This document shows positions 1 to 39,319 of a stretch of DNA of 39,319 nt, one piece after another. The notes beneath the pieces were generated by a model. That model ran no database searches, was not told the DNA's origin, and worked only from the letters and a program-made list of their open reading frames with translations. Both the position numbers and the translations under genes were made by a program. The number at the start of each line of letters is the position of its first letter. Position 1 is the first letter of the stretch. The stretch is taken from the IMG/VR virus record IMGVR_UViG_3300024999_000220, positions 1-39,319 of that record; one strand, given 5' to 3'. The DNA is from a virus.

Positions 1-519
1 TACCCAACTACCCAAGTACCCCAATAGATAGTAGTAGAATAGTCCCACCGTAACGTAGAGTAGAGTATCACTACCGTAGAGTAGTAAACCAACCCTACCC
101 TATAAAGTTATACTATTAGGACACTATAACTTAGTATAACTAAATAAGTAAATGTGGAAATATAGGGGTGTCTACTGGTATATCGATCGAACTGGTCTAC
201 TTAAATACGGTAGAATCATGGATAGATAGTATACTATACTACTATAAACTAACCTTCAAGTGAGTGAAGAGAAAAAAAATCAGGGGGGGGGAAAGAAACA
301 AAGACAGTAGTTACATATGTAAGTTATGATAAAGGATAATAACAAGGTATAAAGTAGTACTATTTTATTATAGAAAATAATTTCAGAATATTAAAAGACA
401 TTGACCACGATATAAGTACAAGGAGGCTATTTAGCAACTAACTACTTTAAAGAAAAATAGCTACTATATAATACTACACTAAATTATAATAACCGACAGT
501 ACGCGGCGGAGGGGAACCT
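1..519. other. Non-coding, AT-rich leader region
   Basis: No open reading frame with a convincing ribosome binding site is visible on either strand. The stretch has GTAGAGTAG-type short repeats near 54-93, an inverted repeat at 107-140, a 12-base palindrome around 226-237, a run of eight A at 272-279 and a run of nine G at 283-291. A TTGACC hexamer at 401-406 could be a -35 element, but no good -10 follows at normal spacing. It probably holds regulatory sequence for the genes starting at 520; that is inference. Confidence 0.5.
107..140. repeat. Inverted repeat in leader region
   Basis: GTTATACT at 107-114 is the exact reverse complement of AGTATAAC at 133-140, separated by 18 bases. No T-tract follows, so it does not look like a terminator. 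A protein-binding site or RNA stem is possible. Confidence 0.35.
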
Positions 520-762
520 ATGTGTATTTTTAAAAAGAAACAAAGGTCGGATTACAAAAAAAGTTTAGAATTAATAAAGAAGGTAAAAAAGGTATACAAT
601 AGTTGTGTTACGTTAGAACAACTTGTAGTAGCTGATAAGTATGCCGCGCTAGCACTAAAACAACTATTAAAGGTGCTACCTGATCATTCTGTGGCTTCGT
701 ATGAAGCATCTTTTAAAAGAATGCATATGAATAGGTATAGTAGTAATTTATTGATAGTGTAG
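520..762 (+). CDS. Small basic hypothetical protein
   Basis: An 80-residue protein that I do not recognise. The start is supported by a GGAGG-like site about 8 bases upstream. The N-terminal 30 residues are strongly basic (many Lys, with Arg) and the middle looks helical, so nucleic acid binding or a helical host-takeover peptide is possible but unproven. It follows the long non-coding leader and is separated from the next gene by about 100 non-coding bases. Confidence 0.6.
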   Translation: MCIFKKKQRSDYKKSLELIKKVKKVYNSCVTLEQLVVADKYAALALKQLLKVLPDHSVASYEASFKRMHMNRYSSNLLIV

Positions 763-863
763 TATACTATTATATGGTAATACTGGGTATTAATATATTA
801 TGATAAAGTGCCTTGTTTTTAATAAACTGTCCTATGTATAATATAGAAACTTAAGGAAATGAT

Positions 864-1118
864 ATGGAGTGTATAGATAGACATTGTAGGACTAATAACA
901 CTGATAGCAAGACTATATGTAACAACTGTTTAGCTACAATTATTAAAGGTATGGATACACCTGATTTGATGGACTTATACTACCACATAAACAACCTGTT
1001 GCATACCACCGATAAAGAAAGAGAATTGTTAGCTGAAAAGTTTGGCCCTGTGCCTGGTATAATACTAGTGTCCGTAGAGGAGCAGTGGTTCAAGTTTATT
1101 AATGACTTGCTTTTATAG
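864..1118 (+). CDS. Small hypothetical protein with N-terminal cysteines
   Basis: An 84-residue protein that I do not recognise. An AAGGAA site lies just upstream of the start. Residues 1-25 contain four Cys (C3, C8, C19, C22) and one His, including a CNNC pair that could form a small zinc site. The remainder looks helical and mildly acidic. It stands alone between short non-coding gaps; the downstream gap of about 100 bases leads into the adhesin-like cluster. Function is unknown. Confidence 0.6.
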   Translation: MECIDRHCRTNNTDSKTICNNCLATIIKGMDTPDLMDLYYHINNLLHTTDKERELLAEKFGPVPGIILVSVEEQWFKFINDLLL

Positions 1119-1222
1119 CATGGTGGTCGTATAAAGGGTTAATTGAGCGCGGGTTAAAAAATCAAATATATAAAGATTAGACATTTTAAACTAAAATAAA
1201 AACGAACTGGGGGTCAATAGTA

Positions 1223-3055
1223 ATGACTAATTATTCTGATATAATTAATAACACCATAACAGTGGCTAATGATAAAGCTGTTGTGCTGGGAGCTGACAGT
1301 TTTACCTCTGATTATAGTACTGTTAGTATGGTGCAACAGGCGTTCAATAATGTTACTCAAAGTGGCACTGTTGTTGTTACCCACACCACTGATTCATTAG
1401 GTAAACGTATAACCCAATTATATGAACTTCAAGCAGACCAGCCTAATGTATCTAACACAACTTTGGATTTTGATTTGGCCGACGAGGGTAAATTTGTTCA
1501 AGAGACTGCTGTTAGCGGTACAGTGTTTGCCGATGGTGCAGTTACTTTATATGCTCCAGGAGAACCTCCAATAGAGACTGGTTTGGATGCTACTACGGTT
1601 TATAATCCTGCTTATGGCCATTTAATTAACAGTAATAATACTTTGGAATTAACAACAGACGGTGTTACTATCCACGCATTAAGTAAAGTAACATTAGATG
1701 GGACTACTGGTATAAAAGTTTATATGGAGGCCGTTTACCATCAACGAACATACGCAGCCTTTGGTATATGCAGTGTTAACGGTGGATATAATACTACCGC
1801 TAACATACCGGTTACTGGCGTAGTTTGTCATAACTGGTCAAGAGTTTATAAAGGAACCACCATGGTAGTAAACGATCAGCCCATCCCTGAGGATGGTGAT
1901 ACAGTTATGATAGCTTTTAACTGTGTTACAAATAGAATGTGGGTGGGTGTTAATGGTACATGGTATTTAGGTGGCGACCCAGCCGCTGGTACAAATCCGA
2001 GTATTAATGGTGCCGATATTATAATGAATTCTGATCTTAGGGCCATAGTACAACAACGTGTAATAGGAAATCAAATTACAGTAAAATTTAAAGACTCTGA
2101 GTTCCTATATACCCCTCCCGTAGGATTCAATGATAGATTCGGAGACGATGGTTATATAACCACACCTAAATATGTTACTACCTCTGATCAAAATCACTTA
2201 GCATTGAGTAGTTTATCTACTATTAACTATGTGGATGTAACTTCCACGGTTCCCACCAATACTGATATAAAATACCTCTTTTCTTTTGATAATCGTCTTA
2301 GTTGGCAAAAAGCGGCGCATATAAAATTATGTACGGGTGGAACAGCCACAGCAAGCTCTTACAACGGTAGTAATCCAGACTATAATGCGGATAAAGCATT
2401 TGATGACTCAACAACATCTCAGTGGGTGTCTAATGCAACCACAGCAGGTGAATGGCTTAGTTATGCGCTAACTACAAGTAAAACTGTAAGACATTATATA
2501 GTTCAAGCAGGAGGGGCTGGTTGGGAAGCCTATGGCCCACTTGGCTGGATTTTACAAGGATGGACTGGCAGCTCTTGGACAGATCTACACACAGTATCCG
2601 GTTTATCTGCCTGGCAGGCATACGAAAGAAAATCGTACAGTTTTAGTAATAGTACTGCTTACACTACATACAGATTATATGTCACAACTAATGCTGCTTG
2701 GAATCATGCAATAAGTGAACTGGAACTATATGAATCGGACTACGAAAATACTTATACCACAGTCAGCGGTATTACCTTTGATAATGACTGTACATTAACA
2801 GCTATGCAAAGGGGTTTACAAAACTACCCTGTATCCGATGAACTGTACTTAGACTTTGCATTTCAGTTATCAACTACGGATTCAAATACTACACCATCCT
2901 TGGATCAAGTTACTGTAAATTATGATGAGAATGGTAATTACGAATTTAAATATGATACAGACTATAACATAGTAAATGCAACTAGTACTACCACAGAAAT
3001 AACAAAAAATAGTGTGGGTACAAGTAACATAAAAGTAAATGTTCTACTACCATAA
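1223..3055 (+). CDS. Modular adhesin or tail-fibre-like protein with SPRY-like and discoidin-like domains
   Basis: A 610-residue, Thr/Ser/Asn-rich beta protein. Residues 1-72 form an N-cap shared with the next two genes, and the last 40 or so residues form a shared C-cap ending in a GTSNIKVNVLLP-like motif. Residues about 110-310 resemble a SPRY/concanavalin-type fold, with a WVGVNGTWYLGGDP core. Residues about 375-500 resemble an F5/8 type C (discoidin) carbohydrate-binding domain, with NADKAFDDSTTSQWVS and a later ELELYESD segment. The start has a GGGGG-type site upstream. The fold calls come from motif recognition. The role, host or glycan binding by a virion or cell-surface protein, is inferred. 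Confidence 0.7.
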   Translation: MTNYSDIINNTITVANDKAVVLGADSFTSDYSTVSMVQQAFNNVTQSGTVVVTHTTDSLGKRITQLYELQADQPNVSNTTLDFDLADEGKFVQETAVSGTVFADGAVTLYAPGEPPIETGLDATTVYNPAYGHLINSNNTLELTTDGVTIHALSKVTLDGTTGIKVYMEAVYHQRTYAAFGICSVNGGYNTTANIPVTGVVCHNWSRVYKGTTMVVNDQPIPEDGDTVMIAFNCVTNRMWVGVNGTWYLGGDPAAGTNPSINGADIIMNSDLRAIVQQRVIGNQITVKFKDSEFLYTPPVGFNDRFGDDGYITTPKYVTTSDQNHLALSSLSTINYVDVTSTVPTNTDIKYLFSFDNRLSWQKAAHIKLCTGGTATASSYNGSNPDYNADKAFDDSTTSQWVSNATTAGEWLSYALTTSKTVRHYIVQAGGAGWEAYGPLGWILQGWTGSSWTDLHTVSGLSAWQAYERKSYSFSNSTAYTTYRLYVTTNAAWNHAISELELYESDYENTYTTVSGITFDNDCTLTAMQRGLQNYPVSDELYLDFAFQLSTTDSNTTPSLDQVTVNYDENGNYEFKYDTDYNIVNATSTTTEITKNSVGTSNIKVNVLLP

Positions 3056-3067
3056 GAGGATTATACA

Positions 3068-3409
3068 ATGCCTAACTACTCACAAATAGCTAACACAATA
3101 ATAAAAGAAGCTAATGATACAGCAACACTTAATGGAGCCCAAAGTTTTACCAGTTCAAGTACTGTATCAAACACTATTCAAACCACTATAACTAATGCAA
3201 GTCAAAATGTAATATCTGTTATTACACATGCCAGTGATGTTGATGGTAACCGTATAGTACAGGTGTATGAGTTACAAGTTGATATATCACTTTATAAACT
3301 ACAAGATAGCGCTAATTATAAAGTGTCTATTTTATCACCAACTACTACTGGGATAACTAAACTATCAAGTGGTACCTCAAATATTAAAGTTAATATACTC
3401 CTATCTTAG
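3068..3409 (+). CDS. Cap-only member of the tandem adhesin-like family
   Basis: A 113-residue protein made only of the N-cap (residues 1-72, beginning MPNYSQIANTIIKEAND) joined directly to the C-cap (residues about 73-113, ending TSNIKVNILLS). The large central payload seen in the genes before and after it is absent. It begins 12 bases after the previous stop with an AGAGGA site, and the reading frame is intact, so it is a compact gene rather than a broken one. It may be a structural spacer, a trimer partner or a reduced cassette. Confidence 0.7.
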   Translation: MPNYSQIANTIIKEANDTATLNGAQSFTSSSTVSNTIQTTITNASQNVISVITHASDVDGNRIVQVYELQVDISLYKLQDSANYKVSILSPTTTGITKLSSGTSNIKVNILLS

Positions 3410-3420
3410 AGGGATAATTT

Positions 3421-4815
3421 ATGACTACTTACTCACAACTATTAAATAATGAAGTGGCTGATATAAACGCAGTTGCTGTCGCTACTTTCGGTGCCGACAG
3501 TTTTGTTGGTGATGGAAGTGCCTCTGCAATAAATCAAACAGCTTTTACAGGGGTTGTTCAAAACCAGGTGGTTACAGCAACACATCTTGCAGATGCGGAT
3601 GGCAAAAGGTTAGTACAGGTATCTGAATTTGTTGCCGGAGGGGAACTGGTGGATACATCCTTAGACTTCGATCTTGCTGATGAAGCACAGTTTATACAAG
3701 AAAGTACTGTAAGTGGTACTGACTTTATTGATGGTAAAGTACAATTGCACTATGATACAGAGCTACTTACTGCTACTTATGATAATACTAGAAAAAACGA
3801 CAACGTAACCCTAGACGAAACATCCCTTATAGCTGCTAAAAATAATATAAATGGTTGGCACGGGGTGGCGGCTACATGTGTGTTAAGTGGTAGTGATATA
3901 TTTTATTGGGAAAAAGTCCTTACTGCAGGCAGTCAATTCCATTGTGGGGCATATATAGAAGGATCGAATGTAGATTGGGCTATTTCAGGCAGTGCTTCTA
4001 GTTTTGGTTGGGCTTTTTATTATTACTATGCTTTTCAAGTGGCCGGTATTAATATATATGAGAGTATATCTACTCCGCAGGTTCAAGGAGATGTTATAGG
4101 AATAGCTTTTCAGCCCAGTACAGGCTACATTTGGTCACATAAAAAAGGAGTGTGGTTAGGAGATAAGTCACCTGCCACGTCACCTACTAATCCTTATTAC
4201 ACGGCTACTGCCGGGCAAACATGGAGAATTTTTGACGAACTATACTGGATGGGTAATTCGTTAACATCTAGATACTTACACTCTTCCTGTCAGTACGCGC
4301 CTTCAGGAGTAGTTGAGGTAGCTAATGAGGTATCTATTCATACTACTTCACCGTGGTATGTCACAACATCTGATCAAAATAACATTAGTCTGGCTTATAT
4401 TTCAAGTATAAATTCAATGACTATCACTACTACTGAACCGACCAATACAGATGTTGGAGCACTGGTTTCTTTTGACGGTAGAACAACTTGGGAAACTTGT
4501 ATAAGTGGTTCATTTACAACTCATTCTGGTATAGACACTAAAACTGGATGGAGCACCGTTTCTGATATAGAAACAGGGTTTACTAACTATAATATTACAG
4601 ATGAAGAAACTGTTGATTTTGCTTTTCTTTTAACGTCTGCTGATAGTCTAGTGACACCAAGTATAGATCAAGTAACTATTAATTATACAGAAACTGGTTC
4701 GTACGTGGTTAAAACACCTTCTGAATATTCAGTGATTTCTTATAGTGACACACAAACAAATGTAACTAAATTATCAACAGGTACAAATAATATTAAAGTT
4801 AATATTTTACTATAA
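3421..4815 (+). CDS. Modular adhesin or tail-fibre-like protein with SPRY-like payload
   Basis: A 464-residue, Ser/Thr-rich beta protein with the same N-cap (residues 1-74) and C-cap (last 40 or so residues) as its two neighbours. The payload has an early region nearly identical in pattern to the first gene (SLDFDLADEAQFIQESTVSG), a SPRY-like region at about 120-290 with IGIAFQPSTGYIWSHKKG, and a beta domain at about 315-430 that is continuous here but split by a discoidin-like insertion in the first paralogue. It starts after a GAGGGAT site 11 bases after the preceding stop. Likely a virion or surface binding protein, by inference. Confidence 0.7.
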   Translation: MTTYSQLLNNEVADINAVAVATFGADSFVGDGSASAINQTAFTGVVQNQVVTATHLADADGKRLVQVSEFVAGGELVDTSLDFDLADEAQFIQESTVSGTDFIDGKVQLHYDTELLTATYDNTRKNDNVTLDETSLIAAKNNINGWHGVAATCVLSGSDIFYWEKVLTAGSQFHCGAYIEGSNVDWAISGSASSFGWAFYYYYAFQVAGINIYESISTPQVQGDVIGIAFQPSTGYIWSHKKGVWLGDKSPATSPTNPYYTATAGQTWRIFDELYWMGNSLTSRYLHSSCQYAPSGVVEVANEVSIHTTSPWYVTTSDQNNISLAYISSINSMTITTTEPTNTDVGALVSFDGRTTWETCISGSFTTHSGIDTKTGWSTVSDIETGFTNYNITDEETVDFAFLLTSADSLVTPSIDQVTINYTETGSYVVKTPSEYSVISYSDTQTNVTKLSTGTNNIKVNILL

Positions 4816-4922
4816 ATAAAATATAAGAATTAACTTTAATTTAAATATGGAGAAAATAAATGTGTTATTATTTGTAATAACTACTTTGTAAATAAATATT
4901 TTACTGTTTTTGGAGAATTTAA

Positions 4923-5999
4923 ATGACTAGAATAAAAGAACCTATACTTGTAATAGATGATGATCAATCTATATTGGCTGTTATAAGTACAATGTTATCT
5001 GTAATTGGGTTCGACAATATAATTAATGCTACTAAGGGAGTTGAAGGTATAGCCGCCTTTAAAAAATACTCACCACCAATAGTATTATTAGACATAAGTC
5101 TTCCTGATGCTATGGGTTTAGATTTAATGGATAAAATAAAAGCACTATATCCACCATCACAAATTATTATAATAACAGGTAACACTTGTAATGAGTTTGT
5201 GGTAGATGCTTTAAGAAAAGGTGCTTGTGATTTTATAACCAAACCAATAACACTAGAAATTTTAAAACATTCTGTAACTCAATGCCTAGAAAAACATGAC
5301 TTGGTAAGAGATAACCAGATGTATCAACAACAACTAGAAAAATTGGTTAAAGAAAGAACAGATAATCTAGCAGCAACAAATGAAAAACTAGCAGTAGCTA
5401 ACAAAGATTTAAGTAGTGTTTTATACAAAACTGTTGAAGCTTTATCAAAAACTATGGAGATACGTGACCCATACACAGCTGGGCACCAAAAACGCGTAAC
5501 GGCGTTAGCAATAAAAATATCCGAGTATTATGGCCTAGATGAATCCCAAATCGAACATATAAAACTGGCAGGTATGCTCCATGATATAGGTAAATTCTAT
5601 GTTCCGCAAGAGTTATTAGTTAAACCAACTAGATTAAGTGAAACAGAATTTAAATTATTAAAAAAACATGTCATAGAAGGATACAATATAATTAGTGATA
5701 TTCCTTTTGAAGCACCAATAGCCCGTATGGTATTACAACATCACGAAAGGCTAGATGGTTCTGGTTATCCTAATGGTTTAAGGGGTGACCAAATATCCAT
5801 AGAAGCTAAAATAATCAGTGTAGCTGATGTAGTAGAGGCTATGGCTTCACATAGACCATATAGGGCCTCTTTGGGTGTTACTGTGGCCATTGAAGAAATA
5901 GTAAAAGGTTCTGGTAAACTATACGACGATAAAGTCGTAGAGGCTTGTTTGGCGGTTATAAAAGCCTGTAATTATGATTTAGATATTATATTTAAATAA
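4923..5999 (+). CDS. Response regulator with HD-GYP c-di-GMP phosphodiesterase domain
   Basis: A 358-residue protein with a REC domain at residues 8-120 (acidic pocket D12/D13, phosphoacceptor D57 in VLLD, T85, K107), a coiled-coil linker at about 130-165 and an HD-GYP domain at 175-350. Catalytic signatures are intact: HDIGK at 220-224, H249, HHE at 273-275, GSGYP at 279-283 and D302. Characterised HD-GYP proteins hydrolyse cyclic di-GMP, and the REC domain would gate this by phosphorylation from a host kinase. No kinase is encoded nearby. The start has a GGAG site 8 bases upstream. The protein is cytosolic, with no membrane segment. Very likely an active enzyme judging by residues; its role in infection is inferred. 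Confidence 0.9.
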   Translation: MTRIKEPILVIDDDQSILAVISTMLSVIGFDNIINATKGVEGIAAFKKYSPPIVLLDISLPDAMGLDLMDKIKALYPPSQIIIITGNTCNEFVVDALRKGACDFITKPITLEILKHSVTQCLEKHDLVRDNQMYQQQLEKLVKERTDNLAATNEKLAVANKDLSSVLYKTVEALSKTMEIRDPYTAGHQKRVTALAIKISEYYGLDESQIEHIKLAGMLHDIGKFYVPQELLVKPTRLSETEFKLLKKHVIEGYNIISDIPFEAPIARMVLQHHERLDGSGYPNGLRGDQISIEAKIISVADVVEAMASHRPYRASLGVTVAIEEIVKGSGKLYDDKVVEACLAVIKACNYDLDIIFK

Positions 6000-6012
6000 C
6001 GGGGTTATAACT

Positions 6013-6864
6013 ATGGCCAATAAAAAGGCAGTACTGATAGCTGAAGAAAGTTTAGCTATGATACAACTATACAAAGGATTACTGGCACCATACGACTGTG
6101 TAGTACATTCAGTTAGTAGTTTAAAAGAAGCCAGAGAACGTATGATGAGGTACGACTACGACTTATATATCATTGATACAATACTAGAAAATAAAGAAAG
6201 CGGTTTAGAGCTTGTGGGCAGAGGTGGTGCAGATCCTGATAAATGCCTTATATTATCTAGAAGCTTGCCAGAAGATACAGTAAGTGAATTGGTTGAATTT
6301 CATAAAGTACCAAGAGAAATGATTATGGTAAAACCTCCTGATGCTAGGGCATTTATAGTTATAGCCAATAAACATCTAAGAGGAGAAGCATCTCCTGACA
6401 ATATTATTATACCAACTACTAGTGTATCTAAACTCAGCGATAAACGTATTTTATATAGGATTAAACGATGGGTTTTAGGCCTTTCTTTTAAAGGTTGGAT
6501 AGCTATAATAAGTTTTATGCTTATATTACCTACAACAACAAATACAACAGCTAAATATTTTAGTTACAAGCAGCATCTAAAATTTGAACAAGAAAAAGTA
6601 GCTTATTGTGAAAAAGAATTTAAAAGTTTTAAACAAGGGGATACAGTAAGTAAAACCACATTTAGGGAAAGTACTATACTAGATGATGGTGATATGTACA
6701 TAATAAGGATATACCCAGATAATATTGTATTTGTTAAAATAATATATAAAGATAGGTTTTATTCAAAGGAACGTTGGATAGTTGGAGAAAATTATCTAAA
6801 AACTATTGGTTTAAATGAGAAAATGACTTTGTTAGATATATTAAAATCACTTATTATGTTTTAA
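6013..6864 (+). CDS. Receiver-like domain protein with membrane anchor
   Basis: A 283-residue protein. Residues 5-120 resemble a REC domain: an E11-E12 acidic pair, D55 in the phosphoacceptor position (IIDT) and K107 before Pro. The pocket uses Glu rather than Asp, so phosphorylation may be altered. One hydrophobic segment at about 161-173 (GWIAIISFMLILP) is probably a membrane anchor. The C-terminal 100 residues are a mixed alpha/beta region that I do not recognise. It begins 13 bases after the HD-GYP regulator, so the two are probably co-transcribed and may act in one signalling module; this is inference. Confidence 0.7.
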   Translation: MANKKAVLIAEESLAMIQLYKGLLAPYDCVVHSVSSLKEARERMMRYDYDLYIIDTILENKESGLELVGRGGADPDKCLILSRSLPEDTVSELVEFHKVPREMIMVKPPDARAFIVIANKHLRGEASPDNIIIPTTSVSKLSDKRILYRIKRWVLGLSFKGWIAIISFMLILPTTTNTTAKYFSYKQHLKFEQEKVAYCEKEFKSFKQGDTVSKTTFRESTILDDGDMYIIRIYPDNIVFVKIIYKDRFYSKERWIVGENYLKTIGLNEKMTLLDILKSLIMF

Positions 6865-6886
6865 TTGATTTAAAGGAGAACAACAA

Positions 6887-7132
6887 ATGAACTTAAATTG
6901 TCAAAATTGTATGAATAAAGGAATGTGTAATAATAGTAAATACTATTGTGAGAGTTGTGGAGAAAGTAACTTAGAACCGATAGGTCAATTTTTTAGGGCC
7001 GGCGGCGTAAATGAGATGGTAGTTTTATTTACATGCTACAATCCTGACTGCTTGGCTTTTGGAAAAGTAGTTGATATAAACAGTAATCCAGTTCATATAA
7101 AATCATTAATTACAAATGAAGTTGTTTTGTAA
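6887..7132 (+). CDS. Small zinc-ribbon-like protein
   Basis: An 81-residue protein rich in Cys. It has CQNCMNKGMC at 5-14, a CESC pair at about 21-24, and a later C-x4-C at about 50-55. The spacing of CxxC knuckles suggests one or two zinc ribbons or treble-clef fingers. A strong AAAGGAGA site precedes the start. It is followed almost immediately by the next gene. The specific function is not recognisable; nucleic acid or protein binding is the usual role of such modules. Confidence 0.65.
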   Translation: MNLNCQNCMNKGMCNNSKYYCESCGESNLEPIGQFFRAGGVNEMVVLFTCYNPDCLAFGKVVDINSNPVHIKSLITNEVVL

Positions 7133-7145
7133 TAAGGAAATAATA

Positions 7146-7433
7146 ATGACTCAATCAGCTTTATACCCAATTATTGTAGATATAGCCTTTGATAAGCGTA
7201 GTGTGTTTTATTTAGTGTTTGATTCTTGTTCATGTAGAAAAGAAGCAGGCCCTATGTTGTGCGATTTATTAGCATACAATAATATAAATATAATCAAAGC
7301 CACGACTAAGGAATGGACAATAAGTATAGATAAGCAGATAAAATATATACGTATGGTATTACCAATAGACTCAGCTATTTTATATAATATTGGTACGCAA
7401 GGTTATGAAAAGGTGTTATATGTGGATTGTTAG
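7146..7433 (+). CDS. Hypothetical protein
   Basis: A 95-residue protein read from the ATG at 7146, which has an AAGGAA site 6-8 bases upstream. An ATG 30 bases earlier would overlap the previous gene and lacks a site. It has an alpha/beta pattern (LYPIIVDIAF near the start, IRMVLPIDSAILYNI later) and a CSC motif. I do not recognise a family. The 3' end overlaps the start of the secreted FN3 gene, suggesting coupled translation. Confidence 0.55.
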   Translation: MTQSALYPIIVDIAFDKRSVFYLVFDSCSCRKEAGPMLCDLLAYNNINIIKATTKEWTISIDKQIKYIRMVLPIDSAILYNIGTQGYEKVLYVDC

Positions 7434-7785
7434 GCACATACAACTTTTTACAGCCGCCATTTTATTTGTATTACTTATGTGCTACCCTAGTACAGTTGTA
7501 GCTATTAAAAAAAATGTAACTGTTACTTGGTCTTACAACAATGTTACAACAAATACTATGGAATATAGATTGTATTACTCCTATTACCAAGATATGAGTA
7601 ATAAAGTATTGGCATGTAGTATTAACGACCGTAATGCGACTGTAATTACTTGCCCTAATGTTGAAGTAAAAACAAACACTTATTTTGTTATTACAGCCGT
7701 TGAATCTGGCGCTGAATTTTATTCGGCCGCCAAAGGTGTGACATTGCCATATCCAGTAATAAATTTTATTTACATTACAGAATAG
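7420..7785 (+). CDS. Secreted or membrane-anchored fibronectin type III-like protein
   Basis: A 121-residue protein from the ATG at 7420, preceded by an AAAAGG site. An ATG at 7405 is an alternative start. Residues about 4-30 form a signal peptide or membrane anchor (basic start, then LFTAAILFVLLM, then a polar turn around PSTVVA). Residues about 32-120 fit one FN3 beta sandwich: VTVTWSY, EYRLYYSYY, and later TYFVITAVESG. The two Cys in the domain could pair in the periplasm or outside the cell. The role is inferred to be cell-surface or virion binding; superinfection exclusion is an alternative. Confidence 0.6.
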   Translation: MWIVRHIQLFTAAILFVLLMCYPSTVVAIKKNVTVTWSYNNVTTNTMEYRLYYSYYQDMSNKVLACSINDRNATVITCPNVEVKTNTYFVITAVESGAEFYSAAKGVTLPYPVINFIYITE

Positions 7786-7859
7786 TTTGTTTATATTAAT
7801 CTAACCATTATATAAGTAGATAAGGTATTAAAGAACTTCATTATTTTATGGTGATAACT

Positions 7860-8411
7860 ATGAATGAACTAAACGAATTAGAAGTATCCTCTACTATTAG
7901 AGACGCCTATTTACTTTTTTCAAAAGTAAATAAAGAAAGAAAAACTACACATGATTATAAGTCAATACACCCAGAGTATGTGGCTTGTTTATTAGCCAGA
8001 TTTGTAGATGATGAGGAAGTAATAGCAGCATCAATACTACAAAACATACTAACCTATGATGGTGTTGAAGTACAAGATATTTATGATTTATTCGGCAGTA
8101 AGATAACTAATCTTGTACTTGAATTAAACACACCAATTACACATAATACTGATGAAAACAAACTCGATAATTTAATTAAATGTTTAAATACCATGAGTAA
8201 AGAAGCCTTTACAATAAAAATGGTAAATAGGTTAAACGAGACTCTTGGTTTAATAAATACTATTATACCACATAGTTTTTTAAAACAACATTTGAAAGAT
8301 ACGTCATACATTATTAATACTATAAATAGGGAGATTGATGATATAAATATTAAAGTTATTGAACTACTTACTTTTTCTGTATTTTATGTAGAATTAACTA
8401 AAAATGTATAA
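7860..8411 (+). CDS. Degenerate RelA/SpoT-type HD domain protein
   Basis: A 183-residue protein read from the ATG at 7860 after a GGTGAT site; the ATG at 7848 is an alternative. The first 95 residues follow the RelA/SpoT hydrolase-domain pattern: an IHPEYVACLLA motif (HP-x-x-VA), then AASILQNIL and DIYDLFGSKITNLV. The position normally occupied by the metal-binding His-Asp (LLHD) is Gln-Asn here, so ppGpp hydrolase activity is probably lost. No synthetase domain follows. It may be a binding or regulatory pseudoenzyme. Family similarity is from pattern recognition; function is inferred. Confidence 0.6.
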   Translation: MNELNELEVSSTIRDAYLLFSKVNKERKTTHDYKSIHPEYVACLLARFVDDEEVIAASILQNILTYDGVEVQDIYDLFGSKITNLVLELNTPITHNTDENKLDNLIKCLNTMSKEAFTIKMVNRLNETLGLINTIIPHSFLKQHLKDTSYIINTINREIDDINIKVIELLTFSVFYVELTKNV

Positions 8412-8428
8412 GGAGAAATATTCAATAT

Positions 8429-9709
8429 ATGTTAAAAAATAAAAATATCTTAATTGATACAAATATATTATTAGATGACCCTAAAATATTATTTAAGTCG
8501 CTAAATAAATATGAAAAAGTAATAGTTCCATTAACAGTATTGAAAGAACTTGATAAACATAAATTTAATCCTGATTTATCTTATAGTGCTAGAACAGCAA
8601 TCTATGAAATAGTTGCTTTTAGAGAAGCACACCCAAACAGATTAGTGTTGGCTGTTGACAACGAGGAATTAAAAACAAACGATACTTTAATAATTGACGC
8701 GGCTATAAAAAATAAAGCCGACTTAGCCACAAAAGATTTGTCTATGTCAGTTATAGCGGCAACTAAGGGTGTGGACACTGTATTATATGATATTATACCA
8801 AACGGTATATTTAAACCATACATACATTTAGATATCAAAGATCTACCAGAGAACTTTACTTACTTACAAAATTACAGTTTATATGATTTTAATATAGAAT
8901 TACAATTAGACATAGACACTGAATGCTGGAAGTTTGTTATATTAAATAATGCTTACGTATATGCTACTAACCCTATTAAAGGCACAGTGTCACGTATAGA
9001 TAATATGCCTGAGTATAGAGAAGTTGTTGTGGAGGGTAATAAACTAAAAGCGCTGGATATATACCAAATATGTGCTATATACGCTATGACAGAAGCTGAC
9101 GGTGTTTTAATTACTGGTAAATGGGGAACAGGGAAAACTTTACTAAGCACAGCCTATGCCTTATCTTGCAACAGTGACAATAAAATATTTATCACCAGAC
9201 CTCCAATTGGTATAAGCCATAAATACGATATAGGGTTCTTGCCCGGTGATAAACAAGCAAAAATGGAAGCGTGGTTTGCTGGTATATTAAGTGCATTATA
9301 TTATCTATATGCTAATACCAGAAATCAAGGATCAAGTAAAGACCAAAATAGTATAAAGTATGATATAGTTAAGGATAGATACTTTCAAGATAAATTTGAA
9401 GCTGTGCCAATAAATGTAATTCAAGGTATGAGTATATTAGAATCAGACATAATGATTTGTGATGAATGCCAACTTATAGATATAGATACTATGAGTATGA
9501 TATTATCAAGGGCTAATAAAGGAAGTAAACTAATACTATTAGGTGATTTAGCACAAACATACAATGTTGTAAGACCTTCTGAATCAGGCTTACTAAAATT
9601 ATTAAGAATTCTACCACATAAAAGTTTAGCTTATGTTGAACTACCAAACTCACATAGAGGTGGTCTAATAGCACTAGCTGACTTACTACAAGATAAAAAA
9701 TTATGTTAA
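8429..9709 (+). CDS. phoH: PIN-PhoH fusion (PhoH2-like ATPase/ribonuclease)
   Basis: A 426-residue protein. An N-terminal PIN nuclease domain at about 5-125 has D10, N12, E40, D85/D90 and D103, the usual acidic metal-binding set. A PhoH P-loop ATPase domain at about 205-420 has Walker A GKWGTGKT at 230-237, the DIGFLPGD motif at about 267-274, Walker B IMICDE at 341-346 and LGDLAQ at 371-376. PhoH2 proteins couple RNA unwinding to PIN cleavage. phoH genes are common in phages. The start is preceded by AAGGAGA about 15 bases upstream, a long spacing. It acts in the cytosol, probably on RNA. Confidence 0.9.
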   Translation: MLKNKNILIDTNILLDDPKILFKSLNKYEKVIVPLTVLKELDKHKFNPDLSYSARTAIYEIVAFREAHPNRLVLAVDNEELKTNDTLIIDAAIKNKADLATKDLSMSVIAATKGVDTVLYDIIPNGIFKPYIHLDIKDLPENFTYLQNYSLYDFNIELQLDIDTECWKFVILNNAYVYATNPIKGTVSRIDNMPEYREVVVEGNKLKALDIYQICAIYAMTEADGVLITGKWGTGKTLLSTAYALSCNSDNKIFITRPPIGISHKYDIGFLPGDKQAKMEAWFAGILSALYYLYANTRNQGSSKDQNSIKYDIVKDRYFQDKFEAVPINVIQGMSILESDIMICDECQLIDIDTMSMILSRANKGSKLILLGDLAQTYNVVRPSESGLLKLLRILPHKSLAYVELPNSHRGGLIALADLLQDKKLC

Positions 9710-9721
9710 TTAAGGCTTTAT

Positions 9722-10162
9722 ATGCTTGATATACTAAATATAGTACATGTACTTGATAATGATAGTAGATTTAAAGGTTTAAGTCCTTCTGCCATAAATT
9801 ACTTACGCAGTAATGGTTTGTGGATGCCTGTAACAGAGGGATTATTAGTTGTTGAAGGGTTAGTTAGTGAAGACGATATGCAAATATATGTATCATCTCC
9901 TAATCATGATAATTATCTAACCTTTATCATAGAATACGGCGAGTTTCTAACAGGAGATGTGTTCTCCAATATAGATGAGTCTCTAAATAGTCCCGAGGGA
10001 TTTTTACATAGATATTCAATGGCAGATAATACATTGATGTACGAAGTTGTGCAAACAGTACTCAATAATATATATTTTTTAGCTCTTACTGACATCCAAG
10101 AAGAAATTTACATAGGCTGGGAAGATGAGGAAATAGAGGGTGTCTTAAAACTACAAACTTAA
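9722..10162 (+). CDS. Acidic hypothetical protein
   Basis: A 146-residue strongly acidic protein (many Asp and Glu, notably near the C-terminus). An AAGG site precedes the start. It follows the PIN-PhoH gene by 12 bases and is followed by a 58-residue gene after 13 bases, so it sits in the same operon. The pattern is mixed alpha/beta with no catalytic motif that I recognise. DNA mimicry is conceivable for so acidic a phage protein, but nothing specific supports it. Confidence 0.6.
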   Translation: MLDILNIVHVLDNDSRFKGLSPSAINYLRSNGLWMPVTEGLLVVEGLVSEDDMQIYVSSPNHDNYLTFIIEYGEFLTGDVFSNIDESLNSPEGFLHRYSMADNTLMYEVVQTVLNNIYFLALTDIQEEIYIGWEDEEIEGVLKLQT

Positions 10163-10175
10163 ATAAGGTGAGGCT

Positions 10176-10352
10176 ATGAAAAATTTAACAGACTATTTGT
10201 GGGAGGAAAAGAAACAAAAGCTATTAGAGAGTATTGATACTGTATTAGAAAAAAGCAAGAATAAAGAAGTATTAGAAATTATGGTGGAGCTGATTAACAA
10301 TACCAAAGTTGTTAATACCATGGAAGAATTTTTTGAAGATAAGAGGTATTGA
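10176..10352 (+). CDS. Small helical charged protein
   Basis: A 58-residue open reading frame (MKNLTDYLWEEKKQKLLES at its start, ending FFEDKRY). An AAGGTGAGG site lies about 5 bases upstream and the stop is one base before the next start, both good signs of a real gene. It is almost entirely helical, with alternating Lys/Glu and Leu/Ile spacing suggesting a short coiled coil or helix pair. Function unknown; a partner of the adjacent DNA-binding protein is possible. Confidence 0.6.
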   Translation: MKNLTDYLWEEKKQKLLESIDTVLEKSKNKEVLEIMVELINNTKVVNTMEEFFEDKRY

Positions 10353-10353
10353 T

Positions 10354-10566
10354 ATGGCAAGAAGAAGAGGATGGTCATACACAGAAGAGAGGCTATTAAT
10401 ATCAAATTATAACAATATGACTATTAAAGAATTGGAAGAATTATTACCTGGAAGACAGGCCGATAGTATAAATTGTAAAATCAAGAGATTAAAAGAATTA
10501 GGTAAAATATTAGAGGGTAAAAAAGAGGAAGTAATAGATAGGGCTTATAAACAACGCCACGAATAA
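10354..10566 (+). CDS. Myb/SANT-like small DNA-binding protein
   Basis: A 70-residue basic protein from the ATG at 10354, preceded by AAGAGGT; the frame extends further upstream but would overlap the previous gene. Residues 5-50 match a Myb/SANT helical pattern: RGWSYTEERLLISNY, then TIKELEELLPGR, then a recognition-like helix SINCKIKRLKELG. Such small HTH proteins occur in many phages and plants' GT-type factors. It likely binds DNA as a transcription or packaging factor; the target is unknown. Confidence 0.7.
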   Translation: MARRRGWSYTEERLLISNYNNMTIKELEELLPGRQADSINCKIKRLKELGKILEGKKEEVIDRAYKQRHE

Positions 10567-10587
10567 GTAAATATTAAGGAGTGTGCT

Positions 10588-10839
10588 ATGGAAACAGAAG
10601 AGCTTACATTTCTATGTCCTAATTGCTACCATTATATGGAGCGTGTACTGATGCCTAATTCAACAGAATCAGCCGATCTTTTAGGGATAGATCCTGATGA
10701 CTTCGATGCTAATGGTGGTGAACCTGTAGCACAACTAACCTGTTTAATATTAGGTATGGACTTAGCTTATGATGTTTTAGAATGTAATAAATTTACAAAA
10801 AAATTACCGGAACTAATACCTCGCCAGTTTATTTATTGA
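10588..10839 (+). CDS. Small hypothetical protein with CPNC motif
   Basis: An 83-residue acidic protein. LTFLCPNC near residues 6-13 looks like half a zinc knuckle, and two more Cys occur around residues 49 and 66. A strong GGAG site precedes the start. The next gene has its own promoter overlapping this stop codon, so this gene probably closes the operon starting upstream. No function can be assigned. Confidence 0.55.
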   Translation: METEELTFLCPNCYHYMERVLMPNSTESADLLGIDPDDFDANGGEPVAQLTCLILGMDLAYDVLECNKFTKKLPELIPRQFIY

Positions 10840-10864
10840 CAAATAACTATATTAGTGTTATTAT
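10836..10864 (+). promoter_or_regulatory. Sigma-70-type promoter
   Basis: A perfect -35 TTGACA at 10836-10841 is followed after exactly 17 bases by TATTAT at 10859-10864 (5 of 6 to consensus). It lies directly upstream of the gene at 10906, leaving a leader of about 35 bases with an AGAGGT site. Such a strong host-type promoter implies early, host polymerase-driven transcription of the downstream genes. Confidence 0.8.
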
Positions 10865-10905
10865 GATTTTAACTACTAATATTTTATTTTAAGAGGTAAA
10901 TATAA

Positions 10906-11217
10906 ATGGTCAAAATGAAACTAAAAGACAAAAAAGTATACTTAACTAAGTTGATAGACTATCTTGCTCAGAACGGCTGGGATTTATGTAATTACAGTAA
11001 ACAGGAGAATTCTGAATGTAATAGACTACGTATGTCTGGCGTAGCTTTACTACATGAAAAGTTTGAAGAAGTTCAAGCTGTAGTTGCACTATTTGATGAA
11101 GGAAAGCATGATGAGGCTATGGATCTATATAACAGTGCCATAGCCCTTGTATCTGATGAGAGTATGTTTGAGTACTATGCGCACGTGTTAGATGACACTA
11201 ACCCGTGGTTTGTTTAA
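10906..11217 (+). CDS. Hypothetical helical protein behind a strong promoter
   Basis: A 103-residue protein with a helical, TPR-like look (VALFDEGKHDEAMDLYNSAI around residues 62-82). No conserved motif tells its function. It has a consensus sigma-70 promoter about 40 bases upstream and an AGAGGT site, so it is probably expressed early and strongly. The downstream winged-helix gene starts 16 bases after its stop, probably on the same transcript. Confidence 0.65.
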   Translation: MVKMKLKDKKVYLTKLIDYLAQNGWDLCNYSKQENSECNRLRMSGVALLHEKFEEVQAVVALFDEGKHDEAMDLYNSAIALVSDESMFEYYAHVLDDTNPWFV

Positions 11218-11233
11218 AAGAAAAGGTATTACT

Positions 11234-11689
11234 ATGAACCAAAAGCATTTATACAATTTACATGTTACTACCCATTTATTAATAGAAAAAAGTACAGCCT
11301 TCTTCAGATTTAATATAACACCTGAAAGTGCATTACTTAGATTTCTTAAAGCCAATATCATTAGAGGATTTAGTGAACATAATGGTAAGTTTGATTTATA
11401 TCATACACACTATAAAAAGAATGTTCTAGCCACCAGTTGGTCTCAGGAGGCGCTGGCCGAGATAGCTGGTTGTAATGTCACATCTATACGTAGACAAATA
11501 AAAAAGCTAAAAGAACAGGGATTTATAAAGGTAGAAAAAGTAGTACGTTATGACAAGACATACAATATTTATATCCTGGGCACTTGGGAGTTTGACTCTC
11601 TGGGTAAGATAAAAGAAAACTTGTTTTCCGAAGTACACTTTATGAAGTTAGCTTTAGCTGAACGTGCGGAAAAACAGCAGATTAAGTAG
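11234..11689 (+). CDS. Winged helix-turn-helix DNA-binding protein
   Basis: A 151-residue protein from the ATG at 11234, preceded by AAAAGG; an in-frame upstream extension would overlap the previous gene. Residues about 75-125 form a winged HTH: SWSQEALAEIAGCNVTSIRR, then KKLKEQGFIKVEKV and a beta wing with YNIYILG. This matches the replication-initiator or HTH_36-type pattern used by phages and plasmids. It immediately precedes a 475-base non-coding region with palindromes, a plausible site of action either as a regulator or as an origin-binding protein; that link is inference. Confidence 0.7.
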   Translation: MNQKHLYNLHVTTHLLIEKSTAFFRFNITPESALLRFLKANIIRGFSEHNGKFDLYHTHYKKNVLATSWSQEALAEIAGCNVTSIRRQIKKLKEQGFIKVEKVVRYDKTYNIYILGTWEFDSLGKIKENLFSEVHFMKLALAERAEKQQIK

Positions 11690-11692
11690 GTA

Positions 11693-11740
11693 GGCACCGG
11701 GCATGAACGCCCTGTGGGTACCGGGCATGAATGTCCTCCC
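11693..11740 (+). repeat. Tandem 24-nt repeat forming two hairpins
   Basis: Unit 1 (11693-11716) and unit 2 (11717-11740) share 18 of 24 positions, including the identical core ACCGGGCATGAA. Unit 1 folds as GGGC-ATGAAC-GCCC. In unit 2 the 3' arm changes to GTCC, which still pairs with GGGC through one G.U wobble, so the stem is kept as RNA. The G+C content is well above the surroundings. Confidence 0.6.
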
Positions 11741-11806
11741 AGAATAACAAGTATACTAGAATAACGGTATACTAGTATTTAAATATAGTTTAATAATAAA
11801 AATATA

Positions 11807-11840
11807 GGCTTTTAATTTTTTTTTCAAAAAATATAAAGCC
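11807..11840 (+). promoter_or_regulatory. Long A/T-rich hairpin
   Basis: The 15-base arm at 11807-11821 (GGCTTTTAATTTTTT) pairs with 11826-11840 (AAAAAATATAAAGCC) at 13 of 15 positions around a TTTC loop. It could act as a bidirectional terminator between the HTH operon and the clpP operon, although no separate T-run follows the 3' arm. Confidence 0.4.
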
Positions 11841-12078
11841 AACCAACCATAAACAGAAAACTACTTTTTAAAAACAAACTTTTGCAAATGTTATAAATCA
11901 ATACAAGCCCCGTAGAGCTGTTTTTAATTACAATGTGTCGGTAGTTAGGTTGTCTATATAAAAATCGTGTAGCGGTCATTTAAACCCCATTCCTGAGGCA
12001 ACGTAGATACTGCTTTAACCGTTACCAACAACAACCAATTTCTGGCACAAATAAATCATTTGATAATGTAGTAAAAAC

Positions 12079-12107
12079 TTGACAAATACTTTTTTTGTTG
12101 TTAAAGT
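12079..12107 (+). promoter_or_regulatory. Sigma-70-like promoter for the clpP operon
   Basis: A perfect TTGACA at 12079-12084 is followed after 17 bases by TAAAGT at 12102-12107 (4 of 6 to consensus). The clpP start is 58 bases further on, with an AAGGAGA site. The -35 is convincing and the -10 is moderate. Confidence 0.6.
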
Positions 12108-12164
12108 ATACAGAACACAAGGTTATTTAAGATTTTAACTAGAACTAAGGAGAATTACCGAATT

Positions 12165-12752
12165 ATGAGAACACCCTATATTTTTGAAAAATCAAGTAGA
12201 GAAGAATCTGAAAGAGCATACGACCCTTTTTCAAGAATGCTTAAAGACAGAATCATTTTCATATCTGGTGAATTTAATCAAGATATGGCAGATTTAGTTG
12301 TAGCACAGCTTCTGTTCTTAGAAACAGACTCATCTGATTCTGACATTTACATGTATATCAACAGTCCAGGCGGCCAGATTACAGCTATGTACGCCATCTA
12401 CGATACCATGAACTATATCAAACCTGACATTGTAACCATTGGTTATGGTCAAGTGGCAAGCGCTGGTTCATTTATATTAGCAGCCGGCACGAAGGGTAAA
12501 CGCTACGCTCTACCTAATTGTGAGATTATGATTCATGAGCTATCAACAGGTATACAAGGTAAGGCAGGAGACATTTTCCAAACCATGGAGCACACTAAGA
12601 GGATGTATGATAAGATGGCAGCCCAGTACTCTGAAATGACTGGTCAAAATATTGATAAAGTTAAATTAGATATGCATCGTGATTACTTCATGTCCTCAGA
12701 GGAAGCCAAATCTTATGGTTTAATTGATCAAGTAGAATATAAAAGAAAATAA
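12165..12752 (+). CDS. clpP: ClpP-like ATP-dependent protease proteolytic subunit
   Basis: A 195-residue protein, the typical ClpP length. The catalytic triad is visible: S99 in GQVASAGSF, H124 in IMIHEL and D173 in HRDYFMSSEEA. NSPGG at 67-71 is the oxyanion-hole/strand motif. ClpP forms a tetradecameric chamber that degrades proteins delivered by an AAA+ unfoldase (ClpX or ClpA). No unfoldase is encoded nearby, so it would need a host partner or act on a few phage targets. There is no signal peptide, so it is cytosolic. A promoter and a strong AAGGAGA site precede it. It heads an operon with the coiled-coil and actin-like genes. Confidence 0.93.
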   Translation: MRTPYIFEKSSREESERAYDPFSRMLKDRIIFISGEFNQDMADLVVAQLLFLETDSSDSDIYMYINSPGGQITAMYAIYDTMNYIKPDIVTIGYGQVASAGSFILAAGTKGKRYALPNCEIMIHELSTGIQGKAGDIFQTMEHTKRMYDKMAAQYSEMTGQNIDKVKLDMHRDYFMSSEEAKSYGLIDQVEYKRK

Positions 12753-12757
12753 GTATA

Positions 12758-13732
12758 ATGGAATACAATAAAGAAAGAGATACACGTGATAAGTCCAGGC
12801 CACTGAAAAGTGGTTCTGGACCACGTGATTTGCAGCAAAGACAAAAATTAGAGCAAAATTCTTATGTTGTACGAGAACTTAAAGACCAAATAGAGTTACT
12901 AACTAGACAATTAACCACTACCTCTACTACTGGTAATACAGCCGCTATATACACGGCCGAAGAATTTGATACTGAGTTAAATAAGGTTATATTACAGGTT
13001 TCTGCTGAGATGGAAAATAAACATAGTGTTCGTATAAAAGAGCAACAAGAAGAAATTCTAAGATTAAGAAGACAACTAGAAGAAGGAAAAACAGACGCTG
13101 TTTCCAATAAAGAAATTAAAGTTCTAGTTGACAAAGCAGTAGAAGAAACCAAAAGTGAATACCAAGCACAGCTATTTTTACTACAAGAGACAGCAGCTAA
13201 GTTAAACAAAGAGCTACGTTTAGCGGAAGATAAAGTAATTGAACTTAAAAAACAGATTAATTTATACGAGCCTAAAATACTAGAAGTAGAGCAGCTTAGG
13301 CATACACTTGAAATTACTAAATCTCAATTAACATCCTTAAAAAATAATCCACACAATAGCTCAGGTGATAGTGATAAATTAAATGCAACTATAACTGATT
13401 TAAAAAATGAGTTGGCCCAAATAAAAACTGATCTAGCCGTTGCTAATTCTAAATTAGAATCCAAAGATGAAATCATTAAAATTAAAGATGATACTATAAA
13501 CACATTAAAAAGCACTCCGGTTAATATACAGATAACTGACTCACAAACCACCAAAAGTGTTGTATCGGAAAGCAGTAGGCCTAAAATGGAACAGGTTTTT
13601 ATAGATCCAAGTGATACTAAAAATAGTATGGCACCGCATTTAAATTTTAAAGATGTTAAGATAGCTCAACAAGAGAAAATGTCTAGTAAAGTGGCCAAGC
13701 TTAAGGATCTATTGGGATCTCTACCGGAATAA
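12758..13732 (+). CDS. Long coiled-coil protein
   Basis: A 324-residue protein rich in Lys, Glu, Gln and Leu with heptad-like spacing from about residue 35 to 260. The N-terminus is basic and disordered (MEYNKERDTRDKSRPLKSG), and the C-terminal segment carries a short conserved-looking stretch VAKLKDLLGSLPE. It starts 5 bases after the clpP stop without an obvious ribosome binding site, so translation is probably coupled. The next gene is an actin-like ATPase; a filament adaptor, scaffold or tether role is plausible but inferred. Confidence 0.65.
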   Translation: MEYNKERDTRDKSRPLKSGSGPRDLQQRQKLEQNSYVVRELKDQIELLTRQLTTTSTTGNTAAIYTAEEFDTELNKVILQVSAEMENKHSVRIKEQQEEILRLRRQLEEGKTDAVSNKEIKVLVDKAVEETKSEYQAQLFLLQETAAKLNKELRLAEDKVIELKKQINLYEPKILEVEQLRHTLEITKSQLTSLKNNPHNSSGDSDKLNATITDLKNELAQIKTDLAVANSKLESKDEIIKIKDDTINTLKSTPVNIQITDSQTTKSVVSESSRPKMEQVFIDPSDTKNSMAPHLNFKDVKIAQQEKMSSKVAKLKDLLGSLPE

Positions 13733-13778
13733 GTTTGTATAATAAACTTTAATGAACTAAAATATGAGAGGGATTAAT

Positions 13779-14768
13779 ATGAGTGTAGGTGTGGATGTTG
13801 GTACAAATTCTTTATGTGTGGCAAAAGTTGATGATGAGGGAAACCCGATATTCAAATTAGAGCGGGATGCTTTTTATAGATTAGTGCCAAAAAGTGAGGT
13901 TAATAGACAATCAATTAAAACGTCCCTAAGTAAGAGAGGTGTTAATTTTATTGAGGACGACGCAGACTTTTTAATTATTGGTGAGGACGCTCTTCACATA
14001 GCAATGGAACGTAATTGTAGTTCCAGCAGACCAATGTTAAATGGTGTTATATCACCTAAGGATAAAAACAGCTTACCTATGTTAAAGGTACTACTTTCAA
14101 ATTTAGTGGGTAGAGGTAATGGTAGTGACACATTAGTTTATTCTGTTCCAGCTAAACCAGTAGATGCTGTGTTTGATATTGTGTACCATCAAGAGATGTT
14201 AAATATGTTTTTTAGGGATCAGGGATATTCCCCTCAACCTATCAATGAGGCATTTGCCATTGGGTTATCAGAATTACTAGATGATGGTTTAACTGGTATT
14301 GCTTTATCGCTCGGCGCAGGTATGGCTAACATATCTGTAATTCATCAAGGTGACCCGTTGGTTGAATTCTCTGTTACAAGATCAGGAGATTTTATTGACC
14401 ATTCCGTAGGCACCGCCTTAGATATGTCCCCATCGTTGATTCAGTTAGAAAAAGAGTCAGGAATTGATTTGTATAATCCTAAGGATAAGATAGCAGAGGC
14501 CATAGCAGTTTATTACTCATCTGTGATAAATTATGTACTGCAAAACATTTCTTTTGAGCTTAAAAAGCAAGAAAAGAGACTACCCATTTTTAGAGAACCT
14601 GTGCCTATTATAGTTTCAGGTGGATTAACGTTGGCGGAGGGTTTTACCAGAATGTTTGAGGAGCGATTATCAGGTATTACATTACCTATGAAGATTAGTG
14701 AAATTAGAAGGGCTGCCTCACCTATGACTTGTGTAGCTGCCGGTTGTTTAATGGCATCTCAACTATAA
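13779..14768 (+). CDS. Actin-like ATPase (ParM/StbA-like)
   Basis: A 329-residue protein from the ATG at 13779, chosen because GAGAGGG lies 6 bases upstream; the ATG at 13764 lacks a site. The actin-fold motifs are in order: phosphate-1 GVDVGTNSLCVAKV at 4-17, a connect-1-like NEAFAIG at 156-162, phosphate-2 ALSLGAGMANISV at 175-187 and the adenosine motif PIIVSGGLTLAEG at 276-288. Such proteins polymerise with ATP to segregate plasmids or position phage DNA. Its place next to a long coiled-coil gene suggests a filament and adaptor pair. ParM-like assignment is by motif and the function is inferred. Confidence 0.8.
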   Translation: MSVGVDVGTNSLCVAKVDDEGNPIFKLERDAFYRLVPKSEVNRQSIKTSLSKRGVNFIEDDADFLIIGEDALHIAMERNCSSSRPMLNGVISPKDKNSLPMLKVLLSNLVGRGNGSDTLVYSVPAKPVDAVFDIVYHQEMLNMFFRDQGYSPQPINEAFAIGLSELLDDGLTGIALSLGAGMANISVIHQGDPLVEFSVTRSGDFIDHSVGTALDMSPSLIQLEKESGIDLYNPKDKIAEAIAVYYSSVINYVLQNISFELKKQEKRLPIFREPVPIIVSGGLTLAEGFTRMFEERLSGITLPMKISEIRRAASPMTCVAAGCLMASQL

Positions 14769-14814
14769 TAATTAACTACCCTCTGTAATAAACAGTAATA
14801 GGGAGGTTACATTA

Positions 14815-15258
14815 ATGAAAATAGATACAGTAGGTTTAGATTTAATAAAAAAATTTGAAGGATTTAGTTCAAAGCCTTATCTATGTCCAGCAGGTATTCC
14901 TACCATAGGTTATGGTAATACTTACTACGAGGATGGTACAAAAGTTAAGTTAACAGACGCCCCTATAACTAAAGAACGTGCTACTGAAATACTAAATCAT
15001 GTAGTAGCGACTTTTGCTGAAAGTGTTAACGAGTTTGTAAAAATTAAAGTAACACAAAACCAATTTAATGCTTTGGTTAGTTTAGCTTATAACATTGGTT
15101 TAGGTAATTTTTCAAAATCAACTGTATTAAGGAAACTAAATATAGGTGATTATGAAGGGGCAGCAAGTAGTTTCTTGTTGTGGAGAAAAGCCGGCGGTAA
15201 GGTAGTTGCTGGTTTGGTAAATAGAAGAGAGGCAGAGAAAAAAGTATTTTTAAGTTAA
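14815..15258 (+). CDS. Endolysin, GH24 lysozyme (T4/lambdoid type)
   Basis: A 147-residue muramidase. The GH24 catalytic set is visible with exact E-8-C-5-T spacing: E15 (FEGF), C24 and T30 (TIGYGNT). The second conserved region QNQFNALVSLAYNIG follows at about 82-96, and the C-terminal NRREAEKKVF is typical of the family. It hydrolyses peptidoglycan between MurNAc and GlcNAc. There is no signal peptide, so a holin is needed for release; the membrane protein at 22354 is a weak candidate. A GGGAGG site precedes the start. The stop lies inside a 9-base palindrome. Confidence 0.93.
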   Translation: MKIDTVGLDLIKKFEGFSSKPYLCPAGIPTIGYGNTYYEDGTKVKLTDAPITKERATEILNHVVATFAESVNEFVKIKVTQNQFNALVSLAYNIGLGNFSKSTVLRKLNIGDYEGAASSFLLWRKAGGKVVAGLVNRREAEKKVFLS

Positions 15259-15275
15259 TTTACCGGGTAAATTAA
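15255..15275. promoter_or_regulatory. Palindrome at lysozyme stop codon
   Basis: TTAATTTAC at 15255-15263 and GTAAATTAA at 15267-15275 are perfect inverted repeats around CGG. No T-run follows, so an operator or mRNA 3'-end stem is as likely as a terminator. It sits 40 bases before the cold-shock gene. Confidence 0.4.
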
Positions 15276-15315
15276 AATTACCTTTATACAAATAAAAACC
15301 AAAGGAGTTTGAATT

Positions 15316-15797
15316 ATGAGTGAAGAAAGAATTAACGGAACAGTTAAATGGTTCATTATGTAGAGCCCTTTACATTGGTAACAATGTATCGAAACTCCTT
15401 TAATTGCTGGAAAATCTTAGCGAATAATGTCGAAGATAATCAGCAGCCAAGCCTCGTAAGAGGAAGGTTCAACGACTAGAGCGAAGGCTCGTAGGACCAA
15501 GTGGTCCGAAATGGGGAGAATCCTTAACAGGATTTTGATATAGTCTTTTCTTTATGGAAACATAAAGCAGCCTGCATAGGCGGGGTTAGTGTAACGAACT
15601 AACTCGAAAAAAATGTTAGTAATGACCGCGGATACGGCTTTGTGTTGATTGATGGTAATCCAGACGCAGAGTATTTTATCCACTTTACAAGTATTGATAT
15701 GGACGGCTATAAAACACTTAAAGCCGGCCAACCAGTAAGTTTTATTTTAAAGAATACAGAAAAGGGTATTCAGGCAACAGAAGTAAAGCTTTTATAA
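15316..15797 (+). CDS. Cold-shock domain protein, gene split by a group I intron
   Basis: Exon 1 is 15316-15356 and exon 2 is 15620-15797; spliced, they encode 72 residues, the normal size for a CspA-family protein. Exon 1 ends NGTVKWF plus two bases. Exon 2 continues NDRGYGFVLIDG, giving KWFINDRGYGFV, which matches the family spacing KWFNxxKGFGF (RNP1), followed by the RNP2-like YFIHFTSI. The last residues are QATEVKLL. These proteins are cytosolic single-stranded nucleic acid chaperones. An AAAGGAG site precedes the start. Unspliced RNA gives only 15 codons, to the TAG at 15361. The conserved Asn after WF is Ile here. Confident in the split gene; the exact splice sites rest on frame and pairing logic. 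Confidence 0.9.
15357..15619 (+). ncRNA. Group I self-splicing intron (IA-like), no internal ORF
   Basis: 263 nt. P1: exon GGTTCAT pairs with GTAGAGCC (one bulged A), placing U15356 opposite G15360, the expected U.G splice pair. P2: 15371-15377/15382-15388 with a GTAA loop. P3: 15395-15400/15513-15518. P4: 15405-15409/15441-15445. P5: 15414-15418/15433-15437. P6 hairpin: 15452-15455/15460-15463, GTAA loop. The R core GTTCAACGACTAGA is at 15467-15480; P7 is GACTA 15474-15478 with TAGTC 15541-15545. Two extra stems (15479-15490, 15494-15507) fit P7.1/P7.2 of subgroup IA. P8: 15519-15523/15530-15534. P9 hairpins: 15550-15567 (GAAA loop), 15570-15581, 15585-15603. It ends in G15619. The core is complete, so splicing is likely. 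Confidence 0.92.
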
Positions 15798-15823
15798 TAA
15801 CAATTATCCATCCAGTATAAACC

Positions 15824-15845
15824 AAGACCGTTGCTGGGGGTCTTT
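15824..15845 (+). terminator. Weak hairpin downstream of the cold-shock gene
   Basis: AAGACC at 15824-15829 pairs with GGTCTT at 15839-15844 around a 9-base loop, followed by only one further T and then AAAGGAG for the next gene. It may be a weak terminator or attenuator, or a stem that stabilises the upstream mRNA. Confidence 0.35.
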
Positions 15846-15858
15846 AAAGGAGAACATT

Positions 15859-16542
15859 ATGTATAAAAACAATTTTTTAGTTATATTAAAACACAATGGT
15901 AAAGTACTTAGAGAAATAGATGGTGTAGTTACTGTTCCTTTTGGTTCAGACTACACCATTGTACTAAAAAACTATGATTCACGTAGAGCGGTGGTATCTG
16001 TGGATATTGATGGCCTATCTGTACTAAATGGTAACCAGATAGTTGTTCCGGCTAATGATATAGTAGAATTACAAGGTGCCTTAGACAATTTAAGTGTAAA
16101 TAATAAATTTAGATTTATACAGAAGACTAAGGCTATATCAGATTTTAGAGGAGACAGGCTAGATGATGGCATAGTTAGGGTAGAGTATACTTTTGAAAAA
16201 CCATCGATACCTTATAGAGATTTTATTAAAGAGTTGTCGGGCTTTAAATCAAGCTATGACGTGATAGGTTATAGAGCAGGTGTAGCTGGTGCTTCTAATA
16301 CATATAGTTCATCTGGTATAACTGTAAAAGGAACCCCAACAAAACAAGATTTTATAACAACACATACGGGTATTTTAGAGACACAGTCATATGTTATTAC
16401 ACTTAAATTACAAGGATGTGATGAGTTTAAACGTGAAGTAAAAACACCTATAATGACTAAGACCAAAAAACAATGTCCTTCCTGTGGAAAACGTTGGAAG
16501 TCTTACATAAAATACTGTGGTAGTTGTGGTACATTCCTATAA
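15859..16542 (+). CDS. Beta-rich protein with C-terminal zinc ribbon
   Basis: A 227-residue protein. Residues 1-115 form a beta domain of a type seen in many phage genomes, with SDYTIVLKNYDSRRAVVSVDIDG and VPANDIVELQG. The middle is Ser/Thr/Gly-rich. The last 27 residues are a zinc ribbon with CPSCGKRWK and YCGSCGTFL. AAAGGAGA precedes the start. This family is often annotated as a virion structural or hypothetical zinc-ribbon protein; its molecular function is not known to me. Confidence 0.65.
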   Translation: MYKNNFLVILKHNGKVLREIDGVVTVPFGSDYTIVLKNYDSRRAVVSVDIDGLSVLNGNQIVVPANDIVELQGALDNLSVNNKFRFIQKTKAISDFRGDRLDDGIVRVEYTFEKPSIPYRDFIKELSGFKSSYDVIGYRAGVAGASNTYSSSGITVKGTPTKQDFITTHTGILETQSYVITLKLQGCDEFKREVKTPIMTKTKKQCPSCGKRWKSYIKYCGSCGTFL

Positions 16543-16554
16543 TGAGGTTTACAT

Positions 16555-16980
16555 ATGCTGGTGGCTGAATTAGTTTTACGTAAATTACAAACACAAGATG
16601 AGATTAAAGAGTTAGAGAACTACATAAGTAGGCTACAAAATATTACTGGTGACAGAGACAGTCTGTCCAAGATGTATAAAGAATGTATTATAAAGTTATT
16701 TAATTTATACGATCAATTACAAAGCCAAAAAGTTGTATTAAAGAAATGTAATACTGATAACCATATAATTGTTGACAGTAATAAAATTAATATAACTGAT
16801 GCTTTAGAAATAGCAGCTACTTTGGAAAGTAGGTTAAATTTATACACTACTTTAATAAATAGTGATACTATGCACATTGATATATTATCTATAATGAAAG
16901 ACAGGGCTAGTTTATTAGAAGACTACTTAAAATTAATTCGTTACATAAAAGCTAATGATTGGAGTACCGAAGTTGGTTGA
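16555..16980 (+). CDS. Coiled-coil hypothetical protein
   Basis: A 141-residue, mostly helical protein with heptad-like Leu/Ile spacing in the first 70 residues (ETQDEIKELENYISRLQN-like pattern) and a second helical block at the end. A GAGG site lies 8 bases upstream. Its last 26 bases overlap the next gene in another frame. I do not recognise a family. Confidence 0.55.
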   Translation: MLVAELVLRKLQTQDEIKELENYISRLQNITGDRDSLSKMYKECIIKLFNLYDQLQSQKVVLKKCNTDNHIIVDSNKINITDALEIAATLESRLNLYTTLINSDTMHIDILSIMKDRASLLEDYLKLIRYIKANDWSTEVG

Positions 16981-17212
16981 TAGATATTGGGTAAAATTAG
17001 AAGATTTTGATATTAGATGCGTTTGCAAAGACAAACATTGCATTGATAATACTATGTGCAAGGAGTACTTAGTTAAATTGCTAGAAATAGATAGACAAGA
17101 TAATTCAATGGATGATTGGGACAAATCTATTAATAAACTATTTACTACTATAAAAAAAGAAACCGACGAGTTAAGCAAAAGCATTAAAAAGTTAAAAGGA
17201 TTTAAATTATGA
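16955..17212 (+). CDS. Small hypothetical protein with Cys/His cluster
   Basis: An 85-residue protein starting inside the end of the previous gene, with no clear ribosome binding site, so translation is probably coupled. Residues about 22-38 contain C-x-C, then H, C and C (RCVCKDKHCIDNTMC), a possible zinc-binding knuckle. The C-terminal half is charged and helical. Its stop overlaps the next start in ATGA. No function assigned. Confidence 0.5.
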   Translation: MIGVPKLVDRYWVKLEDFDIRCVCKDKHCIDNTMCKEYLVKLLEIDRQDNSMDDWDKSINKLFTTIKKETDELSKSIKKLKGFKL

Positions 17213-17490
17213 ACTTAGTAAATACACTTTTTAAAAAGATAAATAAAATTTGTTTAAATATCAGATATAAAGTTATTTTATTGCTTATACATGATATGCC
17301 GGTAATTGTTAATTGTGTTGTTGATAATACAACCCTTGAAAAAAATATACTTGACAATATAGAATGTATCTGCTATAATAACAAAGTAATAAAACCTGAA
17401 TATCACTACGATACTCAGGTTAGGCAAGACAATTTCTCATCAGGCAGAATAAAAAGGCAAGGTAACTCTTTTTGCTTAACACTCACGTAA
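17209..17490 (+). CDS. Small hypothetical protein
   Basis: A 93-residue protein that overlaps its upstream neighbour by ATGA. The first 35 residues are basic and hydrophobic (ICLNIRYKVILLLIHDMP), which might be an amphipathic or membrane-associated helix. The rest is mixed and contains three Cys. I do not recognise a family. The following dNMP kinase starts 14 bases after its stop. Confidence 0.5.
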   Translation: MNLVNTLFKKINKICLNIRYKVILLLIHDMPVIVNCVVDNTTLEKNILDNIECICYNNKVIKPEYHYDTQVRQDNFSSGRIKRQGNSFCLTLT

Positions 17491-17504
17491 GGTTATTTAC
17501 ACAA

Positions 17505-18125
17505 ATGGAAAGTATTAAAGGAAACATTTTAATAGGTATTTCAGGAAAGGCTAGATCAGGTAAAGACACAGCTGGTACTTACTTATATAACAAGATAGGC
17601 GCGGTTTATTACAATACATCTATAACCGCTTTTGCCAACATGTTAAAGCAAGAGTTGCTAGAGAAATTTGATTTAAGCCATAATCAACTATATGGTAATT
17701 TAAAAGAACAACCTGATGAGCGTTACCCCAAACAAGAAGGTGGTTTTTGGACTCCAAGAGAGATGATGCAATCTTATGGGCAGTTTATGAGATCTTTTGA
17801 TAAAGACTATTGGGTTAAAGCTTTGTTTCGTAATATACAGGATTTTAGTAAAAGTAACACAATTATTACAGACGTAAGACAACCCAATGAAGTAAAGGCC
17901 ATCTTAGACAGAGGTGGTTATCATATAAGGATTACAAGAAAAGAAAGGCCCAGGATTCAAGGACAAGATCATGAGACTGAGACTGCCTTAGATGATAACA
18001 AGCTAACTATCCATTATACAGTTGCTAATGATGGAACCACAGAAGATTTGTATAAAAAATTAGATTATTTTTTAGAAAACACACTAAACATAAAGGAGAC
18101 ACGAACATGGCAAGCAAAACAATGA
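17505..18125 (+). CDS. Deoxynucleoside monophosphate kinase
   Basis: A 206-residue P-loop kinase from the ATG at 17505 (AAGG site about 11 bases upstream; the frame extends further back without a credible start). Walker A is GISGKARSGKDT at 11-22. ITDVRQPNEV at about 121-130, then RITRKERPR, matches the phage dNMP kinase pattern (T4 gene 1 and T5 type). It phosphorylates dNMPs to dNDPs for phage DNA synthesis in the cytosol. Its end overlaps the next gene by 19 bases, so the two are co-translated. Confidence 0.85.
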   Translation: MESIKGNILIGISGKARSGKDTAGTYLYNKIGAVYYNTSITAFANMLKQELLEKFDLSHNQLYGNLKEQPDERYPKQEGGFWTPREMMQSYGQFMRSFDKDYWVKALFRNIQDFSKSNTIITDVRQPNEVKAILDRGGYHIRITRKERPRIQGQDHETETALDDNKLTIHYTVANDGTTEDLYKKLDYFLENTLNIKETRTWQAKQ

Positions 18126-18376
18126 CACTTTCAATTAATCCTGATGAGGTTATGCATACAAGCATCTCAAAGAGCAAAGAAGGTTACAACTATGCTTCAG
18201 TAGTGGCTAAGAAAGGTGAAGGGGAATATATCTCTATTAACTACGAATGGAAAGGTAATGTAATTCCTGATTTTGCTTTTGACTTAATGGGCTTCATTCA
18301 ATCCAATAAAGAGTCTATTAATAAAGCTGTTGCATCATACACGCAGGAATATGATGAGTTTGTTAAAAATAAATAA
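18107..18376 (+). CDS. Hypothetical protein
   Basis: An 89-residue protein beginning within the end of the dNMP kinase gene, with a GGAG site 9 bases upstream. It has beta strands in the first half (NYASVVAKKGEGEYISINYEW) and helices in the second. I do not recognise a family. The overlap implies expression with nucleotide metabolism, but a functional link is not shown. Confidence 0.6.
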   Translation: MASKTMTLSINPDEVMHTSISKSKEGYNYASVVAKKGEGEYISINYEWKGNVIPDFAFDLMGFIQSNKESINKAVASYTQEYDEFVKNK

Positions 18377-18398
18377 CATACAATAGTTGGGTGCTAAC

Positions 18399-18449
18399 AT
18401 GGCTAAGAAAGATACTAAGAAAGGTGGTAAGGGCGGTAAGGGTGGCTGT
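18399..18449 (+). CDS. Possible Lys/Gly-repeat micropeptide
   Basis: A 16-codon frame encoding MAKKDTKKGGKGGKGGC. The upstream site is weak (a TTGGGTG stretch), and the frame fills most of an otherwise non-coding gap. The regular GGK repeat and the basic charge make it look designed rather than random, but it is too short to be sure. It could bind nucleic acid if translated. Confidence 0.3.
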
Positions 18450-18479
18450 TAATAAATTTAGTTTGGAGGGTTATTGATC

Positions 18480-18710
18480 ATGCCGATAGATATTAGTGAA
18501 TTTAGAGAACCTACATTTACAAAATTTCAAGAGCGTTACCCACTAAGTACTGATAAGAAAGACAGATTTATTAAATTTGATGCTTACCCAAGAAATTATA
18601 GGGGTGAAGGTGGTAGCTTTCCACAACCGGGTTATAACCCTCACCACCAAGCAACAAAACCAGAAAAAATTAATTTAGAGAGTGATGATTTTACTCTAAA
18701 ACCAAGGTGA
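18480..18710 (+). CDS. Small hypothetical protein
   Basis: A 76-residue protein from the ATG at 18480, preceded by a strong GGAGGG site. It is rich in Pro, Tyr and charged residues, with a disordered central segment (YRGEGGSFPQPGYNPHH). There is no recognised motif. It is followed after 8 bases by the HD phosphohydrolase gene. Confidence 0.55.
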   Translation: MPIDISEFREPTFTKFQERYPLSTDKKDRFIKFDAYPRNYRGEGGSFPQPGYNPHHQATKPEKINLESDDFTLKPR

Positions 18711-18718
18711 GGATTTAA

Positions 18719-19282
18719 ATGAGTATTACACCAGAGGAAAAAGCAGCAGTATTTGAACAAGAACTAGCATTAATATTCGATCCTTCTGTGAGAGAATTTA
18801 CACGTTTATGTATTATGTCAGCACCCGACTACGTTTTTTTAGATTGTCCAGCTTCTAGTACTGGTAAATTTCATCCAATTTCTGAGTTGGGGCCTGATGG
18901 TACTATACTGCATACAAAGAAAGTATTTACAGTAGCATATGACTTATGTCGTGGTCTGGGTTGTGAAGATAGAAGGGACGAGATCTTATCGGCATGTATC
19001 ATCCATGATTTAAGAAAGCAAGGATTGGTAAAGTCAGGACATACATCCAAGGCCCATCCTAAACTTGGTGCTGATTTAACAGCAGAAGTTCAAGAAGCCA
19101 CACAGATATTAGAGGAAGATTCATTTAATATAATTAGAAAGTCTGTGGGATACCATTATGGTCCTTGGTCTACTGGTGAATGGTTAAAACCTCTAAGTGA
19201 CTACACCCCTGAGGAGTTATGTGTGTATATGTCTGACTACATAGCGTCTAAGAAAACAATAGAAGTTTATTACAAAAGATAA
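18719..19282 (+). CDS. HD-domain phosphohydrolase
   Basis: A 187-residue protein with a complete HD motif set: H65 (ILHTKKV), H96-D97 (CIIHDLRK), H113 and H146 as possible extra ligands, and D173 (MSDYIASK). This is the metal-dependent hydrolase arrangement, in contrast to the degenerate HD gene at 7860. Substrates in this family are usually nucleotides or phosphates, so a role in nucleotide processing is likely, but the exact reaction cannot be read from sequence. A GAGG site precedes the start. Confidence 0.75.
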   Translation: MSITPEEKAAVFEQELALIFDPSVREFTRLCIMSAPDYVFLDCPASSTGKFHPISELGPDGTILHTKKVFTVAYDLCRGLGCEDRRDEILSACIIHDLRKQGLVKSGHTSKAHPKLGADLTAEVQEATQILEEDSFNIIRKSVGYHYGPWSTGEWLKPLSDYTPEELCVYMSDYIASKKTIEVYYKR

Positions 19283-19318
19283 CTATATGACGTTTATTAA
19301 AACTTATGGTGATATATA

Positions 19319-19648
19319 ATGAATAGTGAGTTTATTAAAGCTTTATCTAAGGGAATAGCCAACGCAAATGTTGGTAAACAGGAATTATCTCCTGGGTCCA
19401 CTGGTAGACGTTATGAGCCTGTTGGTGGTATTACGCGTCACAACAAACGCATACATGACGAAAGTAAGTTAATGGATACTTACGGTAAATTACCTTTTAC
19501 ATTTTCCAAACCCAAGAAAGATGGTAGACACAAGCTAGTTAAATGTACAAATTGTGGGGTAACTAAGTATGTGAACAAGAACACTGTGGGCATTATATGT
19601 TCAAATTGTAAAACATACGCGGCTATTCAGGAGGTAGATAATGACTAA
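19319..19648 (+). CDS. C-terminal zinc-ribbon protein
   Basis: A 109-residue protein. The C-terminal third holds two CxxC knuckles (CTNCG and CSNCK) separated by about 17 residues, a classic zinc ribbon. The N-terminal part is basic and probably disordered. No strong ribosome binding site is visible (GGTGATATA upstream). It overlaps the next gene by 8 bases. It sits just before the packaging genes; DNA or protein binding is inferred. Confidence 0.6.
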   Translation: MNSEFIKALSKGIANANVGKQELSPGSTGRRYEPVGGITRHNKRIHDESKLMDTYGKLPFTFSKPKKDGRHKLVKCTNCGVTKYVNKNTVGIICSNCKTYAAIQEVDND

Positions 19649-20054
19649 AAAAAGAGGTCGTCCTACTGGATATAGGTTAAGTGACACTAGTAAAATGGCA
19701 ATAAGCGAATCTAAAAAAGGGCAGTTGCACACACAAGAAACTAAAAATAAAATATCAAGAACGCTAATGATTTATTTTAGACGTCTTAATCCACTGTCAA
19801 CAGAGCTAATTAACAGATATTGTAGATCTGATGATGACAGCTTATGTTCTTGGATTACTGATATTAGAGAAGAACTAGACGAATTTGAAGATATATTAAC
19901 TGATAGATCTATGCGTAATACACGTAAAACAGAATTAGTTTATGGAGACAATATAGACTATTTCAGCCATGATTTAACACCAGAAACCATATTATTACTT
20001 AAAGAGCGTTGTGCGGAATTAGGTATTGATATAAACGATTATATGGATTTATAA
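19641..20054 (+). CDS. NUMOD3-like DNA-binding protein next to terminase genes
   Basis: A 137-residue protein. Residues about 12-45 resemble the NUMOD3 DNA-binding motif of homing endonucleases (SDTSKMAISESKKG, then HTQETKNKISRTL). No HNH or GIY-YIG nuclease motif follows; the remaining 90 residues are acidic and helical. A GGAGG site lies upstream, within the previous gene. It ends 1 base before the next start. It may be a domesticated DNA-binding protein, possibly a terminase-associated or small-terminase factor; this is inference. Confidence 0.55.
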   Translation: MTKKRGRPTGYRLSDTSKMAISESKKGQLHTQETKNKISRTLMIYFRRLNPLSTELINRYCRSDDDSLCSWITDIREELDEFEDILTDRSMRNTRKTELVYGDNIDYFSHDLTPETILLLKERCAELGIDINDYMDL

Positions 20055-20055
20055 T

Positions 20056-20580
20056 ATGGCAGCTGGAAGACCAAAAAACCCACCAAGTGTTAGACAACTC
20101 CTAACCGAAATTATGCCTATTGGCGAATTATTCGCCGAAGACGAGCTTAATATCTACACATCCCTAGTAGACATCTACATAAAAGACTTTGATGATGATG
20201 AATTATCCGCAAGCGATTTAGATGATGTAATGACCCTGGCCACCAATAAGGTTTTAGAAATCAGGCTACTACGCACCAGTAAAGGGGATGCTAATCGTCA
20301 ATTAGACATAACAGCCAGTGTAGAGAAATTACGCAAACAAACAGAAAAGATTAAAGAAAGCTTATCTTCTAGACGAAAGGATCGAATTAATCCTAACGAG
20401 CACAAAGGATTCTCTATTGTGGACTTAGCTTTTGCCTATGATCAGACCAAGCGTGGTACACTGGAAAGTAAAGTTAGGCAGCTTAAAGAAGAGGATGAGG
20501 CATCTAAAAAATTAGTGAGAGAACATCCAGGTAATAAATATGATGTAGATGGACATATTAAAAAAGGTAATGACGAATAA
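20056..20580 (+). CDS. Candidate small terminase subunit
   Basis: A 174-residue protein. It is mainly helical, with a basic N-terminus (AAGRPKNPPSVRQLL), a central coiled-coil-like region (SVEKLRKQTEKIKESLSSRRK) and a charged tail. No definite motif marks it as a small terminase; the call rests on its size, helical content and position directly upstream of the large terminase, with which it overlaps by one base. No strong ribosome binding site is visible upstream. An alternative is a packaging accessory protein. Confidence 0.55.
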   Translation: MAAGRPKNPPSVRQLLTEIMPIGELFAEDELNIYTSLVDIYIKDFDDDELSASDLDDVMTLATNKVLEIRLLRTSKGDANRQLDITASVEKLRKQTEKIKESLSSRRKDRINPNEHKGFSIVDLAFAYDQTKRGTLESKVRQLKEEDEASKKLVREHPGNKYDVDGHIKKGNDE

Positions 20581-22310
20581 TGGCTCGTAAGAAAGGTAGA
20601 ATGATGGATGCTGTAATGGGACAAGGGCCTATGCTAATAGAGTTCTATCGAAATAATCCCTGTATAGCAGCCTACGATTTATTAGGTGTAGACTTAGCCC
20701 CTATACAACGTATAGTATTCGAGGATATGTGGTTTAGGGACTACACAATCACTGTCGCCGGCCGTGGTTTTGGAAAAAGCTTTTTACTTGGAACACTTGC
20801 TGCATTGCGTGCTATGCTATATCCAGGGTACAGGGTTGGTTTAGTAGGCCCCTCTTTTAGACAATCAAAAATGATTTTTTCAGAAGTAGAAAAACACTAT
20901 ACAAAATCAGCCATTCTCAGAGAAGCCACAGAAAAGAAACCTATTAGAGGCTCTGATACAGCCTATCTTAAATTTAAATCCGTTGGTTCTAGTAACGGTT
21001 CATTCATTGAAGCCATACCACTAGGTAATGACGGTGCTAAAATTCGTGGTTCACGTTTTTATTTAATATGTATTGATGAGTTAGCACAAGTTCCAGATAA
21101 GATACTTGATATGGTTCTTCGACCTATGGGCGCCACTAAACAAGATCCTATGGCTAATGTTAGACGCCTTGAACAGATGAGGCTGTTGATCGAATCCGGG
21201 TTAGCCACAGAAGACGATTTTGATGATGATCAAGTTAATAAGATGGTAATGACCTCTTCCGGCTTCTATAAATTCAACCATATGTATAGGCGTATGCGTG
21301 CCTATTGGGATAAAATCATACAAGAAGGTGAAGAAGAGTCTAATGTTATGGTGCATCAGATACCTCACTGGTTTTTACCAAAAGGTTTCTTGGACGAGAA
21401 CAACATTGAAGAGGCCCGCCGGGTAATGTCTGACCATGAATTTCGTATGGAATATGAAGCAGAAATGGTGTCTGATTCCGAAGGCTTTTTTAAAGCTTCT
21501 ATGCTAGAAGCATGTACAAGTAACAGTGGGCACTACTTAGAACTAAGTGGAGATAGTAAGGCTGAATATGTCATTGGGGTAGACCCTAATCAAGGTGGCT
21601 CAGCAAGCTGTGGTGTGTCCATAGTTAAATTAGGGCAACCAAATAGAATAGTAAATATGTTAGAAGTAAAGAATGGCACGACACAAGGTATGGTAACTAC
21701 TTTACAGAGTGTTTGCAAAACGTATAACGTTATTCGTATATATATGGATAAGGCCGGCGGTGGTAAAGCTATATGTGACTTGTTAGAAGAAGGTTATAAT
21801 GGTGCAACACCGATTATAGATAGAACTAATCCAGATCATTCTCACTGGAAAGGTAAACATATATTAGAGTTAATAAATTTTACTCCACAGTGGATACAAG
21901 AAGCTAACTATTCAACGTTATCATTATTTGAAGACAGACTTTTACTATTTCCAGAGCGCATGCCGGACGGGTCTGATCAATTAGATGAACAATACGCAGC
22001 CATATATGAACTTAAAAAACAACTACTAAGTATCATACTAACACAAACAGGCAGCGGTGTGCTACACTTTGATACACCCAAAAAAGGGCAAAACAAAGAT
22101 CTATACTCCTCATTAATACTGGCCGGCTTCGGCGCAAAAGAACTTAGTAAACCTGTGGATACTGTTTTAGATCCTGTACTACATAGCAGTGGTGGTATGA
22201 TCAGAGAGAGGGCACCCAACTCTTCTTTTAGAGAAATAGCAAAGTCCATCACTAATGTGGCAAGTAATGCTAATATGTCTATGGCCATATTAAAGAAAAA
22301 AATAAAGTAA
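20580..22310 (+). CDS. terL: Terminase large subunit (ATPase-nuclease)
   Basis: A 576-residue DNA-packaging motor. The ATPase domain has Walker A GRGFGKS at 61-67, preceded by a TVA strand, and Walker B YLICIDE at 161-167. The RNase H-like nuclease domain begins with IGVDPNQGG at 332-340 (D335), and IYMDKAGGGK at about 388-397 supplies the second acidic residue. It pumps DNA into the prohead through the portal encoded at 24795 and cuts it. It overlaps its upstream neighbour by one base. Confidence 0.95.
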   Translation: MARKKGRMMDAVMGQGPMLIEFYRNNPCIAAYDLLGVDLAPIQRIVFEDMWFRDYTITVAGRGFGKSFLLGTLAALRAMLYPGYRVGLVGPSFRQSKMIFSEVEKHYTKSAILREATEKKPIRGSDTAYLKFKSVGSSNGSFIEAIPLGNDGAKIRGSRFYLICIDELAQVPDKILDMVLRPMGATKQDPMANVRRLEQMRLLIESGLATEDDFDDDQVNKMVMTSSGFYKFNHMYRRMRAYWDKIIQEGEEESNVMVHQIPHWFLPKGFLDENNIEEARRVMSDHEFRMEYEAEMVSDSEGFFKASMLEACTSNSGHYLELSGDSKAEYVIGVDPNQGGSASCGVSIVKLGQPNRIVNMLEVKNGTTQGMVTTLQSVCKTYNVIRIYMDKAGGGKAICDLLEEGYNGATPIIDRTNPDHSHWKGKHILELINFTPQWIQEANYSTLSLFEDRLLLFPERMPDGSDQLDEQYAAIYELKKQLLSIILTQTGSGVLHFDTPKKGQNKDLYSSLILAGFGAKELSKPVDTVLDPVLHSSGGMIRERAPNSSFREIAKSITNVASNANMSMAILKKKIK

Positions 22311-22353
22311 CCTCTTATATGGATAATACTTTATTAATAAATTGTGGAGATAA

Positions 22354-22638
22354 ATGTTTATGGATATATCTATTTTTAGAAAAGATTTCTGGGATTTGTT
22401 TCTTATGAAATGTTTTAGAAATATAGCTTCTGTAAAATATCAGTGGTTGTTATTTATTTATATTCCAATAGTGTGGGGTATGTTTCATATCAATCCAGGA
22501 ACAAAAGAACCTTGGATATCCGCCGCCTTGGGGCTCAGTTTTCTTGGTGGTGGTTTTATAACCTTAGCAACTAGCAGAATCATAATAAACACAAAGCTTG
22601 TTGATAAAGACGAAGGGGGCTTTAATACCGATAAATGA
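22354..22638 (+). CDS. Small membrane protein with two helices (possible holin)
   Basis: A 94-residue protein with two predicted membrane segments, WLLFIYIPIVWGMF at about 30-45 and AALGLSFLGGGFITLA at about 57-72, with a charged C-terminus. A GGAG site lies upstream. Its length and two-helix layout fit small phage holins or the membrane proteins commonly placed near terminase genes, but nothing proves the role. The lysozyme gene is 7 kb away. Its stop overlaps the endonuclease start in ATGA. Confidence 0.6.
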   Translation: MFMDISIFRKDFWDLFLMKCFRNIASVKYQWLLFIYIPIVWGMFHINPGTKEPWISAALGLSFLGGGFITLATSRIIINTKLVDKDEGGFNTDK

Positions 22639-23441
22639 AATTATGTTGGGACAATATAAATAAACTAAGCTATGACATCACCACTGGATTATGGCTGAAC
22701 ACTATTTTTTATGCCAGAAAAGGCCGTAAATCTTTACAAAAGATTGTTCATAAGTATACATTTATAGATAAGTGCTGTTGGTGTGGTGACTCATTTTTAG
22801 GATTGTTACACAATAAAAATATGTATTGTAGTAAGTCTTGTGGTGTCTCTGCTAAACAGACGGGTAAGCCATCTCCATTATTAGGCACAAAAAAATCACA
22901 AGAGGCAACTGAAAAAACACGTAAAGGAAATCTTGGTAAAGTAAGATCTGCGCATATGTTAAAAAGATACTCATTATCTAAACTTGGTAGTAAAAACCCT
23001 ATGTATGGACGCACTGGCAACGCACATCCAGCTTATGGTAAAAAAATTGATACAAGTGCTATGAATGAGGGTTTGCGTAATTATCTTAAAGCTAATAGAT
23101 TACCGTATAACCATACAGGACACCCATTAAAAGGTGTTAAGAGGCCTAATTTTTCAGGAGAAAATGCACCTGGCTGGAAAGGGGGTGTATCTACTATTAA
23201 TGAAACTGTACGTAAAAGCATGGAATATAGACAATGGCGTTCAGAGGTTTTTATAAATAATAATTATACTTGTCAGAATTGTGATAAAAAAGGGGGTAGG
23301 CTTGTAGCACACCACATAATACCTTTTAATTATATTATGGATAACAACTTAACATCAATACTATACGATGTAAACAATGGGGTAACTTTATGTAAAACTT
23401 GTCATAAAGACATACACAAACTAATTGGTTTCAAAGTATGA
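22635..23441 (+). CDS. HNH homing endonuclease with NUMOD3 repeats
   Basis: A 268-residue nuclease. It has an N-terminal Cys cluster at 47-69 (CCWC, then CSKSC), NUMOD3-type repeats at about 75-135 (SKLGSKNPMYG and NAHPAYGKK) and an HNH domain at 195-262: CQNC at 213-216, H226-H227, N247/N248, CKTCH at 253-257 and H261. This is the architecture of phage homing endonucleases that cut intron- or endonuclease-free alleles. It overlaps both neighbours by ATGA, so it is tightly inserted between the membrane protein and the next gene. It is a candidate mobiliser of the intron at 15357, or only of itself. Confidence 0.88.
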   Translation: MKLCWDNINKLSYDITTGLWLNTIFYARKGRKSLQKIVHKYTFIDKCCWCGDSFLGLLHNKNMYCSKSCGVSAKQTGKPSPLLGTKKSQEATEKTRKGNLGKVRSAHMLKRYSLSKLGSKNPMYGRTGNAHPAYGKKIDTSAMNEGLRNYLKANRLPYNHTGHPLKGVKRPNFSGENAPGWKGGVSTINETVRKSMEYRQWRSEVFINNNYTCQNCDKKGGRLVAHHIIPFNYIMDNNLTSILYDVNNGVTLCKTCHKDIHKLIGFKV

Positions 23442-24397
23442 AAATAGATTCAAATATATTTGATATAACTAAATCAATAGCTTTAATAGCTTTTGTAGTG
23501 TTTCTGTTCATGGAGATACCAAAAATAATAAGTAGCTTCGCTGGTAATGATAAAAATCCCGTGGATGTAACCACAATAGAGAATATTGCTGTTAATGCTG
23601 CTGTGGCTACCGTAGCCGCAAACAATGCGGATATTAAAAAGTTAACTGAGCAACTTGTTGCCCAAAATAGTGTGCTATTAAAAACTATAAAAGAAAATAA
23701 AGAACGTGTAGATGAAATAGGTAGAACTACTGCCACACTTTCTGGAAAAGTAGATTGGCTAGCAAAAGAAACTGTTTATAAAGACCCAGAAAATCCTAAA
23801 AGAGACTTAGAAGAGGTTACAGTTAATTTAAATGATGCCACCGGAAAGCCGTATCCAGTAGCCGTAGTACGATTAAGTCCAAATATACAAGGTGAAGAAC
23901 GTTGGTCGGTCGAACCACATAAATTAGAAATAAAAACCGATATAGTGGAAACAACAGATGATGACGGTAACCCTAAAAGGTATGCCGAAGCATGGGTAGA
24001 AAATCACTGGTCGTCACTTGGTAAAAATGAGGATGGTACATATAAAAAATTTCCAGTAGCCCTTACTATCGACAATTGGGCAAAACGTGAAGAAAAAGAA
24101 AAGAAATTTTGGTACAGCCCAAGAATAGGTTTTTCTGGTATATTTGGTACAGCTACTGCGGTAGGTTTAGATTTAGGTTTATTTAGTTATGGTAAAACAA
24201 AAGCTGACAGTGACTGGCAGTTCATAGCCTTTGGTGCTGCCAAAGCTTCTGATACCGAAATTATGTATTTTACCCCAGTTAAATATAATGTAGGTAAACC
24301 GCTTCCTTTGATGGAAAACTTATTCATAGGACCAACAATTTATTTAGACAAAGATTCCAATTACAGTGCTGGTGTATCTATAAGCACTTTATTTTAA
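23438..24397 (+). CDS. Membrane-anchored protein with coiled coil and C-terminal beta domain
   Basis: A 319-residue protein. Residues about 14-32 (IALIAFVVFLFMEIPKII) are a membrane anchor, 60-110 are coiled coil, and 120-319 are beta-rich with aromatic and Gly residues (FWYSPRIGFSGIFGTATAVG), like an outer-membrane or barrel-type region. It overlaps the HNH gene by ATGA. It is placed among head genes, but it need not be a virion protein; a spanin-like or envelope-modifying role is one possibility. I do not recognise a family. Confidence 0.6.
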   Translation: MKIDSNIFDITKSIALIAFVVFLFMEIPKIISSFAGNDKNPVDVTTIENIAVNAAVATVAANNADIKKLTEQLVAQNSVLLKTIKENKERVDEIGRTTATLSGKVDWLAKETVYKDPENPKRDLEEVTVNLNDATGKPYPVAVVRLSPNIQGEERWSVEPHKLEIKTDIVETTDDDGNPKRYAEAWVENHWSSLGKNEDGTYKKFPVALTIDNWAKREEKEKKFWYSPRIGFSGIFGTATAVGLDLGLFSYGKTKADSDWQFIAFGAAKASDTEIMYFTPVKYNVGKPLPLMENLFIGPTIYLDKDSNYSAGVSISTLF

Positions 24398-24410
24398 GGA
24401 GAGACAGCTT

Positions 24411-24776
24411 ATGGCTTCATGGACAGATGATTACACAAGATCAAGAGCAGTTGGCGTTCCGCCGCCATATGAAATAGAAGACATTATAGGGCGTAGAGAT
24501 AATTATGATAAAATAGTTACTTCTACTATAACTGTTAGTGGCACACCCACACTGCTACCTGCAACTCCTTTACATAATAGAAATTATGTAAAGGTTATAA
24601 ATATAGGCACTGTTGATGTGTCTATTATAACTGCCTCTGGTGTGTCGGCTGCTGATGGTATATTAGTAGCCGGTTCTGGGGGTGAATGGGAAGATGTAAC
24701 AAATGCACCACTATATATAGTAAGTACAGGACTAGATTCCGAAGTAAGGGTTTATGAAAGATACACAAGAGTTTAA
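24411..24776 (+). CDS. Small virion-like structural protein
   Basis: A 121-residue protein with a beta-sandwich pattern in residues 35-121 (VSGTPTLLPATPL, NYVKVINIGTVDVSI) and a charged N-terminus. A GGAG site precedes the start. It lies between the membrane-anchored protein and the portal gene, so a small head component is likely. No family recognised. Confidence 0.55.
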   Translation: MASWTDDYTRSRAVGVPPPYEIEDIIGRRDNYDKIVTSTITVSGTPTLLPATPLHNRNYVKVINIGTVDVSIITASGVSAADGILVAGSGGEWEDVTNAPLYIVSTGLDSEVRVYERYTRV

Positions 24777-24794
24777 TACTAAGGGGCTTAAATA

Positions 24795-26597
24795 ATGGAT
24801 TTAAATAAACTAACAAGTGAACTACAAGAAAAATATCCTGATGTGGGTATAAGAAGTATAGAGCTGGATGAAGCTAATGGTAAATCTATGTTCTACTTAC
24901 AGCCAACTAAAAAGTCCTTGGCTTTTCTGGAAAAACCAGGTGACGCTGTAACACCTAGGATACATCAGGCAACAGCCTCCACAATAACAAGAGATGCTAT
25001 AAGCAGATCTTTATTAGATATTGGTTTGGCCAAAGATCCTTATGATGAGACCCCGCAAGATGCTTATAAAAAGGCTATTAGGTATTACTACACAGATCCA
25101 ATTGTAGGTACCACAACAAACTTAATGGCTTCCTTAGCAGTAAAGGGGTTTGAATTAGATATAGATGATGAGAATATTAAGAATTTTTATGACACTTGGA
25201 TATTTGATATCGCTATGGATGAAGTTTTAGAATGGATATTTTTAGACTTTTTTAAAGTAGGGCAGGTAACTACTTACAAAGTAGTAGCAAAATATGAACC
25301 AAGAGTATCTACTCTTTCACCTGCACCAGGAAAATCATTAAAAAAGACAGCTAATTTAGAAACAGCCGCGGCTAAAAAAATATGGTCAAAAGGGCATCTT
25401 CCCATAGCCTACACAGTATTAAATCCAGCATTGGTAACCATAGACGGCAATTTACTCTTCGACAGTGTGTCAGTTAAACTCACAACACCCACAGAATTAA
25501 AAGATCTACTTAAAAAGCCTTCCAGCACTTTGACCGAAGAAGAGAAAATACTGATTAAATCCCTTCCCAGTGATTTAAGGGCCGCCGCAGAAAGTGGTAA
25601 AGAGTTACAACTGGATTCTAGGTTAGTAAGCACTATTACTTATAGAAAACAACCTTATGAACGTTATGCAAGACCTAAACTTACTAGGGTGTTCGATTCC
25701 TTAAACTATAAAAAAGCATTACGTGAGGCTGATTTAAGTACACTAGATGGTATATCTAACTATATACTAAAAATCACTGTGGGTAATGACGAATATCCAG
25801 TAACGTCACAAGCAGAATTAGAAGCAGTAGCCGCGTTATTTAATACCCCAAGTAAATCCTTCGATGTTGTATGGAACCACACATTAAAAGTAGAAAAAAT
25901 AGTTAGCCCTGAAATTTCATCTATTTTAGGCAAAACTAAATATGAACAAGTGAATGAGGACATTACTGGTGGTTTAGGTATGACTAGGGCCCTTATAGAC
26001 GGTGTTGGTAATTTCAGTGCTGATAGTGTTAATATGGTTATTAAGGGGGTATTGGAAGAAATTGAATATGCCCGCCGCCAAGTAAGTAGGTGGCTGTACA
26101 AAGAATTTAGGCAGATAGCTGAGGCTATGGGTTTTGAAAGATTTCCGAAAGTTAGATGGGATAATAGTATATTAAAGGATATCATTCTATATATGAGTAC
26201 TATATCACAGTTAGTAGATAGAAGGATGCTTAGCTATCAAACAGCCTTAGAATTATTAGGTTTTGATTATCCTAATGAACTTAATAATATGACTAATGAA
26301 TTTCAATTAGTTCAGGATGGTATATTTGGGATTGCTGGTAGTCCATGGCAGCAGGCTAAAACACAGGACGTTCAAGGGGCTCCTGTTGGAACACCTTCTA
26401 ATGGTAGACCTTCAGGTAAAGTTACATCACCCACTAATAAAAAAGAAACAGATCCACAGAAACTAACTAAAAAACCTGCAAAGGCACCTAAGTCAGAAGC
26501 GTCGTTAAATACAATAGAATACATAGTAAAAGATTTATCAGAAGAAGAATATAGTACTTTTTTACAGCAATTGGATTCTATTAGAAACAGTAATTAA
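24795..26597 (+). CDS. Portal protein
   Basis: A 600-residue protein with the typical portal layout: an N-terminal wing (DPIVGTTTNLMASLAVKGFE, then DEVLEWIFLDFFKVGQV), a central stem and crown region, and a helical C-terminal region (YARRQVSRWLYKEFRQIAEAMGF). The C-terminal tail is Lys/Pro/Thr-rich. It forms the dodecameric ring at the head vertex through which DNA is packaged by the terminase encoded upstream. Length, order and motifs fit; the call is by pattern and context. AGGGG precedes the start. Confidence 0.85.
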   Translation: MDLNKLTSELQEKYPDVGIRSIELDEANGKSMFYLQPTKKSLAFLEKPGDAVTPRIHQATASTITRDAISRSLLDIGLAKDPYDETPQDAYKKAIRYYYTDPIVGTTTNLMASLAVKGFELDIDDENIKNFYDTWIFDIAMDEVLEWIFLDFFKVGQVTTYKVVAKYEPRVSTLSPAPGKSLKKTANLETAAAKKIWSKGHLPIAYTVLNPALVTIDGNLLFDSVSVKLTTPTELKDLLKKPSSTLTEEEKILIKSLPSDLRAAAESGKELQLDSRLVSTITYRKQPYERYARPKLTRVFDSLNYKKALREADLSTLDGISNYILKITVGNDEYPVTSQAELEAVAALFNTPSKSFDVVWNHTLKVEKIVSPEISSILGKTKYEQVNEDITGGLGMTRALIDGVGNFSADSVNMVIKGVLEEIEYARRQVSRWLYKEFRQIAEAMGFERFPKVRWDNSILKDIILYMSTISQLVDRRMLSYQTALELLGFDYPNELNNMTNEFQLVQDGIFGIAGSPWQQAKTQDVQGAPVGTPSNGRPSGKVTSPTNKKETDPQKLTKKPAKAPKSEASLNTIEYIVKDLSEEEYSTFLQQLDSIRNSN

Positions 26598-26671
26598 CTA
26601 ACTTACTAAGTAAGTATAAAGTTTAAGTATTTAAATAAGAAGTCATTACATAATTATCCGGAGGTTTAATT

Positions 26672-27811
26672 GTGAAAGAAATTAATAATAAATTTTATAT
26701 GGAAGCCAAAATAGATTTGGTGGAAGAAACAGAGGCTCTCAGAAAAGAAGTCTCTTCTGTAATTAAACTTCCAGATAAAAGCAATAAACAACCAGATCTT
26801 CAATATTTTAGTGCTTTGTTTGTAAGTAGTGGTACTAATTTAAATTTAGCGCATTTTCTACCATCAGAGTTAGTTTTGGCTTCTGGATCAATCACCAGCA
26901 AAGCTGTCGATGTTGAACACGAAGAAGCAGATATCATCGGTCATATTTATGACTACGCTTTTGTAGATGCAGACGGCAATAAACTGGATGTTCAAGAATT
27001 AGCCAGTATGGAAAAAGCATCATTAGATACCTCTGATATGCACATATTAATAGCTGGCATTATCTATAAAAGTAGATTTCCAAATATAGCTAAGGAAGTT
27101 TCCGATAATCAATGGAAAGTTAGTATGGAAGCATATTACCAAAGCTATGATGTAAAAATAGGTAATCTTATCTTAGATAAAAAAGAAGCAGATTTATTGG
27201 GCTTCCCCACAGAAAAATCAACTGCTTTTGGTACTATGGTTAAAGTAGTAAAAAAGGGTGTTGAGATAGCCAGTGGTAAAGCTGCGAGGGTATTAAGAGG
27301 GATATGCTTTTCTGGTGTGGGTATTGTTAAAAATCCAGCTAATCCTCCCTCTGTAATATTAGAAACTGCAACACAAAAAGACAATGCTGTTACAAATCAA
27401 GACGAGCCCCTAATACTAGACTATGACAAAGTAACTGAAATAGCTAATAATGTAACCTCCTCTAATATAGAGGATGAAAAAACAATAGAAGATGTTAAAG
27501 AAAAATCAGAGTTAGTTTACACAGATACAATAGGTATATGTGTAAATTATAAAAAAAGACTTATAGATAGTATAACACAAGATCAAAATAGTAATGTTTT
27601 AAAAGAAAATTGGTGTACAGCTTATGATCAGCAATGTACTTCTTTTTCTAGGGATACTTCTGATCCAGATTGTTTAAGACATCAAATACCCGCGCTTGCC
27701 ACCGCGTGTGTAAATGATTTATTAAATAAGAAAGAAGCAGAAGCTAAACGCAGCCAATTAATTGATGACTTATTAAAGAAAGTTAACAAGGCTAAACAAG
27801 GTTTATATTAA
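26672..27811 (+). CDS. Prohead maturation protease-like protein with C-terminal extension
   Basis: A 379-residue protein starting at GTG (26672) after a strong GGAGG. Residues 40-235 fit a capsid maturation protease: H83 in DVEHEEADIIGHI and S151 in WKVSMEAYY are the likely catalytic His and Ser, and GVGIVKNPANP at about 216-226 is the typical final strand. Residues 250-379 are a charged, helical extension with four Cys, possibly scaffold-like. It would trim the scaffold and shell proteins after assembly. Position between portal and capsid genes supports this. Confidence 0.75.
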   Translation: MKEINNKFYMEAKIDLVEETEALRKEVSSVIKLPDKSNKQPDLQYFSALFVSSGTNLNLAHFLPSELVLASGSITSKAVDVEHEEADIIGHIYDYAFVDADGNKLDVQELASMEKASLDTSDMHILIAGIIYKSRFPNIAKEVSDNQWKVSMEAYYQSYDVKIGNLILDKKEADLLGFPTEKSTAFGTMVKVVKKGVEIASGKAARVLRGICFSGVGIVKNPANPPSVILETATQKDNAVTNQDEPLILDYDKVTEIANNVTSSNIEDEKTIEDVKEKSELVYTDTIGICVNYKKRLIDSITQDQNSNVLKENWCTAYDQQCTSFSRDTSDPDCLRHQIPALATACVNDLLNKKEAEAKRSQLIDDLLKKVNKAKQGLY

Positions 27812-27837
27812 TAAAATAAGTTAAGGAGGATTAAATT

Positions 27838-28260
27838 ATGGGTTCTATCGGACAACCGTTGACTGGCGAAAGAGCCAGCACACCTAAAGTATGTAAAATA
27901 ATGGGTGATGATAGAGCTACTATGGTTTATCGTAATTTAGGTAATAACCATTCAGCCCCTTATTTATGGGCTGATGAAATCACTGTAATTAGTGGTGCAA
28001 CAACAGCCGTTGTTGCTAGTGGAATTAAATTCCATGGTTACGACTTAGCTTCATACGGTAAATTTGTAGCTACTCCAGAAGGTGATGTAGGCAGCTGCTA
28101 CATCTCAAAAGATAAAGTAAACAATGTTGTTACTGTGGTATGTTCTACTGCTGCCGCCAGTGACACAGTTGTGGTTGTACATGCACAGTTAGGTGTAAAT
28201 CCTGACTTAACAAATATGAGTTGTCGCGGTAATACCGGCGCTTCTCAGATGTTGCCGTAG
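27838..28260 (+). CDS. Head decoration-like structural protein
   Basis: A 140-residue beta-rich protein with strands such as EITVISGATTAVVASGIKF and NNVVTVVCSTAAASDTVVVV. A very strong AAGGAGG site precedes the start, fitting high expression. Its location between protease and scaffold and its composition suggest a head decoration or vertex protein; no family is recognised. Confidence 0.55.
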   Translation: MGSIGQPLTGERASTPKVCKIMGDDRATMVYRNLGNNHSAPYLWADEITVISGATTAVVASGIKFHGYDLASYGKFVATPEGDVGSCYISKDKVNNVVTVVCSTAAASDTVVVVHAQLGVNPDLTNMSCRGNTGASQMLP

Positions 28261-28359
28261 TTTTATTTTAAACTAGTTGGTTTGGAAAAGGATTAAAGGT
28301 TGGTATTAAAAAAAATAAGTTTAACTTTATATATTTAAAGAACATTAGGAGGTTTATAA

Positions 28360-29082
28360 ATGGAAGATAAATTCAAAAAAGATGTCGAAGTTTTAATAAA
28401 GGCAATCTTTTCAGAAAAAGAAGAGGCCGCAATGAAGCAGAAAACGGAAGAAGCTCTTCAAACCTCTGCTAACACTATTGACGAATTAGCTACCGCTTTG
28501 GAAGAAAAAAGCGCCGAGATTCTTGTAAAAGAAGAGACTGTAGCTACTTTGAATAAAACCGTTGAAGAACTCAAAAGTGAGCTTGAGGCAGCTAAACTTG
28601 AGAAATCAACTGTTGCTGAGAAATTAGCTGGTGTAGAGGCCGAAATAGAAAAGATGCGGAAAGACAAAGCTGCTGAAGTTAGAATGCTTGCATTAGAAAC
28701 GGCAGGCATCCTTCGTAAGGACAAAGAATCTCAGATTGCCAAAGTTAGAGAAATGTCTGATGAGGAATTTGCCGCTTATAAAGACGAGCTAGTCTCTATT
28801 AGAGAGGCTGTGATGGCCGAAATGGAAGCAGCTAAAAAAGAAGCAGATGAAAAAGCAGCCGCCGCTGCTGAAGCAAAAATCAAAGAAGATGAAGCTAATA
28901 AAGCCGCCGCCGCTGCAAATAGTACAAATCAAAATCTTGGGGCTGTACCTCCTGCTAATATAGATCCTAATAAGGCTGTATCAGCTGCTTTAAACTTGGA
29001 GGGGGTTCCTTCAGATGATGTGAAGGCTAAATACAGTAAACTAGGCCAGGCAATGGCAGATATGTTTAAAAAATCTGAATAA
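28360..29082 (+). CDS. Capsid scaffold protein
   Basis: A 240-residue, Glu/Lys/Ala-rich, almost entirely helical protein with long coiled-coil heptads (TVATLNKTVEELKSELEAAK at about 62-81) and Ala/Glu-rich stretches near 165-190. The C-terminal region is short and basic. This composition and the place just before the capsid genes are typical of internal scaffolds, which are removed by the maturation protease. AGGAGG precedes the start. Confidence 0.8.
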   Translation: MEDKFKKDVEVLIKAIFSEKEEAAMKQKTEEALQTSANTIDELATALEEKSAEILVKEETVATLNKTVEELKSELEAAKLEKSTVAEKLAGVEAEIEKMRKDKAAEVRMLALETAGILRKDKESQIAKVREMSDEEFAAYKDELVSIREAVMAEMEAAKKEADEKAAAAAEAKIKEDEANKAAAAANSTNQNLGAVPPANIDPNKAVSAALNLEGVPSDDVKAKYSKLGQAMADMFKKSE

Positions 29083-29106
29083 TTAGAGGTAAGGAGGAAA
29101 ACAGAT

Positions 29107-29742
29107 ATGTTTATACCAAGACACTCTGTAGTAGAAAATCAATTCTGTAAATATGCAGCTCAAACAGCAACCGGTTCCGCTGGTGTTGGTGGTGTAGTTG
29201 CTTATGCAGGTTCTATTGTATATTTGAACTCTGCTGCTGTAAATCAGGAAGCAGAAGTCATTAAGATGTCACACGCCGCCGCTGCTGAAGTACCTTTTGG
29301 TTTTATCATGCAAAAAGTCAAAACAGGTTATCATCAGGTTCATCCTGCTGGTTACGTTATGCCTGGTGACCTGGGTTCAAGTGATGTTATTGCGCAGCCT
29401 ACTTATAGTTCTGCTGGTGTTATTACTGGTACAAAAGAAGCGCCGGTCGGTGTAGCCCATCTCGGTATTTGGGATACAGTACATTATACATGTACCATGT
29501 TAGCTAGTGTTGTACAGACCGCTATGACCCCTGGTTTAGCTCTGTTTGCCGCCGCCGATGAGGCAAAATTAACAAACAGTACTACTAATTCAGATGGTGC
29601 AACTGATGCAGCTACCGGTGCTAGATGTACTGGTAATACTACTGTTGTAGCCCGTGTAGTTAAGGGCGCCAGTGTTGCTAAGTGCCAAGCTAATATTGAT
29701 AATACTGTTTTATACCCTATTAGAGTAAAGCTGTTAATTTAG
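29107..29742 (+). CDS. Capsid decoration or minor head protein
   Basis: A 211-residue Ala/Gly/Thr/Val-rich beta protein without transmembrane segments (FGFIMQKVKTGYHQVHPAG, GVAHLGIWDTVHYTC). A very strong GGAGG site precedes the start. Directly upstream of the major capsid gene, this is the usual place for a head decoration protein. The family is not recognised with certainty. Confidence 0.65.
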   Translation: MFIPRHSVVENQFCKYAAQTATGSAGVGGVVAYAGSIVYLNSAAVNQEAEVIKMSHAAAAEVPFGFIMQKVKTGYHQVHPAGYVMPGDLGSSDVIAQPTYSSAGVITGTKEAPVGVAHLGIWDTVHYTCTMLASVVQTAMTPGLALFAAADEAKLTNSTTNSDGATDAATGARCTGNTTVVARVVKGASVAKCQANIDNTVLYPIRVKLLI

Positions 29743-29808
29743 TAAGTTAAATCGGATTAAAGTAAATTAATACTTCCGAAAATAAATATTTAAAGGAGCA
29801 AATAAATC

Positions 29809-30879
29809 ATGGAAAAACATGAAATGCAAGAACTTTTTAAGGCCACAGCTAATGTGCAGACCCCAGAAGGTTTGGCCGCTTATAGGGCATTCGCCGCCGC
29901 TTTGACTGTACCTATTTTGCAAAAGATTGAGTTGGAGTCGGTTATGCGACAGTTATTTACTGTTGAACGCCTCGGGCCAGGTGCACAGGCTGTATACCCA
30001 GTAGCTGAAGATTTTGAGATACCTGTTTGGGTTCTCCCAGGTCTTGGTTATGTTGCCCAAAACTTCATCGAAGGTATCGGTGAAGAAGTAAACATACCTA
30101 CTTTTACTATCGCCTCTTCGGCTGATTGGAAAATCACCTATGCCAGAGACTCACGTATAGATATTCCGCAACGTGCTGCTGCACGTGTAGCTAAAGACTT
30201 AGCTAACTATGAAGAAGAAAGTGGTTGGCGGGTAATAGTACCTGCAGCAACATCTTCTTTTTCAGGTAAGGGTCTGCTTGGTTCTAGACCGGCACCTATT
30301 TACGAGATATCCCCTGGGTCAACTGGTGCTGGTTATCTATCAAAAGAACTTATCAATAAAATGATTACTGGTTTTAAACGTACTGGTCGTAAACTCACAG
30401 ACCTTTATATCAGCCCAGAAGATGCAGCTGATATCCGTGAATGGACTGATACCGATATTGATCCGATAACCCGAAGAGAAATCTTCCAGGTAGCTGGTAT
30501 GGGTCAGATTTGGGGTGTTGTAATGCATGAAATTCAACATCTTGGCGCTACCGGTCTTTACAATATCAACGACAATACGTCTGCTTACGGCAAGTTTACT
30601 GCTGATAGCAGCAACCAGTACAATTCCTACACATTAGAGCACGGTAATATTACCGCAGCTGATGGTACAATAGCTACTCTTGGAGAGACTCAGATTTATG
30701 GCTTTGATATGTCTGTAAATGATTCTCTTGTAATGCCTGTTAGAAAAGAGTTTGAGGCAATTGAAGATCCTGTTTTACTTCGCCAGCAAAAACAAGGCTT
30801 TTTTGGTTGGGCAGAGCTTGGATTCGCGTGTCTCGATAGCCGTATGTTGGGCATGGGTATAATTGACCGTTCCCTGTAA
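29809..30879 (+). CDS. Major capsid protein (HK97-fold type)
   Basis: A 356-residue protein. An N-terminal helical region (LAAYRAFAAALTVPIL) precedes a P-loop/P-domain-like mixed region; residues 75-125 have an E-loop-like stretch, and YISPEDAADIREW at about 200-212 is typical of the spine helix region in this family. A terminal ILEDPVLLRQQKQGFFGWAEL-like segment is followed by a short tail. AAAGGAG precedes the start and a strong terminator follows. Position after protease, scaffold and decoration genes makes the call firm. Confidence 0.88.
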   Translation: MEKHEMQELFKATANVQTPEGLAAYRAFAAALTVPILQKIELESVMRQLFTVERLGPGAQAVYPVAEDFEIPVWVLPGLGYVAQNFIEGIGEEVNIPTFTIASSADWKITYARDSRIDIPQRAAARVAKDLANYEEESGWRVIVPAATSSFSGKGLLGSRPAPIYEISPGSTGAGYLSKELINKMITGFKRTGRKLTDLYISPEDAADIREWTDTDIDPITRREIFQVAGMGQIWGVVMHEIQHLGATGLYNINDNTSAYGKFTADSSNQYNSYTLEHGNITAADGTIATLGETQIYGFDMSVNDSLVMPVRKEFEAIEDPVLLRQQKQGFFGWAELGFACLDSRMLGMGIIDRSL

Positions 30880-30900
30880 TATGCTATAATTGTTTTACAC

Positions 30901-30946
30901 ACCCTACACAGCCATTAACTAGTGCTGTGTAGGGTATTTTTATTTT
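30901..30946 (+). terminator. Strong intrinsic terminator after the major capsid gene
   Basis: A perfect 12-base stem, ACCCTACACAGC (30901-30912) with GCTGTGTAGGGT (30924-30935), and an 11-base loop are followed by ATTTTTATTTT. This closes the head operon and matches the need for high capsid expression with reduced read-through into the tail genes. Confidence 0.92.
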
Positions 30947-31134
30947 ATGTATAAGCATACATTTTATCTCAAAAGTTCCAAACAAAAAGCATGTAATAAT
31001 TGTAAGTGGTTGGTTATAAAATTAGTAATATGTTAAAATACAATGTTTTACATCTTATATCTGTACAATTAAGTAACCTATCTATATATAGAATATAAAT
31101 AACTTTAATTAACCTTATACTTATATGTGGCCTT

Positions 31135-31458
31135 GTGTATTATATACTATTTTTTATACTTATACCATTATCGATAGAAGCAACTACTGAATTAGTAAGT
31201 AAATCAGAATTTTTTTCTCCTGTAAGAGAATGGGTTTTTAATAAGAAAAGTAAAAAAGTTTTTAATTTTATACACTCTGTCCTTGATTGCCCTTATTGTT
31301 TGTCGGTTTGGGTAAGTATGTTTTCTACACTATTTTTTTATTTGGTTTTATATGGGTATTTACCAAGTATACTTTTAATATTACCAACGATTTTAATTTT
31401 TCATAGGCTATCAAACATAATACATTTTAGTATAGATAGGCTGTGGGGAGTGAAGTAA
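31135..31458 (+). CDS. Small membrane protein, DUF1360-like
   Basis: A 107-residue protein starting at GTG; no good ribosome binding site is visible, so the start is uncertain. Membrane segments are at about residues 2-14 and 60-95. A DCPYCLSVWVSMF motif at about 51-63 and HRLSNIIHF near the end match the DUF1360 family seen in phages and bacteria. The function is unknown. It lies alone between the head terminator and the tail genes. Confidence 0.6.
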   Translation: MYYILFFILIPLSIEATTELVSKSEFFSPVREWVFNKKSKKVFNFIHSVLDCPYCLSVWVSMFSTLFFYLVLYGYLPSILLILPTILIFHRLSNIIHFSIDRLWGVK

Positions 31459-31524
31459 ATAAGTACAATTAGCATTAAGGTAAACTACAGGAAAAGGTAA
31501 ACTAAAAAAGAAAAGGAGATTATT

Positions 31525-32031
31525 ATGATTGGTTATATACAAAACATTACATCTGGGTGGGCCCACGCTATGAAGCGTGCTATTAGGCCTGGTGGTAAGA
31601 TTGAATTGGACGAGCTGTACATACAGTACGGCAAGAAGCATGCAATAGAGGAAGGTGCGCCTTTTATAGAGTGGCTTAAATCTATAAAATTACGTGATCC
31701 TAACAGATGGAAAATAGTTTATGATGACGGAACAAGAGTCACCCCAGAAGTAGCGGTTGAAGTAAACAATACTGTGGAAGGTGCAGCAAAAAATGAAGAA
31801 AGTAAAGTTAGTAGTAGAAAAACAGACCATGTAACTCCAATAGTGCCCAAAGGGATATCGGTCTCTGACTTAGTAGGACTTCCAGTTAGAAAGGCAAGAG
31901 ATATGATGCCACAACTAACAGATGTAAAACTTTTACAGTATGCTCTTCAACAAGCTTCTTCTTTATCAAACAAAGACAGTCTTTGTCGTATTTTGAGAAA
32001 GCGCATTACAGAACTAAAAATAGCCAGGTAG
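31525..32031 (+). CDS. Conserved phage hypothetical protein
   Basis: A 168-residue protein with a strong GGAG site. The N-terminal 50 residues contain AIRPGGKIELDELYIQYG, a pattern I have seen in phage structural clusters. The middle is charged and linker-like, and the C-terminal 50 residues are basic and helical (KDSLCRILRKRITELKIAR). A neck or connector role is possible but unproven. An 11-base direct repeat lies just upstream. Confidence 0.55.
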   Translation: MIGYIQNITSGWAHAMKRAIRPGGKIELDELYIQYGKKHAIEEGAPFIEWLKSIKLRDPNRWKIVYDDGTRVTPEVAVEVNNTVEGAAKNEESKVSSRKTDHVTPIVPKGISVSDLVGLPVRKARDMMPQLTDVKLLQYALQQASSLSNKDSLCRILRKRITELKIAR

Positions 32032-32107
32032 CATAAAATTCTACTAGGTTTTTGAACTAATCTACGCTGGCGTCTAACAATTTACACAATTTTGGAGGAA
32101 ACCTATT

Positions 32108-33613
32108 ATGGCTAGAAGTTTACTTAGACAATTAGAACAAATTCGACGTTCAGCGACTTATGATGATGCTGTAGCCAGTGTGTATACATCGGGTGTTGCC
32201 GAGCCCACTGTATCAGGTTCACTGGAACAAGATTTAAACGTTATGCGTACCTTGGTAAAAGAACTAAAAGGTACTTCGGATTGGTTTGGTGATTTGGGCA
32301 ACTACTTTGACCCGTCTAATACCGACGCTGGAAGCGCTGCCAATAAAGATCTTAACCTTACCAATATCAAAAACAACACCCTAGATGCTAAGACAGTAAT
32401 TTTAGCCGTATCAGATGACAATTCTGGTGCTGGTTACACCGTATCAGGCACTACTGCCGGCGCACTTATCTCCGCAACTACAGCCTACGCTACGCCTACT
32501 GACAGACGTGGTCTACCTATTTTTGCTAGTACAGCTAATACTGGTAGTTACTTTGACGAGGGTGGTCTTGACAGAGTAGTTAGAGTTGACGTTATTAATC
32601 TGGATACCGGCAATGAAATGAAGGATGCTAGCGGTAATACTATTTATGCTAAGTTCCATGATGGTGCTGATTTCGGCGGTACAGGTACCGGTACTGATGT
32701 TTATGCCAAATTTTATGCTAACGGTGTTGCTACAGACCTATCTACTTTGGAAGGGGCTGTTCCCGCAGCTGTAGCTTTCGTGTATCCTTACCGTAAACTA
32801 ATGTCAGAAATGTCGGAGTATGAGTGGCTGCGTACAGACTTTGTTAGCTCTTGGGAAGGCGATGTTGAGCTGGTTGAAGACATTCACAATATTTGGACAT
32901 TCACCGGCGCCACGGATAATGATGGTAGTGCTACACCTTGGGATAGCATTACAGGTAACTATCTGTTAAATGCCTCACCCACCAGTTTAAAATCAGCTAT
33001 TGATGCTTTAAATACAGGTATCGGTGATGCAACTTATACGTCAGCTACTTACCTTACTGACGGTGAGGATATTACAGTTTCTTTGGACGCTTTGAGTGAA
33101 GCTATTATATCCAATGATGGTGATATTTCAGGCATCGTATCAGATATTGGTGGTATTAATACCTCTATATCTACTATTAATGGTGACATATCAGATCTAC
33201 AGGGTGCTGTTGGTGCTACCTCTTCAGGTACAGTTGACTTCGCTAACAATTATTACGTAGCAGATGGTTCTAATCTGGTGGATGCTATCAGCACATTAGA
33301 TGACGCCATCAATACTATCCAAGGGTCTCTTGATGCTACATCAGGTGCTAAATACGTAGAATCTGTTGGTACACAAATTGATTCTAATACAGCACACGCC
33401 CTGCCTTATAGTATAACCTACACACCGGTGTCTACTGCCGGCCAGGAAGGTGCTAATATGGATGTATATGTTGACGGTCAGTTGCTCGCCGCAGACACTG
33501 GCGCTGCTGGTGTTAATGCCGATCGTGACTATGCTGAGACTTCTACTACAAGTATAACTTTCAGATTTAATATACAACCAGGTAGAAATATTACTTATGT
33601 AGTTAAACAGTAA
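32108..33613 (+). CDS. Large beta-rich virion structural protein
   Basis: A 501-residue protein with an N-terminal helical motif (RSLLRQLEQIRRSATYDDAV), long Ser/Thr/Gly/Asp-rich beta repeats, and recurring ALDALSEAI/ISTLDDAI-type helical repeats around 325-420 that suggest a trimeric fibre or collar. The C-terminal 85 residues form a beta domain of the type also seen at 34145 (DVYVDGQLLAADTG). A GGAGG site precedes the start and a terminator follows, so it may be highly expressed. Confidence 0.7.
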   Translation: MARSLLRQLEQIRRSATYDDAVASVYTSGVAEPTVSGSLEQDLNVMRTLVKELKGTSDWFGDLGNYFDPSNTDAGSAANKDLNLTNIKNNTLDAKTVILAVSDDNSGAGYTVSGTTAGALISATTAYATPTDRRGLPIFASTANTGSYFDEGGLDRVVRVDVINLDTGNEMKDASGNTIYAKFHDGADFGGTGTGTDVYAKFYANGVATDLSTLEGAVPAAVAFVYPYRKLMSEMSEYEWLRTDFVSSWEGDVELVEDIHNIWTFTGATDNDGSATPWDSITGNYLLNASPTSLKSAIDALNTGIGDATYTSATYLTDGEDITVSLDALSEAIISNDGDISGIVSDIGGINTSISTINGDISDLQGAVGATSSGTVDFANNYYVADGSNLVDAISTLDDAINTIQGSLDATSGAKYVESVGTQIDSNTAHALPYSITYTPVSTAGQEGANMDVYVDGQLLAADTGAAGVNADRDYAETSTTSITFRFNIQPGRNITYVVKQ

Positions 33614-33627
33614 TAGTGTAAAATAAG

Positions 33628-33648
33628 GAGGGGCGTAAGCCCCTCTTT
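33628..33648 (+). terminator. Intrinsic terminator
   Basis: A perfect GC-rich stem, GAGGGGC (33628-33634) with GCCCCTC (33639-33645), and a stable GTAA tetraloop are followed by TTT. The T-run is short, but the stem is strong. It separates the structural gene from the coiled-coil gene at 33684. Confidence 0.75.
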
Positions 33649-33683
33649 CATAATTAATACAAACGGAATAAAGGAGATTTATT

Positions 33684-34070
33684 ATGGAAGGTGTACAGGA
33701 TAGAGATGAGAGAAACAGACTTCGTAAAGTTATGATGAAAGCAGAAGAAGAAAAACTGATGTCACGATCTGAGGCTGGTTTTGTAGTAACTTTGATTGAA
33801 CGTTTTAGGCAAGAAATTGAAAAGAAACAAAGACAGCTCAGTTTGCTACAAGGTGAGCTTGGACAGCTAAGAGCTAACGAAAAAATAATTGTTGACCTGG
33901 TGGATAGTATTATACGCGCCGCCGAACGAGATAAAGCACGTCAAGCTACTATGCTTAAATTGCGCGGAGTAGTTATAGAAGACAATATTGATACAGTACC
34001 AGAGTCTACTATATCTAAAAATGTTGATGACATTATGTACGAAGAAGAATTAGATAATTCTGGCGAATAA
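33684..34070 (+). CDS. Coiled-coil structural or assembly protein
   Basis: A 128-residue, highly charged helical protein. Residues 38-68 form a clear coiled coil (ERFRQEIEKKQRQLSLLQGE), and the C-terminus is acidic. AAAGGAG precedes the start. It is flanked by terminators on both sides, which is unusual and may set its own expression level. Possible tail assembly chaperone or fibre-related protein; not recognised. Confidence 0.6.
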   Translation: MEGVQDRDERNRLRKVMMKAEEEKLMSRSEAGFVVTLIERFRQEIEKKQRQLSLLQGELGQLRANEKIIVDLVDSIIRAAERDKARQATMLKLRGVVIEDNIDTVPESTISKNVDDIMYEEELDNSGE

Positions 34071-34096
34071 TGCTTATCCATGGTTCTTATTATGTT

Positions 34097-34128
34097 GGGG
34101 TTAAAATGTGCTATTTTAACCCCTTCTA
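34097..34128 (+). terminator. Intrinsic terminator
   Basis: A perfect 11-base stem, GGGGTTAAAAT (34097-34107) with ATTTTAACCCC (34113-34123), around a GTGCT loop is followed by TTCTATT. It lies between the coiled-coil gene and the fibre gene cluster. The T-tract is interrupted by C and A, so read-through is likely. Confidence 0.75.
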
Positions 34129-34144
34129 TTAATTGGAGTTTACT

Positions 34145-34402
34145 ATGATAGTTCTTAGAAAAGTAAAAAAGACTTCTTATATTAAGCTTGCTGAACTACT
34201 TATAGGTGCTCAGAACGGCATTAATAAAACTTTTAGCACACCCTCCTCTTTTAAAGCTGGTAAGATAATAATAGATTACAATGGACAATCATTGTATAGC
34301 CCAGACGATTTTGTAGAAAATACAGACACACAAATAACTTTCACAGTCATTGTTCCTGACGTAACTGACGTGTTAAAAGCACATTATGAGGTTTATCAAT
34401 AA
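34145..34402 (+). CDS. Small beta structural protein
   Basis: An 85-residue protein from the ATG at 34145, with GGAG 8 bases upstream. It follows a pattern common in phage fibre accessory domains: INKTFSTPSSFKAGKIIIDYNG, then a later ITFTVIVPDVTDVLKAHYEV. This resembles the C-terminal domain of the protein at 32108, so it is probably a fibre or baseplate-associated module. Its stop overlaps the next start in TAATG. Confidence 0.6.
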   Translation: MIVLRKVKKTSYIKLAELLIGAQNGINKTFSTPSSFKAGKIIIDYNGQSLYSPDDFVENTDTQITFTVIVPDVTDVLKAHYEVYQ

Positions 34403-35046
34403 TGGCCAGGAGTAAGATAAGAGAAGAACAAGTAGATGACTATGACTTTTTATCTGAGCAAGAATTTGCTAATGATGTAGTATCAGGAACAATACATAAT
34501 AAAATAACCACAGTTTCTGGAGAATTAACTGAAAGAATTGACAACATGTCTTTTATAAGTCTTATAGACACTCCAGCAACTTATACAAATCAAGCAGGCA
34601 AATATCTTGTAGTAAAATCCGATGAAACTGGTTTAGAATATACAGATATTAATAACATAAATTTCGGTTCAAATTTTAGCGATGCTATATCTGACGCTGT
34701 TAGTTCGACTACCAGCACTGCTTGGCAAAACAAACTTACTCTAACCACTGAAACTTTGCCCGCAGGTGATTATAGAGTAGGTTTTAGTTATCAATGGGCT
34801 CAAAATAAAACTTCCACTGAATACAATGCACAAGTAACTGTAACAGGCACAAGCATAAATCAGGTAATATTTGATCAAGCCCAATCCCCGATAAAACAAA
34901 ATTACTATGGACTTGTTTCTGGTTTTATGTATGGTAATTTACCCACAACACAAGCTTTAACAATAGCCATAAATTATAGAAGTACTATGGGATCTACGGT
35001 TGCTTATATAAAAAACGCGATGATTGACATTTGGAGAGTAAGTTAA
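34402..35046 (+). CDS. Tail-fibre-like protein
   Basis: A 214-residue protein with an acidic, helical N-terminus (RSKIREEQVDDYDFLSEQEF), a linker region containing FISLIDTPATYTNQAGKYLVV, a motif frequent in phage fibre proteins, and a C-terminal beta domain (from about residue 105) ending AYIKNAMIDIWRVS. Overlaps at both ends indicate a translationally coupled fibre operon. Function by context. Confidence 0.65.
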   Translation: MARSKIREEQVDDYDFLSEQEFANDVVSGTIHNKITTVSGELTERIDNMSFISLIDTPATYTNQAGKYLVVKSDETGLEYTDINNINFGSNFSDAISDAVSSTTSTAWQNKLTLTTETLPAGDYRVGFSYQWAQNKTSTEYNAQVTVTGTSINQVIFDQAQSPIKQNYYGLVSGFMYGNLPTTQALTIAINYRSTMGSTVAYIKNAMIDIWRVS

Positions 35047-36992
35047 TGCAAGAGTATTCTTATACAAAATCACCGGTAGATTTAGGCGCTCTTCATTACG
35101 AGTTATCTCAAGCTACTAATATTAGTGGTACATTAGACTGTCTTTCATTTAATGAACCCACTGATTTACATATATGCTATCAAGAAGCTTTATCCACTGC
35201 TAGTAAGACTGTTTTAGACACTGTGGTTGATAACCACCTGGGGCAACCAATAGTAGAATTTATAGGCGACTTAGAATATTTTGTAACCGATACCGCCATC
35301 GTGGTAGATCCCTATACTGGTGTATCTGGTACTTTTATTCCTATGCAAGTACTGATCAATAGAAGAGATTTATACAATGATACAGACAGTCCTTTATATG
35401 TGGCAGAGCATCAACCCATTTTAGGCCCTAATGGTATATTACAAGATCACGCTGATAATCTATCCTCTCTTAATACTGCCTTGTCAGAAGATGGTTGGTA
35501 TACTGAATACATAAAAAGCTGGACTTATCCTAGTCCTATGGATTTACTTGTATACTACGGGTGGTTAAGTTCATTTAACTCTGCCGCCAATTCTTGGACA
35601 AACGAAAAAGTGGCCCAGGATATAGCTAAATACAATTATATTGTTTTAGGAGATGGAATACAAACCCCCACCCATGGTGACTATTCAAATACCCAAATAA
35701 TAATACCAAGAGTTAAAGCATTAAATCCAAGGATTCAAATTTTTGGTTATGTGACGGCTAACCAAGATCTTTCTGTATTTCAAACCAAAACAGATAATTG
35801 GGATTTATTAAATATTGATGGTATATTCATAGATGAGGCCGGGTATGACTACGGTGTAACCAGAGATGCGTTGAACACCAGAATAGACTATGTTCATAAT
35901 AAAACCTACTCTAAATTATGTTTTGTAAATACTTGGAACTTAGATCATATTTTAGGTATCGATAATGATCCAAACTATCCTAATACTATCTATAATACTA
36001 CTTCTGGTACCTCTAATCTTACATCCAGTGATTGGTGTCTTCTAGAAAGCTTTCCTATAAACACCGCTTCTTATACCTCTACTGCTGGTTATGAATCTAA
36101 AACTGATTGGGCAGCAAGAGGTTCAAAAGCCAACATAAAAAGATATGAATACGGGGTCAATATGGCGGCCGTAGGTATTATAGATAACAGTAATAGTAAT
36201 GGGCAAGAATTGTTTAATTTCGGCTTTGTTTCTGCTATGATGTGGAATCTTGATGCTTTCGGAACTTCTGATGTTTACTATGGTGCTAATTCTGCTGCTG
36301 TAACTTACTGGAATAGACCTAAAACAGAAGGCTTAGGTAGAGAGTGGAGTGCTTCACCTTCAGTACAATTAAACAATGTTGATAATGATATGTACCTAAG
36401 ATACCTTGATTTTGGTAAATTAGTGTTAGATTTTTCTTCCGGCGCGGAAACATGTTGCATATCCAAATCCACGGCGGATAATATGTATAGTCTGATATTT
36501 AGAGCCGGAAGTTTAACAGAAGGGATAACCAATTTCCCACATAAGACTACTGCCTCTGGATGTCCTATAACAGGATTAGCTTATGATGATACCGTAGAAG
36601 AGTCTATGTATGGTTCTTTTGAAATACCGTCTAATTGGAAAAGGAACACCGATATATTAATGAAAATAAGCTTTTTTAATGACTACTCTCAGACAGGTGC
36701 AACATCTTGTAGATGGGCATTAGAGTACCAAGTATTTAATGATTTAGATGTAGTAGAAAATAAACCCATTTCAACAGTTGTACTAAACAAGCCTCTACCT
36801 GACAATGCTTCGGCCGACACTTTTTTAAAATGTGTCTCTTATATACCTTATAATGATGCTAATAGCCCTTTGAGTAGAGACGCCGCAGTTAGTTTTAGAA
36901 TATACAGGGATAGCACAGACGCTGCTGATACTATGGTTAATGACGCTATTTTACTGTTACTAACATTCGATATATTGACGGAGGTAATATAG
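35046..36992 (+). CDS. Tail fibre protein with TIM-barrel glycosidase-like domain
   Basis: A 648-residue protein from the ATG at 35046, which overlaps the previous stop in TAATG. The N-terminal 100 residues (DLGALHYELSQATNISGTLD and ALSTASKTVLDTVVDNHLG) resemble attachment domains of other phage fibres. Residues about 165-420 suggest a TIM barrel: LLVYYGWLSSFNS, YIVLGDGI, IQIFGYVTA, GIFIDEAGYDYG with the D-E pair as a likely active site, and LCFVNTWN. This recalls GH114 or spherulin-4-like glycosidases. The C-terminal 220 residues are a beta domain. Probable receptor polysaccharide binding or degradation; enzyme activity is inferred. Confidence 0.7.
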   Translation: MQEYSYTKSPVDLGALHYELSQATNISGTLDCLSFNEPTDLHICYQEALSTASKTVLDTVVDNHLGQPIVEFIGDLEYFVTDTAIVVDPYTGVSGTFIPMQVLINRRDLYNDTDSPLYVAEHQPILGPNGILQDHADNLSSLNTALSEDGWYTEYIKSWTYPSPMDLLVYYGWLSSFNSAANSWTNEKVAQDIAKYNYIVLGDGIQTPTHGDYSNTQIIIPRVKALNPRIQIFGYVTANQDLSVFQTKTDNWDLLNIDGIFIDEAGYDYGVTRDALNTRIDYVHNKTYSKLCFVNTWNLDHILGIDNDPNYPNTIYNTTSGTSNLTSSDWCLLESFPINTASYTSTAGYESKTDWAARGSKANIKRYEYGVNMAAVGIIDNSNSNGQELFNFGFVSAMMWNLDAFGTSDVYYGANSAAVTYWNRPKTEGLGREWSASPSVQLNNVDNDMYLRYLDFGKLVLDFSSGAETCCISKSTADNMYSLIFRAGSLTEGITNFPHKTTASGCPITGLAYDDTVEESMYGSFEIPSNWKRNTDILMKISFFNDYSQTGATSCRWALEYQVFNDLDVVENKPISTVVLNKPLPDNASADTFLKCVSYIPYNDANSPLSRDAAVSFRIYRDSTDAADTMVNDAILLLLTFDILTEVI

Positions 36993-36993
36993 A

Positions 36994-37494
36994 ATGGCTA
37001 AGGGTATTTTCCAAGGGCATACAAAAGGCCTGGTAGCCTATGGGGGGCAGCCTTTAATAGGAGATATGTTATGGATTGATCCAATCACAAATATAACTTA
37101 TTGTTATGATGTGGTTAGAACTAAATGGTTATCTGCTGAAAAGCCGGTATTTGAGTACGCAAGAAAAGGCGCCGCAAAAGGTGTTTACTTACCTTTATTA
37201 GGTGATTTAGATGACACAGATGATGTGTACATGCCAAATAGGCCATCAACTGTACTTGGTATATTTTGTAGAAGTAAGTCCGGAGATGCTTATACAGAAT
37301 TTGCGTTAAAGAAAAATACTGCTACTATATATACTTTTAGTTATAACGGTAATGCTGATAGGACATTTTTAATTAATGATTTGAATTTAAATATAGAACC
37401 GACCGACAAAATACAAGTGTATGTTTCTAAAAGTTCATCAGCTATTATTAACACTGTATGTCGTGTAGAAACTGCTTGGAGATATGATATATGA
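36994..37494 (+). CDS. Small virion structural protein
   Basis: A 166-residue protein, starting one base after the previous stop. The first 50 residues have YGGQPLIGDMLWIDPIT and a Trp-containing beta hairpin (TKWLSAEKPVFEYAR), and the remainder is a beta sandwich. It overlaps the next gene in ATGA. Likely a fibre-associated binding or chaperone-like module. No family recognised. Confidence 0.55.
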   Translation: MAKGIFQGHTKGLVAYGGQPLIGDMLWIDPITNITYCYDVVRTKWLSAEKPVFEYARKGAAKGVYLPLLGDLDDTDDVYMPNRPSTVLGIFCRSKSGDAYTEFALKKNTATIYTFSYNGNADRTFLINDLNLNIEPTDKIQVYVSKSSSAIINTVCRVETAWRYDI

Positions 37495-38477
37495 CTACTA
37501 TAATATTAACTAATACTACAACAGAAGATATAGAATTAGATGTACGTGGATTTAATATACCAGCATCTAGTACTACCACTATTACAGATTATTTAACAGA
37601 TCGTGAGGTAGCACAATCAGAAGTATTGGTGGCCAAAGTAGCTGTTGGTGACATTGCTGTAAGTAACGGTGTGACTACTTTCCCTACTACTGAAGGTATA
37701 AAGTATTGTTTAGGAGAATTTTCTAATGTAAGTATAGTAGATGAGTATAGAGACCTATCCGGTAAATTAAGGGTGCATCAAACTTCAAGAAAATTAGGTA
37801 CAGCCATTTATTGGACTGGGGAAGGTGATGATACAACAAATCCACGACTTGTTGGTGGCGGTACACCAATAGTTGTTAATCATATTGTTGGTGATCCAGA
37901 CCCTGATCCTATTTATGTAGATTTCAATATTGTAGAAAATGAAACATGGTTACATGAAGGTTATATTACATGGAAAGATGCTTTATTAGATACAATAACA
38001 CTGGAAGTGGTACCAAGAGTTACAACAACCACTGTTGGAACAAATACTAACTATAATTTATATGGTGGTTATTTAATAGTCCCCGCCGCCGGTAATGGTA
38101 CAGTAGCAATTACATCAGATATAACCACACACACAGGTGGTTTAGTTTATGTACCAGACGATGACCAACACAACGCCCCAGTAGCTTTCTGGGATGCTAC
38201 TTGGAATACTGTAACCAAACGTTACGAAAACATCACCCCCGCCCCTTATGGTAATGGTAGGTACAATATGTTTACAGTAGAAGTAACCTTAGCCAGATTT
38301 ATAAATAAAGTACCACTATTATCAAATGGTTTTATAGCTTTAAATTCCTCAGATACTGATCAAGTAGGTAGTGGTATGAGATTAAAAGTAACAGCCGACA
38401 CTAATATGGCTATATCAGGAGATCATAACTGGTCAATGGCAAGTATATTATGTATGCATAGAGCACGCTCCATATAA
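37491..38477 (+). CDS. Virion structural protein with beta domains
   Basis: A 328-residue beta-rich protein. Residues 1-75 have an ILTNTTTEDIELDVRGFNIP pattern found in phage virion proteins that bind fibres or display sites, and the following region (YWTGEGDDTTNPRLVGGG) opens a large Thr/Gly-rich C-terminal beta domain. No transmembrane segment or known catalytic motif. Part of the fibre operon, overlapping its upstream neighbour by ATGA. Confidence 0.6.
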   Translation: MTTIILTNTTTEDIELDVRGFNIPASSTTTITDYLTDREVAQSEVLVAKVAVGDIAVSNGVTTFPTTEGIKYCLGEFSNVSIVDEYRDLSGKLRVHQTSRKLGTAIYWTGEGDDTTNPRLVGGGTPIVVNHIVGDPDPDPIYVDFNIVENETWLHEGYITWKDALLDTITLEVVPRVTTTTVGTNTNYNLYGGYLIVPAAGNGTVAITSDITTHTGGLVYVPDDDQHNAPVAFWDATWNTVTKRYENITPAPYGNGRYNMFTVEVTLARFINKVPLLSNGFIALNSSDTDQVGSGMRLKVTADTNMAISGDHNWSMASILCMHRARSI

Positions 38478-38492
38478 TAAAAGGTGATAAGT

Positions 38493-39059
38493 ATGACACT
38501 TTCAACTATTTTTTACAAAATTAAAAACACATTGATTGCTTGGTTTTCTGATATACGTGTATATGCAGGAGGGTTTGTACTTTTTGGTAATTCTTCTTAC
38601 AGTATAAAAGGACCAGATACACGTTATGTATTAAATGTACTTGAACCAGGAGATGTTCTTTTAAGAAGGTATGATCACTACTTAGGTAGTATCTTAATTC
38701 CAGGATACTGGTCTCACGCGGCCCTGTATGTTGGAGATGGCTATGTTATCCACATGTTGGGGCAAGGCATAAACAAGGAAGATATATTAACTTTTTTACG
38801 CTGTGACGACATATGTATATTACGTTGTCCTGACAATAATAAAGCAGTAACCGCAATTAAAAACGCATTTAACTGTCTATATAAAGATATAGGGTATGAT
38901 TATGAATTTAATTTTAATGATGAAAAAGAGATGTCATGCACAGAATTTATTGACACATGTTATGAGCATCCAAAATACTCAAGTAAACCAATCGATAAAC
39001 TTATATTACCAGATGACTTATTAGAATCTATATTTGAAGTGGTTTGGAAAAAGGACTAA
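38493..39059 (+). CDS. YiiX/NlpC-P60-like permuted papain-fold hydrolase
   Basis: A 188-residue protein from the ATG at 38493 with a GGTGAT site upstream. GDVLLRR at about 53-59, then WSHAALYVGDG at 73-83 with H75 as a likely catalytic His, precede MSCTEFID at 147-154 with C149 as the likely nucleophile. The His-before-Cys order is that of circularly permuted NlpC/P60 (YiiX/LRAT-type) enzymes. Such enzymes act on peptide or amide bonds, including in peptidoglycan or lipids. Within the tail region it may assist cell-wall penetration; this is inferred. Confidence 0.75.
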   Translation: MTLSTIFYKIKNTLIAWFSDIRVYAGGFVLFGNSSYSIKGPDTRYVLNVLEPGDVLLRRYDHYLGSILIPGYWSHAALYVGDGYVIHMLGQGINKEDILTFLRCDDICILRCPDNNKAVTAIKNAFNCLYKDIGYDYEFNFNDEKEMSCTEFIDTCYEHPKYSSKPIDKLILPDDLLESIFEVVWKKD

Positions 39060-39068
39060 GGACTTTAA

Positions 39069-39319
39069 ATGATCAGGGCTAATGTTGGCGAAAACTTTCC
39101 TATATTAGTATCTTTATTTAATGAGGAAGACAGCAGTTTGGCATCAGGCGAAACTGTGTACTATGACGTGCGTCGCATTGATGATAGTGCCTTAATACCT
39201 CCTATAAATGGTACACTGATTGAATCTACGGTAGAAGCTGGTTTATATAAAACAGCCGTTTCCATAGATGAGGCGGGCATATTTATATGCTATGCTACGT
39301 GTTCTGGTTTTCTAACATC
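39069..39319 (+). CDS. Partial structural protein running off the window end
   Basis: An open frame of at least 83 codons from the ATG at 39069, with AAGGA about 6 bases upstream, and no stop before the window ends. The first residues (MIRANVGENFPILVSLFNEED) and strands such as TVYYDVRRI and AGLYKTAVSI have an Ig-like beta-sandwich pattern of fibre-associated proteins. The full product is unknown. Confidence 0.6.
   Translation, partial: MIRANVGENFPILVSLFNEEDSSLASGETVYYDVRRIDDSALIPPINGTLIESTVEAGLYKTAVSIDEAGIFICYATCSGFLT

Follow-up and report, generated by a model that had tools for sequence, protein, structure and literature searches.

A complete open reading frame on the plus strand (positions 4923–5999, ATG start) encodes P0001, a protein of 358 aa with the domain order REC–coiled coil–HD-GYP, and is preceded by a Shine-Dalgarno-like GGAG (4912–4915, plus strand) that was read from the sequence 7 nt before the ATG. 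The gene lies in a 39,319-nt stretch of DNA (IMG/VR record IMGVR_UViG_3300024999_000220, positions 1–39,319; hereafter the window), and its own phage is known solely as these 39 kb. P0001 consists of a receiver domain (residues 8–118, positions 4944–5276, plus strand; Pfam PF00072 Response_reg, E 6.6e-22), a long helical/coiled-coil linker (residues 119–173, positions 5277–5441, plus strand) delineated from a structure model and a sibling comparison, and an HD-GYP domain (residues 174–338, positions 5442–5936, plus strand; Pfam PF13487 HD_5, E 2.8e-39). With E-values of this order, neither domain match is due to chance. The window also encodes a terminase, a portal, a major capsid protein and a head protease, and is, judged by this gene content, a tailed-phage contig. 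It is collinear with ~156–199 kb of a sibling phage, G001, at ~80% nucleotide identity. Jumbo phages are defined by a genome of >200 kb, to be set against 39 kb for the window and 234 kb for the IMG/VR contig of G001. Host contamination or a prophage flank was rejected as the source of the gene, which sits within a phage contig and whose synteny is kept in the 234-kb sibling.

In the receiver domain, D12, D13, D57, T85 and K107 are all intact according to the residue table, which is the full defining set of a response-regulator receiver (acidic pair, phospho-acceptor Asp, Thr/Ser and Lys). The HD-GYP domain retains D182, H188, H220, D221, K224, H249, H273, H274, G281-Y282-P283 and D302, and Pfam, residues and fold agree on the motifs HDxGK, HHE and GYP together with the metal ligands. 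The AlphaFold2 model (pLDDT 92) matches the HD-GYP structures 9rbz, 4mcw (PmGH) and 4r8z (PA4781) as well as receiver domains, and catalytic residues were compared for PmGH. Set against the PmGH metal-ligand list (taken from PMC4159591), P0001 keeps seven of the eight ligands along with the catalytic Asp (D182) and Lys (K224), while Y184 stands at the position of the PmGH ligand E185. HD-GYP proteins with Tyr or Phe at this position make up a large subfamily predicted to be binuclear (PMC4159591), which places P0001 in the Y/F subfamily with a predicted binuclear site. An earlier note on this DNA had claimed a phage-encoded receiver plus HD-GYP protein with intact residues, and the Pfam matches, the residue table and the phage contig bear this out. 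Some HD-GYP proteins are known to work through protein–protein contact too (PMC4159591), as RpfG does with GGDEF proteins, and Y184 replaces one ligand of the trinuclear site; however, the intact catalytic pair and remaining ligands, and the normality of Tyr at the E185 position in that large subfamily, make it very improbable that P0001 is a non- or weakly catalytic protein of this kind.

The copy of P0001 in G001 is 94% identical (dN 0.03, dS ~1.2, dN/dS 0.025). When the domains are taken separately (dS near 1–2), dN/dS is 0.019 for the receiver and 0.024 for the HD-GYP domain, and these similarly low values imply that the switch and the enzyme are both under selection. Residues 121–165 of the linker show no difference from the sibling. 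The GC and GC3 of the gene match those of its neighbours, and this, together with the dS of ~1.2, led us to reject a recent transfer. The comparison thus shows a gene that is maintained by strong purifying selection and is old in its phage line.

Thirteen bp past P0001, a second plus-strand gene (6013–6864) encodes a receiver-like protein whose match to PF00072 (E 1.3e-6) falls just below the cut-off. Its divergent receiver-like N-terminus carries E11, E12, D55, S82 and K107 and is followed by a C-terminal domain; inspection points to one likely membrane helix near residues 161–180. The product shares 89% identity with its counterpart in G001 (dN/dS 0.11), and homologues were found only in this sibling among the 32 records searched. 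Its structure model was unreliable and was set aside. The protein is a possible second output of the P0001 operon.

An HD-GYP profile scan yielded 70 loci in viral contigs, and the best 80 loci listed were used from the genome collection, in which still closer bacterial relatives may be present. A tree of the HD-GYP domain only had a weak backbone, and a full-length REC-HD-GYP tree was used in its place. There, P0001 groups with its G001 counterpart and with proteins of two more phages, G051 and G052, in one phage clade (support 100/98), which is nested inside a Desulfobacterota clade (support 99/97) when the bacteria are the best 80 listed. Beyond the REC-HD-GYP gene, G051 and G052 match G001 mainly in receiver domains, in a C92 peptidase and a protein of 328 aa, and weakly in a tail protein. 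Because the clade is nested in bacteria and little else is common to G001 and G051/G052, the gene is read as a bacterial one that has since been shared among different phages, the later sharing having proceeded by exchange or from a common source. The earlier note had suggested transfer from a host and a phylogeny against bacterial HD-GYP proteins to find the donor. That phylogeny, now run, surrounds the phage clade with Desulfobacterota among the matches listed; the bacterial origin therefore stands, while on the evidence of the tree the transfer is not recent but ancient, with phage-to-phage sharing afterwards. The note's view that the domain pair is uncommon in phages needs correcting, as HD-GYP enzymes have already been described across jumbo phages (PMC7824862).

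The Desulfobacterota regulators (e.g., L193 from Desulfatirhabdium and L194 from Desulfobulbaceae) share with P0001 the full-length architecture, 39–43% identity and the same residues, whereas P0001 is phage-borne and belongs to its own phage clade. The best named model for P0001 is the NosR family (NCBIfam NF053512), but its 205.7 bits fall under the curated cut-off of 400. On the basis of this one gene tree, the host is probably a member of the Desulfobacterota. Many short database matches labelled as phage with HD-GYP were left out as evidence, as was the HD-GYP gene of Microcystis phage MaAM05, whose neighbours look cellular.

A receiver calls for a kinase, and G001 encodes a single histidine kinase. 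This hybrid of 1207 aa combines solute-binding, PAS, GAF, H-box and HATPase domains with a receiver and also has a CxxCH motif. It is kept at 69% in G002–G004; its neighbours are unchanged in the one of these contigs that was examined for them, and nearly all ORFs around it in G001 have relatives there; HD-GYP was not found in the fragments seen of G002–G004. In G051 and G052 the hybrid kinases measure 1442 and 1692 aa, and each lies beside a single-domain receiver gene and adjoins genes that look structural. Bacterial relatives of P0001 also tend to lie near kinases: among the matches listed, a kinase occurs within 3 kb of 14/35 REC-HD-GYP loci of the P0001 subfamily vs 5/45 loci of other architectures (Fisher p 0.0035), and kinase and REC-HD-GYP genes stand side by side in L206, where the kinase is a hybrid, and in L193. 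Own hybrid kinases in all three phage lineages of the clade, combined with this bacterial neighbourhood, make the phage's own hybrid kinase the likelier partner of P0001. A separate kinase-like gene with a probable intein (L019:9443–11017, minus strand, and L025:3297–4871, plus strand) is near-identical in two otherwise diverged phages.

The earlier note had P0001 gated by a host kinase, which would plug the phage enzyme into host signalling. Its bacterial relatives are indeed ordinary two-component regulators, and no histidine kinase occurs in the 39-kb window or beside the HD-GYP gene in G001, where the kinase (~20 kb), the HD-GYP gene (191 kb) and the riboswitch described below (205 kb) are not adjacent. 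No HPt protein was found in the phage records searched, so a relay from a hybrid kinase would be incomplete unless transfer is direct or passes through a host HPt. However, G001, G051 and G052 each encode a large hybrid histidine kinase of their own, which runs against that proposal, as does the finding that, among 47 terminase-related records picked without regard to kinases, only that of G001 has one. We thus regard a host kinase as an unlikely partner. The window's own phage presumably carries the kinase and riboswitch, by extension from G001.

Evidence on the messenger comes from the relatives of the window. A c-di-GMP-I-GGC riboswitch in G001 (aptamer at L017:5091–5169; 66.3 bits, cut-off 59, E 3.8e-13) lies ~25 nt upstream of the start codon (ATG) of a gene whose exported product matches Lcl_C weakly. 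The surrounding region (200–234 kb) fits the rest of the contig in its tetranucleotide profile, and a protein search of the viral collection found no relative of it in the other contigs examined. A Pistol ribozyme (L017:3662–3731, plus strand, 65.3 bits) is located ~1.4 kb 5′ of the riboswitch. G051 and G052 together encode nine PilZ-type proteins, eight of which carry both c-di-GMP-binding motifs; PilZ was not found in G000 or G001, and GGDEF was not detected in G000–G004, G051 or G052. In two phages other than G001 and that of the window (L124:2517–9462 and L125:918–9819), the REC-HD-GYP gene and an endolysin lie amid clusters of four to five PilZ-type proteins. The riboswitch in G001, the PilZ proteins in G051 and G052 and the lack of a phage GGDEF favour host-made c-di-GMP as the substrate, and c-di-GMP is thereby indirectly favoured as the messenger.

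HD-GYP enzymes can prefer 3′3′-cGAMP, and the best PDB sequence match of P0001 is V-cGAP3 (5z7c), a 3′3′-cGAMP phosphodiesterase. G001 also encodes a soluble PgpH-like HD protein (L019:735–1481, minus strand) with the motifs HDIGK and ENQ..NPHD and a match to the c-di-AMP enzyme Lmo1466 (4s1b) at E 5.3e-36; it is 87% conserved in G003 (dN/dS 0.04) and is likely a phage c-di-AMP phosphodiesterase. Such a protein in addition to the HD-GYP enzyme suggests a set of signal-destroying enzymes, and a role of this kind has already been predicted for jumbo-phage HD-GYPs (PMC7824862). P0001 might accordingly serve in counter-defence, destroying 3′3′-cGAMP or the cyclic oligonucleotide alarms of CBASS or type III CRISPR, with its receiver as a relic or a timing switch. 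Yet the receiver is conserved as strongly as the enzyme, and a constitutive defence enzyme would need none; PilZ proteins and a c-di-GMP riboswitch accompany its relatives; and the catalytic residues checked do not distinguish c-di-GMP from 3′3′-cGAMP, fitting either. We consider counter-defence doubtful, and the strongest of the alternatives.

The best explanation, to which we assign a probability of about one half, is that P0001 is an active, phosphorylation-gated cyclic-dinucleotide phosphodiesterase that is fed by a phage kinase and lowers the c-di-GMP that the riboswitch reads; enzyme activity, substrate, kinase–regulator pairing and host are here deduced from sequence. D57 of the receiver would be phosphorylated, most likely by the phage's own hybrid histidine kinase, and the signal would pass along the helical linker and switch the HD-GYP domain, which would then hydrolyse c-di-GMP inside the infected cell. 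The resulting drop may alter the surface behaviour of the host and, in the G001 line, may also be sensed by the phage itself via its c-di-GMP-I riboswitch. Points that weigh against this explanation are the V-cGAP3 match, the missing HPt, the distances between kinase, riboswitch and HD-GYP gene in G001, the G002–G004 fragments with a kinase but no HD-GYP, the lack of PilZ and GGDEF in G001, and a riboswitch region for which the other contigs examined hold no relative. The broader proposal, that some Desulfobacterota jumbo phages own a complete c-di-GMP circuit of membrane sensor hybrid kinase, REC-HD-GYP protein and riboswitch or PilZ readers, is a tentative one that we lean somewhat against.

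The single parts of such a system were each known before. Jumbo-phage HD-GYP enzymes, like P0001 predicted phosphodiesterases of the HD-GYP type, are read as anti-CBASS/CRISPR in PMC7824862, whose section on them gives this counter-nucleotide reading and mentions no kinase link; P0001, in contrast, has a classical receiver and a sibling with a kinase and a c-di-GMP riboswitch. In C. difficile prophages, as in G001, a phage gene stands under a c-di-GMP-I riboswitch aptamer, whereas the passage on these prophages describes no phage c-di-GMP enzyme or kinase (PMC3649979). A phage kinase/regulator gene is known from Alteromonas V22 (PMC7289586). We found no report in the open-access literature searched of a phage HD-GYP, a kinase and a c-di-GMP riboswitch together, and a phage HD-GYP in a kinase-linked, c-di-GMP-reading context appears to be new. 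Phage HD-GYP enzymes have so far been read mainly as weapons against host defence signalling. If their own sensor kinase gates the enzyme and phage RNAs or proteins read the result, phages would run second-messenger circuits and not just break them, and the virus would sense its environment or infection state and time its own genes via a host second messenger. Concrete genes are now in hand to test whether phages change c-di-GMP in infected sulfate-reducer-type bacteria.

Several other plus-strand features were observed in the window. The gene at 7848–8411 encodes a relative of RelA/SpoT-type HD proteins (HD_4) in which the HD motif is replaced by QN, and as an alarmone hydrolase it is thus probably dead. 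It is followed by a gene for a PIN–PhoH fusion protein (8429–9709). A 334-aa phage actin-like protein is encoded at 13764–14768 (Pfam Volactin, PF25216, E 9.6e-62). Group I introns are present at 15344–15567 and, on the minus strand, at two places in G001 (L016:426–645 and L010:11842–12064).
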